Positions 1 to 64,000 of a stretch of DNA of 64,000 bases are shown in pieces. Under the pieces are notes generated by a model that had not been told where the DNA came from, did no database searches, and saw only the letters and a list, made by a program, of their open reading frames with translations. A program made the translations under genes and the position numbers. Within the stretch, counting starts at the first letter, position 1; each line of letters starts with the position of its first letter. Origin of the DNA: Mesobaculum littorinae (GTDB lineage Bacteria > Pseudomonadota > Alphaproteobacteria > Rhodobacterales > Rhodobacteraceae); the NCBI RefSeq assembly GCF_004011175.1, contig NZ_RQXX01000002.1, positions 806,001 to 870,000 on the forward strand, in the 5' to 3' direction.

Positions 1-378
1 TTCCGCAATCACGGCTACGTGCCGACCGAGCAGGACCTGTCGCAGATCGAGGTCGGGCGCTCGACCCGCGAGACGGTCGCCGACACGGTGGGCCGGCCCG
101 GATCGGTCGGCGTGCTGGATGCGGGCGGCTGGTACTACGTGCAAAGCCGCTTCCGGCACTATGGCTACCGCGCCCCGCAGGAGATCGACCGCGAAATCGT
201 GGCGATTTCGTTCAACGACGCGGGCGTGGTCGAGAATGTCGAGCGCTTCGGGCTTGAGGATGGCCGCGTGGTGGCCCTGTCGCGTCGCGTGACCGACAGC
301 AACATCAAGGGCATCACCTTCCTGCGTCAGCTCTTCGGCAACCTCGGGCGTATCTCGGCGGCGGACCTCGAGAACTGA
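1..378 (+). CDS. bamE: Outer membrane assembly factor BamE (SmpA/OmlA family), 5' end missing
   Basis: The reading frame is open from base 1, so the start and the expected signal peptide with lipobox lie outside the window; 125 residues remain. The visible part has the BamE fold signature: a short helix followed by the VGRSTRETVADTVGRPGS loop, then a WYYVQSRFR strand and a charged C-terminal strand region (LEDGRVVALSRR). BamE is a small periplasmic lipoprotein of the BAM complex that helps insert beta-barrel proteins in the outer membrane. It runs towards msrB on the opposite strand. Family assignment is from sequence pattern only; the truncated N-terminus prevents checking the lipid-attachment cysteine. 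Confidence 0.85.
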   Translation, partial: FRNHGYVPTEQDLSQIEVGRSTRETVADTVGRPGSVGVLDAGGWYYVQSRFRHYGYRAPQEIDREIVAISFNDAGVVENVERFGLEDGRVVALSRRVTDSNIKGITFLRQLFGNLGRISAADLEN

Positions 379-650
379 TCGCGGCAAGGACGCCGATCCC
401 GCGGTAACGATTCCGATGTGAAACCGCCCTCCACGTCATGCGGGGGGAGGCGGGGCCCGGCTGCGGGCTACGGAATGGGCAGCCGGGGTCATCAAGTCGG
501 GGGGGGGCGATCTGCGGTTCGCAGGCGCGGTCCAGTCACCGCCCGCGCCACAGGTGTAGGGAAGAGATCATTCGCCGCGCAGGCGGCGCGCGACCCCGTG
601 GGGGGGCGGGCGGCACGGCGCTGCCACGCCGCCGCCCGGCCGTCCGGCGA

Positions 651-1082
651 TCAGGCCGCCGAGCCGTCGAGCCCGTCCTGGCCTTCGCCCTCGCTCTCCG
701 ACTGGAAATCCAGCGCGACGCCGTTCAGGCAGTAGCGCAGGCCGGTGGGTTCGGGCCCGTCGGGAAAGACGTGGCCCAGGTGCGCGTCGCAGCGTTTGCA
801 GTGCACCTCGGTGCGGCGCATGAACCAGCTGCGATCTTCGGTTTCGCCCACGAGGTCGGGGTTGGCCGGCTGCCAGAAGGATGGCCACCCCGTGCCGCTG
901 TCGAACTTGTGCGCCGAATCGAACAGGGCCGCGCCGCAGCAGGTGCAGCGGAAAAGGCCCGGCTCCTTCGGGAAGTCATCATGGGTAAAGGCGCGTTCGG
1001 TGCCGTGCTTGCGCGTCACCTTGTAGGCGAGACTGGAGAGCTCGCTTTGCCATTCGGCGTCGGACTTGACGACCTTGTCCAT
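651..1082 (-). CDS. msrB: Peptide-methionine (R)-S-oxide reductase MsrB
   Basis: Repairs oxidised proteins by reducing methionine-R-sulfoxide. The 143-residue protein has the zinc-binding cysteine pairs C46/C49 and C95/C98, the conserved TGWPSFW segment (residues 64-70), the HLGHVFPDGP segment, and the catalytic cysteine C118 in RYCLN. The frame stays open 18 codons further upstream, but an AAGGAG ribosome binding site lies just before the ATG at 1082, and the upstream residues look non-coding. The C-terminus is a short acidic, glycine-rich tail. It is divergent from the acyltransferase gene at 1300. Length and motifs match the family, so the call is firm. Confidence 0.93.
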   Translation of the reverse strand: MDKVVKSDAEWQSELSSLAYKVTRKHGTERAFTHDDFPKEPGLFRCTCCGAALFDSAHKFDSGTGWPSFWQPANPDLVGETEDRSWFMRRTEVHCKRCDAHLGHVFPDGPEPTGLRYCLNGVALDFQSESEGEGQDGLDGSAA

Positions 1083-1299
1083 ATCGGGGCCTCCTTGCGG
1101 GGTAGTTGTTGCGGGGCGCGCTGATGCGAATTCCATCCCTATCTAGGCGCTCGGACCGCAACGCCAAGCCCGCCGCCGGCGCGCGCGGCCGCCGATGCCC
1201 GGCCTGAGCCGCGGCCGCTACGTCGCCCGGCAGGTCCGCGGCGCCCTGGTCCCGGCGTGGCCCGCTGTGGGCGCGGGGGACGCGGGGGGCGGGCCCCGA

Positions 1300-2190
1300 A
1301 TGGCCGTTCTGGACACCGCCACCGCCGGCACTGCGGGCGGCGAGCCGATCCCCGGGGCAGACGCTGGCGCGGACAGGGGGGCAGAGCCTGAAGCAGGCCC
1401 GGTCCCCGACGACGTCGCAGTCACGGGGGCCGACATCGCCGCGGCCCAGCGGCTGCGTCATCTGGTCTTTGTCGAGCGTGGCGGCGCCGTGGCCCGGGAC
1501 GACGGGCGCGAGCGCGACGCCTTCGACGCGCGGTGCCTGCATGTCCTGATCGAGGACCGTGCCTCGGGCGCGCTGGTATGCTGTTTCCGCCTGCTGCCGC
1601 TGGCCCGTGGCGGGGAGATCGGGCGCAGCTACGCGGCGCAGTTCTACGACCTGTCGGGCCTTGCCGCCTTTGGCGGGCCGATGGTCGAGATGGGGCGCTT
1701 CTGCCTTCATCCCGACTGGCACGACCCCGATATCCTGCGCGTCGCCTGGGCCGAGGTGACGCGGATCGTCGATGCCATGGGGGTCGAGATGCTGTTCGGC
1801 TGCTCGTCGTTCCGGGGCACAGATGCCGCCGCCTATGCGGATGCGTTCGAGATGCTGCGCCGCCGGCACCTGGCGCCGGACCCCTGGCGACCCCGGGTCA
1901 AGGCACCGCAGATCATCCACTTTGCCCCCGGCGGGCGGCCCGCGCCCGACGGCCCCAAGCCCGACGGCCCCACGCCCGACCGCCCCGCGCCCGACCGCCA
2001 TGCGCCTGACCGCCGCCGCGCGCTCTTGTCGATGCCGCCGCTGCTTAGGACCTACCTGGCGATGGGGGGCTGGGTGTCGGATCATGCCGTGGTCGACACC
2101 CGGATGAACACCCTGCACGTCTTCACCGGGGTCGAGATTTCCGCCATCCCGCCCGCCCGTGCCCGGGCGCTGCGCGCGGTGGCAGGCTGA
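1300..2190 (+). CDS. olsB: OlsB-type ornithine N-alpha-acyltransferase (ornithine lipid synthesis)
   Basis: Predicted to transfer a 3-hydroxyacyl group from acyl-ACP to ornithine, giving lyso-ornithine lipid. The GNAT-like core is clear: AAQRLRHLVFVE, DAFDARCLHVLIED, GGEIGRSYAAQFYDL, MVEMGRFCLHPDWHDPDILR, and the C-terminal LLRTYLAMGGWVSDHAVVD segment that is typical of OlsB. About 30 residues of a degenerate PDG/PDR repeat (residues about 208-240) interrupt the protein before that last block. ATG 1300 is preferred because the residues before it (from 1195) are low complexity and a G-rich Shine-Dalgarno-like stretch precedes it. No olsA acyltransferase is adjacent, so the second acylation enzyme must be elsewhere if the pathway is complete. 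Confidence 0.75.
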   Translation: MAVLDTATAGTAGGEPIPGADAGADRGAEPEAGPVPDDVAVTGADIAAAQRLRHLVFVERGGAVARDDGRERDAFDARCLHVLIEDRASGALVCCFRLLPLARGGEIGRSYAAQFYDLSGLAAFGGPMVEMGRFCLHPDWHDPDILRVAWAEVTRIVDAMGVEMLFGCSSFRGTDAAAYADAFEMLRRRHLAPDPWRPRVKAPQIIHFAPGGRPAPDGPKPDGPTPDRPAPDRHAPDRRRALLSMPPLLRTYLAMGGWVSDHAVVDTRMNTLHVFTGVEISAIPPARARALRAVAG

Positions 2191-2526
2191 GACGGTCCCC
2201 CCGGTCGCCGTCCCTTGCTGGTGCGGCAGGGCGTTCTGGTGCGCGGCGGGCGCGGTAAGGGGCAGGCGCGCAATCTCGGGATCGGCCCGGGGCTCGTGAC
2301 GCGTCTGCGAGCCACCCCATGGGGGGGCGCCCGTGCTGCTGGGACGGCAGACACGGGGCGCGCTCTCCCACGCTCTCCCGCGCGCGTTCCCCCGCGTCTC
2401 CGCCTTCGCTGTGACCATCCGGCCCCCACCTCCGGCACTCAGGACCGACCGCAGGGCCACCCATCTCGGCGCGTCGGCGGAGCAAGGGGCATTGACGTTG
2501 CGCGGGGGGCGGCATAGCTCGCGCCC
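2191..2526. other. Intergenic gap, no gene seen
   Basis: 336 bases between olsB and the ABC-F gene. Open frames here lack family signatures and run antisense or out of frame into neighbours. I see no convincing terminator, RNA or promoter motif beyond generally GC-rich sequence. Confidence 0.5.
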
Positions 2527-4359
<1,833 letters not shown>

Positions 4360-4576
4360 GCACCGGATGCTGACCCCGGCGCCTTCGGCATGAGAGGGCG
4401 CGGGGGCTGCGCGGCACGGACGACGCTGCACGGGCGACGCCCTAGAATGACGGCGCGACGCGGGCAGGGCACATGGGCCGTGCCGGCAAAGGGTGGTACG
4501 TGACCCCGATCCCGCGGCCCGTTTCGGGGTTCGGAGGGCGGTAACCGCGACGACGGCGGCCAAAGGGAGCGGAGGC

Positions 4577-5083
4577 ATGGAAATGGACAGCGACGTGCAG
4601 ATCGCCAGGCTTGTGGCCGCGGATCTGGCCCTGTTCCAGGCGATCCGCCTGGAATCACTGCGGCGCGCGCCCGCGGACTTCGCCAATACCGAGGCCGACT
4701 GGACCGCGCTGTCCCGCGACGACTGGCTGGCCCGGCTGAAAACGCCGGTCTTCGCCGCGCTGCGGGGCGGGGATCCGGTGGGCGTCATGGGGCTCTTGCC
4801 GCAAACGGGCGAGAAGCGGGCCCATCGCGCCAAGCTCGTCATGGTCTACCTGCGCGACACCGAGCGGGGGCGCGGCTTGGCCGATGCGCTGCTGGCCAGG
4901 GTCATGGAGTTCGCTGCCGATACCGGCATTCGCCAGCTCGAACTGTCGGTCAATGCCACCAACGCGCGCGCCGTCCGGTTCTACGAACGGCACGGCTTTG
5001 CCACGGTGGGCCGCATTCCCCGGGCGCTGATCGATGCGGGGCGCGATGTCGACGAGCTGATCATGATCCGGGCCGCGCCCTAG
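4577..5083 (+). CDS. GNAT family N-acetyltransferase
   Basis: A 168-residue single-domain GNAT enzyme; the acceptor substrate is unknown. It shows the acetyl-CoA binding motif A as MVYLRDTERGRGLADALLARV and motif B as LSVNATNARAVRFYERHGFATVGR, the usual C-terminal landmarks. The ATG at 4577 has AGGGAG seven bases upstream; the ATG at 4583 is as good because GGAGG lies seven bases before it, so the first two residues are uncertain. It runs towards a second, unrelated GNAT gene on the other strand. Confidence 0.82.
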   Translation: MEMDSDVQIARLVAADLALFQAIRLESLRRAPADFANTEADWTALSRDDWLARLKTPVFAALRGGDPVGVMGLLPQTGEKRAHRAKLVMVYLRDTERGRGLADALLARVMEFAADTGIRQLELSVNATNARAVRFYERHGFATVGRIPRALIDAGRDVDELIMIRAAP

Positions 5084-5296
5084 CCGGGCGTCGAGCCCGG
5101 CGCCGCAGAGCTTCGGCGCCGATCCGCGCCACAGTCCCTCGCCGCAGTCCCATGCCTCTGGCATATGCCCCTATCCGCCGATCCTGTCAGGCAGCCGGAA
5201 AGCAGGCAGAGGGGGCGAACCGCCCTCCTGCGCTCCATCCGGCCTCTCGCAACCGGGGGCGGCTTTGGGCCTGCAAGCCGGGCTGCTGCCGGGCGC

Positions 5297-5758
5297 TCAG
5301 GACACCAGCAGGCGGCGGCAGTCGACGCCATAGACGGGCCTGTAGGTCTCGAACCCCAGCGCGGCGTAGTAGGCGATGCCCTCCGCGTTGGTCGCGGCGA
5401 TGAAGGCTTCGATCGCGGGCACGCCCGCGGTCCGGGCGGCCTCCAGCGTCGCAGCGAAAAGGCGGCGGCCCACGCCGCGGCGGGCGCTTGTGGGGCGGAT
5501 ATGCGTGCCGATGATCCCCCAGCCCGACGGAGTGCCGTAGGGATTGCCCTCGGACGCGCGTCTCAGCGACTGAAACCCCATGACCTCGCCGGCCTCGTCG
5601 ATGGCGAGCGAACAGCGAATCTCGTCGGGATGCGTGATGTAGTTCGCCCGCGCGAAGTCGGGATCGCTGGCTTTCTGTCGCTTCCCGGCAGCGACAAGGT
5701 CGCGCAGCACAAGGCTTACGGCATCGGCATCGTCCGACGTGGCGGGGCGTATCAGCAT
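5297..5758 (-). CDS. GNAT family N-acetyltransferase
   Basis: A 153-residue GNAT protein beginning MLIRPATSDDADAV, a typical opening strand and helix of the family. Motif A is seen as GTHIRPTSARRGVGRRLFAATLEAA and motif B as FIAATNAEGIAYYAALGFETYR. The substrate cannot be inferred. It lies downstream of the AI-2E-type permease on the same strand, with a 173-base gap, so co-transcription is possible but not shown. Confidence 0.82.
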   Translation of the reverse strand: MLIRPATSDDADAVSLVLRDLVAAGKRQKASDPDFARANYITHPDEIRCSLAIDEAGEVMGFQSLRRASEGNPYGTPSGWGIIGTHIRPTSARRGVGRRLFAATLEAARTAGVPAIEAFIAATNAEGIAYYAALGFETYRPVYGVDCRRLLVS

Positions 5759-5931
5759 GTCCGGGCTCCGGGGTGTGGTGCGGATCCCGGGCGATATCGC
5801 ATGGCGCGGGCCATCCCGGCAACCGGGGCCAGCCGGGTGCGTCCCACGTGGGGGCGCGGGGCGCGCCGGTCAGTGGACCCCGACCGCAAGGGCACCTGTC
5901 GGATACATCTGGCAGGGGCGTTTCGGGGCCG

Positions 5932-6969
5932 TCAAAGGCGGCCGGTGGCCGACATCATCACCGCGATGGGCCGGGTCGGCGCGACCTCGGCCAGCACCAG
6001 CACCAGGCTCGCCGTCATCGGCACCGCCAGGAACGCGCCGGGCAAGCCCCAGAGCGCGCTCCACACCGCGAGGGACAGAAGCACGACGAAGGGGCTGAGG
6101 TTGAACGCCCGTCCCATCATTCGCGGTTCGAGATAGGCGCCCACCACGATCTGCGCCGCGCTGAGCGCCACCAGCACCAGCACCGCCATGCCCAGCGATC
6201 CGAACTGCGCCAGCGCCAGAAGGACCGGCGCCACCACGCCAGCCAGCGACCCAAGATAGGGGATGTAGTTGAAGAACCCGATCAGCACCGCCCAGAACAG
6301 CGCGAACTCGATCCCGATAAGCAGCATCAGCGCATAGGACGCGACGGCGAGGATCACGTTCACGGTCGTCTTGACGAAGAGATAGCCGCCGATCCGGTCG
6401 TTGATCCGCATCAGCAGCGACAGCGCGCGGCGGCCATTCTCCTCGCCCCCGGCGGCAATGACCAGCTTGCGCGCCAGCATGCCCCGCTCGGCCATGAAGA
6501 ACGAGGCGTAGAGCACCACGAGGAACAGGGTCGAGCCCACGCCCTGCAGCGACAGCAGCGCGGGCGCGATCAGCGCGCGGGTGTCGACCTGGTCGAAGGT
6601 CGCGCGGCGCAGCGTCTCCCACGTCGGTTCGTTCTCGATCCCCAGCATCGCGGCCACGCGGTTCACGATCAGGTCGAGGTTCGATTCGTAGCGGGGCAGG
6701 GCGGCGGCCACCTGTCCGAGGTTGGTCAGCACCAGCACGAACAGAAGTACCACCGCGACGGTAAAGCCCAGCAGGACGAGCGCCCGCCGCCCCCAGGCCG
6801 GCAGGTAGCCCAGAAGCGGCACGCGCCGCATCGTTTCGGCCGCCGAGGACAGCACGTAGACCGAGATCAGCGCGGCCAGCACGGGAATCAGGATCGGCCG
6901 CCCGATCCAGAGCAGCCAGCCCAGCATCAGGATCAGGGCGATCCCGTAGGTAAGGCGACGGATACGCAA
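5932..6969 (-). CDS. AI-2E family transporter (PerM/TqsA-like permease)
   Basis: A 345-residue polytopic inner-membrane protein with about eight hydrophobic segments in the AI-2E exporter-like order. A first helix pair (YGIALILMLGWLLWIGRPIL), a third helix and a long soluble loop are followed by the conserved FFNYIPYLGSLAGVVAP and the GAYLEPRMMGRAFNLSPFVVLLSL segment, which is diagnostic. Substrates of most members are unknown and the name is historical. The start is a TTG at 6969, supported by AAGGAG five bases upstream; no ATG or GTG fits the same ribosome binding site. Confidence 0.85.
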   Translation of the reverse strand: MRIRRLTYGIALILMLGWLLWIGRPILIPVLAALISVYVLSSAAETMRRVPLLGYLPAWGRRALVLLGFTVAVVLLFVLVLTNLGQVAAALPRYESNLDLIVNRVAAMLGIENEPTWETLRRATFDQVDTRALIAPALLSLQGVGSTLFLVVLYASFFMAERGMLARKLVIAAGGEENGRRALSLLMRINDRIGGYLFVKTTVNVILAVASYALMLLIGIEFALFWAVLIGFFNYIPYLGSLAGVVAPVLLALAQFGSLGMAVLVLVALSAAQIVVGAYLEPRMMGRAFNLSPFVVLLSLAVWSALWGLPGAFLAVPMTASLVLVLAEVAPTRPIAVMMSATGRL

Positions 6970-7179
6970 GGAGGCTCCTTTCCCATGGGCGGCGCCCGCG
7001 CGGGGCCGATGCGACAGTCTTGCCCCACTCCCGCGGCGCCGCCAATGGGGTCCGGTGCCGCGCCCGGGGGGTGCCTTTGGGGGGCAAGCGGGGGGCCCTG
7101 TAGGGCGCCGGGACGGGTCGTCCGGCTCCGCGGGTGGCCGCGGGCCCGGCGCCGCCTCGGGGGCGCTATTCCGGGGGCG

Positions 7180-7689
7180 CTACTCCGGTGCCTCGGCGTA
7201 GATGCCGTTGTAGAACAGAAGTGGCGTGCCCTCGCGCCAGCTGGCCGAGACGACCCGGCCCACGACGATGGCGTGGTCGCCACCCTCGTGCACCGCGTGG
7301 GCAGTGCAGTCGAATCGCGCGAGGCAATCCAGAAGCGGCGTGCCGCCGGCACCCTCCCCGACGTCGAAGCCGTCGAAGGTCCGGCCGTCGCGGGCGAAGT
7401 TGGCGCAAAGATCGTACTGGTCCGCCGCCATGACGTGGATCGCGAAATGCCGTGCCTCGACGAAGGAGGTGAAGCGCTTCGACGATCGCGCGGGCGACCA
7501 CAGCACCAGCGGCGGGTCGATCGACAGGCTGGCGAAGCTGTTGGCCGTGATGCCCAAGGGGCCGGTCGCGTCGCGGGTCGTGATCACCGTCACCCCGGTC
7601 GCGAAGCGACCTAGCGCCGCGCGGAAATCGCGGGCGGTGTCGGGGCCGGGCGTGATGCTTTTGTCCATGCGCTCTCTGTTCTCTGCCAT
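7180..7689 (-). CDS. Flavin reductase-like FMN-binding protein
   Basis: A 169-residue protein of the flavin reductase-like split-barrel family, which uses NAD(P)H to reduce free flavin, often for a partner monooxygenase. Key segments are FRAALGRFATGVTVITTRD, GPLGITANSFASLSIDPPLVLW (flavin-contacting loop) and GGDHAIVVGRVV near the end. The ATG at 7689 overlaps the stop of the aldo-keto reductase by one base; a second in-frame ATG at 7668 is an alternative start. The overlap suggests translational coupling. No two-component monooxygenase lies next to it, so its partner is unknown. Confidence 0.83.
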   Translation of the reverse strand: MAENRERMDKSITPGPDTARDFRAALGRFATGVTVITTRDATGPLGITANSFASLSIDPPLVLWSPARSSKRFTSFVEARHFAIHVMAADQYDLCANFARDGRTFDGFDVGEGAGGTPLLDCLARFDCTAHAVHEGGDHAIVVGRVVSASWREGTPLLFYNGIYAEAPE

Positions 7690-8591
7690 CAGGGCACCTC
7701 GTTTCCGAGGGCTCGGGTATAGAGGTCGAACCACGTCTGGCGGTCGATCTCCACCGAAAACGCGGCGGCCATCTCGGCGATCCGCTCGGGGCGTGTGCTG
7801 CCGATCACCGGCAATATGCCCGCCGGGTGCGCCAGAAGCCAGCCAAGCGCCACCGCCGCGGGCGTGACGCCGCGGTGCCGCGCCAGGGTGTCCAGGGCCG
7901 CGCGCAGCCGCGGCGGCGCCGTTTCCCCCAGAAGCGCCCCGCCGCCCAGCGGGGACCACGCCATCGGCAGAAGTCGCCGTTCGTGCAGAAAGGCTAGGTC
8001 GCCGTTGGTCAGCGCCCCCGGCGTGGCAAGGCCAAGCTCGATCTGGTTGGCGCAAAGCGGCACCTGCATCCGCGATTGCAGCAGCGTCAGGTCGTGCGGC
8101 CGGAAATTCGACACGCCGACCGCCGCGACCTTGCCCTGCGCCACCAGCCGGTCCAGCGCGGCGCCCGTCGCGTCGGGGTCGAGGAAGGGATCGGGCCGGT
8201 GGATCAGCAGAAGGTCGATCCGCTCGATCCCCATCAGCCGCAGCGATGCCTCGACGCTGCGCGCGATGTGGTCGGGCGAGGTGTCGTAGTGCTTCAGCCG
8301 CGCGGCGGCATGGCGGCCCATCGGCGCGACGATGCCGCACTTGGTGACGATCTCGACCCGGTCGCGAAGCTCCGGCGCCTGCGCGAGGGCCGCGCCCAGC
8401 AGCTCTTCGCTGCGATAGCCGCCATAGATATCGGCCTGGTCCAGCGTGGTGATCCCGTGATCGAGACAGGTCCCGATCCGCTTCAGGATGGCCCCGGGCG
8501 ACGTGTCGCAGGCCTCCGCAAGCCCCGCCATGCCGCAGGCAATACGGCTGAAGCTGAGCCCGGGGGCGACGGATCTGCGGGTGTGGGACAT
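7689..8591 (-). CDS. Aldo/keto reductase (YdhF-like)
   Basis: A 300-residue NADPH-dependent oxidoreductase with the TIM-barrel aldo-keto reductase signatures. The catalytic tetrad can be placed at D51, Y56 (DQADIYGG), K84 and H131 (LLLIHRPDP). The C-terminal cofactor segment reads LPVIGSTRPERI. The overall pattern is closest to the E. coli YdhF branch. The natural substrate is not predictable. It is the first gene of a two-gene unit with the flavin reductase. The start at 8591 gives the normal family length; the frame extends further upstream without family similarity. Confidence 0.87.
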   Translation of the reverse strand: MSHTRRSVAPGLSFSRIACGMAGLAEACDTSPGAILKRIGTCLDHGITTLDQADIYGGYRSEELLGAALAQAPELRDRVEIVTKCGIVAPMGRHAAARLKHYDTSPDHIARSVEASLRLMGIERIDLLLIHRPDPFLDPDATGAALDRLVAQGKVAAVGVSNFRPHDLTLLQSRMQVPLCANQIELGLATPGALTNGDLAFLHERRLLPMAWSPLGGGALLGETAPPRLRAALDTLARHRGVTPAAVALGWLLAHPAGILPVIGSTRPERIAEMAAAFSVEIDRQTWFDLYTRALGNEVP

Positions 8592-8901
8592 GCAAAACGG
8601 GCTTTCTGTCGAACGTTGTCGCGGCGGCGCGGGCGGGCCCGGCCGCGGCCCAGCCTGCCACAGACCGCCACGCCCGAACAGGCCACCCGCGTGCGGGGGG
8701 CGGCGCCGGGGGGCGAGGGGAGCGGCCCGGCTGGCTTCGGTCGGCTTCCGTCGGCGGGATGCGGCGGGGACCTGCCGCATCACGGCCCGTGCGTGCCGCG
8801 ACAGGGCGGACACAAGGCGCGGGGATCGCCTCACGTCACTGGCGCGGCCCCGCGACGCGGCACGGCTGGTCGGGCCGGACGACCGCCCTAGATGACGCCA
8901 C
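8592..8901. other. Divergent intergenic region
   Basis: 310 bases between the start of the aldo-keto reductase (minus) and the start of the DUF1499 gene (plus). It must hold both promoters, but I cannot identify convincing -35/-10 pairs or an operator in this GC-rich stretch. Confidence 0.4.
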
Positions 8902-9369
8902 ATGCGCATGATCACATCCCTCCTCGCCGCCGCCGTCCTGGGGCTTTTCGCTTGGATCAGACTCGCCCCCAGCGACCCGCAGGACTGGCACACCGATCCC
9001 GCCGACGCCGTTAGCCCCGACGGCAACGGCTGGCTGCTGCGGGCCGAGGGCGGCAACGCCCCGCCGCCGCGTTTCGCGGTGACGCCCGAGGTGCTGCTGA
9101 AAGAGGCCGACCGCGTCGCCCGTGGCACGCCACGCACGCGGGTGCTGGCCGGCGGCGTCGGATCGGGACGGATCACCTATGTCACCCGGTCGCTGCTGAT
9201 GGGTTATCCCGACTATACCACCATCACCGCCCGCGCCGCGCCCGAGGGCGCGTGGCTGCTGGTTCATGCCCGCCAGAGGTTCGGGCAGAAGGACATGGGG
9301 GTGAACCGCGCCCGGGTCGAGAATTGGGTGGGGCGGCTGTCGTCTCGCCTGCCGCGCCTGGGCGACTGA
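8902..9369 (+). CDS. DUF1499 domain protein
   Basis: A 155-residue protein with an N-terminal hydrophobic segment (ITSLLAAAVLGLFAWIRL, residues 4-21) that should act as a membrane anchor or signal. The rest is exported or periplasmic. The DUF1499 core is seen in the SLLMGYPDYTTITARAAPEGAWLLVHARQRFGQKD region (residues 98-132) and the basic ending ARVENWVGRLSSRL. Function is unknown for the family. It is followed by the acylphosphatase-like gene on the same strand after 135 bases. Confidence 0.78.
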   Translation: MRMITSLLAAAVLGLFAWIRLAPSDPQDWHTDPADAVSPDGNGWLLRAEGGNAPPPRFAVTPEVLLKEADRVARGTPRTRVLAGGVGSGRITYVTRSLLMGYPDYTTITARAAPEGAWLLVHARQRFGQKDMGVNRARVENWVGRLSSRLPRLGD

Positions 9370-9504
9370 CGCCCGCGCGGGCGGGGTGCTGCCGGGCCAC
9401 TGCGACAGGCCTTGGTCGCGCGTCGGCCCCGGCTCCGGCGGCGCTTCCCCAAGGTGCCCTGGCCTAGGGAGCGGCAATCCCGCCCTGCAAAGTACGAGGA
9501 CCGG

Positions 9505-9840
9505 ATGGACCCGACCCCGCAACAAGACCCCGCAGCGCCGCAGGCGCCGGACCGGCCAGCGCCGCCGCGCGTCTCGGAACGTTTCGTCATCACCGGCGCC
9601 GTCGAGGCCGCGGATTTCCCGGGCTGGATCGGGGCCCACGGGCGCAAGCTGGGGCTGGAGCTGGGCCCGATGGAGCGGCAGGGCGCCGCGCTGGCCTTTC
9701 GCGCCGCGGGCGCGCCCGAGATGCTCGACGCGCTGGAGATGGGATGCAGCCTCGGGCCGCGCTCGGTGACGGTGCAGCGCGTCGACCGACAGGCCCTGAG
9801 CAACGAGGGCCCTGCCGTTGGTTTCAACAGTGCCCGGTAA
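9505..9840 (+). CDS. Acylphosphatase-like protein, probably catalytically inactive
   Basis: A 111-residue protein. After a Pro/Ala/Gln-rich leader (residues 1-25), the segment VSERFVITGAVEAADFPGWI and the following ARKLGL-like helix, ending in GPRSVTVQRVDRQ, follow the secondary-structure pattern of acylphosphatase. The phosphate-binding loop (normally GxVQGVxFR) reads GAVEAADFP, so the catalytic arginine is absent, and the conserved asparagine of the RN motif is also missing. I infer a non-catalytic relative; the fold assignment itself is moderate. The start at 9505 has GAGGA four bases upstream. Confidence 0.5.
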   Translation: MDPTPQQDPAAPQAPDRPAPPRVSERFVITGAVEAADFPGWIGAHGRKLGLELGPMERQGAALAFRAAGAPEMLDALEMGCSLGPRSVTVQRVDRQALSNEGPAVGFNSAR

Positions 9841-9914
9841 ACGTGCAATCCGACTAATAAGTGATCAAAGTATCGCGTTTCGGAGGGCGCGCCACGGGGC
9901 TGTCCGGCGCCTGT

Positions 9915-9943
9915 TTGACCGGCCTGCGCGCCACCCCTAGGGC
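9915..9943 (+). promoter_or_regulatory. Possible promoter of the purine/oxygenase operon
   Basis: TTGACC at 9915-9920 is followed 17 bases later by TAGGGC at 9938-9943, a weak -35/-10 pair about 55 bases before the first gene of the operon. An AT-richer stretch (9845-9885) precedes it. Pattern only; the -10 match is poor. Confidence 0.22.
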
Positions 9944-9997
9944 TTGCGGCTAACGGTTCCCGGCCTGCGGGGACGCCTGCCCGGAGGTCCGCCAGCC

Positions 9998-10684
9998 ATG
10001 CCCGATCCGATCCTTTGGCATCCTGCTGCGCTGTCCCGCGATCTGCCGGCGGCGACGGTGATGCCAACGGCCTGCGGGGATGTCGAGGTCGCGCTGTGGC
10101 GCAGCGCAGGGGGGCGGGTCTCGGCGTGGTACGACCGTTGCCCGCACCGCGGCATGCGTCTGTCGCACGGCTTCGTCCGGGGCGAGATGCTCAGCTGCAT
10201 CTACCACGGCTGGCGCTTCGATACCGAAGCCGTCTGCCGCAAGATCCCGGCCCATCCCGACCTGACGCCGCCCGAAACCATCACCGTACCGCGGTTTCGC
10301 GCCGCCGAACGCCACGGCGTGATCTGGATCGCCCCGCGAAGCGATGCAGCAGGTCAGGGGCAGGAGGCCGGCCAAGGCCAGGGACGTGGGCAGGGCCGGG
10401 GGACGCTGGACGACGGCGATCCGGCGCCGGACGCCTTGCCGCCACTGCCGGGGGACCTCGGGCCGCTGCGCAGCCTGCAGGTCGCGCGCGACGGGGCCGC
10501 GGTCGCCGATGCCCTGGGCGGCTGGCACGCCCGGGTGGCGGGGGGCGTTCACGTGCTGGTGCAGGCCCTTCCCGGGGGGCACGCGGCGCTGCATAGTCTG
10601 ATCGACCCCGAAGGCGACGCGATCGCCGCCAGCCGCCGGCTGGAGGCGCTGCGCCGCGATCTGGAAAGCGAGGCTGCCGCATGA
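9998..10684 (+). CDS. Rieske [2Fe-2S] protein with degenerate C-terminal oxygenase part
   Basis: A 228-residue protein with an intact Rieske cluster site: C48 and H50 in CPHRG, C67 and H70 in CIYHGW. It should pass electrons to a mononuclear-iron oxygenase. After a Gln/Gly-rich linker (residues about 123-140) the C-terminal 85 residues (including VLVQALPGGHAALHSLIDPEG) resemble a worn-down oxygenase domain; the iron-binding N-D-H-H motif is absent. GGAGGT lies nine bases before the ATG. The gene overlaps the next one by four bases (ATGA). With gene 10681 it forms a complementary pair, each keeping the metal site the other has lost. Family resembles the Rieske N-terminal domains of ring-hydroxylating and N-demethylating oxygenases. 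Confidence 0.8.
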   Translation: MPDPILWHPAALSRDLPAATVMPTACGDVEVALWRSAGGRVSAWYDRCPHRGMRLSHGFVRGEMLSCIYHGWRFDTEAVCRKIPAHPDLTPPETITVPRFRAAERHGVIWIAPRSDAAGQGQEAGQGQGRGQGRGTLDDGDPAPDALPPLPGDLGPLRSLQVARDGAAVADALGGWHARVAGGVHVLVQALPGGHAALHSLIDPEGDAIAASRRLEALRRDLESEAAA

Positions 10685-11532
10685 CCGACCCCAAGACCGA
10701 CCCCATGAAGGATCAATGGCTTCCCGTCTCGATGTCGGCCGACCTGGGTCCCGCGCGCCGCGACACCGTGGTGATGGGCGTCCCGGTGACGATCTGGCGT
10801 GCCTCCGACGGCACCGCCCGGGCCGAGGCCGAGGGGCGGACGCTCGCGGTCACCGAGGATTACGACCACCTGTGGATCTGCCTCGGTACCCCGGCGCTGC
10901 CGCTCTTCGACATTCCCGAGGCGCGCCAGCCCGGGCGCCGCTTCGTGCCCTGCGGCCGGGTGCGGGTGGCCTGCTCGCCGCTGCGCGCGATCGAGAACTT
11001 TCTCGACATCGCGCATTTCCCCTTCGTCCATACCGATATCCTGGGGGCCGAGCCGCAGACCGAGGTGACGCGCTACAAGGTCGACCTGCGCGAGAACGAC
11101 ACCGAGGTCTGGGCGACGAAGGTCGAATTCTACCAGCCGCAGGCCTCGAAATCGGCCACCGGCGGGGTGCTGACCGAGTATTCCTACCGCGTGCCCGCGC
11201 CCACCGTGTCGGTGCTCTACAAGACCTGTCCGCCGCGGCCGGGCGAACGGGACGTGATCGCGATCTTCGTGCAGCCCGTGTCGGAAACGGTCTGCGACGT
11301 CTGGCCGTGGATGGCGCTGTTCGACGATGAAAGCGCGCAGGCCGACCTGGTGGGCTTTCAGCAGATGATCTTCGTGCAGGACCGCTCGATCCTGGAAAAC
11401 CAGGTACCGGCGCTCCTGCCGCTGGACCCGGGCCGGGAGATCCCGACACGCGCCGACCTGACCTCGGTCGCCTATCGCCGCTATCTCAAGGCGCACGGCT
11501 TCACCTATGGCGCGGAACTGGTGCCGGCATGA
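10681..11532 (+). CDS. Rieske-less non-heme iron oxygenase subunit (NdmC-like)
   Basis: A 283-residue oxygenase alpha-subunit homologue. The mononuclear iron motif is intact: N106, D109, H112 and H117 in ENFLDIAHFPFVH, with a likely third ligand D234 in FVQDRSILENQ. The N-terminal part (residues 30-70, VTIWRASDG through YDHLWICLGTP) looks like a shrunken Rieske domain from which the Cys-X-His and Cys-X2-His cluster sites have been lost. This is the layout of NdmC, the Rieske-less N7-demethylase subunit of caffeine-degrading Pseudomonas. Electrons would come from the Rieske protein encoded just upstream. It overlaps its neighbours by four bases on both sides. The substrate (an N-methyl or other modified purine) is inferred from context. 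Confidence 0.78.
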   Translation: MTDPKTDPMKDQWLPVSMSADLGPARRDTVVMGVPVTIWRASDGTARAEAEGRTLAVTEDYDHLWICLGTPALPLFDIPEARQPGRRFVPCGRVRVACSPLRAIENFLDIAHFPFVHTDILGAEPQTEVTRYKVDLRENDTEVWATKVEFYQPQASKSATGGVLTEYSYRVPAPTVSVLYKTCPPRPGERDVIAIFVQPVSETVCDVWPWMALFDDESAQADLVGFQQMIFVQDRSILENQVPALLPLDPGREIPTRADLTSVAYRRYLKAHGFTYGAELVPA

Positions 11533-12185
11533 TCCTGCACGACTGGATCCTGTCGCCCAACTGCTACAAGGTGCGGCTGCTGGCGGCGCTGACCGGCCAG
11601 CCGCTGACGCTGCGCGCGGTGAACGTGCATCCCGGCCGCGACCACCTGTCCGACAGCTACCTTGCGCTGAACCCCGCAGGCACCTTGCCGATCCTCGAGG
11701 ACGGCGATCTGGTGCTGGGCGACAGTGCTGCGATCCTGACGCTGCTGGGCGCGCGGGCCGGGGCGGGCTGGTCCGGGCAGACGCCCGAGGACACGGCGCG
11801 CATCGCGGGCTGGCTGGCCTTTGCGCAGGACCTGTCGGGCAGCGCCGGTCAGGCCCGGGCCATCGACATGATCGGCGCGCCGGGGTCGCTGCCCGAGGCA
11901 CAGGCGCGGGGCCGCGCGCATCTGCGGCGGCTTGAACAGGCGCTGGCCGAGCGCGCGCTTGCGGGCGGTACCTTCCTTGTCGGCGAAACGCCCAGCATCG
12001 CCGACATCGCCTGTTTCCCGCACGTGATGCTGGCGCCCGACGGCGGCCTGTCGCTGGCGCCCTATCCGGCGATCCGGCTCTGGTCGCGGGCCGTGCGCGC
12101 GCTGCCGGGGTTCATCGAGATGCCCGGGATCCACCGCCTGCACGAGCTGTCCCCCGAGCCCGAGATGGAGACCGAACTGAGATGA
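11529..12185 (+). CDS. Glutathione S-transferase-like protein (NdmE-like partner)
   Basis: A 218-residue GST homologue: thioredoxin-fold start with SPNCYKVR (residues 9-16), NPAGTLPILEDGD, the D-S pair of GDSAAIL that normally contacts glutathione, and a helical C-domain containing FLVGETPSIADIACFPHVML. In Pseudomonas caffeine degraders a GST-like protein, NdmE, is needed as a structural partner of the Rieske-less oxygenase NdmC. The position here, directly after such an oxygenase with ATGA overlaps on both sides, suggests the same role rather than detoxification. Whether it binds glutathione is unknown. Confidence 0.8.
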   Translation: MILHDWILSPNCYKVRLLAALTGQPLTLRAVNVHPGRDHLSDSYLALNPAGTLPILEDGDLVLGDSAAILTLLGARAGAGWSGQTPEDTARIAGWLAFAQDLSGSAGQARAIDMIGAPGSLPEAQARGRAHLRRLEQALAERALAGGTFLVGETPSIADIACFPHVMLAPDGGLSLAPYPAIRLWSRAVRALPGFIEMPGIHRLHELSPEPEMETELR

Positions 12186-13546
12186 GCGTGCTGTTCCGCG
12201 GCTGCGACGCCGTCGTCACCAGCGCCGACGCGCCCGTCCTGCGCGACGTCGACCTGCTGACCGAGGGCAACCGCATCGCGGCCATCGGGGCGGACCTTGC
12301 CGCGCCCGAGGGCGCCCGGGTGATCGAGGCCGCGGGCCTCGTGCTTTACCCCGGGCTGATCAACACGCACGACCACTTCTTCCAGAGCTTCGTGCGCAAC
12401 CGGGCCGAGCTTGACTGGACGCGGCTCAGCCTGATCGAGTGGCTCGACACGATCTACCCGATCTTCGCGCGGCTGGATGAGGATTGTTTCTACCATTCCT
12501 CGGTGGTGACGATGGCCGAGCTGATCAAGCACGGCTGCACCACCTCCTTCGACCACCAGTATGCCTTTCCCGACCACGCGGGCCCGCGGCTGGTCGACCG
12601 GCAGATCGAGGCGGCGGGCCTTCTGGGCATGCGTTTCGTCGCGGGGCGGGGCGGCAACACCCTGCCCAAGTCGCAGGGCAGCACCATCCCGGACGCGCTG
12701 TGCGAAACCACCGACGGCTTCATCGCCGACTGCGCGCGGCTGATCGACACCTATCATCAGCCCGATCCCTTCGCGATGGTGCAGGTGGCCGTCGCGCCCT
12801 GCCAGCCGGTCAACTGCTGGCGCGAGACGTTCGAACAGTCCGTGGCGCTGGCCCGGTCGACCGGCGTGCGCCTGCACACCCACGCGGGCGAGGGCGAAAG
12901 CCCGGTGATCGCGGCGCGCCACGGGATGCGCACGATCGATTACCTCGAAGAGATCGGCTTTGCCGGTGAGGACACGTGGCTCGCGCATTGCTGGGAGCTG
13001 ACGCGCGGCGAGCTGGGGCAGCTGGCCGCCAGCGGCACCGGCGTCGCGCACTGCCCCGAGCCCGTCTACCTGGTCGGGGCCGAGGTCACCGACATCCCCG
13101 CGATGGAGGCCCTGGGCCTGCGGATCGGGCTGGGCGCGGACGGCGCGGCCTCGAACGACAACTCGAACCTGATGCACTGCCTGCATTCGGGCTACATGCT
13201 ACAATGCCTCGTCGCGCGGGACCGCGCCGACCCGGTGCCGCGGCCCGCCGCCTTCCTGCGCTACGCCACCGAAGGCGGCGCCGATCTTCTGGGCCGGCCC
13301 GAGCTGGGGCGACTGGCGCCGGGGCAGGCCGCCGACCTTTTCGCCGTCGACATGCGGGGGCTCGACTTCGTCGGCACCCGCCACGACCCGGTGTCGCTGC
13401 CCGCCAAGGTGGGGCTGGGCGCGCCGGTCGACCTGACCATGATCGACGGCCGCGTCGTCTGGGCAAACGGGGAGTTCCCCGGCCTCGACGAACGCGATCT
13501 GGCCCACGCGGCCGAGACCGCCATGACCCGCGCCCTGGGCGCCTGA
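12182..13546 (+). CDS. Amidohydrolase, 8-oxoguanine/modified-purine deaminase type
   Basis: A 454-residue metal-dependent hydrolase of the AtzA/TrzN-guanine deaminase class. Metal ligands can be assigned to H63 and H65 (NTHDHFF), H234 (HTHAGEGE) and D320 (GLGADGAASNDNSN), with H269 (AHCWEL) and E237 as likely catalytic residues. The overall pattern is closest to 8-oxoguanine deaminases. The usual HCPxSN motif is changed to HCPEPVYLVG (from H290), so the substrate may differ from 8-oxoguanine. It sits between the oxygenase genes and a purine-type importer, fitting deamination of an imported guanine-like base. Start overlaps the GST stop (ATGA). Confidence 0.8.
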   Translation: MSVLFRGCDAVVTSADAPVLRDVDLLTEGNRIAAIGADLAAPEGARVIEAAGLVLYPGLINTHDHFFQSFVRNRAELDWTRLSLIEWLDTIYPIFARLDEDCFYHSSVVTMAELIKHGCTTSFDHQYAFPDHAGPRLVDRQIEAAGLLGMRFVAGRGGNTLPKSQGSTIPDALCETTDGFIADCARLIDTYHQPDPFAMVQVAVAPCQPVNCWRETFEQSVALARSTGVRLHTHAGEGESPVIAARHGMRTIDYLEEIGFAGEDTWLAHCWELTRGELGQLAASGTGVAHCPEPVYLVGAEVTDIPAMEALGLRIGLGADGAASNDNSNLMHCLHSGYMLQCLVARDRADPVPRPAAFLRYATEGGADLLGRPELGRLAPGQAADLFAVDMRGLDFVGTRHDPVSLPAKVGLGAPVDLTMIDGRVVWANGEFPGLDERDLAHAAETAMTRALGA

Positions 13547-13564
13547 CCGACAGGAGACGACCCC

Positions 13565-14647
13565 ATGACCCATACCAGACGCGCCTTTCTGGGCACCGCC
13601 TCGGCGGCGGGCCTTGCCGCCGCACTGCCGCTGCGCGCCTCGGCGCAGGATGCGCTGCAAATTGCGCTGATGGTGCCGTCGCCCGCCGCCGATGTCGGCT
13701 GGTCGCGCACCCTGCTCGACGGGACCGAGGCCGCGGCCGGGGCCGTGGGGGGCGAGGTGACGTTCCTCGAAAGCATCTCGGAAGGGCCCGACGCCGACCG
13801 CATCATGCAACGCGCCGTGTCGAACGGCGCCCGCTTCGTGATCCTGGGCTCCTTCGGCTACATGAACGGCGGCCTGCAACTGGCGCGCCGCTTCCCCGAC
13901 GTGTCGATCCTGCACGCCTCGGGCTACCAGACCGCGCCCAACTTCTCGCCCTTCGCGGCAAAGTACTACCAGGGCACCTACCTGATGGGCATGGCCGCCG
14001 CGGCGCTGTCGACCTCGGGCAAGATCGGCTCGGTATCGGCCTTCGCGATCCCCGAGCTCATCACCTCGATCAACGCCTTCGTGCTGGGCGCGCAGGCGGT
14101 GAACCCCGAAATCGAATGCTCGGTCGTCTGGGTGAACTCGTGGTTCGACCCCGCGTCCGAGCGTGAAGCCGCGCAGGCGTTGATCAGCCAGGGCTGTGAC
14201 GTGCTGTTCTCGAACGCGCAGGACACGCCGTCGGTGATCTCGGTCGCAGAAGAGGCGGGCGTCTATGCCTTCAACCTGAACTCGCCGATGAAATCCTACG
14301 CGCCCGAAAAATACCTCGGTGTCGTGGGCACCGACTGGGCGCCGTTCTTCACCGCGCAGGCGCAGGCCCATGTCGACGGCAGCTTCGAGGGGGCGAACCA
14401 CTACCTCGGGATGGAGGACGAGGTCGTCTACGTCTCGGACTGGACACCCGACATTCCCGCCGACATCAAGACCCGCATCGACCAGACGCAGGCCGAGATC
14501 GTCAGCGGCGCGTTCAACCCGATGACCGGACCGCTGACCGACCAGTCGGGCACAGTTCGGGTCGAGGACGGCGTGACGATGACGCGGGACGAGATCCAGG
14601 CGATGGACTGGCACGTCGCGGGCGTCACCACACCGCTGCCGAACTGA
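13565..14647 (+). CDS. BMP family ABC transporter substrate-binding protein
   Basis: A 360-residue periplasmic binding protein of the BMP/PnrA (Med) family, which binds nucleosides and related purines. A twin-arginine-like signal is seen at residues 4-10 (TRRAFLG) followed by an alanine-rich core and ASAQ cleavage region (about residue 28). Family segments include ALMVPSPAADVGWSRTLLDG, FVILGSFGYMNG and the YQGTYLMGMAAAALS stretch. AGGAG lies upstream of the ATG. It starts the importer part of the operon, 18 bases after the amidohydrolase, and is followed by ATPase and two permeases. Confidence 0.9.
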   Translation: MTHTRRAFLGTASAAGLAAALPLRASAQDALQIALMVPSPAADVGWSRTLLDGTEAAAGAVGGEVTFLESISEGPDADRIMQRAVSNGARFVILGSFGYMNGGLQLARRFPDVSILHASGYQTAPNFSPFAAKYYQGTYLMGMAAAALSTSGKIGSVSAFAIPELITSINAFVLGAQAVNPEIECSVVWVNSWFDPASEREAAQALISQGCDVLFSNAQDTPSVISVAEEAGVYAFNLNSPMKSYAPEKYLGVVGTDWAPFFTAQAQAHVDGSFEGANHYLGMEDEVVYVSDWTPDIPADIKTRIDQTQAEIVSGAFNPMTGPLTDQSGTVRVEDGVTMTRDEIQAMDWHVAGVTTPLPN

Positions 14648-14651
14648 GCGC

Positions 14652-16434
<1,783 letters not shown>

Positions 16435-16445
<11 letters not shown>

Positions 16446-17505
16446 GCTGATCCGACGCGACCGCGCGTCGCTGGAGATGGCGCTGATGGCGCCGGTGCTT
16501 GCCCTGCTTGCAGCCGGTCTGGTGTCTTGGGCGCTTTTCGCGGCGATGGGCGTACCCGCGGGCCGCGCCCTCTGGACCATCGCGGCGACGCCATTTTCCA
16601 CCTGGTACGACTTTTCCGAGGTGCTGGTGAAGACCGCGCCGCTGTTGCTGATCGCGCAGGGGCTGGCCATCGGCTTTCGCGCGCGGGTCTTCAACATCGG
16701 CGCCGAGGGGCAGCTGCTGATCGGCGCGATCTGCGCCTCGGCAATCCCGGTGCTGCTGCCCTCGGCCGGCTCGCCGCTGCTGTGGGTCGCGATGATGGCG
16801 CTGGGCATGGTCGGCGGCGCCGCCTGGGCGGCGATCGCGGCGTTCTGGCGCACGCGGCTCAACGCCAACGAGATCCTCGTGACGCTGATGCTGTCGCTTA
16901 TCGCCGCGCAGATCCTGACCTATTTGCTGCTGGGCCCGTGGAAGGACCCGATGGGAATGAATTTCCCGCAGACCCGCATGTTCCAGCCCGGCGCGCTGCT
17001 GCCCGGCCTCCTGCCGGGAACGCGGGTCAACCTGTCACTGCTCTTCGGGGTCGCGGCGACGATCGCCGCCTATGTCTTCATGCAGCGCAGCGTGACGGGC
17101 TTTCGCCTGATCGTCACTGGCACCGCGCCGCGGGCGGCGGGCTATGCCGGGGTTTCCGCCGCGCGGGGCGTCTGGCTGTCGTTGCTGATCTCGGGCGCCG
17201 CCGCGGGTCTGGCCGGGGCGGCCGAGGTCGCGGGCCCGCTGGGACAACTGCAACGCTCGATCTCGCAGGGCTACGGCTTCGCCGCGATCATCGTGGCCTA
17301 CCTGGGCGGGCTGCACCCGGTGGGGATCGCCGTGTCGTCGCTGGTGATGTCGGCGATCTACATCGGCGGCGACAACGCCATGGTCTTTGCCGACCTGCCG
17401 CAATCGGCGGTGCTGGTGGTGCAGGGGCTCTTGCTGACCTTTTACCTGATCGCGGCGACCTTCGTCCGCTACCGCATCGCCTGGACCGGGACCGCCCGCG
17501 CATGA
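16435..17505 (+). CDS. BMP-type ABC transporter permease 1
   Basis: A 356-residue inner-membrane permease of the BPD_transp_2 family with roughly nine hydrophobic segments. Typical sequences are GLAIGFRARVFNIGAEGQLLIG (residues 78-99) and the late GYGFAAIIVAYLGGLHPVGIAVSSLVMSA block. The ATG at 16435 has AAGGA six bases before it and lies inside the end of the ATPase gene; a frame reaching back to 16237 is an out-of-frame shadow of that gene. With the second permease it forms the membrane channel of the importer. Confidence 0.9.
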
Positions 17506-18413
17506 GCCCCCTGGAATTCATCCTCGCCGGAACGCTGGCCGCGGCGACGCCGCTGATGCTGGCCGCGCTGGGCGAACTGGTGGTCGAACGCTCGGGCGTG
17601 CTGAACCTCGGGGTCGAGGGGATGATGGCGCTGGGCGCGGCGGTGGCCTTCATCGTGGCCTACCAGACGGGCGGCCACGGCCTGGCCTTCGTGGCGGGTG
17701 CCGGGGCGGGGATGGCCGCGGCGCTGGTCTTTGCCGTGCCGGTGCTGGGCTTCCGCGCGAACCAGGTGGCGGCGGGGCTTGCGCTGGGGATCCTCGCGGG
17801 CGGGCTGTCGGCGATGGTGGGGCGCCCTTACGAAAGCCTCACCATCCGCAGCCTGCCCAAACTCGACATTCCCGTCCTGTCGGACCTGCCATATGTCGGC
17901 GGCGTGCTGACGCAGGACATCGCGGTCTGGGCGACGCTGGCGATGGCCGTCGCCATGGCGTGGGTGTTCCGGTCCACGCGGCTGGGCTGGCGCATCCGCG
18001 CGGTGGGCGAGAACCCCCATGCCGCCCGCGCCATCGGCACCCCGGTGCTGCGGCTGCGGCTGGCCTGCATCGCCTTCGGCGGGGCGCTGGCGGGGATGGG
18101 CGGGGCCTATGCCGCGACCGTCTACACCCCGCTCTGGGCCGACGGGATGATAGCGGGACGCGGCTGGATCGCCGTCGCGCTGGTTGTCTTCGGGACGTGG
18201 CGCACGGGCCGCGTGGCGCTGGGCGCGATCCTTTTCGGCGCGCTCTCGATCGGCGAGCTGGTGGTGCAGGCCACGGGCGTGCGCATCCCCTCGCAGGCGC
18301 TGGCAGCATTGCCTTACGTCGCCACGATCATCGTGCTGGCGGTGATCTCGTCGAACAGGATGCTGACGCGGCGCCACTCGGTCGCCTCGCTGGGCGAGCC
18401 CTTCGATCCCTGA
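17502..18413 (+). CDS. BMP-type ABC transporter permease 2
   Basis: A 303-residue permease of the same family as its upstream neighbour, with about eight membrane segments. Signature stretches are ERSGVLNLGVEGMMALGA (residues 28-45) and RSTRLGWRIRAVGENPHAARAIG, followed by GAYAATVYTPLWADGMIAGRGWIAVALVVFG. It starts within the stop codon of the first permease (ATGA overlap) and is the last gene of the operon; prfA follows after 84 bases. Two different permeases plus a double ATPase and one binding protein make a complete importer. Confidence 0.9.
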   Translation: MSPLEFILAGTLAAATPLMLAALGELVVERSGVLNLGVEGMMALGAAVAFIVAYQTGGHGLAFVAGAGAGMAAALVFAVPVLGFRANQVAAGLALGILAGGLSAMVGRPYESLTIRSLPKLDIPVLSDLPYVGGVLTQDIAVWATLAMAVAMAWVFRSTRLGWRIRAVGENPHAARAIGTPVLRLRLACIAFGGALAGMGGAYAATVYTPLWADGMIAGRGWIAVALVVFGTWRTGRVALGAILFGALSIGELVVQATGVRIPSQALAALPYVATIIVLAVISSNRMLTRRHSVASLGEPFDP

Positions 18414-18497
18414 CCCCCTTCGCCGCGGCCCCCGCGCCGCGGCGTCCGGCGTGCGGGGGTCTTGACCCGGACCCCAAGCTCGGGGACAGAACGTGGC

Positions 18498-19547
18498 ATG
18501 GTACCCCTCGACAGTCTGTCCCGCATCACCGAACGCTTTGAATACGTGCAGGCGCGCATGTCCGTGCCCGGCGCCGACGTGGCCGCGCTTGGCCGCGAAT
18601 ACGCCGAGCTGCGCCCGGTGGTCGAGGAGATCGAGGGCTATCGCAGCCTGCTTGCCGATATCGAGGGCGCCGAGGCGATGCTGGACGACCCCGAGATGCA
18701 CGACCTGGCCGAGGAAGAGATCGCCGCCGCCCGCGCCCGCCTGCCGGGGGTCGAGGACCGTCTGCGCCGGGCGCTTCTGCCCAAGGACGCCGCCGACGCG
18801 CGGCCCGCGATCCTGGAGATCCGCCCCGGCACCGGCGGAGAGGAGGCGGCGCTGTTCGCGGCGGACCTGCAGCGGATGTACCAGCGCCACGCCGAGGCGA
18901 TGGGCTGGCGATTCGAGATCATCGAGATGCAGGAGACCGAGCTTGGCGGCCTGCGCGAACTGGTCGCCAACGTGCAGGGCGAAGGCGTCTTCGCCCGGCT
19001 GAAATACGAATCCGGCGTGCACCGGGTCCAACGGGTGCCCGCGACCGAATCGGGCGGGCGCATCCATACCTCGGCGGCGACGGTCGCGGTCCTGCCCGAG
19101 GCGCAGGAGGTCGACCTGCAGATCGACCCCGGCGACCTGCGCATCGACACGATGCGGGCCAGCGGGGCCGGGGGGCAGCACGTCAACACCACCGACAGCG
19201 CCGTGCGCATCACCCACGTGCCCACCGGCATCGTCGTCACCAGTTCGGAGAAGTCCCAGCACCGCAACCGCGAGATCGCGATGCAGGTGCTGCGGGCCCG
19301 GCTCTTCGACGCCGAGCGGCGGCGCGCCGCCGACGAACGCTCGGCCGCGCGCAAAAGCCAGGTGGGTTCGGGCGACCGATCGGAACGCATCCGCACCTAC
19401 AACTTTCCGCAGGGGCGGATGACCGATCACCGCATCAACCTGACGCTCTACAAGCTCGATGCGATCCTCGCCGGCGACCTCTCCGAGGTGCTGGACGCGC
19501 TGGTCGAACATGACCAGGCCGCCCGTCTGGCCGAGATCGAGGGATGA
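18498..19547 (+). CDS. prfA: Peptide chain release factor 1
   Basis: Recognises UAA and UAG stop codons and triggers peptide release. The 349-residue protein has the codon-recognition PAT motif ([13 protein letters not shown]) and the peptidyl-transferase GGQ motif in [16 protein letters not shown]. Domain order and length are standard. The ATG at 18498 gives [16 protein letters not shown]; the frame extends 12 codons upstream but that part is not family-like, and no strong ribosome binding site distinguishes the starts. It overlaps prmC, whose product methylates the glutamine of the GGQ motif, by four bases. Confidence 0.95.
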
Positions 19548-20413
19548 CCGCCCAACGCCTGGGCGAGCTGCTGCGCGCGGGCGCGGCGCGGCTGGAGCAC
19601 GCGGGTGTGCCCGGCGCCGCGCGTGACGCGCGGGCGCTTCTGGCGCATAGCCTTGGCCTGGCCCCGGATCGGTTGTCGCTGATGCACGCCGACCCGGTGC
19701 CCGAGGACGCCGCCCGGCGGTTCGATGCTGCCCTGGCGGCGCGTGTGGCCGGGCGCCCGGTGTCGCGCATCCTCGGGCGGCGGGCGTTCTGGCGGCACGA
19801 GTTCCGCGTTACCGACGCCGTGCTCGACCCGCGCCCCGAGACCGAGACGCTGGTGGCTCGCGCGCTCGACGCGCCGGTGGAGCGGGTGCTCGACCTCGGG
19901 ACAGGGTCGGGCTGCATTCTTCTGTCGGTTCTGGCCGACAGGCCTCAGGCCACCGGGCTTGGCACCGACCTGTCCGACGCCGCCCTGTCCGTCGCGCGCG
20001 ACAACGCAAAGCGGCTGGGGCTGGACACCCGGGCGTCATTCCTGTGCGCCGACTGGTTCGCGGGCGTCACCGGGCGGTTCGACACGATCCTTTCGAACCC
20101 GCCCTACATCGCCGCGCAGGAGATGCCGGGCCTCGCCCCCGAGGTGCGCGACCACGATCCCCGCGGCGCGCTGACCCCGGGCGGCGACGGGCTGGAGCCC
20201 TATCGCCTGATCGCGGCGGGGGCGTCGGCGCACCTGTCCCCCGGCGGGCGCCTGCTGGTCGAGATCGGCGCCACGCAGGGCGCGGAGGTGGCCGCGATCT
20301 TCGGTGCGGCCGGGTTGCTTCAGGTGACGGTGTATCCCGATCTGGACGGCCGCGACCGTGTCGTGGCGGCGCGCTGCGACGTCCGCGCCGACTCTCGCCC
20401 TGACGCAGAATGA
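19544..20413 (+). CDS. prmC: Release factor glutamine methyltransferase PrmC
   Basis: SAM-dependent methyltransferase that modifies the GGQ glutamine of release factors. The 289-residue protein shows the N-terminal helical domain ([14 protein letters not shown]), the SAM-binding [15 protein letters not shown], and the catalytic [10 protein letters not shown] near residue 184. Overlap with prfA (ATGA) is the common prfA-prmC coupling. The 259 bases that follow, before the DUF4167 gene, contain no gene I can support. Confidence 0.95.
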
Positions 20414-20672
20414 CCGGTCCGACCGGTCCTGCGGGCGGAAATGACGCCGGGATCGGCAGAAAATGCCGGCTTTTCGACGGCTTTTTCAGTTTGCCCTTGT
20501 CAACTCGGCCCCTGCGTGTTTTGTCGGTAGCTGAGCGGCGGGATGCGCTACCCGCGTCCCCGCTCGCATGATAGCCCAGAATGTCGCGACCGACCGGTAG
20601 GCACCTATTTGGTGCGCACAGCAGGGCAAACCGGATCGGCACTGCCAGAACAAGGCTGGAATCCAAAGTAAT

Positions 20673-21527
20673 ATGAGATCGTCTAAGTCACGTTCGCGGT
20701 CGAAGTCGAACCGCAACCGTCCCTCGGGCAACATTGTAAACCGGGTTTTCGACAGCTCGGGGCCCGAGGGCAAGGTGCGCGGCACGCCGCAACAGATTAT
20801 CGAGAAGTATAATCAGCTCGCCCGCGACGCCCAGTTGTCGAACGACAGGGTGGCGGCCGAGAACTTCCAACAGCATGCCGAGCACTACCTGCGAATGCTG
20901 AGCGAGGCGCAGCGCGAACAGGAGCAGCGCCGCGAACAGCATGACAACCGGCAGGGCAATGCCTCCGGCAACGGCCAGCAGGGTCAGGGCAACGACCGCA
21001 ATGCCGATCGCCAGTCGGGCAACGACGGGCGCGGCAATGACGGGCGCCAGAACGATGGCCGCCAGAACGAGGGGCGCAACGACGGTCGCGAGGTCGAGGC
21101 CCGGTCCGACAGTCGCGATGGCGACCAGAGGTCCGAGGGCGATCGCGCCGCCCCGTCGCATGACGGTGGTCAGAAGGACGGCGGCCAGAAAGACGGCGGC
21201 CAGAAGGATGGTGGCCGGGCCGATACCCGCGGCGACGATGCGCCGCAGAAGCCCGCTCGCCGGTCGCGCAGCCGCAAATCCGCGCCGCAGGAGTCCGCTG
21301 AGACCCCGCGCGACGACGTGATCGATGTCGAGGGCGGCAGTGGCACTGACAGCGGCCTGGTCGAGACGCCCGAAAGCAAGGCTGAAAAGCCGCGCCGCGC
21401 CCCGCGCGCCCGCAAGCCCAAGGCGACCCCGCCTGAGGGCGGAGACAAGGGCAGCCCGGAGGGCAGCCCCGCGGATGAGGGCGGCGCCGGCGGGCCCGGC
21501 GAAGGATCGGCGGAAGCAGCCGAGTGA
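20673..21527 (+). CDS. DUF4167 domain protein with repetitive C-terminus
   Basis: A 284-residue protein, probably nucleic-acid associated. The N-terminus is very basic and Ser/Arg/Lys-rich (residues 1-20). The DUF4167 core runs from VNRVFDSSGPEGKVRGTPQQ through YLRMLSEAQREQEQR (residues about 22-88). The remainder is disordered: NDGRxNDGR repeats (residues about 110-140), DGGQK repeats (residues about 165-185), then a Lys/Arg/Pro-rich and acidic tail. The family is characteristic of alphaproteobacteria and often follows prfA-prmC. Function is unknown. It ends at a strong terminator. Confidence 0.85.
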   Translation: MRSSKSRSRSKSNRNRPSGNIVNRVFDSSGPEGKVRGTPQQIIEKYNQLARDAQLSNDRVAAENFQQHAEHYLRMLSEAQREQEQRREQHDNRQGNASGNGQQGQGNDRNADRQSGNDGRGNDGRQNDGRQNEGRNDGREVEARSDSRDGDQRSEGDRAAPSHDGGQKDGGQKDGGQKDGGRADTRGDDAPQKPARRSRSRKSAPQESAETPRDDVIDVEGGSGTDSGLVETPESKAEKPRRAPRARKPKATPPEGGDKGSPEGSPADEGGAGGPGEGSAEAAE

Positions 21528-21532
21528 TTTCG

Positions 21533-21566
21533 AAAGGCAGCCGGTCTTATGATCGGCTGCCTTTTT
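21533..21566 (+). terminator. Rho-independent terminator after the DUF4167 gene
   Basis: A 14-base stem (left arm 21533-21546, right arm 21551-21564, one G-T wobble) with loop TTAT and a run of five T immediately after the GGCTGCC part of the right arm. It begins five bases after the stop codon and should end the prfA-prmC-DUF4167 unit. Confidence 0.9.
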
Positions 21567-21890
21567 CTTGCGATCCGCAGGGTGTCGTCCGCGGTGCCAT
21601 CGCCTGGGTCACTACGCCGAGCCCGCGACCGCGACCGGCCTTTTGCAATTTCAGAAAGACTGCGGTGCCGTGACCGGGGCGATGCCGATGCCGGCAGGCC
21701 GGAGCGGGGCGTAGGCTGCGCCTGTCCCGCCCGCAATCCGCCAAGAGCATTGGCCAAGGGGGTACGGAGGCCGGATATCGGGTTGGGGCCCGCGCCGATC
21801 AAGCCGCCCCGAAGCCGTCGGTCCGTGTGCCGGCCCGGCACCCGCTTGCGATACCGACGCGTCGGACGACTCGCCCGGATCCGGCTGCGG
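21567..21890. other. Convergent intergenic gap, no gene seen
   Basis: 324 bases between the DUF4167 terminator and the end of rsmA on the other strand. Frames here carry no family signature. I see no second terminator for rsmA. Confidence 0.45.
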
Positions 21891-22739
21891 TCAAATCCCC
21901 TCGGCCGCGACGGCGCGGGCGAGGGCGCAGAATTGCTCCAGCGTCACCTCTTCGGCGCGCTGCGTCGGTTTGATGCCCGCCGACTCAAGGCACGCCTCCA
22001 GCCGGGGACCGAGCGGTTTCAACGCGGCGCGCAGCATCTTGCGGCGCTGGTTGAAGGCCATCGCGACAACACGGCTCAGCACCGCGCCGTCGGCGGGATA
22101 GCGCGGCGTGTCCCGGCGGGTCAGGTGCACCACGGACGAGCGGACCTTGGGCGGCGGGGTGAAGGCCTCGGGCGGAAGCTCCATCACGATGCGGGGATCG
22201 GCGCGCCACTGCGACAGGATGGCGAGACGTCCGTAGGCCTTCGACCCCGGCTCGGCCACGATGCGCTGCGCGACCTCGCGCTGGAACATCAGCGTCAGGC
22301 TGTCCCAGAAGGGCGGCCAGTGGCCGGGATCCAGCCAACGGGTCAGAAGCTCGGTCCCCACGTTGTAGGGCAGGTTCGCCACGACGCGGATCGGTGGGGC
22401 GAGATGCGCGGTGACGTCGAGCGCGAGCGCATCCGCATTGATGACCTCGAGCCGACCGGGATAGGCCGCGGCGATCTCGGACAGGGGCGCCATGCAGCGG
22501 GCGTCCTTTTCCACCGCCAGCACCCGGCGCGCGCCTTCGGCCAGCAGGCCGCGGGTCAGGCCGCCGGGGCCGGGCCCGACCTCGAGCACGTCCGAGCCGG
22601 TGAGGTCGCCCGCCCGCCGCGCGATCTTGGCGGTCAGGTTGAGGTCGAGGAGGAAGTTCTGCCCCAGCGCCTTTCGGGCCGAAAGACCGTGCGTGGCGAT
22701 CACCTCGCGCAGTGGCGGCAGGTCGTCGATGGCACTCAT
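21891..22739 (-). CDS. rsmA: 16S rRNA dimethyladenosine transferase RsmA (KsgA)
   Basis: Dimethylates two adjacent adenines near the 3' end of 16S rRNA during small-subunit maturation. The 282-residue protein has the SAM motif [16 protein letters not shown], the [11 protein letters not shown] acidic motif, and the catalytic [13 protein letters not shown]-terminal domain with [15 protein letters not shown] is complete. It is the last gene of the lptF-to-rsmA run on the minus strand, 124 bases after pdxA. Confidence 0.95.
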
Positions 22740-22863
22740 GCGACGCGCGGCCGGGGCCGTCGGGCCCCTGCGGCGCCCGGCACGGCGCCGGCGCGGGGCA
22801 GGGCCTTCCGGCAGCCCGGCGCGGCTGCGGTAGAGGCAAAGGCAGAGGCGGGGCCCTGGCGTG

Positions 22864-23841
22864 TCACGCCGGTCCCCGGGCCGCGGCCATGCGGTCGGCC
22901 ATCCGCAGTGCCGCGATCAGCGAGGCGGGGTCGGCCCGGCCCTGGCCCGCGATGTCGAAGGCGGTGCCGTGATCGGGCGAGGTGCGGATGAAGGGCAGGC
23001 CCAGCGTCACGTTGACCCCGCCCGCGAAATCCAGCGTCTTGATCGGGATCAGCGCCTGATCGTGGTACATCGCCACCGCCGCGTCATAGCCGCGTCGGGC
23101 GGCGGCGTGGAACATCGTGTCGGCGGACATCGGGCCCATCAGTGCCAGCCCCTCGGCCCGCAAAGCCGCGATCACGGGGGCGATCGTCTCGATCTCTTCG
23201 CGGCCCATCACGCCGCCTTCGCCCGCGTGCGGGTTCAGGCCGGCGACCGCGATGCGCGGGCTTTCGATCCCGAAATCGCGGATCAGCGCGGCGTGGGTGA
23301 TCCGCAGCGTGTCGAACAGAAGCTGACGGGTGAGCGCCGCGGGAACCTCGGACAGGCCGATATGGATGGTGGCGGGCACCACCTTGAGCAGGTCCGAGGC
23401 CAGCATCATCACCACCCGGTCGACGCCCGCCAGCGCGGCGAGGTATTCGGTATGGCCGGGATGCGGAAAGGCGGCGCCGTCCTTCAGCGCCTTCTTGTGG
23501 ATCGGCGCGGTGGTCAGCGCCGACGCCTCGCCCCGGCGCACCAGCTGCACGCCGCGGGCGATGACATCGATCACCGATTGCGCATTGGCCGGATCGGGCG
23601 CGCCGGCGGGGGCGGGCGCGGGAAACGCGTGCGGCAGCACCGGCAGGCCCGAGGTCGCGGCGCGCAGCGCCTCGTCGGGCCGGGCGATCTGCGACACCGG
23701 CGTGCCGGGGGGCAGGTGGGCGGGGTCGCCGATCCAGAAGAACGGCAGCCGCGCGCCGAGCTCGGCCCAGGCCTTGGCGGCGATCTCGGGCCCGATGCCC
23801 GAGGGGTCGCCGCAGGTCAGGGCGATGGGGGCGGCGGGCAT
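22864..23841 (-). CDS. pdxA: 4-hydroxythreonine-4-phosphate dehydrogenase PdxA
   Basis: Oxidises 4-phosphohydroxy-threonine in the DXP-dependent pathway to pyridoxal phosphate. The 325-residue protein begins [25 protein letters not shown] and carries the metal/substrate histidines in [20 protein letters not shown] and [11 protein letters not shown], plus [16 protein letters not shown]. The ATG at 23841 overlaps the surA stop by one base; the longer frame back to 23979 is antisense-like residue from surA. Placement after surA is a conserved proteobacterial arrangement. Confidence 0.95.
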
Positions 23842-25130
23842 CAGTAGTACCTGATGTAGGCGTTGGCACGCAGCTCGGCGACCAGCGCCTCGGCCATGCC
23901 CTGCAGCTGCGACGACACCAGTTGCGATCGCACCGCGTCGCGGGTCACGTTTTCGCCCTGCGGAAAGATCCTGCCGCACAGCATCGTCAGCCGCAGCGCC
24001 CCGTCTGGTCCGACGCTCAACGTGGTTTCATTGGGGTCGAGCCGGGCAAGCTGCAGCTTCACGTCGTCGGGGATCTGGGCGAAGGGCGTGGGCGGATCGG
24101 CGCGTTGCAGCCGCTGCGGCGGCAGGCCTTCGGCGACGCCGTAAAGATCGCCGCAGGTGTCGACCCGCGCGGCCAGCCGGCGCCCCTCGGCCAGCGCCTC
24201 GGGGCCCTGTCCCGCGGCGACGGTGAAGACGGCGTAGTCCACGGCCTTGGGCGTCGGCGCCGCCTGGCCCGTGTCGTCGATGTCGCGCAGCTGGAACAGC
24301 GCCAGCGCGTTGGGCAGCGGAAACGGCCCGGCGACCGTGCCTTCGGTGCTCTGCAGCAGGGCCTGCGCGATCGGGGGCGGCAGGTTCGACAGCTCGAGCC
24401 AGTCGATCTGCCCGCCCTTCTCGCGCGAGGGCGAGGCTGAGTAGCGCCGCGCGGCGTCCGAGAACGCCGCCTGGCTGTCGAGCGTGACGATCTCGCCCAC
24501 CAGCTGTTCGGACCGAGCGGCATTGCGCGCGTTGTTGGCCGGCAGGATGATCTCCGAGACCAGAACCCGCACGCCCGCGGCGGGGTCGCGCGCCAGCCGG
24601 GTCAGTGCCTTGTCGACGTCGCTGTCGCTGATGTCGGCGCGGGGGCGGAAGCGTTCGCGCACGTATTCGCGCCACAAAAGGCCCGCGGTGACGAAATCGC
24701 GCAGCGATTCCCGCTCGACCCCGGCCTGCGCTAGCGCGGCGAGGAAGTCTTCGCGGCCGAGGTTGGCGCGCTGCGCGAACTCCTCCTCGCCGGCAAGGAT
24801 CTGCTCTTCGGTGACGGTGATGCCCACGCGCTCGGCCTCGCGGGTCTGCAGGCGTTCGTCGATCAGCGCCTCAAGCGCGCCCTCTTGCGGGTCGCCGGGA
24901 TTGCGGAAGAGTTTCAGCATCTTCGCGCGCTGGTCCAGTTCCCAGCGGGTGATGACGCGGTCGTCGACCTCGGCCACCGGGGCGAACATGCCCTGCGCCT
25001 GCGCCGGTGTGGCGATGCCCAGGGGCCCCGCGCCGAAGGGCACGCCCGACAGGGCCGCCGCGACCGCCGCGGCCCCGATGATCCGTCCGAAGTTCCGCCC
25101 GACGTCCCGCTTGCCGCTTTCCCGCTTCAT
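23841..25130 (-). CDS. surA: Periplasmic chaperone/peptidyl-prolyl isomerase SurA
   Basis: A 429-residue exported chaperone for outer-membrane proteins. A basic N-terminus and Ala-rich core (residues about 8-45, ending TPAQAQ) form a long signal peptide. The SurA N-domain (VAEVDDRVITRWELDQRAK, LIDERLQTREAERVGITVTEEQI) is followed by one parvulin-like domain (VLVSEIILP, FSDAARRYSASPSREKGGQIDWL, GTVAGPFPLPNALALFQL). A second parvulin domain, as in E. coli, is not recognisable. GGGAGG precedes the ATG at 25130. It follows lptD by 20 bases and its client LptD is encoded there. Confidence 0.88.
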   Translation of the reverse strand: MKRESGKRDVGRNFGRIIGAAAVAAALSGVPFGAGPLGIATPAQAQGMFAPVAEVDDRVITRWELDQRAKMLKLFRNPGDPQEGALEALIDERLQTREAERVGITVTEEQILAGEEEFAQRANLGREDFLAALAQAGVERESLRDFVTAGLLWREYVRERFRPRADISDSDVDKALTRLARDPAAGVRVLVSEIILPANNARNAARSEQLVGEIVTLDSQAAFSDAARRYSASPSREKGGQIDWLELSNLPPPIAQALLQSTEGTVAGPFPLPNALALFQLRDIDDTGQAAPTPKAVDYAVFTVAAGQGPEALAEGRRLAARVDTCGDLYGVAEGLPPQRLQRADPPTPFAQIPDDVKLQLARLDPNETTLSVGPDGALRLTMLCGRIFPQGENVTRDAVRSQLVSSQLQGMAEALVAELRANAYIRYY

Positions 25131-25150
25131 CCCGAAGCCTCCCTTCGTCT

Positions 25151-27256
25151 TCAATTCCTGCAGACCGCCCGGTCGGCCGACGTGCCGCCGCCCGACCCGA
25201 AGCCTGCCAGAGACACCTGGACCCCGAAGCTGGTCGCGGGTGTCACGCTTGTCGAGGACGTGTAGCGCCGCGATGCCGAAAGGTCGAGCGTGATGCATTC
25301 GTTGCGATATTGCAGGCCGACGCCCGCGCGCTGCGCCCGTTCCGAGGCGACATCGAACCGGCCCTCGATGCTGCCGGTCCATGTCCGGGTCAGGCGGTAG
25401 CCCGCGTCGAAGGCCAGTTCGTGCGTGGCGTCGGGGCGGTTTTCCTCGGGCACGCCGTCCAGCCAGATGTAGCTGGCCGCAAGGTCGGTGCGGCCGCGGT
25501 CGAGATCCAGCCGCAGCTCGTTCTTCGACATCGACAGGTCGTCGTCGAAGACGGCGCGGTCGATCATCGACAGCCCATCCGACAGCCGCGCGTGGCCGGC
25601 CACCAGCCAGTCCGACAGACGGCCGTCCAGCCCGGTGCCCATCGGATAGAGGTCGCTGTCCTCGGCCCGGATCACCCGCCCCGCCGTCACCCCGAGGCTG
25701 AGGCCGCCGGGCGTTTCGGCCAGGTAGCTGGCGCCGAGCGACAGGCGCAGCCCATCCTCGACCGCGTCTTCGCCGGGAAAGCGCGACAGCGAGAACAGGT
25801 TGCCCTCGTCCAGTTCGACGAGCGTCGAATCCTCGTTCGGAACGGGGCCGCCGCGCGGGTCCGACCAGGCCAGGTGCGCCACCGGTTCGATCAGGTGGAA
25901 CGTGCCGCCCGGTCCGGTTCGGGTGAAGGGCCAGCGCAGCTCGACCGCCGCCTCGGGGGTGATGCGGCTGACCTCGTCGTCGAAGGTGCTGTCGTTGTCG
26001 ATGGTGTAGGCGCGTCCGTCCAGCCCCAGCGTTGCGGCGCCGACGATGCCGCCGGGCAGCATCCGGTCGCCGCGCCACCCCAGGCTCAGGCCCGCCATCG
26101 CCAGGTCGCGTCCGGCGCCGTCAGCGTCGGACCTGCGGTCCAGCACGGCGGCATCGGCGCCGAAGCTCAGCGTGCCGCCGCCCAGTCGCAGCCGTTGCTC
26201 CAGTCGCGCGGTGCCGTAAAGCCGGGGCAGTTCGCCGGCGATCGGGCGTTCGCTGTCGCGCAGCGTCTCGAACCCGCTCAGCCGTGCGTCGAAGAGGCTC
26301 AGCCGGTCGACCCGGGTCAGGCGCGCCGAGGTCTCCAGCCGGTCCTCGTTGGAATAGTCGTAATCGGTCAGGTAGCCCGTGTCCGACACCTCCTGCACCG
26401 CGAGGTCCAGCCGGAAGCTGCGCGGCAGCAGGAACGCGGCCTCGCCGAAAAGGTAGTAGCGCGTGGCGTCGTCGGTTAGGTCGTCGCGGCTGACCGCGCC
26501 TTCGAAGGCGATCCGGCCGCGGCGCAGCTCTTGCCGGTAGCCCAGTTCGAGCGTGGTGGTGTTTTCGCTGACATAGGGCGCCAGCGTCAGGTCCGCATGC
26601 GATCCCAGCGGCAGGAAATAGGGCACCCGCACGCCGAAGCCCAGCCGGCTTGAGCTGCGCACCGTCGGCACCAGCACGCCCCGCGCGCGGTCGAGCGTGG
26701 GATCGGGCAGGCGGAGCCGGGGAATGTAGAACACCGGCACGCCCAGGAGACGGAAGGTGGCGTTGTCGAAATAGAGCTGCTGTTCCAGGTCGTCGTGCAC
26801 GATGCGGCTGGCGCGGATCTCCCACGTGGGGACCGGGTTGGCGGCGCAGACCTGGCAGGACGAGGCGACGGCCTTGGTCAGCAGCGTGTAGCGGCCCGAG
26901 ACGCGGTTGATCTGGTTCGCGGCCAGCTGCAGCTGCCGGTCCAGCACCAGCCGCGCGCTGACCAGGATGCCGTCTTCCAGATCGGCGTCGAGCGCGCCTT
27001 GCGAGGCCAGCACCACCGCGTCGCCGTCGCCCTCGACCAGGGTCAGGGGACCCTCCAGCGTCAGCCGGTCGGCGCTGCGGTCGTAGACGAGCCGGCTGGC
27101 GGTCAGGCGCGTCGTGCCCTCCATCACCTCGACCCGGCCCTCGGCGATCAGCCGGTCGTCGCCGGTGATGTAAAGCCGGTCCGACACCAGCGTCGCGGTC
27201 TGCGCCGCCGCGGCGGCGGGCAGCAGAAGCGCGAAGATCAGCGCCAGCGCGCGCAT
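25151..27256 (-). CDS. lptD: LPS assembly outer-membrane protein LptD
   Basis: A 701-residue outer-membrane barrel that inserts lipopolysaccharide into the outer leaflet. A signal peptide (MRALALIFALLLPAAAAAQ) is followed by an OstA-like periplasmic domain (LVSDRLYITGDDRLIAEGRV, RLTASRLVYDRSADRLTLEG) and a beta-barrel domain whose amphipathic strands fill the rest. A CQVC cysteine pair near residue 134 sits at the domain border. The ATG at 27256 overlaps the lptG stop. Its neighbours lptF, lptG and surA act in the same pathway. Confidence 0.92.
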   Translation of the reverse strand: MRALALIFALLLPAAAAAQTATLVSDRLYITGDDRLIAEGRVEVMEGTTRLTASRLVYDRSADRLTLEGPLTLVEGDGDAVVLASQGALDADLEDGILVSARLVLDRQLQLAANQINRVSGRYTLLTKAVASSCQVCAANPVPTWEIRASRIVHDDLEQQLYFDNATFRLLGVPVFYIPRLRLPDPTLDRARGVLVPTVRSSSRLGFGVRVPYFLPLGSHADLTLAPYVSENTTTLELGYRQELRRGRIAFEGAVSRDDLTDDATRYYLFGEAAFLLPRSFRLDLAVQEVSDTGYLTDYDYSNEDRLETSARLTRVDRLSLFDARLSGFETLRDSERPIAGELPRLYGTARLEQRLRLGGGTLSFGADAAVLDRRSDADGAGRDLAMAGLSLGWRGDRMLPGGIVGAATLGLDGRAYTIDNDSTFDDEVSRITPEAAVELRWPFTRTGPGGTFHLIEPVAHLAWSDPRGGPVPNEDSTLVELDEGNLFSLSRFPGEDAVEDGLRLSLGASYLAETPGGLSLGVTAGRVIRAEDSDLYPMGTGLDGRLSDWLVAGHARLSDGLSMIDRAVFDDDLSMSKNELRLDLDRGRTDLAASYIWLDGVPEENRPDATHELAFDAGYRLTRTWTGSIEGRFDVASERAQRAGVGLQYRNECITLDLSASRRYTSSTSVTPATSFGVQVSLAGFGSGGGTSADRAVCRN

Positions 27257-28350
27257 CAGCCGTCCTCCCAGTGCAACAGCAGTCCAAGCGGCAGCAGGAT
27301 CGCCGCCACGGGCGGTCCCCAGGCCGCCAGCGCGATGGGAATCTGCCCCGTCTCGCCAAGTATCTGCGCCAGGTCGCGAATGAAATAGAGCGCAAAGCCC
27401 AGACCCAGCGCGAAGAGCACCATGAGCCCGGTGCGCCCCATCCGGGTGTGCCGCATGGTAAAGCCCGCGCCGACCAAGACCATCGCCACCAGCAGGACCG
27501 GCAGCGCCAGCTCCATCTGCAGCCAGACGCGGTGGCGGCGGGCCGAGAACCCGGCCTCCTCCAGCCGCGAGATGAAGGCGGGCAGGTCCCAGACGGGGAT
27601 CGCCTGCGGCGCGCCGAAACTGTCTAGGATCTGGTCGCGGCTGAGCGTGGCGGGAAGCGTCATCTGGTCCTGTCTTTCGGCCGCGGCCTCGGGGTTTTCG
27701 GCGTCGAGCCGCCACAGCTTCACGTCCCGCAGGTGCCATTCCCCGGGGGTCAGTTCGGCCCGGGCGGCTTCGATCCGGAAGGTCGGCATGCCCGCGGTAT
27801 CAAACCCCAGGAAGGTGGCGCCGTAAAGTTCGGTGCCGTCCAGGTTGGCACGTGGCGCCTCGATCACCGTCTGCCCCTCGGGGCCGCCCTGGCGCAGCCA
27901 CAGGCCTTCGCCGCTGAGCGACAGGATCGACGAGAAGGCCGAAGCATAGCGGCTGGCCAGCACGTCGTAGCGGGCCGAGCTGGCGGCGACGATGGGGTTC
28001 AGCACGCCCACCGCCGTCACCCCGATCACCAGTGCCACGGTCACCGGCCCGGCAAGGCTGCGCAGCGCCGACCGCCCGGCAGCGCGGGTGACCACCAGCT
28101 CCGAGGTGCGCGCGAGCGACAGGAACAGCCACAGCGTGGCAAGGATCATCACCAGCGGCAGGATGCGATACAGGCTGTCGGGGATGTGCAGCAGCGTCAG
28201 CCCGACCTTCTGCCGAAAGCTGACGGTGGCGCTGTCGAAGCGGCGGATCTGCTCGACAAGGTCGATCAGCGCCAGAAGCGCGGCGAAAGCGGCGAAGACG
28301 CCCAGAAAGGCCCCCAGGAACCGCCGGGCAAAGTAGAGATGCAGCGTCAT
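27256..28350 (-). CDS. lptG: LPS export ABC transporter permease LptG
   Basis: A 364-residue inner-membrane component of the LptB2FG lipopolysaccharide extractor. It opens with LHLYFARRFLGAFLGVFAAFAALLAL, has three N-terminal membrane helices, a large periplasmic jellyroll region and three C-terminal helices (LVAMVLVGAGFTMRHTRMGR and on). The start overlaps the lptF stop by four bases (ATGA). Confidence 0.93.
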   Translation of the reverse strand: MTLHLYFARRFLGAFLGVFAAFAALLALIDLVEQIRRFDSATVSFRQKVGLTLLHIPDSLYRILPLVMILATLWLFLSLARTSELVVTRAAGRSALRSLAGPVTVALVIGVTAVGVLNPIVAASSARYDVLASRYASAFSSILSLSGEGLWLRQGGPEGQTVIEAPRANLDGTELYGATFLGFDTAGMPTFRIEAARAELTPGEWHLRDVKLWRLDAENPEAAAERQDQMTLPATLSRDQILDSFGAPQAIPVWDLPAFISRLEEAGFSARRHRVWLQMELALPVLLVAMVLVGAGFTMRHTRMGRTGLMVLFALGLGFALYFIRDLAQILGETGQIPIALAAWGPPVAAILLPLGLLLHWEDG

Positions 28351-29675
28351 GCCGGGCCTCCTGCCGCCTGATCGCGGGGGCGGGCGGCCGCCGCGTCCGC
28401 GCGGGCGGGGCCGCGGTGTGACGCTCCGTCCCGCGCGGGCTCAGCCGCTCCGGTGACGCCGGTTCCCGGGACGTGGCCGGCTCGGGCATTGGATGGGTCA
28501 TCGGGCCCGTCGTCGGCTCCGTCGTCGCGTCCGCCATTGGGCCCGTCGTCTTGTCCGCTGGCGGGCGGCTGCTTCGGCGCGCGCCCCGGGCGCCCGGCGC
28601 GCCACAGAAGGCCGCAGGCCAGCGCCAGCGCGACCAGCGCCGGGATATAGCGCAGACCCCAGAGATCGGGCCCGCGTTCGGCCATGTCGGCGGCGGCGGC
28701 GTCGAGCGCCTCCATCGCGACGACAGCCCCGATCGCCGCCAGGATCTGGCGCCACATGCCGAAGCGGGAAAAGCCGGCCGACATCAGGATCGCAAAGCCC
28801 AGAAGCGGGGCCGACAGCGCCTTGATCGCCTGGGTGAAGCGGGAATGCACCTCGCTCAGCACCTCGGGCACGGGCGTGTCGGTGCGCCGGGCGACGGCCT
28901 CGGTGCGCGACAGCAGTTCCCAGGTCGACAGGTCCTCTGGCTCGACATCGCGGTCGCCGCCGGCCTGCATCAGCCCCGTCATGTCGTAGGTGAAGGACTG
29001 GAACGCGGTGGTGGCCAGCCTCTGCCCCTCGGGGGCGAGGCTCTGGATCAGGCCGTCGCGCATGACCAGGGTCGGCGCCCCGTCCGAGCGCAGCAGCAGC
29101 GCCGAGGCGGCGGTATAGTCCACCCGGTTCTGCGGGTCGCGCCGGTCGGACAGGAAGATGTCGCGCATCTCGCCCTCGGGCGTGATTTCGCGGATGTAGA
29201 AGGTCAGCCCCTCGGCCGGGTGCAGGAATTCGCCGTCCTTGAGCAGCCGCGCGGTCAGGTTCTGCGCCACCTCCGAGGTGCGCACCGCCAGCTGCGACAG
29301 GCTGGCGGGCACCAGCAGGTTCGTCAGCGCCAGTACCAGAAGCATCGCGATCAGGCCGAAGGTGGCGACCGGACGCGCCAGCCGCGCGGGCGAGGCGCCC
29401 TGCGCCTGCATCGCCACCAGTTCGCTTTCCGCCGCGAGCCGGTTGGTCACGTAGACCGCCGCGGCAAAGGCCGAGACCGGCAGGACCAGCCGGATCACGT
29501 TGGGCAGCGCCAAGAGCGAGAATTCAAGGAAGACGCCCGCCGACTGGCCGTTGGCGATCAGCATGTCGAACAGGCCCACGGCCCGGTTGATCCAGTAGAC
29601 CAACACCAGCACCAGCGAGAAAAAGCCGAAGAGCCACAGGAATTGTGACAAAAGATAACGGTCGATACGCGTCAC
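28347..29675 (-). CDS. lptF: LPS export ABC transporter permease LptF with long disordered tail
   Basis: A 442-residue partner of LptG. The family core is complete: RIDRYLLSQFLWLFGFFSLVLVLVYWI, the VIRLVLPVSAFAAAVYVTNRLAAESELVAMQAQG coupling helix region (residues about 55-90), periplasmic domain and C-terminal helices ending near residue 357. The last 85 residues are an unusual Asp/Gly/Pro/Arg-rich tail with DDGPNGGRDDG-type repeats that other LptF proteins lack; it should face the cytoplasm. The start is GTG at 29675. The first gene of the operon, divergent from pepA with 145 bases between. Confidence 0.92.
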   Translation of the reverse strand: MTRIDRYLLSQFLWLFGFFSLVLVLVYWINRAVGLFDMLIANGQSAGVFLEFSLLALPNVIRLVLPVSAFAAAVYVTNRLAAESELVAMQAQGASPARLARPVATFGLIAMLLVLALTNLLVPASLSQLAVRTSEVAQNLTARLLKDGEFLHPAEGLTFYIREITPEGEMRDIFLSDRRDPQNRVDYTAASALLLRSDGAPTLVMRDGLIQSLAPEGQRLATTAFQSFTYDMTGLMQAGGDRDVEPEDLSTWELLSRTEAVARRTDTPVPEVLSEVHSRFTQAIKALSAPLLGFAILMSAGFSRFGMWRQILAAIGAVVAMEALDAAAADMAERGPDLWGLRYIPALVALALACGLLWRAGRPGRAPKQPPASGQDDGPNGGRDDGADDGPDDPSNARAGHVPGTGVTGAAEPARDGASHRGPARADAAAARPRDQAAGGPA

Positions 29676-29820
29676 GAGACCCCCGTCGCCCGATCCCCTG
29701 ACGGGCCGTCCGCGGCGACCCTAGCGGATCGTCCGGGCGGGGAAAACTCCCTTCTGGCCAACCGCGCGGGCCGGGGCTAGGGTCGGCCCGAATTTGCAAT
29801 AACCCGGCAGGACATCGCCC

Positions 29821-31293
29821 ATGACCACGCCCGCATCCGTCAGCTTTCGCCCCTTCGACCCCGCCGAACTGGCGCAGATCGAAGGCCGGATCGTCGTCTT
29901 TGCCGACGCCGACGGCACGCTCGACCCCGCCGCGCGGCGGATCGACCGCCTGACCCGCGGCGCGGTGAAGCGCGCGGTCGAGGGCGAGGCGTTCGAGGAC
30001 GCAACGCCCGGCACCTCGGTCGATCTGGCCTTTCCCGCGGGGCTGGCGGCAGAGGCGGTGCAGGTGATCTGTCTGCCGCGCCGTCCCACCGCCGCCGAGG
30101 CGCGCAAGGCCGGTGTCGCCGTTGGCCGGTCGGCCGGCAGTGCCGCGGTCACGCTTCTGGCCAATGCGCGCCGCTTCGCCGATGAACTGGCGCTGGGGGC
30201 CGTCCTGCGCGGCTATACCTACCGCGCGCAGCGCACCGGCGCCGCCGCGGACAAGACCGCGGGCCCGGTCGCCGTCCTGGTGTCGAAGCCCGGCGACTAC
30301 GAGGATGCCGCCGACCGCATCGCCGCGCTGGCCCAGGGCGTGTTCTTCACCCGCGACCTGACCGCCGCGCCCTCGAACGTGCTGACCACCACCGAATTCG
30401 CCCGCCAGCTGGAAGGCCTGCGCGATCTGGGCGTCGAGGTCGAGGTGCTGGAAGAGGCCGAGCTGGAAGAGCTCGGGATGCGCACGCTTCTGGCCGTGGG
30501 GCAGGGCAGCGAAAGCCCGTCGAAGGTGGTGGTGATGCAGTGGAAGGGCGCCGGCGGCGACCCCCTCGCGCTCGTGGGCAAGGGCGTCGTCTTCGACGCC
30601 GGCGGCATCTCGCTCAAGCCCGCCGCTGGCATGGAGGACATGACCATGGACATGGGCGGCGCCGGCGTGGTGTCGGGCGTGATGAAGACGCTCGCCCTGC
30701 GCAAGGCCAAGGCGCATGTCGTGGGGCTGGTCGGCCTGGTCGAGAACATGCCCGACGGTCGCGCCACCCGCCCCGGCGACGTCGTCCGCTCGATGAAGGG
30801 CGACACGGTCGAGGTCATCAATACCGATGCCGAGGGCCGCATGGTCCTGGCCGACGTGCTGTGGTACGCGCAGGAGCGGTTCAAGCCGCAGGGCGTGGTC
30901 GATCTGGCCACCCTGACGGGCGCCATCATGATCGGCCTCGGGCACGAGAACGCGGGCGTCTTTTCCAACAACGACCCGCTGTGCGATGCCTTCCTCAAGG
31001 CCGCGAAGGCCGAGGGTGAGGGCGCGTGGCGGATGCCGCTGGGCGAGGCCTACGCCAAGCAGCTGAAATCTGACGTCGCGGACGTGAAGAACGTGGGCGG
31101 CCGCCCCGGCGGCGCGATCACCGCGGCCGAGTTCCTGCGCCGCTTCGTCAAGGACGACACGCCGTGGATCCACCTCGACATCGCGGGCGTGGCCAAGACC
31201 GGCGGCGACAGCGCGCATGCCGGCAAGGGCGTGTCGGGATGGGGCGTGCTGTCGCTCGACCGGCTGGTGCGCGACCGCTTCGAAGGCGAATAG
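29821..31293 (+). CDS. pepA: Leucyl aminopeptidase (M17 family)
   Basis: A 490-residue cytosolic metallo-exopeptidase. The di-metal site motifs are present: GKGVVFDAGGISLKPAAGM, the Asp-rich MDMGGAG, and the family signature NTDAEGRMVLADVLWY (near residue 335). The N-terminal macro-like domain is also present. In other bacteria PepA also works in peptide turnover and sometimes DNA binding. It is followed by holC after ten bases, a common alphaproteobacterial pairing. Confidence 0.95.
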   Translation: MTTPASVSFRPFDPAELAQIEGRIVVFADADGTLDPAARRIDRLTRGAVKRAVEGEAFEDATPGTSVDLAFPAGLAAEAVQVICLPRRPTAAEARKAGVAVGRSAGSAAVTLLANARRFADELALGAVLRGYTYRAQRTGAAADKTAGPVAVLVSKPGDYEDAADRIAALAQGVFFTRDLTAAPSNVLTTTEFARQLEGLRDLGVEVEVLEEAELEELGMRTLLAVGQGSESPSKVVVMQWKGAGGDPLALVGKGVVFDAGGISLKPAAGMEDMTMDMGGAGVVSGVMKTLALRKAKAHVVGLVGLVENMPDGRATRPGDVVRSMKGDTVEVINTDAEGRMVLADVLWYAQERFKPQGVVDLATLTGAIMIGLGHENAGVFSNNDPLCDAFLKAAKAEGEGAWRMPLGEAYAKQLKSDVADVKNVGGRPGGAITAAEFLRRFVKDDTPWIHLDIAGVAKTGGDSAHAGKGVSGWGVLSLDRLVRDRFEGE

Positions 31294-31303
31294 GGCCCGG
31301 GCC

Positions 31304-31759
31304 GTGGGCGCCGCCTATTTCTACCACCTGACGCGCCGCCCGCTCGAGGCGACGCTGCCGGTCTTGCTTGACCGGTCGCTGGGGCAGGGCTGGCGCGTCG
31401 CGGTGCGCGGCACCGATGCCGACCGCCTGGCCTGGCTGGACGAAAAGCTGTGGCTGGATGGCGAGGGGTTTCTGCCGCACGGACTGGCGGGCGGGCCGCA
31501 TGACGCCGACCAGCCGGTCCTGCTGACCGTCGCGCCCGAGATGTCCAACGGGGCCGTCTGCCTGATGGCGATCGACGGCGCCGCCGTGACACCCGACGAG
31601 GTCACCCGGCTCGACCGTGTCTGCGTGCTGTTCGACGGCGCCGACGAGACCGCGCTGGCCAAGGCCCGCGGCCAGTGGCGCGACCTGACCCGCGCCGGCT
31701 GCTCGGCGCAGTACTGGAGCGAGGAGTCCGGCCGCTGGGAGAAGAAGGCGGAAAGCTGA
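31304..31759 (+). CDS. holC: DNA polymerase III chi subunit
   Basis: A 151-residue protein of the HolC family, which links the clamp loader to single-strand binding protein. It opens with GAAYFYHLTRRPLEATLPVLLDRSLGQGWR and carries LDEKLWLDGEGFLPHG and the ending CSAQYWSEESGRWEKK, all standard. A GTG at 31304, ten bases after pepA, is the best start; the longer upstream frame overlaps pepA and is not family-like. Confidence 0.9.
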   Translation: MGAAYFYHLTRRPLEATLPVLLDRSLGQGWRVAVRGTDADRLAWLDEKLWLDGEGFLPHGLAGGPHDADQPVLLTVAPEMSNGAVCLMAIDGAAVTPDEVTRLDRVCVLFDGADETALAKARGQWRDLTRAGCSAQYWSEESGRWEKKAES

Positions 31760-32209
31760 CCCGTCCGCCCCGGCCCGCCCGGACGGTCCCCCGTTGCACC
31801 GCGCTCGGGACGGTGCCGCCCCGCCCGTGATGGTGCTGCCGCGCCGCAAGAACGTCACGCTCGCACATGTACTTCCGGAAGATGTCGACTTTCGCGCCGA
31901 GGCTTGCCTGGTGACGCTTACCCGCCGACGCTACACGATGACCGGTTATTCGGTGGCGGGCTTACGGTGATGGGCTTACGGTGACAGCTTACCCGGTGAC
32001 GGGCGTACAGTGGCGGGCGCAGGGTGACGGGGGCGCGCGGCGCCGCCCATGGGGGCCGCGGCGACCCCAAGGGGCGCCAGCCGGGGGGTGCCGGGACGGC
32101 GCGGACTGCGAAAAGCCGCGAGTCTCCCCGTCGGCTCACCTTGTTACCTTCCGCCGTCACCTCGCGGTGGCGCCCCGGGGCGCAGGCGGCGGGCTCGGGA
32201 CCCGCGGGC
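31760..32209. other. Convergent intergenic gap with short direct repeats
   Basis: 450 bases between holC and the TRIC gene, whose ends face each other. It holds a perfect 10-base palindrome CTTCCGGAAG at 31872-31881 and the direct repeats listed at 31958. Frames such as 31918-32160 (minus) have no recognisable content. No gene supported. Confidence 0.45.
31958..31999. repeat. Three short direct repeats
   Basis: GGGCTTACGGTGA occurs exactly at 31958-31970 and 31972-31984, followed by a degenerate copy (CAGCTTACCCGGTGA) to 31999. Function unknown; it may be slippage. Confidence 0.6.
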
Positions 32210-32827
32210 TCAGGTTCCGCGGGCCCGGGGGGCGCGCCAGCCGAAGCGGACGCTGATCACCCGGATCGCGAAGACGGCCGCGACGGCGGTTCCGGCCACC
32301 GCGCTGTCGCTCAGACCCGCCTGCGCGCCGACGACCACGATGGCGGCGCCGATCATCGCGGCGAGGGCATAGATCTCTTCGCGCAGGACGCGGGGCGGCT
32401 CGGCCACCAGCAGGTCGCGCACCGCGCCGCCCCCCACGGCGGTCAGCACGCCCAGCAGGATCGCCGGAAGCGGGTCGAGCTCAAGCGCCAGCGCCTTGCG
32501 GCAGCCGCTGACCGCGAAGAACCCCAGCCCCAGCGCGTCGAGCATCATGACGGGCTTGCTGAGCCGTTCCACCAGTCGGTGCCCGAAGAACGCGGTGCCT
32601 GCGGCGGCAAGCGCGGTCAGCAGGTAGCGCGGCTCTGCCAGTGCGGTGGGCGGCGTGGCCCCCAGCAGCATGTCGCGGATCATGCCGCCCGCGAGGCCCG
32701 CCGCCACCGACAGCACCGCGATCCCGAAGATGTCGAGCCCGCGCCGCACCGCCAGGAGCGCGCCGCTGATACCGAAGACATATGTCCCCAGAAGGTCGAG
32801 CCAGACGCCGAGGGGCAAGATGTCCAT
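32210..32827 (-). CDS. TRIC-type cation channel family protein (YadS/UPF0126)
   Basis: A 205-residue inner-membrane protein with seven hydrophobic segments arranged as two inverted repeats. The repeats are marked by FGISGALLAVRRGLDIFGI with GGMIRDMLLG, and FFAVSGCRKALA with GGGAVRDLLVAEPPRVLREEIYA. Homologues form trimeric potassium-permeable channels in bacteria; the physiological role is unclear. The ATG at 32827 gives the normal length; the frame extends 34 codons upstream without family similarity. Confidence 0.88.
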   Translation of the reverse strand: MDILPLGVWLDLLGTYVFGISGALLAVRRGLDIFGIAVLSVAAGLAGGMIRDMLLGATPPTALAEPRYLLTALAAAGTAFFGHRLVERLSKPVMMLDALGLGFFAVSGCRKALALELDPLPAILLGVLTAVGGGAVRDLLVAEPPRVLREEIYALAAMIGAAIVVVGAQAGLSDSAVAGTAVAAVFAIRVISVRFGWRAPRARGT

Positions 32828-32938
32828 TCCGTCACCACCATCGATAGGGCCCGTGGGCCGATGTTGCAGTCCCGCGCCGAGAGACCTTCGCGCGCCGACC
32901 CATGCCATGACCCGCGTCGTGCCCGACATCCCTGCGCA

Positions 32939-32974
32939 GGCCGCAGAGGGGGCCGCAGAGGGGGCCGCAGAGGG
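32939..32974. repeat. 12-bp tandem repeat, three units
   Basis: Unit GGCCGCAGAGGG repeated exactly three times with the start of a fourth (GGCCGC). It lies in the divergent TRIC/ompW region and looks like recent slippage. Confidence 0.85.
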
Positions 32975-33299
32975 GGCCGCATTCGTTTTTCCAAGCTGCC
33001 CGCGCCTGTCGTCATCGGCCTGCGCCGCAGCCCCGGGCCCGAACAGCCCTTATAACGCCGCCACCCCGGACCGTGGCTTGCAGCCGGGCGCGACCCGGGC
33101 AGGGCCGTCCCATACGTCCGGCGCCCTTTTGGACCGCAAACGTCATCTCCTGCAACTCCCGGGTGGCGGCGCCGGGCACCGCAGTCCCCGCTTGCGCCAG
33201 CCAAGCTGTGCGCGCCGGCTGCCGAAGCGGTGGCGCCGACCACGCGCCGGGCCGAGCAGGTGTGCCAGAACGTCGCAGGAGCGCCCTGTTTTCAACGGC

Positions 33300-33313
33300 T
33301 TGACCCAAATCAA
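33300..33313 (+). promoter_or_regulatory. FNR/FnrL-type binding site upstream of ompW
   Basis: TTGAC-CCAA-ATCAA matches the FNR-family consensus TTGAY-N4-RTCAA. It lies 58 bases before the ompW ATG. A loose -10 candidate (GATTAT, 33350-33355) follows. ompW is an FNR target in E. coli, so oxygen control is a reasonable inference. Confidence 0.7.
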
Positions 33314-33371
33314 GGTGGGCGCCGCGCCGCGGGCGCAAGGGGGGTGCGAGATTATCGCAAAGGACAGAATC

Positions 33372-33986
33372 ATGAAACTTCGGGCCCTCCTTCTTTCCGC
33401 CTCCGCCGGGCTGGCCCTCGCCGGTATGGGCGCCGCGACGGCCGCCTCGGCCCAGCAGGCCGGTGATTTCACCTTCGGCGTCGGGCTGGGCCTCGTGACG
33501 CCGAAAGACGACAACGGCACGCTGTCCGCCGGCGACCTGACGCTGGGCGACGACACGCAGATCACGCTGACGCTGGAATACCTTCTGACCGACAACCTCG
33601 GGCTCGAACTGCTGGCGGCGACGCCCTTCACCCACGACATCAAGCTTAACGGTGCCAAGGTCGGCGAGGTCGAGCACCTGCCGCCGACGGTGACGCTGAA
33701 CTACTACTTCCGCAACGACAGCAAGTTCACGCCCTTCGTCGGTGCCGGGGTGAACTTCACCACCGCGCTGGATGTCGATTCGCCGCTGGGCGATCTGGAC
33801 CTGCAGGACAGCTGGGGGCTGGCCGCGCATCTGGGGCTCGACTACGCGCTGTCCGAGAACAACGCGCTGCGCACCGACCTGCGCTGGATGGACATCGACA
33901 TGGATACGTCGCTGAACGGCGCCGGGCTGGGCACGGCCGAGGTCGATCCGCTGGTGCTGGGCGTGTCCTTCGTCCACCGGTTCTGA
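33372..33986 (+). CDS. ompW: OmpW family outer-membrane protein
   Basis: A 204-residue small outer-membrane beta-barrel. A signal peptide (residues 1-27, ending TAASAQQ) precedes strands typical of OmpW: FTFGVGLGLVTPKDD, TQITLTLEYLLTDNLGLELLAATPF with THDIKLNG, LPPTVTLNYYF, KFTPFVGAGVNFTTAL and a final PLVLGVSFVHRF ending in Phe, as barrel proteins do. AAGGA lies before the ATG. An FNR-type box lies upstream and a terminator follows. OmpW proteins form a narrow hydrophobic channel and are linked to stress and anaerobic growth. Confidence 0.9.
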   Translation: MKLRALLLSASAGLALAGMGAATAASAQQAGDFTFGVGLGLVTPKDDNGTLSAGDLTLGDDTQITLTLEYLLTDNLGLELLAATPFTHDIKLNGAKVGEVEHLPPTVTLNYYFRNDSKFTPFVGAGVNFTTALDVDSPLGDLDLQDSWGLAAHLGLDYALSENNALRTDLRWMDIDMDTSLNGAGLGTAEVDPLVLGVSFVHRF

Positions 33987-34287
33987 GACGCGCCCGGACG
34001 GCTGGGAGGGCGTCCGGGCAGCAAGACCCGGCAGGCAAGTCCGGGCAGGCAGGCAGGGCCGGGCATACCGGACCGGGCAGGCAGGGAGGACGGGCGCGCC
34101 CATCATGGCGCGCCCGTTTTCCTGTCGGGCCGCGGGGTAGGGGCCTTTGCGAAGGACCGCGCCGCGATGCCCCCCCCGCACTCTGGCCCGTATGCCCGCC
34201 CCCCCGGGAATGCATGCGGCGGACAAAGCCGCCCATGCCGGCACGCGGGCGCTTCCCCCCCGGGCGAGGCTCTGCTAAGCGCGCGCC
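33987..34287. other. Intergenic gap with terminator and degenerate repeats
   Basis: 301 bases after ompW. The first part (34018-34088) is a degenerate run of CCGGGCAGGCAGG-like copies; a terminator follows at 34090. Nothing else is recognised before the next ABC-F gene. Confidence 0.5.
34090..34120 (+). terminator. Rho-independent terminator after ompW
   Basis: Perfect 11-base stem ACGGGCGCGCC (34090-34100) / GGCGCGCCCGT (34107-34117) with loop CATCAT, followed by TTT. It ends the ompW transcript. Confidence 0.87.
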
Positions 34288-36141
34288 ATGCTACGCATCG
34301 ACGACATCAGCTACGCCATCGCGGGCCGCCCCTTGTTCGAGGGCGCCTCGGCGATCATTCCCGAAGGCCACAAGGTCGGCCTCGTCGGCCGCAACGGCAC
34401 GGGCAAGACCACGCTCTTTCGCCTGATCCGCGGCGAGCTTGCGCTGGAAGGGGGCGAGATCGCGGTGCCCGAGCGCTACCGCATCGGCGGGGTCAGCCAG
34501 GAAGTCCCGGGCTCGGAGGTGTCGCTGATCGACACCGTGCTGGCCGCCGACACCGAACGCGCCGCGCTGCTGGCCGAGGCCGAGACCGTCACCGACGCCG
34601 CCCGCATCGCCGAGGTGCAGACGCGGCTGGCCGATATCGACGCCTGGTCGGCCGAGGCGCGCGCGGCGGCGATCCTCAAGGGCCTGGGCTTCGACGACGC
34701 ACAGCAGCGCATGCCGTGTTCGGCCTTCTCGGGCGGCTGGCGGATGCGCGTGGCGTTGGCGGCGGTGCTGTTTTCCGAACCCGACCTTCTGCTGCTGGAC
34801 GAACCGACCAACTATCTCGACCTCGAAGGCGCGCTGTGGCTGGAAAGCTACCTGACGCGCTATCCCCATACCGTGCTGGTCATCAGCCACGACCGCGGGC
34901 TTCTGAACCGCTCGGTCGGGCATATCCTGCATCTCGAGGATCGGAAGCTTTCGCTCTATACCGGCGGGTACGACAATTTCGCCCGCACCCGCGCCGAACG
35001 CATCGCGGTGCAGCAGGCGGCGGCGCGCAAGCAGGACGCGCGGCGGGCGCATCTGCAAAGCTTCGTCGACCGCTTCCGTGCCAAGGCCTCGAAGGCCAAG
35101 CAGGCGCAGAGCCGGCTGAAGATGATCGAGCGGATGGAGACGATCCAGTCCCCGCAGGAGGCCGCGCTGCGCGCCTTCACCTTCCCCGAGCCCGAAGAGC
35201 TGTCGCCGCCCATCGTCACGATGGAGGGGGCGAGCGTGGGTTACGACGGCAAGGCCGTGCTGTCGCGGCTGGACCTGCGCATCGACCAGGACGACCGCAT
35301 CGCGCTGCTGGGCCGCAACGGCGAGGGCAAGTCGACGCTGTCGAAACTACTGGCAGGCAAGCTGCCGGCGCTTGCGGGCAACGTGACCTCGGCCTCGAAG
35401 CTGCGGATCGGTTATTTCGCGCAGCACCAGCTGGACGAACTGCGCGCCGAGGAGACACCGGTCGAGCACCTGCGGCGGATGCGGCCGGGGGAATCGCCCG
35501 CCCAGTGGCGGTCGCGCCTGGCGGGCTTCGGTCTGGGCGCGGCGCAGGCGGAAACGCTGGTGGGCAAGCTGTCGGGCGGCCAGAAGGCGCGGCTGACGCT
35601 GCTGCTGGCGACGCTCGACGCGCCGCACCTGCTGATCCTCGACGAGCCGACCAACCACCTCGACATCGAAAGCCGCGAAGCGCTGGTCGAAGCGCTGACC
35701 GCCTATTCGGGGGCGGTGATCCTTGTCAGCCACGACATGCACCTGCTCAGCCTCGCCGCCGACCGGCTGTGGCTGGTCAAGGACGGGCGGGTTGCGCCCT
35801 TTGACGAGGATCTCGAGGCCTATCGCCGCCTGCTTCTGGCGGACGACGCGCCGCAGAAGCCCAAGGCCGAGGCGCCCAAACCCAAGCCCAGGCGCGCCAG
35901 CCGCGACGAGGTGCTGGCGATGCGCTCGGATGTGCGCAAGGCCGAGGGCCGGGTCGAGAAGCTGAACGAGATGCGCGACAAGCTGGCCAAGAAGCTGGCC
36001 GACCCCGACCTTTACGAGCCCGGCAAGGCGGGCGAGGCCGAGGTCTGGCAGAAGAAATACGCCGAGGTCATGGAGGCGCTCGGCCGGGCCGAGGCGCTGT
36101 GGATGGCCGCGCTGGAAAAGCTCGAGACCGCCGAGGCCTGA
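34288..36141 (+). CDS. ABC-F family ATPase (YheS-like)
   Basis: A 617-residue soluble double ATPase, different from the Uup-like one at 2527. Domain 1: GRNGTGKTT (residues 36-44), FSGGWRMRVALAAVLF, LDEPTNYLDLEG. The long linker includes LQSFVDRFRAKASKAKQAQSRLKMIERME, as in YheS and Uup. Domain 2: GRNGEGKST, LSGGQKARLTLLLATL, LDEPTNHLDIES, VSHDMHLL. The C-terminal 100 residues are charged and probably coiled coil (VLAMRSDVRKAEGRVEKLNE). ABC-F proteins act on the ribosome; no antibiotic link is implied here. Confidence 0.87.
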   Translation: MLRIDDISYAIAGRPLFEGASAIIPEGHKVGLVGRNGTGKTTLFRLIRGELALEGGEIAVPERYRIGGVSQEVPGSEVSLIDTVLAADTERAALLAEAETVTDAARIAEVQTRLADIDAWSAEARAAAILKGLGFDDAQQRMPCSAFSGGWRMRVALAAVLFSEPDLLLLDEPTNYLDLEGALWLESYLTRYPHTVLVISHDRGLLNRSVGHILHLEDRKLSLYTGGYDNFARTRAERIAVQQAAARKQDARRAHLQSFVDRFRAKASKAKQAQSRLKMIERMETIQSPQEAALRAFTFPEPEELSPPIVTMEGASVGYDGKAVLSRLDLRIDQDDRIALLGRNGEGKSTLSKLLAGKLPALAGNVTSASKLRIGYFAQHQLDELRAEETPVEHLRRMRPGESPAQWRSRLAGFGLGAAQAETLVGKLSGGQKARLTLLLATLDAPHLLILDEPTNHLDIESREALVEALTAYSGAVILVSHDMHLLSLAADRLWLVKDGRVAPFDEDLEAYRRLLLADDAPQKPKAEAPKPKPRRASRDEVLAMRSDVRKAEGRVEKLNEMRDKLAKKLADPDLYEPGKAGEAEVWQKKYAEVMEALGRAEALWMAALEKLETAEA

Positions 36142-36691
36142 GGGCCGGGGTCTGAGGGCCGGGGACCGGGGAGAAGGCTTGGGCCCGCGGGCCGGGGATC
36201 AAAGGCCGGGGGCCAAAGGTTCAGGCCTAAAGGTCGGCGCCGGAAGGCTGCGGTCTGAAGGTTGAGGTCCGAAAGTTACGGTCCGGGGACGTGGGTCGAG
36301 GTGCATGGCCGCGCCCTCCCGTTACGCCGGATGGTCCCGGGGCTGTGGCGTGCGGGTCTTGTGCCGGGGCCCTGGGGGCGGGCCGGGGCGGCGGCATGAA
36401 AGGCCGGGGCTGTCGCCTCTGCCCTGGCCGCGATGGTCGGGCCCTCGCGGCCCGAGGGCAGGGCGGCAGTGCCGGGCCGGCAGCACCGTCCCCAAGCCGC
36501 AGGCCGGCCCGCCCGGCGTCCCGCGGGCTGGCCACGCAAGCCCGGGCGCGGTTGTTCGGGTCCGGCGGCGTGAGCTCGGAAGTGTCGGGCGCGGAAAACG
36601 GTGTTCGCGGAACGGACACCCCGTATCGAGGCCCCCGCCGCAGGGGGCGATCCTGGCGGCCCGCGACGGGGCCGTGTGAAGGGGTTGAGGC
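36142..36691. other. Intergenic gap with degenerate GC-rich repeats
   Basis: 550 bases between the ABC-F gene and marC. The first 160 bases are imperfect copies of short units such as TGAGGGCCGGGG and C(C/T)(A/G)AAGGT. Frames through it show no family similarity. No RNA or terminator is convincing. Confidence 0.45.
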
Positions 36692-37312
36692 ATGGACTGG
36701 AATTTCCTGATTACCGCGTTCGTCACCCTTATGGTGATCGTCGATCCCATCGGCCTGACGCCGCTTTTCGTGGCGCTGACGCAGGGCATGCCGCGGGCGC
36801 AGCGCCGCGCGGTCGGGGCCCGGGCCTGTGCGCTGGGGGCGGCGCTTCTGATGCTGTTCGGGATGTTCGGCGAGGCGGTGCTGGGGTTCGTCGGCATCAC
36901 CATGCCGGCCTTCCGCATCGCGGGCGGCATTCTTCTGTTCCTGACCGCGCTCGACATGCTGTTCGAGCGCCGGGCCGAACGGCGGCAGGGCAATGCCGAC
37001 AAGAACGAAGACGACCCTTCGGTCTTTCCCCTGGCCACGCCGCTGCTGGCCGGGCCGGGCGCCATCGCCACGATGATCCTTCTGACCGGGCAGGCGGGCG
37101 GCGACGTCACCATGGTCATCGCTGTGCACGTGGTGATGGCGCTGGTCGTGGCGATCACCTTCGCGCTGTTCCTGGCAGCGGGCCCGCTTGAACACATGCT
37201 GGGCGATGTCGGCGTCAACGTCGTGACCCGCCTGCTGGGCATGTTGCTTGCCGCGCTGTCGGTTCAGTTCGTGCTGGACGGGCTGAAATCCTTCGGTCTT
37301 GTCGGGGGCTAG
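36692..37312 (+). CDS. marC: MarC family integral membrane protein
   Basis: A 206-residue inner-membrane protein with six hydrophobic segments. Diagnostic stretches are MVIVDPIGLTPLFVALTQGM (residues 15-34), FRIAGGILLFLTALDML, and FPLATPLLAGPGAIATMILL. The MarC/YhgN family is of unknown function; it was once thought to affect antibiotic resistance but this is not established. The last segment (LLGMLLAALSVQFVLDGLKSF) is complete, so the gene is intact. Confidence 0.88.
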   Translation: MDWNFLITAFVTLMVIVDPIGLTPLFVALTQGMPRAQRRAVGARACALGAALLMLFGMFGEAVLGFVGITMPAFRIAGGILLFLTALDMLFERRAERRQGNADKNEDDPSVFPLATPLLAGPGAIATMILLTGQAGGDVTMVIAVHVVMALVVAITFALFLAAGPLEHMLGDVGVNVVTRLLGMLLAALSVQFVLDGLKSFGLVGG

Positions 37313-37458
37313 GCGACCCCCGCGAGGCACGTCCCGGGTCGTGGCGGGCAGCCGCGCCGCCGCCCGCCGGGCCCCTTGACGGCACGCTATGGCAAGGGCG
37401 AGAGGCCCTGCGACGCAATGCCCTTTGCGAAACCGTCTCCGCCCCCTATCTTCGACGC

Positions 37459-38043
37459 ATGACCGGTGACGATTATGGCCGCATCGCGTACCTTGTCCTG
37501 CTGTTGCTTGTTCTCGGCGGATACTTCGTCGTGGCCAGCCGCGACCGGATGGGCAAGACGCTGCAACAGGCGGCGATCTGGGGGCTGATCTTCGTGGGCG
37601 TCGTGGCGGTGGCGGGGCTCTGGTCCGACATCCGCGATACCGTCGCCCCGCGGCAGTCCTACGTGGGCGAGGCCGGGCGCATCGTCGAGGTGCCGCGCGC
37701 CCCCGACGGGCACTACTACCTGACGCTGGGGATCAATGATGCCGCGGTCGACTTCGTCATCGACACCGGCGCCAGCGACATGGTCCTGACCCGCCGTGAT
37801 GCCGAGCGGGCGGGGATCGATCCGGACGAGCTTGCCTACCTGGGCCGGGCCCAGACGGCCAACGGCGTCGTGCCCATCGCGCAGGTCATGCTGGACCGCG
37901 TGACGCTGGGGCCCTTGTCGGACGCCAACGTCACCGCCTCGGTCAACGGGGGCGAGATGGGCATGTCGCTTCTGGGGATGAGTTACCTTCAACGCTTCGG
38001 CCGGATCGAGATCGCGGAGAACCGGCTGGTGCTGGAACGCTAG
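37459..38043 (+). CDS. Membrane-anchored retropepsin-like aspartic protease (TIGR02281 family)
   Basis: A 194-residue protein with two N-terminal membrane helices (residues about 10-26 and 39-55) and a C-terminal clan AA aspartic protease domain. The active-site triad is D102-T103-G104 in FVIDTGASDMVL, and the second conserved block is MSLLGMSYLQRFGRIEIAENRLVL. Bacterial relatives act as dimers, cutting unknown envelope substrates. It is followed by a stem-loop and then ndk. Confidence 0.87.
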   Translation: MTGDDYGRIAYLVLLLLVLGGYFVVASRDRMGKTLQQAAIWGLIFVGVVAVAGLWSDIRDTVAPRQSYVGEAGRIVEVPRAPDGHYYLTLGINDAAVDFVIDTGASDMVLTRRDAERAGIDPDELAYLGRAQTANGVVPIAQVMLDRVTLGPLSDANVTASVNGGEMGMSLLGMSYLQRFGRIEIAENRLVLER

Positions 38044-38092
38044 GCGCTGTCCCTGTCGCGCGCCCCCATGGGCACCCGCCACCCGCGCCCGG

Positions 38093-38137
38093 GCACTCGA
38101 CAGGCGCGATCCTGCGGCGCGGATGTCGAGTGCGCCT
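38093..38137 (+). terminator. Stem-loop, probable terminator before ndk
   Basis: Perfect 10-base inverted repeat GCACTCGACA (38093-38102) / TGTCGAGTGC (38124-38133) with a 21-base loop, then GCCTTTT. It lies 50 bases after the protease stop. The long loop makes it a weaker candidate than the other terminators here; it could also be an operator or attenuator for ndk. Confidence 0.55.
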
Positions 38138-38221
38138 TTTCAAGTCACGGTCTCCATGCTAGCAGGGCGCCGATTTCCGGGGCAGCGCTGGGCTGCCCCT
38201 GCACATATATGAGGCACGCCA

Positions 38222-38644
38222 ATGGCCACCGAACGCACCCTGTCGATCATCAAGCCCGACGCCACCCGCCGCAACCTGACCGGCAAGATCAACGCCAAGT
38301 TCGAAGATGCGGGCCTGCGCATCGTTGCGCAGAAGCGCATCCAGCTGACCAAGGCTCAGGCTGGCGAGTTCTACAAGGTTCATGCCGAGCGTCCGTTCTA
38401 CGACGAGCTGTGCGAATTCATGGCCTCGGCCCCGGTCGTCGTGCAGGTGCTGGAAGGCGAAGGCGCCATCGCGAAGAACCGCGAAGTCATGGGCGCGACC
38501 AACCCCGCCGATGCGGCCGAGGGCACGGTCCGCGCCGATTTCGCTGAATCGGTCGGCGAGAACTCGGTCCACGGCTCGGACGCGCCCGACACCGCCGCCG
38601 ACGAAATCTCGTTCTTCTTCTCGGGTCTCGAACTGGTCGGCTAA
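38222..38644 (+). CDS. ndk: Nucleoside diphosphate kinase
   Basis: A 140-residue enzyme that balances nucleoside triphosphates. The phosphohistidine is H117 in [13 protein letters not shown] (residues 11-14) and [19 protein letters not shown] complete the nucleotide site. The gene uses plain ATG with a GAGG-like site upstream and ends at a strong terminator, so it is probably transcribed alone. Confidence 0.97.
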
Positions 38645-38670
38645 GCCCGACGCGACATCCCGCGAACCTC

Positions 38671-38696
38671 AAAGGGCGCCCCGTGGCGCCCTTTTT
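38671..38696 (+). terminator. Rho-independent terminator after ndk
   Basis: Stem AAAGGGCGCC (38671-38680) / GGCGCCCTTT (38685-38694), loop CCGT, and T run to 38696. Ends the ndk transcript. Confidence 0.92.
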
Positions 38697-38839
38697 GCTG
38701 TCGGTGGGCTGTTGCGGGCCAGTGGGGCGCTGCCCATCCGTTATCGCGGCCGATCGCCACGACCGGTCACCCTGCATGTCGCGCAGGGCGCGTCGTGAAC
38801 GCGCTACTGCCGTTATGAAAGGTGTTGCCCGGCCTGGGT

Positions 38840-39253
38840 CTACAGCGCGCCGGTCCGCTCGAAATGGCGGCGCAGCAGGCGCACGTTGCGGCGGTTCGCC
38901 TTCAGCCCGATGTCGAGAAGGTCGCCGATCAGCGGCACCGTGCCGACCACGGCATCGACCCCTGCATTCGCCGCCATCCGCGCCAGAACCGGCCGCGGCG
39001 CCCCCATCTGCATCGCCCGATATATGATATAGCCCGCGGGGCCGAAGGCCGCGGCGTCGCCGATCCCGGGCAGGAGCCCCAGAATGCCGTCCCAGCCGAT
39101 GCGCGTGCCAATGAGCGGCAGGCGAAAGGCCGCGTCCATCCGTTCGGCCAGCCGTTCCAGCGCAGCCATCTCGGCCTCGAGCGTCTCGGGGCTGCGCTCG
39201 CCTTCGGTGCGGGGCCCTGCGGTGCGGGGGTCGGAAGAGGCGGGGGACACCAT
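38840..39253 (-). CDS. DUF4112 domain protein
   Basis: A 137-residue protein with the DUF4112 core: LDAFRLPLIG-like MDAAFRLPLIGTRIGWDGILGL, then LLPGIGDAAAFGPAGYIIY and GTVPLIGDLLDIGLKANRRN. It has two to three weak hydrophobic helices and may be membrane associated. Function is unknown. The start at 39253 lies four bases after the YqaE stop; a longer frame from 39286 would overlap that gene, so 39253 is preferred. Confidence 0.85.
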   Translation of the reverse strand: MVSPASSDPRTAGPRTEGERSPETLEAEMAALERLAERMDAAFRLPLIGTRIGWDGILGLLPGIGDAAAFGPAGYIIYRAMQMGAPRPVLARMAANAGVDAVVGTVPLIGDLLDIGLKANRRNVRLLRRHFERTGAL

Positions 39254-39257
39254 GCGC

Positions 39258-39416
39258 TCAGCGTTTCGCGATGATGTAGACGGCATGGACGAGCCCGGGA
39301 ACGAAGAAGCAAAGCGTCAGAATGAGGTTCAGCCAGAACTGCTTGCCCAGCCCTTCCTGCAGGAAAACTCCGAGCGGCGGCACGAAGACGGCGATGATGA
39401 TGCGGATAAGATCCAT
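39258..39416 (-). CDS. Pmp3/YqaE family small membrane protein (UPF0057)
   Basis: A 52-residue protein found by reading the minus strand: it starts MDLIRIIIAVFVPPLGVFLQ and ends VPGLVHAVYIIAKR. Two membrane helices (residues about 4-20 and 28-48), the PPLGVFLQEG loop and the FFVPGLVHA turn are the family signature. Homologues (Pmp3 in yeast, YqaE in bacteria) affect membrane potential and stress tolerance. It is directly upstream of the DUF4112 gene and probably co-transcribed with it. Confidence 0.9.
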   Translation of the reverse strand: MDLIRIIIAVFVPPLGVFLQEGLGKQFWLNLILTLCFFVPGLVHAVYIIAKR

Positions 39417-40071
39417 TGACGGGCTCCAGACATGCGGTGCCGGGTCAATGTGCGCCGGGGCCCGTAGGTTCCGCGATGGTGCCGTACGGGCGCGGTTTCA
39501 GGGGCGTGGGCCGCCAAGGGACGCGGGCTGCTGCGTCCGGTCTGCGGGGCCATTCCGGGTGGCCCTGGTGAAGGGCTGGCCGGGGCGACGGGGCGCCAAG
39601 GGGCGTGGATTTGCCGCCCGGGATCCTCGGGACGGTCGTCCGGTTCGGGACGCCGGTTCGGGCGGTCGGCGCCGCACCGGGGGTGCCCCCGGCGCGGCGT
39701 CCGGGGTCAGATCGCGGCCCAGTCGCGCAGGGCGACGGGAGCGGTCGGTTCGGGCAGGCGCACGGGCTGCGGTGCCGGGCGGCCGGGATGCGGGGCCGAG
39801 GCCGAAGTCGGTGAGGCGTTGGGGCGATGGATCATGGTACTGCTCGTTTACTCAGCGTGGTGTGGCGGTGCGGTTCCCTTTCTGCACCCGCCTTGTGGCC
39901 CCATGACGGCAGAAGCGTGGCCCAACGCAAGTCACGCCGCGGTGAGCCGGCAAAACTGCGCTGAGTTTGAGGCAAATTGACCAGAGCCCGTGGGGAACCC
40001 TCCGCTGCCAACTAACCGGACATAAAGCTTTATCCGCGAGTTTGGACGCAGATCACACATGGGAGGGGCCA
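39417..40071. other. Long intergenic region
   Basis: 655 bases between yqaE (minus) and a small plus-strand gene. The left part is GC-rich with open frames lacking family content. The last 150 bases are clearly less GC-rich, as promoter regions are, and hold the palindrome at 40022. Confidence 0.45.
40022..40033. promoter_or_regulatory. 12-bp perfect palindrome ATAAAGCTTTAT
   Basis: Perfect inverted repeat 38 bases before the ATG of the 56-residue gene, in AT-richer sequence. Position suits an operator or promoter element; the binding protein is unknown. Confidence 0.4.
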
Positions 40072-40242
40072 ATGACTGATCCGCGCGACATCCTGTCGGA
40101 ACTGACACTCTGCCTGATGCAGTTTCGCCGTGGCGGCTGCTGGGCCGTGGCCGAGTCGCTCGACCTGATCGCGCGCGAACTGATGTGCGACATCGACGCC
40201 GCCGACGATGGCGCGTTAGCCTCGGCAATCGCGCGCCTTTGA
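40072..40242 (+). CDS. Small protein of unknown function (56 residues)
   Basis: ATG at 40072 is preceded by a strong GGGAGGGG site. The 56-residue product (MTDPRDILSELTLCLMQF at its start) is acidic, predicted helical, with three cysteines and the C-terminal DAADDGALASAIARL. No family recognised. Good ribosome binding site, promoter-like upstream composition and a palindrome support it as real. Confidence 0.5.
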   Translation: MTDPRDILSELTLCLMQFRRGGCWAVAESLDLIARELMCDIDAADDGALASAIARL

Positions 40243-40335
40243 GATGCGTTTGAAGCCGGGCCGCCGCATCGCCCTGCCGGGGCCGCGGGGCGCTGGGACG
40301 CACGCCTCGACCAATACCGCATATCCAGACAGACA

Positions 40336-40351
40336 GACTATCCAGATAGTC
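40336..40351. promoter_or_regulatory. Inverted repeat GACTATC-CA-GATAGTC
   Basis: Seven-base arms with a two-base spacer, 15 bases before the next small open frame and next to an AGACAGAC run. Such a dyad is typical of a repressor or LuxR-type site, or it could form a small hairpin at the ribosome binding site. Confidence 0.4.
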
Positions 40352-40366
40352 AGAGAGGTCCCGCAG

Positions 40367-40573
40367 ATGGATGCAGATCGCCTTGCCCGGGTTCTGGCCC
40401 GCGTCAACTCCTACGCATGGCGCAGCGGCAACCGGGTGTTGCTGAGCCACGTCCGCGTAACCGCCCGCACCGCGCAGGAGCAGCTGGGGCAGGACAGCAA
40501 CGGCGGCATCGACCGGCTGTGCGTGCCGTCCCCCGCGCCCGCAATTTCGTGTCGGAGAGCCTCGCAAGGATAG
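40367..40573 (+). CDS. Possible small protein (68 residues), uncertain
   Basis: ATG at 40367 with GAGAGG upstream. The product begins MDADRLARVLARVNSYAW, is basic in the first half and ends in a Pro/Ser-rich part without family similarity. The first 45 residues look protein-like (amphipathic helix, then RVLLSHVRVTARTAQEQL). The true end or reality of the gene is doubtful. Confidence 0.3.
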   Translation: MDADRLARVLARVNSYAWRSGNRVLLSHVRVTARTAQEQLGQDSNGGIDRLCVPSPAPAISCRRASQG

Positions 40574-40602
40574 GCGCGTGTCGCCCGGGCGGGAAGAGGG
40601 CC

Positions 40603-40658
40603 GCCCGGGGTGCGCTGCCCGGGGTGCGCCGCCCGGGGTGCGCTGCCCGGGGTGCGCT
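40603..40658. repeat. 14-bp tandem repeat, four units
   Basis: Unit GCCCGGGGTGCGCT; units at 40603, 40617, 40631 and 40645, the second differing by one base. A degenerate fifth follows. It lies in the 167-base gap before the YmdB-like gene and looks like a variable-number repeat. Confidence 0.87.
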
Positions 40659-40740
40659 GAACCGGGTGCATGCCGGGCCGGGCGCGCGAAGGGGCGAACG
40701 CCCTTGCCCTCGGGCCGCGGCGGGCCTAAGCCCTCAGCCC

Positions 40741-41565
40741 ATGCGACTAATGTTTCTGGGCGATGTCTTCGGCCGCGCGGGCCGGGCCGCGATCACCGAA
40801 CGCCTTCCCGCGCTGCGCCATGACTGGCAGCTCGATTTCGTCGTGGTCAACGGCGAGAATGCAACCAACGGTGCGGGCCTTTCGGGGGCCCATGCCCGGC
40901 TTTTGTTCGAGGCGGGGGCCGACGTGGTCACGCTGGGCGATCATGCCTTCGACCAGAAGGACATGGGTCCGATGGCCGAGGCCGAGCCCCGCATCATCCG
41001 CCCGCTGAACTTTGCCAAGGCGCCCCCGGGGCGCGGTGCGCGCGTCTTCGAAGCGCCGGGCGGCCGCCGCGTGCTGGTCGCGCAGGTGCTGGGGCAGGTC
41101 TTCATGAAGCGGCCCTTCGACGATCCCTTTTCCGCCATCGACCGGGTGCTGATGAACACGCCGCTGGGGCAGGGGATCCATGCCGCTGTCGTCGACATCC
41201 ACTGCGAGGCGACGTCCGAGAAGATGGCGATGGGCCATTTCTGCGACGGGCGGGCCAGCCTCGTGGTGGGAACGCATACCCATGTGCCGACCGCCGACGC
41301 GATGATCCTGCAGGGCGGCACCGCGTATCTGAGCGATGCGGGCATGTGCGGCGACTATGCCTCGGTCATCGGGATGGAAAAGACCGAGCCGCTGCGCCGC
41401 TTCGTCACCGGCATGCCCCGTGGCAGGTTCGAACCGGCCCGCGGACCCGCCACGCTTTGCGGCGTCTATGTCGAGACCGACGATGCCACCGGCCGCGCCA
41501 CCCGGGTCGTCCCGGTGCGGCAGGGCGGGGCGCTGCCGCCGTCGGGCCCCGCGGATCCGGCGTGA
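40741..41565 (+). CDS. YmdB-like metallophosphoesterase (TIGR00282 family)
   Basis: A 274-residue calcineurin-like phosphoesterase. Metal-site motifs: FLGDVFGRAGR (residues 4-14), VVNGENATNGAG, TLGDHAFDQKD, VDIHCEATSEKMAMG and VVGTHTHVPTADA, in the TIGR00282 order. The Bacillus member YmdB is a cyclic-nucleotide phosphodiesterase that affects biofilm and motility genes; the role here is unknown. ATG 40741 gives normal length; no strong ribosome binding site is seen. Confidence 0.9.
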   Translation: MRLMFLGDVFGRAGRAAITERLPALRHDWQLDFVVVNGENATNGAGLSGAHARLLFEAGADVVTLGDHAFDQKDMGPMAEAEPRIIRPLNFAKAPPGRGARVFEAPGGRRVLVAQVLGQVFMKRPFDDPFSAIDRVLMNTPLGQGIHAAVVDIHCEATSEKMAMGHFCDGRASLVVGTHTHVPTADAMILQGGTAYLSDAGMCGDYASVIGMEKTEPLRRFVTGMPRGRFEPARGPATLCGVYVETDDATGRATRVVPVRQGGALPPSGPADPA

Positions 41566-41698
41566 GCGGACCCGGAACCCCGGTCCGCGCAGCCTCGGCC
41601 CGAAAAGACGCGGGCCGCGACCTTGTGGGCCGACGGCACGAAGTCGCCCCGATCTGCCAGCCTGAACCTGCAGGCCGTCCGGTCGCAGCCGGTCGGGC

Positions 41699-42916
41699 GT
41701 GCGGTTCGAAAGCGCGCGCGTGACGGAAGCGCGCGTGACGGGCGGTCGCGGACCCGTGGACGGCTTGGCGATCACCAGCGGGCGGGGCCCGCACCGGCAC
41801 TCCGGTCGTGGGCCCCTTGAGGGCGTCGCGAACGACGATCAGCCGTCTGATCGCGGGCGGCCGGGTCGTGAGCCGTCGCGTCCTGGGCAGCCGGAACCGG
41901 CGCCGTCGGGATCGGGGCCCTCGCGACCTGAGCCGTCGGAGATTGAGCCGTCGGAAATCGGGCAGCCGGAAGCCGGACAGCCGGGGCACGGGGCGATCGG
42001 GCGCGGCAGGGCGGGGCTGATCGCGATCCTCGTGCTGATCGGCGCGGGGTGGGGGCTGGGCCAGCCGCTGGCCAAGATCGCGGTGTCGGGCGGGCACCGG
42101 CATGTGGGCATCGTCTTCTGGCACATGTGCGTGACGGGGGCGATCATGGGTGCCGTGATGGTTGCCCGCCGCAGGTCGCTGCCCTTGGGGCGCCGGCACG
42201 TTGCGCTTTACCTGATGGTGGCGCTGCTGGGCACGGTGCTGCCCAACGCGGCCTCCTACCAGGCGGCGGTATACCTGCCCGCGGGCCTGGTGGCGCTGCT
42301 GATATCGCTGGTGCCGATGTTCGCCTTCCCGATCGCGCTGGCCGCCGGGCTCGACCGGTTTTCCTGGGGCCGGGCGCTGGGGCTGGGGCTTGGCCTTTGC
42401 GGCGTGCTTCTGGTCACGCTGCCCGAGACCAGCCTGCCCGATCCGGCGATGGCGGGCTTCGTGCCGCTGGCGCTGATCGCCCCGGTCTTCTATGCGCTCG
42501 AGGGCAATGCCGTGGCGAAATGGGGCCTGCCGGAGCTTGACGCCGTCCAGCTGCTGTTCGGCGCGACGCTGCTGGGCCTGCCGGTCGCCGCCGGGCTGGC
42601 GCTGGGGACCGGCACCTTCATCGATCCGCGCCCGCCCTGGGGGCTGCCAGAGCTTGCAGTGGTCGCCTCGGGCGCCGTGCATGCGGTGGTCTATACCGGA
42701 TATCTGTGGCTGGTCGGACGGGCCGGATCTGTCTTTGCCGCGCAGGTCGCCTATCTCGTCACCGCCTCGGGGCTGGTGTGGTCGATGGCGATCCTGGGCG
42801 AACGCTATTCGGGGTGGATCGGCGCCGCGCTTCTGGCGATGTTCGCGGGCCTTTTCCTGGTGCAGCCGCGCCCCAGATCGAAGCTTGTGCCGCGCCCGCA
42901 CGACGTTAAGCTCTGA
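41699..42916 (+). CDS. EamA/DMT family transporter with repetitive N-terminus
   Basis: The conserved part (from about residue 105, LIAILVLIGAGWGLGQPLAK) has ten hydrophobic helices in two EamA repeats, with ALIAPVFYALEGNAVAKWG and the ending AILGERYSGWIGAALLAMFAGLFL. Substrate unknown; such proteins export metabolites or amino acids. The first 100 residues are Pro/Ser/Gly/Glu-rich with EPSEIEPSEIGQPEAGQPG repeats and are not family-like. The GTG at 41699 is the furthest start; a GTG at 41756 or later is possible, so the start is unsure. Confidence 0.8.
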   Translation: MRFESARVTEARVTGGRGPVDGLAITSGRGPHRHSGRGPLEGVANDDQPSDRGRPGREPSRPGQPEPAPSGSGPSRPEPSEIEPSEIGQPEAGQPGHGAIGRGRAGLIAILVLIGAGWGLGQPLAKIAVSGGHRHVGIVFWHMCVTGAIMGAVMVARRRSLPLGRRHVALYLMVALLGTVLPNAASYQAAVYLPAGLVALLISLVPMFAFPIALAAGLDRFSWGRALGLGLGLCGVLLVTLPETSLPDPAMAGFVPLALIAPVFYALEGNAVAKWGLPELDAVQLLFGATLLGLPVAAGLALGTGTFIDPRPPWGLPELAVVASGAVHAVVYTGYLWLVGRAGSVFAAQVAYLVTASGLVWSMAILGERYSGWIGAALLAMFAGLFLVQPRPRSKLVPRPHDVKL

Positions 42917-42942
42917 CCGGCCCGCCGGAGACCCGCATCCCA

Positions 42943-44721
42943 ATGAACCTATTCGTCTTTGACCCGACCACGCAGGCGATGCTCGCGCTGGCCGTGGTCG
43001 TTGGCATGTTCCTGCTCTTCGCCCGCGAAACCTACCCGACCGAGGTTGTCGCGATCTCGGGCGCGGGGCTGATGTTCGCGCTGGGACTTCTGCCTTATGA
43101 TGCCGCGCTCGCGGTCTTTGCCAACCCCGCGCCTTGGACCATCGCGGCGATGTTTCTGGTGATGGGGGGGCTGGTGCGCACCGGGGCGGTGCAGTGGCTG
43201 ACCGAGCAGGCCGACCGCCATTCCACCATCCGCCCGCGTTCGACCCTGTTGATCAGCCTTGCCGTGGTGGCGGTGGGGTCGGCCTTCATGAACAACACCC
43301 CCGTCGTGGTGGTGATGATCCCGGTCTTCGTTCAGCTGTCCAAGCGGCTGGGCATCCTGCCGTCCAAGATCCTGATCCCGCTCAGCTATGCGGCGATCCT
43401 GGGCGGCACGCTGACGCTGATCGGCACCTCGACCAACCTGCTGGTCGACGGCGTCGCCCGGTCGCGGGGGCTTGAGCCCTTCGGCATCTTCGAGATCCTG
43501 CCGCTGGGGCTGGTGCAGGTGACGGTGGGTGCGCTCTACCTCTCCTTTTTCGGCCGGCACCTGCTGCCCGACCGGCAGTCGATGGGCGTGGCGCTCAGCG
43601 ACCGGCGCAAGATGAAGTACTTCACCGAGGTGGCGCTGCCCGAGGATTCCGCGCTCATCGGTCAGGAGGTCCTGTCGGTCGACCTGTTCCGCCGCGAAGG
43701 CGTGCGGGTGGTCGACGTGCTGCGCGGCGATGCCTCGCTGCGCCGGGACCTGGCGGCGGTCACGCTCGAACCCGGCGACCGCGTCGTCCTGCGGACCGAG
43801 ATGGCCGAGCTGCTGGGCCTGCAGCAGAACCGCGACCTGCGCGCGGTCGACAAGCTGTCGTCGGTCGCGACCGAGACGGTCGAGGTGCTGATCACCCCCG
43901 GCTGCCGCATGGTGGGCCGGTCGCTGGGCGCGATGCGCCTCAGGCGGCGCTACGGCGTCTACCCGCTGGCGGTGCATCGCCGGAACCAGAACATCGGCCG
44001 GCAGCTGGACGAGGTCGTCGTGCGGGTGGGCGATACGCTGCTGCTGGAAGGCAACCCCGCCGACATCCAGCGGCTGGCGCAGGACATGGAGCTGGTCGAC
44101 ATGACCCGGCCCTCGGCGCAGGCGTTCCGCCGGGGCCACGCGCCCATCGCCGTGGGCGCGCTGGCGGCGGTCGTGGCGCTGGCCGCGCTGGGCGTGGCGC
44201 CGATCTTCGGGCTGGCGGTGCTGGCCGTCGCGGTGATCCTTCTGACCCGGTGCGTCGACGCGGACGAGGCGTTTTCGTTCATCGAGGGCCGGCTGCTTGC
44301 GCTGATCTTCGCGATGCTGGCCGTCGGCGTGGGGCTTGAGCAAAGCGGCGCGGTGGCGCTGATCGTCGATGCCATCGGCCCGCTGCTGGTTGGGGCGCCG
44401 CCGGTGCTGGTGATCTTCGCGATCTACCTGCTGGCCTCGACCCTGACCGAGCTTGTGTCGAACAACGCGGTGGGGGTGATCCTGACCCCCATCGCGATCG
44501 AGCTGGGGCTGGCGCTGGGGCTCGACCCCCGGGCTCTGGTCGTGGCCGTGATGTTCGCGGCGTCGGCCGCGTTCTCGACGCCGATCGGCTATCAGACCAA
44601 CATGCTGGTCTATGGTCCGGGCGGCTATCGTTTCACCGATTACATGAAGGTGGGAATCCCGATGAACCTGCTTCTGGGCGTGGTGGCAAGCTGCGTCATT
44701 CCGCTGATCTGGCCGGTATGA
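42943..44721 (+). CDS. SLC13-type permease with two TrkA-C domains
   Basis: A 592-residue inner-membrane symporter. About five N-terminal helices include the SAFMNNTPVVVVMIPVF and GGTLTLIGTSTNLLVDG signatures; two TrkA-C (RCK-C) regulatory domains follow (residues about 215-290 and 300-385); a second set of helices includes LTELVSNNAVGVILTPIAIE and TPIGYQTNMLVYGPGGY. This layout belongs to the divalent-anion (sulfate, dicarboxylate) Na+ symporter branch; the substrate is unknown. It follows the EamA gene by 26 bases and overlaps the lipoprotein gene. Confidence 0.9.
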   Translation: MNLFVFDPTTQAMLALAVVVGMFLLFARETYPTEVVAISGAGLMFALGLLPYDAALAVFANPAPWTIAAMFLVMGGLVRTGAVQWLTEQADRHSTIRPRSTLLISLAVVAVGSAFMNNTPVVVVMIPVFVQLSKRLGILPSKILIPLSYAAILGGTLTLIGTSTNLLVDGVARSRGLEPFGIFEILPLGLVQVTVGALYLSFFGRHLLPDRQSMGVALSDRRKMKYFTEVALPEDSALIGQEVLSVDLFRREGVRVVDVLRGDASLRRDLAAVTLEPGDRVVLRTEMAELLGLQQNRDLRAVDKLSSVATETVEVLITPGCRMVGRSLGAMRLRRRYGVYPLAVHRRNQNIGRQLDEVVVRVGDTLLLEGNPADIQRLAQDMELVDMTRPSAQAFRRGHAPIAVGALAAVVALAALGVAPIFGLAVLAVAVILLTRCVDADEAFSFIEGRLLALIFAMLAVGVGLEQSGAVALIVDAIGPLLVGAPPVLVIFAIYLLASTLTELVSNNAVGVILTPIAIELGLALGLDPRALVVAVMFAASAAFSTPIGYQTNMLVYGPGGYRFTDYMKVGIPMNLLLGVVASCVIPLIWPV

Positions 44722-45143
44722 TGCGCCGCGCTGCACATCCCGCCCGCGACCCCGACAACCACGCCGGCCCGCGTCGGACCGGGTGCCGGCTTCACCGTCT
44801 GGCCGCGCTGGCCTTGCTCCCGCTGCTTGCGGCCTGCGCGGCCACCGGTCCCACGCGCGGGCCCGAGGCGACGCCGCGCGCCGATGCCCGCCCGGCCGAG
44901 GTGACGCTGTACCGCGACACGCTGACGGCCCGCTTCGACGACGGCCAGCTCTGCGCCGCGCCCCGCCCGGGGCGCAGCGGCGGCTGGTCGGGGGCATTCA
45001 TCGGCTGCGCCCATCCCTGGCAGGCCGTCGTCGCCACCCCAACGACCCGTCCGCGCCAGCCGCTGCGTCGCGGCGGGGCAGGCGTCACCCTGACCCCGCC
45101 CGAGGGGGCGGGGGAAAGCTGGGGCGCGCAGCCGGGCATGTAA
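44718..45143 (+). CDS. Putative small lipoprotein
   Basis: A 141-residue protein starting within the SLC13 stop codon (ATGA overlap). A hydrophobic stretch ends in LLAACAATG, a lipobox with C40 as the attachment site. The long basic leader before it may mean a later start, but none is obvious. The mature part carries LYRDTLTARFDDGQLCAAPRPG and a second cysteine pair candidate (FIGCAHPW). No family recognised. The product may act with the permease. Confidence 0.6.
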   Translation: MMRRAAHPARDPDNHAGPRRTGCRLHRLAALALLPLLAACAATGPTRGPEATPRADARPAEVTLYRDTLTARFDDGQLCAAPRPGRSGGWSGAFIGCAHPWQAVVATPTTRPRQPLRRGGAGVTLTPPEGAGESWGAQPGM

Positions 45144-45259
45144 GGGCGTACGCCATGGCGGCTCGGACCCGCGCACCGCGCGGGTTGCACATGCGGCGCA
45201 AGCCATTGCAAAATGGCGTGTTTCCCGCCATCCGGTGGGCGTCGAGAGAAGGAAAAGCC

Positions 45260-45736
45260 ATGAGTGTTCAGTGCCGCCGGGCTGGGGCAGATGACGGTGA
45301 GGCCGTCGCGGACCTGATCGAGGATCTTCAAGCCTACCACGACCTGCCGCGCCAGTCGCGCGCCGAGATCCTGTCCGACCTTGCCACCATGCCCGAGGGG
45401 TTCGAGGTCTGGCTGGCCGAGGATGACGCGCGCCGCGCGCTCGGGATCGCGCTGGCCTGCGTCTATCCCGGGCCGGGCATCGCGGCGGGCTGCTACCTCA
45501 AGGAGCTTTTCGTGACGTCCCGCGCCCGGCAGGGCGGGGTCGGGCGCGCCCTGATGCAGGCGCTTGCAGCCTCGGCGCTGGCACGGGGCGCGCAACGCAT
45601 CGACTGGGTGACGTCGTGGGACAACGAGGTGGCGCGATCCTTCTACGACGGCCTCGGCGCTCAAGCGAACGGGAACAAGCTTTTCTACCGCATCGACGGG
45701 GACGCGCTTGCGACGCTCGCGGGGGATGCCGGCTGA
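45260..45736 (+). CDS. GNAT family N-acetyltransferase
   Basis: A 158-residue GNAT enzyme starting MSVQCRRAGADDGEAVADLI. Motif A: YLKELFVTSRARQGGVGRALMQAL; motif B: WVTSWDNEVARSFYDGLGAQ. The AAGGA before ATG 45260 sets the start; the frame reaching back to 44783 is a shadow of the lipoprotein gene. Substrate unknown, possibly a polyamine or small amine by general pattern. Confidence 0.85.
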   Translation: MSVQCRRAGADDGEAVADLIEDLQAYHDLPRQSRAEILSDLATMPEGFEVWLAEDDARRALGIALACVYPGPGIAAGCYLKELFVTSRARQGGVGRALMQALAASALARGAQRIDWVTSWDNEVARSFYDGLGAQANGNKLFYRIDGDALATLAGDAG

Positions 45737-45935
45737 CCGACCGCGACACCGCCGCCGGACGCGGTGCGGGCGCGCTCCGCTATGGCCATTGCGGCGGGTG
45801 CGGGATCGGGGGGCGAGGCGCGGGGCCCCGGCGTCGGGTTTCGGTGGCCGGTTCCGCAGGGCATTGCCCCACCCCTGAGGCATGGGATATAGGGCGGCAA
45901 TCCCACATGTCGGACACCAGAAGAGAGACGGGCAC

Positions 45936-46676
45936 ATGGCAGGCCATTCCAAATGGGCGAACATCCAGCATCGCAAGGGCCGGCAGGATGCTGCCCGGTC
46001 GAAGCTGTTTTCGAAACTCGCCAAGGAGATCACGGTCGCCGCGAAGATGGGCGACCCCGATCCCGACAAGAACCCCCGCCTGCGCCTTGCGGTGAAAGAG
46101 GCGAAATCGCAGTCCGTCCCGAAGGACGTGATCGACCGCGCGATCAAGAAATCGCAGGGCGGCGACGCCGAGAACTACGAGGAAATCCGGTATGAGGGCT
46201 ACGGCCCCAACGGCGTTGCCGTGATCGTCGAGGCGATGACCGACAACCGCAACCGCACCGCGTCCTCCGTGCGCTCGACCTTCGGCAAGAACGGCGGCAA
46301 CCTCGGCGAAACCGGCTCGGTCTCGTTCATGTTCGACCGCAAGGGGCAGGTGATCTACCCTGCCTCGGCGGGCGATGCCGAGGACGTGCTGATGGCCGCG
46401 ATCGAGGCAGGCGCCGAGGACGTGGAAAGCGGCGAGGAATGGCACGTGGTCTGGTGTGCCGATACCGACCTGGCCGAGGTCTCGACCAAGCTCGAAGAGC
46501 AGCTGGGCGAAAGCGAATCGACCAAGCTGGTGTGGCGACCGCAGAACACGACCGAACTTGGTCTCGAGGACATGCAGAAGCTGATGAAGCTGATCGACGC
46601 GCTCGAAGACGACGACGACGTGCAGACCGTGACCGCGAACTTCGAAACCTCGGACGAGGTGATGGCGGCGCTCTGA
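45936..46676 (+). CDS. yebC: YebC/PmpR family protein
   Basis: A 246-residue protein opening [19 protein letters not shown], the family signature. YebC proteins were described as transcription regulators and more recently linked to translation of proline stretches. Characteristic are [44 protein letters not shown] and the acidic C-terminal part. The Pro-rich proteins of this genome make the translation role interesting. ATG 45936 has an AGAGAG site upstream. Confidence 0.95.
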
Positions 46677-46753
46677 CCCGCCGCTCTGACCCGCCGCCCG
46701 ACCCCGCGCCGAGGCTCCGGCCCGGGAGACGGCGTGAGGGCGGGCCCGAGTGG

Positions 46754-46781
46754 CGTCACCGGGTGACGGCACCGGGTGACG
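46754..46781. repeat. Palindrome and partial repeat after yebC
   Basis: CGTCACC-G-GGTGACG (46754-46768) is a 15-base dyad; CACCGGGTGACG repeats right after it. No T run follows, so a terminator is doubtful; it may be an operator for the next gene. Confidence 0.4.
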
Positions 46782-46876
46782 GGGCCGCACGACTTGGCCG
46801 CGTGGCCGGGATACCACACTTTGCGCCACACGCGCGTCGCGCGCGGAACCCAGCAAAGGATCGGTGGTTGACCGAT

Positions 46877-47614
46877 ATGTCCTATGCACACGCAGAACCC
46901 GGGGCGGAGGGTCGCCCCCGGCGGTTACGCGACTGGCACCGCAGGGTCGCGCGCCATGCGGCCCTTTTCGCGACCGGGTTCGGTGCGGCCCTCGCGATCT
47001 GCGTGCCGCTCGCACCGGCGATCGCGTCCGACAAGGACGGGCGCCCGGGCGTCGAGGCGGCCGCCGAGGATCCCGATGCCGCCCTGATCCTCCGTCTCCA
47101 GAAGGGCGGCGTCGTCGTTTTCCTCCGCACCGCCGAAACCGACGAGACGTCCCCTGATGCCCGGATCCTCGACCAGCGCGACCGGCAGCGCACCCTGACG
47201 CGCGGGGGGCGGATGCAGGCCGCTATCCTGGGTGCCGCATTCGAGACGCTCGACATCCGGCCCGGGCGGGTGCTCTCCAGCCCGTTGAGTCGCGCCCGCG
47301 ACACGGCCGAGCTGGCCTTCGGCCGGGGCGATGTCGAGGTCACGCGGATCCTCGGAAATTACTGCAGGACAGCCGGCTGCGAGGTCCGGCACCAGGCGGC
47401 CATCCAGGGTCTTCTGACCTCTCCGCCGCCCGAGGGGCGGGTGACGGTGCTGGTCGGGCATCGCACCTCGCTCGAACGTGCCACGGGGCAGGCGTTCCCC
47501 GAGGCGGAGCTGCCCGACTGTTCGATGGCGGTGTTCGATCCGCAAGAGAGCGGCCCCCGGCTTCTGGGGATCCTCGAACCCCACGCCCTTCTTGCGGCGG
47601 CGGCGCAGGGCTGA
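46877..47614 (+). CDS. Histidine-phosphatase-fold protein lacking the nucleophilic His
   Basis: A 245-residue exported protein: basic N-terminus, hydrophobic segment (residues 28-50, ending APAIAS), then a histidine phosphatase domain. The catalytic RH(G) motif is altered: GGVVVFLRTAETDET, where T85 (codon ACC at 47129-47131) replaces the phosphate-accepting histidine. Other family residues remain: LTRGGRMQAAILG, VLSSPLSRARDTAELAF and the second histidine H195 in LVGHRTSLE. It should therefore be inactive as a phosphatase but may bind phosphorylated ligands. The ATG at 46877 begins the family-like leader. Confidence 0.78.
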   Translation: MSYAHAEPGAEGRPRRLRDWHRRVARHAALFATGFGAALAICVPLAPAIASDKDGRPGVEAAAEDPDAALILRLQKGGVVVFLRTAETDETSPDARILDQRDRQRTLTRGGRMQAAILGAAFETLDIRPGRVLSSPLSRARDTAELAFGRGDVEVTRILGNYCRTAGCEVRHQAAIQGLLTSPPPEGRVTVLVGHRTSLERATGQAFPEAELPDCSMAVFDPQESGPRLLGILEPHALLAAAAQG

Positions 47615-47769
47615 CCGCGGGCCGCGCCTCTGCGCTGGAAAGCGGGTGGCGGCAGACCGGCGGCGTCGCGCGACCGGGCGGGCAGGGGGAGGCCTGTGGG
47701 CGGGAGACACTCGGTCTGGCCATCGTTTTGCCGTTGACGGCCCCGGGAACTCGGGCTTGATGTCGGGCC

Positions 47770-48606
47770 ATGTCACAGTATCGCTATCACACGCCCGTCG
47801 CGGGCCTTCCGCCACAGTCCGAGCTTAGCACCGGACGTGCGGTCCTGACGCCTGCCTATGCGCTGATCCCCGGCACCACGATGCGGGACATCACCGCCTC
47901 GCTCCTGCCGTTCTGGACCGGCATGCGCGCCTGGGTGCTGGCCCGTCCGATGTCGGGCTTCGCCGAGACCTTTTCGCACCTGCTGGTCGAGCTTGCGCCC
48001 GGTGGCGGAAGCGACCGCCCCGAAATCGCGCCCGAAGCCCAGTCGGTGCTTTTCGTCGTGGGCGGCGCGGTGACGCTGCACCTGGGCGAGACCGCGCACC
48101 GGCTCGAGGCTGGGGGCTATGCCTACATCGCGGCGGGCGAACCCTGGCGGATCGCGCAGGAGGGCGAGGGCCCGGCGACGTTCCACTGGCTGCGCAAGCG
48201 CTACGAGGCGGTCGAGGGGCTGGACCGGCCCGAGAGCTTTACCGCGACGGATGCGGGCACCGAGCCCGTCGCGATGCCGGGCACCGACGGGCGCTGGGCG
48301 ACGACGCGCTTCGTCGATCCGGGCGATCTGCGCCACGACATGCACGTCAACATCGTGACCCTCTCGCCCGGGGCGACGATCCCCTTCGCCGAAACCCACG
48401 TGATGGAGCACGGCCTCTTCGTGCTGCAGGGCCGCGGCGTCTACCAGCTGAACCGCGACTGGGTCGAGGTCGAGGCGGGCGACTACATGTGGCTGCGCGC
48501 CTTCTGCCCGCAATCCTGCCACGCCAGCGGGACCGAACCCTTCCGTTACCTGCTGTACAAGGACGTCAACCGCCACATGCCCCTGGGCCCCGCCACGCCG
48601 CGCTAG
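47770..48606 (+). CDS. allE: (S)-ureidoglycine aminohydrolase (bicupin)
   Basis: A 278-residue double-cupin enzyme that converts S-ureidoglycine to S-ureidoglycolate and ammonia in the purine/allantoin pathway. The manganese site of the second cupin is seen as E208, H210 and H214 (ETHVMEHG) and Q248 (FCPQSC), matching E. coli AllE (YlbA). The N-terminal TPAYALIPGTTMRDITASLLP segment is also conserved. It stands alone: no other allantoin genes lie within a few kb. The purine-type operon at 10-18 kb is in the same window. Confidence 0.88.
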   Translation: MSQYRYHTPVAGLPPQSELSTGRAVLTPAYALIPGTTMRDITASLLPFWTGMRAWVLARPMSGFAETFSHLLVELAPGGGSDRPEIAPEAQSVLFVVGGAVTLHLGETAHRLEAGGYAYIAAGEPWRIAQEGEGPATFHWLRKRYEAVEGLDRPESFTATDAGTEPVAMPGTDGRWATTRFVDPGDLRHDMHVNIVTLSPGATIPFAETHVMEHGLFVLQGRGVYQLNRDWVEVEAGDYMWLRAFCPQSCHASGTEPFRYLLYKDVNRHMPLGPATPR

Positions 48607-48913
48607 GGCCACCGGGGCGCCCCTGCGCAGGGCGCCCCTTGGGGTCTGTTGCCGAGGGGGAGGCGCCCGGGTCCGGGCCGTCCGGAGCGCCTCCGTCCTG
48701 TGCGGCCCCATCCGGTACGACCCGCCGTCTTGCCGCGATCGGCGGCTTACTAGGGATGCGGGCGTCGATGCGCGACCCGGCCAGCCGGAGCAGGTGCGAC
48801 CGGGATCGGCTGCGCGGCCCGGGTTGCCGCCGCATCTTCGGCCTGTCGCAGGTCTCAAGGGGGCCTGCGCCGCTCGCGATCCGCCCGCCGGGCGGGGGGG
48901 CACGCACCTTGGC
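48607..48913. other. Convergent intergenic gap
   Basis: 307 bases between allE and the lysE-type gene. It contains the stem-loop at 48614; no gene is seen. Confidence 0.45.
48614..48640 (+). terminator. Stem-loop terminator candidate after allE
   Basis: Perfect 9-base stem GGGGCGCCC (48614-48622) / GGGCGCCCC (48630-48638), seven-base loop, then only TT. Very stable but with a poor T run. Confidence 0.6.
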
Positions 48914-49525
48914 TCACCGCTCCATGAACGCAAGCCGCAGCGCGAGCGCGGCGAAGGCGGTCGCGAAGCCTCCGCGCAGCCACGCCATCGCGGCGGGGCG
49001 CGACAGCACCCGGTCACGCAGAAAGGCCGCGAAGAGGGCGTAGAGGGCGAAGGCCGCGAAGGTGAGCGCCATGAAGGCGATAGCCAGCCCCGTCATGTGC
49101 CACGCGGCGTCCCGCCCCCCTGCCGTCACGGACTGGGGCAGGAAGGCCAGGAAGAAGATCGACAGCTTCGGGTTCAGCAGGTTCAGCGCGATACCGTCGC
49201 GGACCAGGCGCCACGCGGTCGCGTGCGCATCCCGGCCTTCAACGGACAGCGTGCCCGCGCCGCGCCAGACCTGCGCGGCCATCCAGAGCAGAAAGGCCAC
49301 GCCGGCCAGCTTCACGACCTGGAAGGCGGTCGCGCTGGCATGGAGCACCGCCGCGAGCCCGAGGATCGAGGCGGCCATGTGGGGCAGGATTCCCAGCGTG
49401 CAGCCCGCCGCGGCGACAAGGCCCGCGCGCAGCCCCTGGCCCAGCGTGACGGCCAGCGTGTAGACGACCCCCGGCCCGGGCATCAGGACGACGATCAGGG
49501 CGGTGGCGAAAAATGACCACGTCAT
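48914..49525 (-). CDS. LysE/RhtB family amino-acid exporter
   Basis: A 203-residue inner-membrane protein with six hydrophobic helices. The opening FFATALIVVLMPGPGVVYTLAVTLGQG and AAAGCTLGILPHMAASILGLAAVL are the LysE/RhtB signature; LNPKLSIFFLAFLPQSV is the conserved central motif. Likely exports an amino acid or derivative; substrate unknown. The AraC regulator lies upstream on the same strand, an arrangement often seen for such exporters, though 708 bases separate them. Confidence 0.9.
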   Translation of the reverse strand: MTWSFFATALIVVLMPGPGVVYTLAVTLGQGLRAGLVAAAGCTLGILPHMAASILGLAAVLHASATAFQVVKLAGVAFLLWMAAQVWRGAGTLSVEGRDAHATAWRLVRDGIALNLLNPKLSIFFLAFLPQSVTAGGRDAAWHMTGLAIAFMALTFAAFALYALFAAFLRDRVLSRPAAMAWLRGGFATAFAALALRLAFMER

Positions 49526-50233
49526 GTGCGGCTCCTCCTGTCGGCGCCGTCGGTTCCACCCGGCAAAAGGCCGGCCCGGACCGGGGCGCCAGGGCCTGCC
49601 ATGATGCGGACAGCCGGGCCCCGTTCCGCAGGTCCCTCCGGCCCGGCCCCCTCGTGCCGGCCTTCGGTCCAGATAAGGCGTCGCAGGACCGCGGGGGAAA
49701 GGGTCGGGGCCGGGCCGCGGCTTTCGGCGCCCTTTCGGGCATCGGCGTTATGCAAAAGGCTGCCGGAGATGATCTCGCTACGGGCGGGGGGCTCTGCCTG
49801 TCGGGCGACCACTGGGTGGGACGCAGGACCGGTCGCGGGCGCCGCCATCGGATCTTCGGTGATCTGAGGTGGGCCGAACGTTGTCCGCCGCGCGACGCGG
49901 GCGGGCGCACCCGCGTTGCACAGGTCCCTGCGCGGCGCGGTACCCGGAAACCCGGCGCCTTTGCCGAGCCGGCAGACCAACGCCGCCGCGGCGCTGCGAT
50001 ACCGCGTGGGGGGCGACCGCAAAGCCGCAAACAGCGTCCTCAACCTCCGCTTCGCGGGCAGGTCCGTTTCGGCGCGCCCGTCGATCCGTCGACACGCGGC
50101 GCCCGCGTTCGGGGTGAGCGCGGCCGCCGCGTCCGGGGGCGCAGGCCTATCCCGGACCCCGGCAAGGATCGGGACGAGCGCGGGGAAGGTCGGGGCGATG
50201 GGCGGGGTGTCGGGGAATGGTGTCATCGCCCGG
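49526..50233. other. Long gap between AraC and LysE genes
   Basis: 708 bases with no supported gene. A 234-codon frame (49522-50226, minus) spans it but is Pro/Ala/Arg-rich, has no family similarity and its codon composition resembles antisense noise. No hairpin or operator stands out. Confidence 0.4.
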
Positions 50234-51085
50234 TCATGGCGCGGTCGAGCTGTCCCCGTCTTGAACGATCTTGGCGCCGGGCGTGATCAGTCCCTTCCGC
50301 CACCGGCCCGGCGGCAGGCCGAACTGGCGGGCGAAGGCGCGCGTCAGGTGGGCCTGGTCGGCAAAGCCGAAGCCGGCGGCGACCTCTGCCGGCGGTTCGC
50401 CGGATGCCAGCGCCCGCCGTGCCAGCCGCAACCGAACCTGCATCGCGTAGGCGTGCGGCGTGGCGCCGGTCTCGCGCCGGAACCGCCGCAGCGCGCCTGT
50501 CCGGCCCATCCCCATCAGCATCGCCACCTCGTCCAGCGACGGCGGTGCGTCGGGCTGATCCGCGATCCGTTCCTGCACGCGCCTGGTGGCGGGCGACGGC
50601 GCACCGCGCAAACGCGCCGTGTCGGCGGTCGACGCGGGCGCCAGCACCAGCGACAGCAGATCGGTCAACGCGTCCTCGGCCGCGCGGGCGTCCTGCGACC
50701 TCAGGGCGGAAAGCGCAGCGTCCGTCCGGGCGGCAAGACCGGGGTTCTGGACGGCCGCGAAACCGATCTCCCGGCGCGCGGCCTCCGGCTCCACGAAGCG
50801 GGCGACCGTAGCGGGATCGACATAGAGCATCTCCCACTCCCGCCCGGGGCCCACGGGCGCGCCGTCGTGCATCTCTTCCGGGCTGACCGCGATCACGTCC
50901 CCGGGGCCGGCCTCGACCGGTCCGCACGCCGACCACGAGGCATGCCCCCCGACACGCACCACGCCAAGACCGAACTGATCGTGGGCATGGCGCGGAAAGG
51001 CACGTGTCGAGAAAAGCGACACCGCCTCCACGCCTGCAAGGCAGGGCGGATGCAGGACAGTGCGATGAGACGACAAGCCGGACAT
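50234..51085 (-). CDS. AraC family transcriptional regulator
   Basis: A 283-residue regulator. The N-terminal cupin-like ligand domain (residues about 15-150) includes FPRHAHDQFGLGVVRVGG and VIAVSPEEMHDG. The C-terminal double helix-turn-helix (residues about 180-270) includes SLDEVAMLMGMGRTGALRRFRRETG and AAGFGFADQAHLTRAFARQFGLPPGRWR. It probably controls the LysE exporter. The ATG at 51085 gives the standard length. Confidence 0.88.
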   Translation of the reverse strand: MSGLSSHRTVLHPPCLAGVEAVSLFSTRAFPRHAHDQFGLGVVRVGGHASWSACGPVEAGPGDVIAVSPEEMHDGAPVGPGREWEMLYVDPATVARFVEPEAARREIGFAAVQNPGLAARTDAALSALRSQDARAAEDALTDLLSLVLAPASTADTARLRGAPSPATRRVQERIADQPDAPPSLDEVAMLMGMGRTGALRRFRRETGATPHAYAMQVRLRLARRALASGEPPAEVAAGFGFADQAHLTRAFARQFGLPPGRWRKGLITPGAKIVQDGDSSTAP

Positions 51086-51509
51086 GGCCTGCGTATATCA
51101 TACCCGTCCAACGACAATAGCCTGCGATGACCTGGTGGGGTGAGGATCGGCCGGGCCGGCGGCGCCGGTGTGCCTAGGGGGACGCATTGGGCAAAGCGCA
51201 CGTGGCGGCGGCGCAGGCCCCTCTCGCCTTGTCGCGCCCGCGCGCGTCGCACCCGCCGCGGATCGCCGCCGCGTCCGACCCTCACCAGCGCGTCTGCGCG
51301 CCCGCGCGCGTGGTTGCGGCATCGCCATCCCGGCGCAGGGGCCGCTGAGGGCGCCGGGGCGGGGCATCCGGGACCTGCCGGACCACGACCCCTACGGGCG
51401 CGTTGGGGCCGGTCGCGAAGAATGGCGCCGGGGGCCCTGGACGTCCCGCCGGGGCTTGCCCGCGGGGCGCAAACCGGTGTTCATGGCGCGGGGGAAGGGG
51501 AGCGGTTCC
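51086..51509. other. Divergent intergenic region (araC-type / xylB)
   Basis: 424 bases between two gene starts. Both promoters must be here but none is clear. The xylB frame is open through much of it, without family similarity. Confidence 0.4.
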
Positions 51510-53039
51510 ATGCAGCTTGGCCTCGATCTGGGCACCTCCGCCGTCAAGGCGGTGATCGCCACGCCCGAGCGCGGCGTGGTGGCCCGTGCCGATGCGCCGT
51601 TGCAGGTGCAGACGCCCGGCCCCTATGCCTGCGAACAGGCACCCGAGGACTGGTGGCGGGCCGTACGTCAGGTCTCGGCCCGACTGGCGCGCGAGGCGCC
51701 CGAGGCGTGGCGCGCCATCAGTGCGATCGGGCTTTCGGGGCAGATGCACGGGGCGGTCCTGCTGGACGCCAGCGGCGCGGTGATCCGCCCCGCGATCCTG
51801 TGGAACGACGGGCGGGCCTTTCGCGAATGTGCCACGCTGGCGCGGGACCTGCCCGGGATCGGCGCGCTGGCCGGGGTGCCACCGCTGCCGGGGTTTCCGG
51901 CGCCCAAGCTCATGTGGCTGGCGGAGGCCGAACCGGCGGCCCACGCCCGCATCGCGCGGATGCTGATGCCCAAGGACTGGCTGGGGCTGCGGCTGCACGG
52001 CCAGGCCGTGACCGATCCCTCCGACGCCGCGGGCACGCTGCTGTTCGACCAGGCGCGGCGCGACTGGTCGGCGCCGCTGATGCAGGCGGCGGGCGTGGCG
52101 CGCGACTGGCTGCCGCGCATCCTCGGCAGTGCCGAGATCGCGGGCCGCCTGCGTCCCGACGCGGCGGCTGAGCTGGGGCTGCCCGCGGGCCTGCCGGTCG
52201 CGGCGGGGGCGGGCGACACCGCGGCGGGGGCCGTCGGGCTGGGCGTCGTGGGGCGCGGCGACGGCATGATCTCGGTCGGGACCTCGGGGCAAATCCTGCT
52301 GCCCACCCGCCGCTTCCGCCCCGATCCGGACCGCATGATCCACGCCTTCGCCCATGCCGTCCCGGAGATGTGGTACCGCATGGCCGCGCTTCTGAACGGG
52401 GCGCGCCCGATGGCGTGGTTCGCGGGCGTCGCGGGCGCGCGCATCGGCACCCTGCTGGACGAGGCCGCCGCCGCCCGCGATGCGCCGCTCTGCCTGCCTT
52501 ACCTCACGGGCGAGCGCACGCCGCACGGCGACCCGCACCTGCGCGGCGCCTTCTGGGGCATGGGCTATGCCACCAGCCGGGGCGAGATGATGCGCGGCGT
52601 GGTCGAGGCGGTCGCGTTCTCGTTCGCCGACGCGGCCGAAGCACTGGCCGAGGGGCCCTTGCCGTCGCTTCTGGCGACGGGCGGCGGCACCCGCAGCGAC
52701 CTGCTGATGCAGATGATCGCCGATCTTCTGGGGGTCGAGATCGCGCGCGCGGACGACATGGCCTCGGGGCCCGCCTACGGGGCGGCGCGGCTGGCGGCGG
52801 TGGCGGTGGGCCGGATGACGCCCGGCGACCTGGCGGCGAAGCCCGCCGCACTGCACCGCTTTGCGCCGCGCGCGGCAGTCTCGCGCGCGCTGGCAGGGAA
52901 GCTCGACCGCTTTCGCGCCCTGCACGCGGCCCTGGCGCCGCTCGCCGCGGAAGAGGGTGGCCGCGTGCCGCAAAGCGGCGCGGCACCGGCGGGCCTTCAT
53001 CTGGCGGCCGCCGCCACGGCAGAGGGGCCGGGCGGCTGA
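51510..53039 (+). CDS. xylB: Xylulokinase-type FGGY sugar kinase
   Basis: A 509-residue carbohydrate kinase that most likely phosphorylates D-xylulose. FGGY landmarks: LGLDLGTSAVKAVI (residues 3-16), IGLSGQMHGAVLLD, WNDGRAF, MLMPKDWLGLRLHG with TDPSDAAGTLLFD, GAGDTAAGAVGLGVV, PYLTGERTPHGDP and LATGGGTRSDLLMQMIADLLG. The QMHG and SDAAGT motifs favour XylB over ribulokinase or glycerol kinase. The C-terminal 30 residues are extra and Ala/Gly-rich. AAGGGGAG lies upstream of ATG 51510. It converges on the arabinoside ABC operon and may share its pathway. Confidence 0.88.
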   Translation: MQLGLDLGTSAVKAVIATPERGVVARADAPLQVQTPGPYACEQAPEDWWRAVRQVSARLAREAPEAWRAISAIGLSGQMHGAVLLDASGAVIRPAILWNDGRAFRECATLARDLPGIGALAGVPPLPGFPAPKLMWLAEAEPAAHARIARMLMPKDWLGLRLHGQAVTDPSDAAGTLLFDQARRDWSAPLMQAAGVARDWLPRILGSAEIAGRLRPDAAAELGLPAGLPVAAGAGDTAAGAVGLGVVGRGDGMISVGTSGQILLPTRRFRPDPDRMIHAFAHAVPEMWYRMAALLNGARPMAWFAGVAGARIGTLLDEAAAARDAPLCLPYLTGERTPHGDPHLRGAFWGMGYATSRGEMMRGVVEAVAFSFADAAEALAEGPLPSLLATGGGTRSDLLMQMIADLLGVEIARADDMASGPAYGAARLAAVAVGRMTPGDLAAKPAALHRFAPRAAVSRALAGKLDRFRALHAALAPLAAEEGGRVPQSGAAPAGLHLAAAATAEGPGG

Positions 53040-53350
53040 CGCGGCGGGCCGAGCGATCGGGCCGAGAGGGCTGGCCGGGCAGGCGGGCCCGGGCATGGGG
53101 ACCGGGAAAGCCAGCCGAGAAAGCTGGCGGTGCAGACGGGCCCGAGAAAGCGGGCCGGGCAGGCGGGGCCGAGAAAGAGGGCCCGAGCATGCGGGTCCAG
53201 GAAAGCCTGGTCGACAAGGCTGGTCCGACATGCGGCGCCGCCGATCCGCCGTCTTGCGCCGTCGGCGACCCCCGCTCCCGCCGCGCTCCGGCCACCCATC
53301 CCCCCCCGCGCCCCTTCGGGCACGGGGAGGGGGTCACGGGCCCCGAGAGG
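53040..53350. other. Convergent gap with degenerate repeats
   Basis: 311 bases between xylB and the binding-protein gene. Imperfect units of about 28-30 bases built on GGCCGAGAAAG and GGGCCGGGCAGGCGGG fill 53050-53200. No gene or clear terminator. Confidence 0.5.
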
Positions 53351-54658
53351 TCAGAGGCTGGCCAGCAGGTCGTTGATCCGCTGCTCGGCGGCTCCCAGCG
53401 CCTCTTCCACCGGCTTGGTGCCGTGGATGGCCGAGTTCAGCTCTTCCCCGATGATGTCCTGTATGGCGAATTGCCGCCGGACCTCGGGGTTGAGCGATTG
53501 CCCCATCTCGGCCACGGGCGCGATGTTGTCGCGGTAGGGCAGGGACTGGAACTCTTCCGACGCGATCACCTCGGCGACCGCGGGCAGGTGGCCGGTGCGG
53601 GCCCATGCGCCGTCGTTCTCTTCGAGGAAGGTCATCAGCGTGCCGATCGCCGCCCGCTCTTCGTCCGAGCGGCCCGGATCGCGCGGCACCGCCCAGCCGT
53701 GGCCGTCGGCGTAGGTGGCGGGCTCGCCCTCGAAAAGCTGCGGCAGCGGATAGACGGTGTAGCCGTCGGACAGCGCGTTGCCCTCTTCCTCGGACTGCGC
53801 GGCCCAGTCGCCGATCAGCCAGGTGCCGTTGATGCCGATGCCGCCGTCGCCGGCGCCGAACCCCGCCACCGCGGCGGGATAGTCCATGTCGGTGGTCGTC
53901 GCTCCCTCGTCATAGATCCGCTTCATGAACTCGGCGACCGCGCTCGCCTCGGGCGTTGAAAGGTCGACCTGGCTTGGGTCGGCGAAGGGATCGACGCCCT
54001 GCTGCATCAGGAAGGTGTAGAAGAGCCGGGCATAGGCCGCCGTTTCATTGGCGTAGATCTGGACGAGGTAGGGCTTGCCCGTCGCCTCCTTGAACTGGGC
54101 CGCCTGTTCGAAGAACGCGTCGGTGCTGTCGGGCAGCAGCGGCGTGCCGTCGTCGTTCACCAGCCCCGCCTCTTCCATCAGGTTGAGGTTGACGTGCCAG
54201 AGCATCGTCCAGTTGTCGAAGGGCAGGGCGTAGATCTGCCCGTCCTTGGTGACGCCGGCCAGCGCGGCCTCGGTAAAGGCCGACGTCTCGATCCCCTGCT
54301 CGGCAAGCAGGTCGTCGAGCGGTTCCAGCAGGTTGCGCGACTGGTAGTCCGAGATCGCCGAGTAGTGCATCGAGACGACATCGGGCGCGTTGCGGCTGGC
54401 CAGCTGGGCGTTCAGCTGGTCGTAGCCCGGCCATTCGACGGTCGTGACCTCGACGTCGATCTCGGGGTTCTCCTCTTGGAACCGGTTGATCAGCGTGGTG
54501 ATGATGCCGCATTCGCCGACAGCGGCGTCGACGTCGGTCGAGTTGCCGTAATCGGCGTCGCAGGCGCCGAAGAACCGCTGCAGCTCGATCGTGGTCTGCG
54601 CGCTGGCGCCGGTTGCGGCAAAGGCTATCGCGGCGCTTGTCAAAAGCAGTGTCTTCAT
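53351..54658 (-). CDS. ABC transporter sugar-binding protein (family 1)
   Basis: A 435-residue periplasmic solute-binding protein for sugars. A clean signal peptide (MKTLLLTSAAIAFAATGASAQ) is followed by TTIELQRFFGACDADYG and a second cysteine in VGECGIITTLI, likely a disulfide. Typical segments are FQEENPEIDVEVTTVEWPGYD, ALPFDNWTMLWHVNLNLMEEAG and GINGTWLIGDWAAQ. GGGAGGA precedes ATG 54658. It is the last gene of the operon ArsR-abfA-ATPase-permease-permease-binding protein, and arabinosides are the inferred ligand. Confidence 0.9.
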   Translation of the reverse strand: MKTLLLTSAAIAFAATGASAQTTIELQRFFGACDADYGNSTDVDAAVGECGIITTLINRFQEENPEIDVEVTTVEWPGYDQLNAQLASRNAPDVVSMHYSAISDYQSRNLLEPLDDLLAEQGIETSAFTEAALAGVTKDGQIYALPFDNWTMLWHVNLNLMEEAGLVNDDGTPLLPDSTDAFFEQAAQFKEATGKPYLVQIYANETAAYARLFYTFLMQQGVDPFADPSQVDLSTPEASAVAEFMKRIYDEGATTTDMDYPAAVAGFGAGDGGIGINGTWLIGDWAAQSEEEGNALSDGYTVYPLPQLFEGEPATYADGHGWAVPRDPGRSDEERAAIGTLMTFLEENDGAWARTGHLPAVAEVIASEEFQSLPYRDNIAPVAEMGQSLNPEVRRQFAIQDIIGEELNSAIHGTKPVEEALGAAEQRINDLLASL

Positions 54659-54744
54659 GGGGTCCTCCCTGGGGTTTCGGGGCCTCCCGCCCCGTCTGCG
54701 TGCCGCTTGCCGCGCCCCCTCCTCGGGCCGGGCAGGCGGAAAGG

Positions 54745-55581
54745 TCATTTCACGGCGCCGCCCGACACGGCGGTCACGACGTGTTTTTGGAAGATGATGT
54801 AGACGATCAGCACCGGCAGCGCGGCAAAGACGGCCTGCGCGGCCAGGAAGCCCAGCCCCTCGGTCTGGGCAAAATTCACCTGGCTCGACGCGATGCCCAC
54901 GGTCAGCGTGTACATGTCCTTGTCGGTGGCCGAGATCAGCGGCCACCAGTAATCGTTCCACGCGAAGAGGAAGGTGAAGATCCCCAGCGTCGCCTGCGCG
55001 GGCAGCGTGAGCGGCAGCAGCACCTTCCAGAAGATCCGCCAGCGCGATGCGTTGTCCAGCGCCGCGGCCTCGTCGATCTCGGGCGGGATGGCGCGGAAGA
55101 ACTGGGTCATCAGGAACACGCCGAAGGGCAGCGACAGGCCCGGCAGGATCAGCGCGATATAGGTGTTGTGCAGGTTCAGCGTGCTGAAGATCTGGTGGCG
55201 CGGGATGATCACCGCCTGTTCGGGCACGGCAAGGCCGAAGAGCACGATGACGAAGACCAGCCGCCGTCCCGGCCACTCCAGCCGCCCGAAGGCATAGCCC
55301 GCGAGAGAGGCCAGGATCAGCACGCCGATGGTCTGCCCCACCGCGACGACAAGCGAGTTCGCGAACCAGCGGAACACGCCCGAGTTGCCCGCGATGTCGG
55401 TGTAGTTCTTCAGCGTGTAGGGGCCGGAAAAGGCCGCCTCGGTCCCGCGGCTCAGCGCCTCGTTCTCGGTAACCGACAGCACCAGCACCCAGGCCATCGG
55501 CAGGAACATCAGCACCGACAGCGCGGCGGCGGCCCAGAACAGCGTCCGGCTGTGACCATGCGTAGGGGCGGTGCCGCTCAT
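54745..55581 (-). CDS. Carbohydrate ABC transporter permease (MalG type)
   Basis: A 278-residue permease with six helices. The cytoplasmic EAA motif that docks the ATPase is IPPEIDEAAALDNASRWRIFWKVLLPL, and VLVLSVTENEALSRG lies after the first helix as in MalG-type proteins. Start ATG 55581 overlaps the partner permease stop by four bases; the frame extends beyond but only as a shadow. Confidence 0.9.
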   Translation of the reverse strand: MSGTAPTHGHSRTLFWAAAALSVLMFLPMAWVLVLSVTENEALSRGTEAAFSGPYTLKNYTDIAGNSGVFRWFANSLVVAVGQTIGVLILASLAGYAFGRLEWPGRRLVFVIVLFGLAVPEQAVIIPRHQIFSTLNLHNTYIALILPGLSLPFGVFLMTQFFRAIPPEIDEAAALDNASRWRIFWKVLLPLTLPAQATLGIFTFLFAWNDYWWPLISATDKDMYTLTVGIASSQVNFAQTEGLGFLAAQAVFAALPVLIVYIIFQKHVVTAVSGGAVK

Positions 55582-56453
55582 GCCTTGTTCCCCCGGTTGG
55601 TGATCCAGAACTGGCCCATCGCCGCGACGAGAATGATCAGGAACAAAAGCTCGGAGGCGGCGGCGCCCTGTCCCACGTCCCAGTTTTCGAACGCGGCGCG
55701 GTAGATATAGAGGACCATGGGCCGCGAGGTGCCGTTTGGCCCGCCATTGGTCATCAGCTGCGCCTGTCCGAACAGCTGGAACTGCATCACGATCTGGATC
55801 GTGGCGACCAGGATCAGCGTGTTGCGGATCTGCGGCAGCGTGACCCGGGTGAAGGTGCGCCAGCGCGACGCGTTGTCGAGCGCCGCCGCCTCGTAAAGGT
55901 CCCCGGGGATCTGTTGCAGCGCGGCGAGGATCAGGATCATCGGCAGGCCGAGGCACCACCAGACCGTCGCCACGCCGACGGAGAAGAGCGACCAGCCCTG
56001 TGTCGAGAGAAACCCGATGGGCGGCCATCCCATCGCCTCGAACGCCAGCGACAGAAGCCCGTCGCCGGGGATGAAGACAAAGCGCCAGATCAGCGTGACG
56101 ATGGTCACCGACAGCACCGTCGAGGAAAAGTAGACGCCGCGCATGAAGGCCGCGCCGCGGGTCCGCGCGTTCAGCGCGAGCCCGAGGAAAAGCCCGATCG
56201 CGACCAGCACCGGAACCGTGACGGCGACGAAGACCACCGTGTTGCGCACCGCCTGCCAGAACAGCGCGTCGCCCAGCACACGGGCATAGTTCGTCCAGCC
56301 GGTATAGCCGTAAAGCCCGAAGAGATCGGCCTTTTGCAGGGAAAGGTAGACGCCCCAGCACAGCGGCACGACCAGCAGCGCCACGAAGACGACCAGGTAG
56401 GGCGCCGCGAAAAGCGCGTTCGACGGGCGCGACTGGCGGTGCGGGGCGGCCAT
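55578..56453 (-). CDS. Carbohydrate ABC transporter permease (MalF type)
   Basis: A 291-residue permease with six helices, opening ALFAAPYLVVFVALLVVPLCWGVYLSLQ. Its EAA motif is IPGDLYEAAALDNASRWRTFTRVTLPQI. It pairs with the next permease. The start overlaps the ATPase stop by one base, so the whole transporter is translationally linked. Confidence 0.9.
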   Translation of the reverse strand: MAAPHRQSRPSNALFAAPYLVVFVALLVVPLCWGVYLSLQKADLFGLYGYTGWTNYARVLGDALFWQAVRNTVVFVAVTVPVLVAIGLFLGLALNARTRGAAFMRGVYFSSTVLSVTIVTLIWRFVFIPGDGLLSLAFEAMGWPPIGFLSTQGWSLFSVGVATVWWCLGLPMILILAALQQIPGDLYEAAALDNASRWRTFTRVTLPQIRNTLILVATIQIVMQFQLFGQAQLMTNGGPNGTSRPMVLYIYRAAFENWDVGQGAAASELLFLIILVAAMGQFWITNRGNKA

Positions 56454-57634
56454 CAGCGAACCTCCCCCGCGTGGTGTGCGCGGCCCGCGGCGTCGAAGAC
56501 GTGCACCGCGTGGGGATCGACGCCCACGGGCACGACTTGGCCCGGCGCGACCTGCGACCGGCCCGTGTCCTGGGCCACCAGAACGGTGCCGTCGGGCAGG
56601 TGCCCGTGCAGCAGCGTGCGGTCGCCCAGCCGTTCGATCACATCGACCGTCAACGGCAGGCTGCCCGGGCCCGTGTTCGGGCCCGAGCCCGTGTTCGAGC
56701 CTGTGTTCATGTCAGGGCCGGCGCCCGTGCCCCGGTCGGCACCGGTATCGGCGCCGGCATCGGGGCGGGTATCCTCGGCCCGGATGCCGATGCTGGCGCC
56801 CTGGGTCGCAAAGCCCTCGGGCAGGGTCACGGCACTGTCGATATGGCCCACGCCCGCGACTTCGAGCCGGGCGCCAAGCGGGCCGCGGGTCACGCCCGAC
56901 AGGGGCAGCATCGACATCGCGGGCGCGCCGACGAAGCCGGCCACGAACTTCGTCGCGGGGCGCTGGTAGATCTCCATCGGCGTGCCGATCTGTTCGATCC
57001 GGCGGTCGTGCATCACCACGATCCGGTCAGCCAGCGTCATCGCCTCGACCTGGTCGTGGGTGACGAAGATCATCGTCGTGCCCAGCCGCTGGTGCAGTTG
57101 CGCCAGTTCCAGCCGGGTGCGGCCGCGCAGCGCGGCGTCGAGGTTCGACAGCGGCTCGTCGAACAGGAACGCACGGGGCTCTTTCACGATGGCGCGGCCG
57201 ATGGCGACGCGCTGGCGCTGCCCGCCCGACAGCATCTGCGGCTTGCGCTCCAGCAGGTGGTCGATCTCCAGCACCTTTGCCGCCGCGTCGGTGCGGCGCG
57301 CGATCTCGTCACGGGGCGTGCCCACGTTCTCAAGCCCGAAGGCCATGTTCTGCCGCACCGTCATGTGCGGGTAGAGGGCGTAGGACTGGAACACCATCGC
57401 CACGCCACGTTCGCCGGGCGGCAGGGTGTCGATGCGCCGGCCCCCCAGCGCGATTTCGCCCTCGTTCACGGCCTCGAGCCCCGCGATCATGCGCAGGAGC
57501 GTGGATTTCCCACAGCCCGAGGGCCCCAGGAAGACGACGAATTCGCCGTCCTCGATGGCCAGCGAAATGTCGTCCAGCACCGTCAGCGCGCCGAAGCGCT
57601 TGGTCAGGTGGTGGATGTCGATCGATGCCGACAT
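56453..57634 (-). CDS. Sugar ABC transporter ATPase (UgpC/MalK type) with repeat insertion
   Basis: A 393-residue ATPase: Walker A GPSGCGKST (residues 37-45), LSGGQRQRVAIGRAIV, LFDEPLSNLDAALRG, and a C-terminal TOBE/OB regulatory region starting SIGIRAEDTRP. Within that region about 35 residues (near 288-322) form a degenerate Asp/Thr/Gly/Asn/Pro repeat (GADTGADRGTGAGP-like), not seen in usual MalK proteins and probably a surface loop. The core is intact, so it should work. Confidence 0.9.
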   Translation of the reverse strand: MSASIDIHHLTKRFGALTVLDDISLAIEDGEFVVFLGPSGCGKSTLLRMIAGLEAVNEGEIALGGRRIDTLPPGERGVAMVFQSYALYPHMTVRQNMAFGLENVGTPRDEIARRTDAAAKVLEIDHLLERKPQMLSGGQRQRVAIGRAIVKEPRAFLFDEPLSNLDAALRGRTRLELAQLHQRLGTTMIFVTHDQVEAMTLADRIVVMHDRRIEQIGTPMEIYQRPATKFVAGFVGAPAMSMLPLSGVTRGPLGARLEVAGVGHIDSAVTLPEGFATQGASIGIRAEDTRPDAGADTGADRGTGAGPDMNTGSNTGSGPNTGPGSLPLTVDVIERLGDRTLLHGHLPDGTVLVAQDTGRSQVAPGQVVPVGVDPHAVHVFDAAGRAHHAGEVR

Positions 57635-57662
57635 GTGCGGCTCCTCCCCGTCGGTCTTGGGC

Positions 57663-59180
57663 CTAGTCTCCCAGCCGGATCACGCGATAGCTGAGCGGGG
57701 CGATGGGGGCGGTCAGGCGCCCGCCGCCCGGCTCTGCGACCACCTCGGCGCCGGTGCCGTCCACGGGCGCGACCGGCTCCTCCCCGGGGCCGTTGGTGGC
57801 GTCGAGCGCGTGGCCCGCGATCACCTTGTCCATCACGATGCGCGACAGCGGCAGGCCCTGCAGCGCGACGTCCAGCGCGATCTCTTCGGTTTCGTGCCGG
57901 TTGACGCAGAAAAAGGCGACCGTCCCGTCCTCGGCTCGCACGGCGGAGATGTCGAGGTAGGGCACGCCCGTCGCGACCGCGCTGTCGTAGCCGGGGCAGT
58001 CGAGCGCGAGGTTCAGCGCCGTGCCGCGACCGTAGCGCGAGGCATAGTAGTAGGGCCAGAACGTCGTCTGCCGCCAGGCCGGGCCGTCCTTGACGGTCAT
58101 GATCGGGGCGATGACGTTCACCAGCTGCGCCAGGCACCCCACCTTCACCACGTCCGCGCGCCGGATGAAGGTGTTGAGGATCGCCCCCACCTGCAGCACG
58201 TCGGCGAAATCGTAGATATCCTCGAGCAGCGGCGGCGCGATGGGCCAGCCGTCTTCGCCCTGCAGCGTGGCCTTGTCCTGCGCCTCCGAATGGTACCAGA
58301 CGTTCCATTCGTCGAAGCTGATGTAGACGTCGCGCTTCGATCGCTTCTTGGCCTTGGTCATCCGGATGATGCCGGCGACGGTCTGGATGTAGTCGTCCAG
58401 CTGGGCCGGCAGCGACAGGTAGCGCGGCAGGTCCTTGTCGTGGTTCTTGAAATACATGTGCAGCGAGATGTAATCGACGCTGTCGTAGGTATAGTCGAGC
58501 ACCGTCGCCTCCCACGCGGGGTAGGTGGCCATGGTGGGGGTCGAAGACCCGCAGACCACCAGTTCCAGCGACGTGTCGTAGGCCCGCAGCGCTTTCGCCG
58601 TCTCGAAGGCAAGGCGGCCGTATTCGTCGGCTGTCTTCTGGCCGATCTGCCAGGGGCCGTCCATTTCGTTGCCCAGGCACCACATCTTGACGCCCCAGGG
58701 GTCCTCCCGGCCGTTCTTGCGGCGCAGGTCCGACCAGTAGGTGCCGGAGGGGTGATTGACGTATTCGACGAAGGCGCGTGCCTCGTCCAACCCGCGCGAG
58801 CCGAGATTTACGGCCAGCATCATCTGCGTGCCCGCGGCCTCGGCCCAGTCGGCGAATTCGTGGATGCCGACCTCGTTCGTCTCCGAGGTGTGCCAGGCGA
58901 GGTCCAGCCGAACGGGGCGGTCCTCTTTCGGGCCGATCCCGTCCTCCCAGTTGTAGGCCGAGACGAAGTTGCCGCCCGGGTAGCGGACGATGGGGACATC
59001 CAGTTCGCGGACCAGGTCGATCACATCGGTCCGGAACCCGTTGGCATCGGCCGAGGCATGGCCCGGCTCGTAGATGCCGCTGTAGACCGCCCGGCCCAGG
59101 TGTTCGATGAACGACCCGTAGAGCCGTGGATCGATCTCTCCGACCACGAAATCGATGTTCGCAGCAACGCGCGCACGCAT
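57663..59180 (-). CDS. abfA: Alpha-L-arabinofuranosidase, GH51
   Basis: A 505-residue glycoside hydrolase that releases arabinose from arabinosides or arabino-oligosaccharides. The acid/base is E172 (MWCLGNEMDGPWQ) and the nucleophile E291 (ISFDEWNVWY), matching the E175/E294 pair of Geobacillus AbfA. There is no signal peptide, so it acts in the cytoplasm on imported oligosaccharides. AGGAGG six bases before ATG 59180 decides the start; an in-frame ATG at 59207 gives nine further residues without support. Operon with the ABC importer. Confidence 0.95.
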   Translation of the reverse strand: MRARVAANIDFVVGEIDPRLYGSFIEHLGRAVYSGIYEPGHASADANGFRTDVIDLVRELDVPIVRYPGGNFVSAYNWEDGIGPKEDRPVRLDLAWHTSETNEVGIHEFADWAEAAGTQMMLAVNLGSRGLDEARAFVEYVNHPSGTYWSDLRRKNGREDPWGVKMWCLGNEMDGPWQIGQKTADEYGRLAFETAKALRAYDTSLELVVCGSSTPTMATYPAWEATVLDYTYDSVDYISLHMYFKNHDKDLPRYLSLPAQLDDYIQTVAGIIRMTKAKKRSKRDVYISFDEWNVWYHSEAQDKATLQGEDGWPIAPPLLEDIYDFADVLQVGAILNTFIRRADVVKVGCLAQLVNVIAPIMTVKDGPAWRQTTFWPYYYASRYGRGTALNLALDCPGYDSAVATGVPYLDISAVRAEDGTVAFFCVNRHETEEIALDVALQGLPLSRIVMDKVIAGHALDATNGPGEEPVAPVDGTGAEVVAEPGGGRLTAPIAPLSYRVIRLGD

Positions 59181-59256
59181 CACGGACCTCCTCCCCTCAT
59201 CCGACAACCCGAGGTTAGGTCCGGCAGGTGCGCGCCGTCAATATCGAACTTTAACT

Positions 59257-59265
59257 ATTCGTATC
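59257..59265. promoter_or_regulatory. ATTCGTATC, shared motif ahead of abfA
   Basis: The same nine bases occur at 60212-60220 before the regulator gene. This copy lies in the 105-base gap between the regulator stop and abfA, beside a CGTGAA-N14-TTCACG dyad (59265-59290). Candidate operator of the arabinoside operon. Confidence 0.4.
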
Positions 59266-59285
59266 GTGAAACGTGATGTTGAAAT

Positions 59286-60203
59286 TCACGTGTTCAGAAT
59301 AAGGACGATGTCCTGATCGTAGTTGCCGAAGCCCCGACCGAAGATGTTGATCCCGCCGGGGTTGGCGGCGTCTTCGCGCACTGCGATGCGCACCCGGATC
59401 GAGTGATGTGATTCGAGGTTTAGCTCGGCCAGCCCCACGTCGGACACCCGCACCCCGTCGAGATAGGTGCCCTGCGCGGTGACGCGGAAGCTTTTCAGGT
59501 GGCCGTACTGGCTGCCGGCCAGTTTCCACCACGCGGGGGTGTAGGTGCCGCGCCGGTCGCCGTAGTCGCCCGGTGCGGTCCAGCAGCCGATCGGGATGCC
59601 GTTGATGTCGATGGTGATGTCCGAGGGCCAGTTGGCCGAGGTTCCCGGCACCTCGGAGCTGAGTTCGAGCCTCAGCTCAAGCTCGGTCACGCTGCGGCCC
59701 GCAATCCGTGCGTTGTTGGGAAACTGGTAATCCACGTGGCCCCGGGTGAACCACAGAAGGCCCGCGCGCATCCGCTCGGGGTTCAGGAAGGTCGCGGGAC
59801 TGTCGAGGTAGCCGATGATGCCGCTGTCGGAACACAGCCCGCAGGGCGACAGGACCTCGGCCCCGGAATAAAGGCCCACGGGCATCGCCACCTCGATCGC
59901 GTCGGTCGTTTCCTGCGGGGTGGCGAAGGACAGCAGGATCTCGGCATGGGCGGCGGTGCAGATCTTCTGCGATCCGCGCCGGGCCTTCTGGCTGGTCGTG
60001 GTGATCAGCCCGGCTTCCTCCAGCGCGGTGACGTGGATCGACGCGCTGGATTGCGGCAGGTCCAGCCGGGCGGCGATCTCGTTGACGTTCATCGACCCGG
60101 AGGCGTGCAACAGCTTCAGGATCTGCAACCGCGCCGGCACCGCGAGGCAGCGCAGCACGTCCTGCCCGTCATCGGGCGTTATCACGAGGTAATCATGGGT
60201 CAT
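59286..60203 (-). CDS. ArsR-type regulator with large C-terminal domain (arabinoside operon)
   Basis: A 305-residue protein. The first 90 residues form a winged helix-turn-helix of the ArsR type: VLRCLAVPARLQILKLLHASG, NEIAARLDLPQSSASIHVTALEEAGLI. The other 210 residues are unusual for ArsR (typical length about 100-120): they contain SPCGLCSDSGIIGYLDSP, LLWFTRGHVDYQFPN and a beta-rich part (ITIDINGIPIGCW, GTYTPAWWKL, INIFGRGFGNYDQDIVL). I infer a sugar-sensing domain. It is directly upstream of abfA and its own promoter holds a perfect dyad. Confidence 0.85.
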   Translation of the reverse strand: MTHDYLVITPDDGQDVLRCLAVPARLQILKLLHASGSMNVNEIAARLDLPQSSASIHVTALEEAGLITTTSQKARRGSQKICTAAHAEILLSFATPQETTDAIEVAMPVGLYSGAEVLSPCGLCSDSGIIGYLDSPATFLNPERMRAGLLWFTRGHVDYQFPNNARIAGRSVTELELRLELSSEVPGTSANWPSDITIDINGIPIGCWTAPGDYGDRRGTYTPAWWKLAGSQYGHLKSFRVTAQGTYLDGVRVSDVGLAELNLESHHSIRVRIAVREDAANPGGINIFGRGFGNYDQDIVLILNT

Positions 60204-60216
60204 GTTGACCGATTCG

Positions 60217-60233
60217 TATCAATGGAATTGATA
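60217..60233. promoter_or_regulatory. Dyad TATCAAT-GGA-ATTGATA before the regulator
   Basis: Perfect seven-base arms with a three-base spacer, 14 bases before the regulator's ATG (minus strand), overlapping the shared ATTCGTATC motif. Likely autoregulatory operator. Confidence 0.6.
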
Positions 60234-60390
60234 TAGAGCAACTGTCGTGATGCGGGCAAACGGGACCGCGTGGGCGGAGCGCGGGTGCGTGCAGCGGTGG
60301 GGCAGGGCAGAGAGCGGACGACAGGCGGAGGACTGCGCGGCCACGATGGCATTGCGGTGACTGCGCTGTGAGAGGGCGGGCGGCGACCAC

Positions 60391-60456
60391 CGGACGACGC
60401 CCGGACGACCATCGGACGACCATCGGACGACCATCGGACGACCACCGGACGACGAC
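60391..60456. repeat. 11-bp tandem repeat, six units
   Basis: Unit CGGACGACCAT: exact at 60402, 60413 and 60424, with variants in the last three bases at 60391, 60435 and 60446. No spacers, so not CRISPR. A coarser repeat continues to about 60590. Confidence 0.9.
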
Positions 60457-60985
60457 GGTGGGCGACGAGCGGACGAAGACGGTTCGCGACGACCGGGTGA
60501 AGACCGTGGCAACGACCTAAAGACGACCGGGCGGAGACCGTGGCGCCGATCCGGCGACGACCGGAGGAAGACGGTGGGCGACGTCTGGGCGGCAAGGGTT
60601 GCCCTGCCGCGACCTTGTGACAATGCGCGGGGGGCAGGCGGCGGATAGGCGGCGGGCAGGCGGTCGGCAGGCAAGCGGGCGCCTGGCGACGCAGGGGCAG
60701 TGCCCCGGGCCGCGGGCGTGCGCCCCGTGGCGCCCGGACGCCGGGGCCGGTTTGCCCGGCGGCCCTCTCGCTGGTCTGCGCGCTGGTTCGGGCACGGCAT
60801 TCTGGCCGGGGATGGGCGCCGGGCGTGCCGTGGTTGACCGGGCCGTGCGTCCCTGCCTATCTCGGGTGCGAGGCTGGTCCGTGATGGCGTCACGGGCCGA
60901 TGCCTCCGACATCCCCATCCGTCCTGAACGCCCGGACCTTCCCGCCCCCTCCGCCACGCGGCGGGGGCAATGGCACGAGGTGACC

Positions 60986-62008
60986 ATGACACGTCAAACC
61001 ACATCCCCGACCCCCCAACACACCCCGACCACCACCCCGACCACCGCCATGCCCGCCACCACGACCGACAAGGCCCCGGCCGGGGGCAAAGAGGGCGGGC
61101 TGGCCTGCATGGCCGTGGCGATGCTGCTTCTGCCCGTGGGCGACGCCTTCGCCAAGGTGCTGACCGGCACGCTGGACCCCGTCGTCGTGACGATGTGGCG
61201 CTTCGTGGCGCAGGCGCTTTGCCTCGTGCCGGTTGCGCTGCTGCTGCGGCACAGGTTGCGGGGGGCGATGTTCTCACCCATCGTGGCGCTGTCGGGCGGG
61301 CTGGTGATGATCACGCTCAGCTGCCTGATCGGGGCGCTTTCGGTGATGCCCATCGCCACCGCGATCGGCATCTTCTTCGTCGAGCCGCTGATCCTGACGC
61401 TTCTGGCTGGGCCGCTTCTGGGCGAGGTCGTGGGACCGCGCCGGATGACCGCCGTCGCCGTCGGGTTCCTGGGCGCCTTCGTGGTGATCAGACCGGGGAT
61501 GTCGGGCTTTGGCTGGGCCACGGTGCTGCCGCTGCTGTCGGCACTGTCCTATGCGCTCAACATGATCGTCCTGCGCCGGGCCGGGCGCACCCGGTCGTCG
61601 CTGACCGTGCAGTGCGGCGCGGCGGCCTATGCCGCCTGCGGCATGATCGCGGTGACGCTGGTGCTGCAGGGCGCGGGGCTGGTCCGGCTGGCGCCGGGGG
61701 AGATGCCGGTGACAAGCTGGCTGACCGTCGCCGCGGCGGGGGCCTTTGCCGCCGCCAGCTTCGTGCTGATCGCCGAGGCGTTCAAGCGGGCCGAGGCGGG
61801 GGCGCTGGCGCCGCTGCAATACCTTGAAATCGTCGGCGCCACCGCAGCGGGGTATGTCATCTTCGGCGATTTCCCCGATGCGCTGACATGGCTGGGCATC
61901 GCGATCATCCTCGGCTCGGGGCTTTATACCCAGCGTCGCGAGCGGCGCCGGGCCCCGCGCGGGCGCCGGCTGCTTTGGGCGCGGGGCGCGCGCGCCGGAC
62001 GGCGGTAG
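60986..62008 (+). CDS. EamA/DMT family transporter
   Basis: A 340-residue exporter with ten hydrophobic helices in two EamA halves. The leader (residues 1-36) is Thr/Pro-rich and disordered. The core begins GGLACMAVAMLLLPVGDAFAKVL; MWRFVAQALCLVPVALLL and PLQYLEIVGATAAGYVIFGDFPDALTW are typical of the RhaT/YdcZ-like branch. The tail is Arg-rich. Substrate unknown. GAGG before ATG 60986 supports the start. It converges on cueR. Confidence 0.87.
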   Translation: MTRQTTSPTPQHTPTTTPTTAMPATTTDKAPAGGKEGGLACMAVAMLLLPVGDAFAKVLTGTLDPVVVTMWRFVAQALCLVPVALLLRHRLRGAMFSPIVALSGGLVMITLSCLIGALSVMPIATAIGIFFVEPLILTLLAGPLLGEVVGPRRMTAVAVGFLGAFVVIRPGMSGFGWATVLPLLSALSYALNMIVLRRAGRTRSSLTVQCGAAAYAACGMIAVTLVLQGAGLVRLAPGEMPVTSWLTVAAAGAFAAASFVLIAEAFKRAEAGALAPLQYLEIVGATAAGYVIFGDFPDALTWLGIAIILGSGLYTQRRERRRAPRGRRLLWARGARAGRR

Positions 62009-62164
62009 GCCTCGCGGGGCGGCCCGGGGTGCCCTCCCGCCGGGGGCGGTCCGCGCGCCGTCGGACGCGCCGGGGGAAGACCCGGAGAGGCCCGGCCGCG
62101 CCGCACGGGCGTTCGGCCCGCACGCCCGCGCCACCGTCGCGTTCGGTGCCGCCGTCGGTGCGGG

Positions 62165-62560
62165 TCAGTCCGCTCCGGCCCGGGACAGGCCGGTCAGGAT
62201 AGGGCAGTCGGGGCGGTCGTCGCCCGAGCACGCCTCGACCAGCGTCGTCAGCGTGTCTCGCATGGCCTGAAGCTCGGCAATCTTGCGGGTGATCTCGTCC
62301 AGATGCGCAGAGGCGATGCGCCGGACATCGGCGCTGGCGCGGCCTTCGTCCTCGTAAAGCGCAAGCAGGTTGCGGCATTCCTCGATCGAGAAGCCCAGCG
62401 ACCGGGCGCGCCCGAGAAAGCTCAGCTTGTGCAGATCCGTCTCGCGGAACCGGCGATAGCCGTTCTCGCCGCGCTGCGGTCGGACAAGGCCGATATCCTC
62501 GTAGTAGCGGATGGTCTTGGGCGGCAGGCCCGAGCGGGCGGCGACATCTCCGATGTTCAT
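62165..62560 (-). CDS. cueR: Copper-responsive MerR regulator CueR
   Basis: A 131-residue regulator. The N-terminal winged helix starts MNIGDVAARSGLPPKTIRYYEDIGL. The metal loop has C111 and C119 with seven residues between (CSGDDRPDC), the spacing of monovalent-copper sensors. It should activate copA transcription when Cu(I) is bound. It lies ten bases after the copA stop on the same strand, so it is probably co-transcribed and self-reinforcing; the copA promoter is outside the window. Confidence 0.93.
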   Translation of the reverse strand: MNIGDVAARSGLPPKTIRYYEDIGLVRPQRGENGYRRFRETDLHKLSFLGRARSLGFSIEECRNLLALYEDEGRASADVRRIASAHLDEITRKIAELQAMRDTLTTLVEACSGDDRPDCPILTGLSRAGAD

Positions 62561-62570
62561 GGTCGTCTCC

Positions 62571-64000
62571 TTATTCGGCCGGGACCGGCGTGGGCGCGGT
62601 GGAGGGCGCGGGTCCGGGCGCCCCGGCGCCTTCGTCCATCGCCGGACGCAGCCGCCGCAGCCTGAGCGCGTTGCTCAGCACGAAGACCGACGACAGCGCC
62701 ATCGCGCCGGCGGCCAGCACCGGCGACAGCAGCACCCCCAGCGCGGGGTAGAGCACGCCCGCGGCGACCGGGATCAGCGCGGTGTTGTAGCCGAAGGCCC
62801 AGAACAGGTTCTCGCGGATGTTGCGCATCGTCCGGCGCGACACTTCGCAGGCATTCACCACGCCGCGCAGGTCGCCCGACATCAGCACGACGTCGGCCGA
62901 TTCGATGGCAACGTCGGTGCCGGTGCCGATGGCGATGCCCACATCGGCCTGCGCCAGCGCCGGCGCATCGTTGATCCCGTCGCCGACAAAGGCGATGCGG
63001 CCGCCCTGCCGCAGCGCCTCCAGCGCCGCGACCTTGCCGTCGGGCAGGACACCGGCGATGACGTGGTCGATCCCGGTCTCGGCGGCGATGGCCCGGGCGG
63101 TCTCGGGCTTGTCGCCGGTGACCATGGCGACCTTCAGGCCCATGCCGTGCAGCGCGGCGATGGCGGCGCGGCTGGCGGGTTTCACAGGGTCGGCCACCGC
63201 CAGAAGCGCGACGACCCTGCCGTCGATGGCGGCGTAAAGCGCCGTGCGCCCCTTGCGCGCCAGCTCGGCCTCGGTCGCGGCAAGCGCCGCGGTGTCCACG
63301 CCCTCGCGCGTCATCAGCCGGTCGGCGCCCACCAGAACCTCGCGCCCCGCGACGCGGGCACGAACGCCGTAGCCGGTGAGGGACGAGAACGCCGCGACCT
63401 CGTGCGCGGGCACCCCTTCGCGCCGGGCGGCGCGCAGGATGGCTCCGGCCACGGGGTGTTCCGACCGCCCCTCGACCGCCGCGACCAGCGCCAGCACCTC
63501 GGCGCGGTCGACGCCCGGGGCGGGGACGAGGTCGGTCAGCTCGGGCCGGCCTTCGGTCAGGGTGCCGGTCTTGTCCAGCGCCACGACCGACACGTCTGAG
63601 AGCGCCTGCAGCGCGTCGCCCTTGCGGAACAGCACCCCCATCTCGGCCGCGCGGCCGGTCCCCACCATGATCGAGGTCGGCGTGGCCAGCCCCATCGCGC
63701 AGGGGCAGGCGATGATCAGGACCGACACCCCCGCGACCAGCGCATGGCCCAGCACCGGCGCCGGCCCGAAGACCAGCCAGGCCAGCGTGGTGAGCGCGGC
63801 CAGCCCCAGCACCACGGGGACGAACCACAGCGTGATGCGGTTGACGAGCCCTTGGATCGGCAGCTTGGCGCCCTGCGCCTCTTCGACCATGCGGATGATC
63901 TGCGACAGCGTGGTGTCGGCACCGACGCGGGTGGCGCGGAACCGGAACCCGCCGGCGCCGTTCACCGTGCCGCCGGTCACCGGGTCTCCGGCCGCCTTGG
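62571..64000 (-). CDS. copA: Copper-exporting P-type ATPase CopA, 5' end missing
   Basis: The frame runs off the right edge; the visible 476 codons cover the membrane and catalytic core. Seen are [16 protein letters not shown] (the CPC copper site), the phosphorylation motif DKTGTLTEG, the ATP-binding [26 protein letters not shown] and [24 protein letters not shown] with the last two helices. The N-terminal metal-binding domain(s) would be outside. Paired with cueR, it exports Cu(I) from the cytoplasm. The C-terminus is a short Pro/Ala-rich tail. Confidence 0.95.

Follow-up and report, generated by a model that had tools for sequence, protein, structure and literature searches.

In the Rieske oxygenases described in the available part of PMC12445004, each alpha subunit carries two centers, a Rieske [2Fe-2S] cluster and a mononuclear iron, and electrons cross between subunits, the cluster of one lying approximately 12 Å from the iron of the next. 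The question raised by a locus of Mesobaculum littorinae is whether these two centers have been divided between two proteins encoded by overlapping genes, and, if so, what the resulting enzyme does. We analyzed a window of 64,000 nucleotides, the whole stretch of DNA to which the coordinates below refer. Our best explanation, with a probability of about 0.72, is that the locus encodes an oxygenase of the NdmCDE kind with a separate Rieske subunit, that it serves purine N-demethylation, and that the pair arose by duplication with opposite losses.

Division of the two metal centers between P0001 and P0002

The gene content of the operon and the motifs in its proteins, which are direct observations, were as follows.

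9505..9840, + strand: small acylphosphatase-like protein (R. johnstonii relative, locus survey, 13-member profile)
9998..10684, + strand: P0001, free Rieske [2Fe-2S] subunit, 228 aa (Pfam Rieske, E 1.7e-19; model)
10139..10207, + strand: P0001 codons 48-70, four cluster ligands (invariant, 31 aligned rows)
10460..10681, + strand: P0001 codons 155-228, what remains of a stripped catalytic domain, homologous to the NdmD linker (hhalign; structure overlay)
10681..11532, + strand: P0002, Rieske-less non-heme iron oxygenase, NdmC type, 283 aa (VanA_C, E 2.2e-21; Foldseek)
10711..10905, + strand: P0002 codons 11-75, Rieske-fold base retained, cluster-binding subdomain absent (structure overlay; alignment)
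10996..11031, + strand: P0002 codons 106-117, iron-site motif N106-x2-D109-x2-H112-x4-H117 (invariant, 31 aligned rows)
11529..12185, + strand: P0003, GST-like, NdmE type (Pfam GST_N/GST_C; 38% identical across 205 residues to the S. meliloti GST encoded in the ndmCDE-like cluster)
12182..13546, + strand: P0004, probable N2,N2-dimethylguanine hydrolase (NdmH), amidohydrolase superfamily (13/13 active-site residues)
13565..14647, + strand: BMP/PnrA-like substrate-binding protein (Pfam Bmp, E 2.4e-37)
14652..16445, + strand: ABC transporter ATPase, two ABC domains (Pfam ABC_tran, 2 stretches)
16435..17505, + strand: ABC permease 1 (Pfam BPD_transp_2)
17502..18413, + strand: ABC permease 2 (Pfam BPD_transp_2)

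A four-base ATGA overlap was present at all three junctions (9998/10681, 10681/11529, and 11529/12182), in agreement with the original prediction of such overlaps running from the Rieske gene through the oxygenase gene to a GST homologue. No sigma-70-like promoter or terminator pattern was found in 9700-10100, which says little for this organism. Control by a riboswitch like the xanthine-sensing NMT1 motif was rejected, as the sequences searched (the window, L001, L005, L081, and L083 only) gave no Rfam match at or above the family cut-off.

P0001 contains one Rieske motif, with the cluster ligands C48, H50, C67, and H70, and no iron-site motif. In its predicted model (pLDDT 86.4, pTM 0.82), residues 151-228 had block-mean pLDDT values of 89-98 and formed a second domain that overlaid the oxygenase catalytic domain, while the whole model was superimposed on GxtA over 200 residues (3.0 Å, Z 17.2) and on dicamba monooxygenase over 198 residues (2.5 Å, Z 17.0). 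The ligand check and the predicted fold thus support the claim that gene 9998 keeps the [2Fe-2S] ligands together with a worn oxygenase remnant. By sequence, P0001 matched SxtT (2.4e-22) and NdmA (6.7e-18) better than the best ferredoxin (8.1e-6). An ordinary Rieske ferredoxin, with its single small Rieske domain, was rejected as the identity of P0001, since the protein is nearest to oxygenase alpha subunits and has an extra folded domain.

P0002 presents the opposite picture. It carries the iron motif N106, D109, H112, and H117, and D234 is the probable third iron ligand; D109, H112, H117, and D234 were invariant in 31 aligned rows. Residues 1-100 contain only H63, C67, C91, and C98, and no Rieske motif, as had been claimed for a shrunken Rieske region from which the cluster ligands were lost. 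The model gave a Foldseek E value of 4.3e-18 to GxtA, on which residues 5-279 were placed over residues 3-334 (255 residues, 2.4 Å, Z 26.9), and its predicted fold met the criterion for an alpha-subunit catalytic domain, D-x2-H-x4-H with a distal carboxylate. The model was poor at the iron site (block-mean pLDDT 48 and 52, residues 111-130), and fold-overlay lists cannot reveal folds missed by Foldseek. With all oxygenase rows aligned, the span from W13 to N106 measured 88-124 residues in 57 of 58 Rieske-less rows (49 in the remaining, short row) versus 143-156 residues in all 11 full-length rows. The N-terminus of P0002 did not align significantly with SxtDIOX by sequence (score -1.1); the retained Rieske base is supported by the predicted model. 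P0002 is an NdmC-type oxygenase from which only the cluster-binding subdomain is missing.

For both halves, the best PDB matches by sequence were SxtT/SxtDIOX (GxtA), followed by NdmA, and the predicted models were best matched by full-length Rieske oxygenases. SxtT, SxtDIOX (GxtA), NdmA, and NdmB, whose structures were among the best matches in both sequence and fold, hold both centers in one chain. A better alignment to unrelated families, which would have refuted the split, was not seen among these PDB sequence and fold matches. The residues N282 and F286 of NdmA, whose roles we assume here, correspond to Q227 and F231 of P0002; Q and F occupy those sites in 41/47 free-Rieske, 8/11 NdmD-linked, and 6/11 full-length sequences and therefore do not discriminate between the groups.

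These results also bear on the reading that P0001 is merely the Rieske-type ferredoxin of a self-sufficient oxygenase in an ordinary three-component system. Rieske ferredoxins are known electron carriers, and a single Rieske motif without an iron-site motif would suit such a role, but P0002 itself lacks a cluster motif, and P0001, with its second domain overlaying a catalytic domain, is closer to oxygenase alpha subunits; we regard this reading as highly improbable.

Conservation and origin of the split

The arrangement was examined in 80 loci, the best of 456 relatives found and not an even sample, mostly from Rhizobium, Mesorhizobium, Agrobacterium, and their relatives, so the system extends beyond Rhodobacterales. 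The Rieske motif was observed in the upstream gene in 80/80 loci and in the oxygenase in 0/80, the latter carrying N-x2-D-x2-H-x4-H in 80/80; the criterion for an oxygenase alpha subunit, both centers in one chain, was therefore unmet in the window and in all 80 loci. The two junctions were four-base overlaps in 74/80 and 78/80 loci, with starts picked by script. Median dN/dS values were 0.163 for the Rieske core, 0.447 for the tail, 0.241 for the oxygenase Rieske base, 0.043 for the catalytic part, and 0.131 for the GST; they derive from 1396 of 3240 pairs picked by oxygenase dS, with up to 47 dropped per part, and dS of about 1 in this set means that they are partly saturated. An artefact, pseudogene, or frameshift was rejected on the grounds that the split was kept in 80/80 loci and that the median dN/dS was below 1 in each part. 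These data confirm the split far beyond chance.

In a wider set, a Rieske-less oxygenase was counted in 115 of 127 loci; of these 115, a free Rieske gene was found in 106, an NdmD-kind fusion in 8, and neither in one (L085, cut at its record start). Outside the 115 are L153, which at 5.2 kb fell under the 6 kb filter, and L087, whose ndmC and ndmD frames look broken and which was counted as lacking the oxygenase. A GST of the NdmE kind was present in 114/115 of these loci.

Phylogenetic trees were built for both halves. The oxygenase tree comprised 56 rows, with near-duplicates left out and three HpxD rows added, while 18 of 67 rows were left out of the Rieske tree (16 near-duplicate loci and two L087 rows); among nine probable full-length matches, G835 and G893 were left out of examination. 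The Rieske-less oxygenases formed one clade (100/99; 42 rows), with 0 of 14 full-length rows inside, and the free and NdmD Rieske domains formed one branch (94/83). An oxygenase homologue with an intact Rieske domain, which would have spoken against the split, was thus found neither within the Rieske-less clade nor in any of the 80 loci. The nearest full-length relatives of both halves were L160-L165, L088, and L090. The oxygenases of L160-L165 and L088, nearest unsplit members of the same family, have both motifs in one chain and are adjoined by BMP-ABC genes similar to the transporter genes of the window; GST and acylphosphatase-like genes were not found in these loci.

The placement of each half on a single branch, close to full-length oxygenases from operons with similar transporters, fits a duplication with reciprocal domain loss, in which a full-length oxygenase would have been duplicated and the two copies would have lost opposite halves. 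No direct sequence similarity was detected between P0001 and P0002 (best E 0.042), so the proposed reciprocal loss rests on folds and trees; such dissimilarity is expected, because each would keep only a worn part of the other's essential half. The trees, in tracing both halves to one full-length family, would also allow a simple gene fission without duplication. Fission, however, would leave neither a catalytic remnant on P0001 nor a Rieske base on P0002, and the models show both, making this alternative very unlikely.

Relation to NdmCDE and the supply of electrons

The caffeine degrader Pseudomonas putida CBB5 uses NdmC-NdmD-NdmE as its 7-methylxanthine N7-demethylase. According to the accessible portions of PMC4408171 and PMC10380055, NdmC depends on the Rieske domain of NdmD and on the GST-like NdmE in a 3:3:3 complex, and the window resembles this system in having a Rieske-less NdmC-type oxygenase, a Rieske domain joined to the same degenerate linker in another protein, and a GST-like partner. 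The original comparison with these three proteins holds, since homologues of all three were 34-46% identical over the matched parts. P0002 was 43-45% identical to NdmC homologues of the P. putida Tik1, Klebsiella, and S. meliloti clusters; the comparison relied on these homologues, and the loci did not include the sequences of CBB5 itself.

The Rieske domain of P0001 was 43% identical to that of NdmD over 114 residues, and the P0001 tail matched NdmD linkers by hhalign with a probability of 93.8, an E value of 1.7e-7, and a score of 45.6, compared with at most 13.8 for 30 column-shuffled controls. Its profile match to the catalytic domain was weak (probability 19, score 25.3; shuffle maximum 13.9), and none was obtained to 11 full-length rows (score 11.5, within the shuffle range). 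On this sequence evidence, P0001 is a free-standing version of the N-terminal part of NdmD, with the "linker" included. Unlike NdmD, it ends after the linker homologue, without the fusion to a flavin/plant-ferredoxin reductase, and NdmD can be reinterpreted as a Rieske half-enzyme with a reductase attached. A clade of the NdmD rows alone was not rejected (AU p 0.25), so that the direction from free to fused rests on parsimony.

The electron donor and the electron path are inferred. Neither the window nor any of the 80 loci yielded an NdmD-type reductase. The one match in the genome was best described as GbcB-like (374 bits, below the cut-off of 500) and lies beside its own GbcA-like oxygenase; a second FAD_binding_6 place best matched a dihydroorotate dehydrogenase electron-transfer subunit, below its cut-off. 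In L099 and L156, a separate NdmD-type reductase adjoins the free Rieske, Rieske-less oxygenase, and GST genes. That P0001, P0002, and P0003 form one oxygenase is likewise inferred and not shown. In the proposed mechanism, an unlinked reductase would pass electrons to the cluster of P0001, which may dock at the site taken in an ordinary trimer by the Rieske domain of the neighboring alpha subunit; D109 would then relay the electrons to the mononuclear iron of P0002, where O2 would be activated, and P0003 may hold the assembly together, a role that has been proposed for NdmE.

Two Rieske-less oxygenases with one Rieske partner occur in L083, L096, L104, L151, L154, and L159, suggesting that catalytic subunits share a Rieske "plug". 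A natural separate Rieske subunit would make electron transfer and docking accessible by titration, mutation, and mixing, with the active site untouched.

Operon companions and the putative substrate

The NdmH identity proposed for the fourth gene, the acylphosphatase-like companion, and the missing reductase go beyond the original prediction. P0004 had 13/13 NdmH active-site residues (the catalytic residues and CQNN, PMC13054789) at a constant offset of -6. It was 70% identical to its Pleomorphomonas oryzae counterpart, which has the same 13 residues in exact poNdmH numbering. All 13 were found in 88/88 loci with a deaminase more than 55% identical (an 89th row, left out of this count, is the gene of the window itself, truncated where L093 ends), versus 4-8 of 13 in 18 other deaminase-like frames. 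P0004 is therefore a probable N2,N2-dimethylguanine hydrolase, although its activity and its preference over guanine are deduced from residue identity alone. The available main text of PMC13054789 mentions neither a Rieske protein nor an operon, and states that the physiological context of NdmH is still under study; the split-oxygenase operon gives this family a genomic setting.

The substrate is an inference from these neighbors. It would most likely be an N-methylated purine imported by the BMP-type ABC transporter; oxidative N-demethylation would release formaldehyde, and NdmH would strip the (methyl)amine from C2 to give xanthine. The N7-methyl group is the most likely target, because NdmC removes an N7-methyl, and 7-methylguanine, 7-methylxanthine, or 2,2,7-trimethylguanine could be its carrier. 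The operon is widespread and seems to serve the breakdown of methylated purines from RNA, pointing to a little-known degradation route for methylated RNA bases, and the best reading of its enzyme is a purine N-demethylase with a detachable Rieske subunit and perhaps N7 specificity. Where this operon has the NdmH deaminase, the BMP-type transporter, and the acylphosphatase-like protein, the caffeine cluster has a purine permease and formaldehyde genes; no formaldehyde enzyme was detected by Pfam among the eight operon proteins scanned. The genome encodes xanthine dehydrogenase, formaldehyde dehydrogenase, and a separate guanine deaminase, all over curated cut-offs. No paper describing a Rieske enzyme in 7-methylguanine catabolism was found.

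Demethylation is not certain, because relatives of the HpxD type hydroxylate the ring. HpxD, a subunit of a molybdenum-independent xanthine hydroxylase, is a full-length, purine-linked Rieske oxygenase with an adjoining reductase gene and approximately 30% identity to P0002, and the same split enzyme might hydroxylate a purine ring carbon, such as C8 of guanine or xanthine. The xanthine delivered by NdmH would be a ready substrate, and the purine-oxidation genes under xanthine riboswitches include HpxD-like Rieske oxygenases and guanine-deaminase relatives, as far as the accessible part of PMC7373994 indicates. This activity nevertheless appears quite unlikely, as P0002 is nearer to the NdmC homologues, the HpxD rows fall outside the Rieske-less clade, and the genome already has its xanthine dehydrogenase. 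Removal of exocyclic N2-methyls from N2-methyl- or N2,N2-dimethylguanine, in parallel to NdmH, is suggested by the position of the oxygenase gene beside the gene for a hydrolase of N2,N2-dimethylguanine, and we consider it unlikely without dismissing it: the characterized NdmA, NdmB, and NdmC act on ring nitrogens, and NdmH turns N2,N2-dimethylguanine into xanthine in one step, which would make an N2-demethylase redundant unless the monomethyl form is used.

Returning to N7-demethylation by the split enzyme, a broader hypothesis is offered only tentatively, as a possibility that we do not hold to be probable. An oxygenase branch born of duplication and opposite domain loss would use a shared, detachable Rieske plug to serve exchangeable catalytic subunits, with the GST and an inactive acylphosphatase acting in assembly or docking; NdmCDE would be its late, reductase-fused version. 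Here, the plug would drive N7-demethylation, with NdmH dismantling RNA-derived methylguanines (such as 7-methylguanine and 2,2,7-trimethylguanine) to xanthine, which would be the missing physiological context of NdmH.

The protein encoded at 9505-9840 shared 43% identity across 83 residues with an R. johnstonii acylphosphatase-like protein, itself just below the Pfam cut-off. It had no Pfam match, whereas 7 of 13 family members matched PF00708 at E values up to 0.1 (best 6.7e-7), and the 13-member profile matched acylphosphatases with a best E value of 3.3e-5. The window protein lacks what we take to be the characteristic arginine of acylphosphatases. Of the 127 loci, 98 contained the gene, which immediately preceded the Rieske gene in 96 of them, and its distribution followed the free Rieske subunit, with 98/106 free-Rieske loci carrying it versus 0/8 fused loci.

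Operon layout and occurrence of the separate subunits

Four genes of the window are joined in succession by 4-base ATGA overlaps, and their products were assigned by Pfam and NCBIfam as follows.

9998-10684 (+): Rieske protein P0001, the free Rieske subunit (Rieske domain)
10681-11532 (+): oxygenase P0002, the Rieske-less subunit (VanA_C catalytic domain)
11529-12185 (+): P0003 (GST)
12182-13546 (+): P0004 (amidohydrolase, 8-oxoguanine-deaminase-like; score under that model's cut-off)

A four-gene BMP/PnrA-type ABC transporter follows P0004 and ends at 18413. On the opposite strand upstream (7183-9176, -), Pfam detected a flavin-reductase-like domain and an aldo/keto-reductase-like protein, with no operon link shown.

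Among the best 80 of the 456 P0002 relatives found in the genome collection, the Rieske gene was upstream and the oxygenase contained the iron motif in every case (80/80 each), while the cluster motif was found in none of these 80 oxygenases. P0002 was also searched against even genome samples that included its own genome. With E up to 1e-30, it matched 18 of the 244 genomes sampled from the order and 8 of the 385 from the class; for the phylum, with E up to 1e-20 and full-length relatives included, the figure was 24 of 398. At least one Rieske-less oxygenase was present in 115 of the 127 classified loci, and its partner was a free Rieske gene, not fused to a reductase, in 106, a fusion of the NdmD kind in 8, and neither in view in 1. 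On a Lichenihabitans plasmid (L085), ABC transporter genes are followed by a Rieske-less oxygenase; no Rieske or GST gene was found in the stretch read, and the record begins there.

We regard the free-Rieske system as a variant of NdmCDE. Literature searches covered NdmC/NdmD/NdmE, split or Rieske-less oxygenases, Rieske with GST and Rhizobium, and Rieske with 8-oxoguanine deaminase. The free-Rieske version was not described in the searchable open literature, as represented by titles, abstract starts, and passages, and the last combination gave no match there; novelty is claimed only to that extent.

Architecture and origin of the two halves

P0002 contains the ligand set N106, D109, H112, H117, and D234, and lacks the cluster motif. 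Its residues 43-278 aligned by sequence to chain residues 95-333 of SxtDIOX (GxtA), a full-length Rieske oxygenase of known structure; the alignment of residues 12-43 to 11-43 was not significant by sequence alone. According to these blocks, approximately 51 residues, the cluster-binding subdomain, would be missing. The predicted model of P0002 (pLDDT 79.1, pTM 0.82; iron-helix stretch poorly predicted), in which residues 5-279 superposed on GxtA 3-334 (Z 26.9, 255 residues, 2.4 Å), agrees with the sequence alignment on this putative loss. When all oxygenase rows were aligned, the W13-N106 spacing was 88-124 residues in 57 of 58 Rieske-less rows (49 in one short row) and 143-156 residues in all 11 full-length rows.

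P0001 retains the four Rieske ligands in a complete Rieske domain; a low-complexity linker connects this to a second, well-predicted domain (155-228). Its whole predicted model (pLDDT 86.4, pTM 0.82) superposed on full-length oxygenases (Z 17.2, 200 residues, 3.0 Å), so that in the overlay the tail, from which the iron-site motif is absent, occupies the position of the catalytic domain. Profile comparison showed strong homology of this tail to the NdmD linker (probability 93.8, E 1.7e-7, score 45.6; shuffle maximum 13.8, n=30). The catalytic domain gave only a weak match when taken from the Rieske-less rows (25.3; shuffle maximum 13.9), no homology to that of full-length rows was detected by profile (11.5; shuffle maximum 15.0), and no direct P0001-P0002 alignment was obtained.

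In the catalytic-domain tree, 42 Rieske-less rows formed one clade (100/99), which joined the full-length oxygenases of BMP-ABC operons L160-L165 (joint branch 99/95). In the Rieske-domain tree, 35 free and NdmD rows formed one branch (94/83, not starred), next to which stood L088 (81/65) and L160-L165 with L090 (87/83). The two trees thus place both halves in one family, and each half retains a remnant of the part now missing from it. This is better accounted for by duplication and reciprocal loss than by fission of a single gene. The free Rieske rows of L151 and L152 nested within the NdmD branch and no fused row occurred in the P0001 branch, so the Rieske-reductase fusion looks later than the free state, yet a single NdmD clade was not rejected (p 0.25). 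In the L160-L165 operons, full-length Rieske oxygenases occur with BMP-type ABC transporters; most of these operons hold two or three BMP-like genes, and some a deaminase-like gene.

Electron partners and an acylphosphatase-like companion

The electron partners observed were as follows.

Free Rieske, no reductase in view: window, L151, L152, L158, and others
Free Rieske and separate reductase: L099, L156
Rieske and plant-type ferredoxin, flavin part absent: L155
Full NdmD: L081, L082, L083, L100, L154, L157, L159

As read from the translation, the L155 protein (7107-8417, -) is a fusion in which a plant-type 2Fe-2S ferredoxin domain is joined to a Rieske domain that has the degenerate tail; it apparently lacks the flavin reductase part found in NdmD. 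No NdmD-type reductase was found in the window or in the 80 loci of the best P0002 relatives. In the genome, FAD_binding_6 matched a dihydroorotate-dehydrogenase-like subunit and a GbcB-like reductase, the latter encoded beside a GbcA-like oxygenase, and Fer2 gave eight matches. By analogy, the operon-encoded reductase of L099 and L156 best indicates what the window organism has to provide from outside the operon. In six loci (L083, L096, L104, L151, L154, and L159), two Rieske-less oxygenase genes occur with a single Rieske partner, free or NdmD, and with one GST, suggesting that the catalytic subunits are exchangeable. On a Cupriavidus plasmid (L087), an ndmCDE-like cluster with broken-looking oxygenase and reductase frames adjoins a formaldehyde dehydrogenase gene.

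Directly upstream in the window lies a small acylphosphatase-like gene (9505-9840). Of the 127 loci, 98 have such a gene, and each of these belongs to the 106 that carry a free Rieske gene; it was found neither in the 8 NdmD-fused loci nor in the 10 loci having only full-length oxygenases. It was directly upstream on the same strand in 96 of the 98, and at the far operon end in the other two. The arginine that comes after the conserved Phe in acylphosphatases was visible in the aligned acylphosphatase 1v3z and absent in all 13 aligned acylphosphatase-like members; because of this absence, the product is probably not a true acylphosphatase, as judged from sequence. Its proposed role, an inference, is to help the free Rieske subunit assemble or dock.

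P0004 and the likely substrate

The fourth gene product, P0004, is the strongest clue to the operon substrate. Drexler and colleagues name 13 active-site residues of poNdmH, the NdmH of Pleomorphomonas oryzae (PMC13054789). P0004 carries all 13 with a constant shift of 6 and is 70% identical to the deaminase of the P. oryzae operon (L056). The latter has all 13 at identical numbers and is thus very probably poNdmH itself. The 13 residues were kept in all 88 loci whose deaminase is >55% identical, and 18 other deaminase-like frames had 4 to 8 of them. Those authors describe the physiological context as under investigation, and the main text mentions neither Rieske nor operon (PMC13054789).

The closest relative of P0002 with known biochemistry is NdmC, which removes the N7-methyl group of 7-methylxanthine with NdmD and NdmE (PMC4408171, PMC10380055). 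The NdmH active-site residues of P0004 and the NdmC kinship of P0002 together suggest that the operon oxygenase may demethylate methylguanines or methylxanthines, an inferred activity; N7 as the methyl position would be a guess taken from NdmC. A second link to guanine comes from L084 of R. rhododendri, where a guanine deaminase scoring over its curated cut-off adjoins a Rieske-less oxygenase that is more distantly related.
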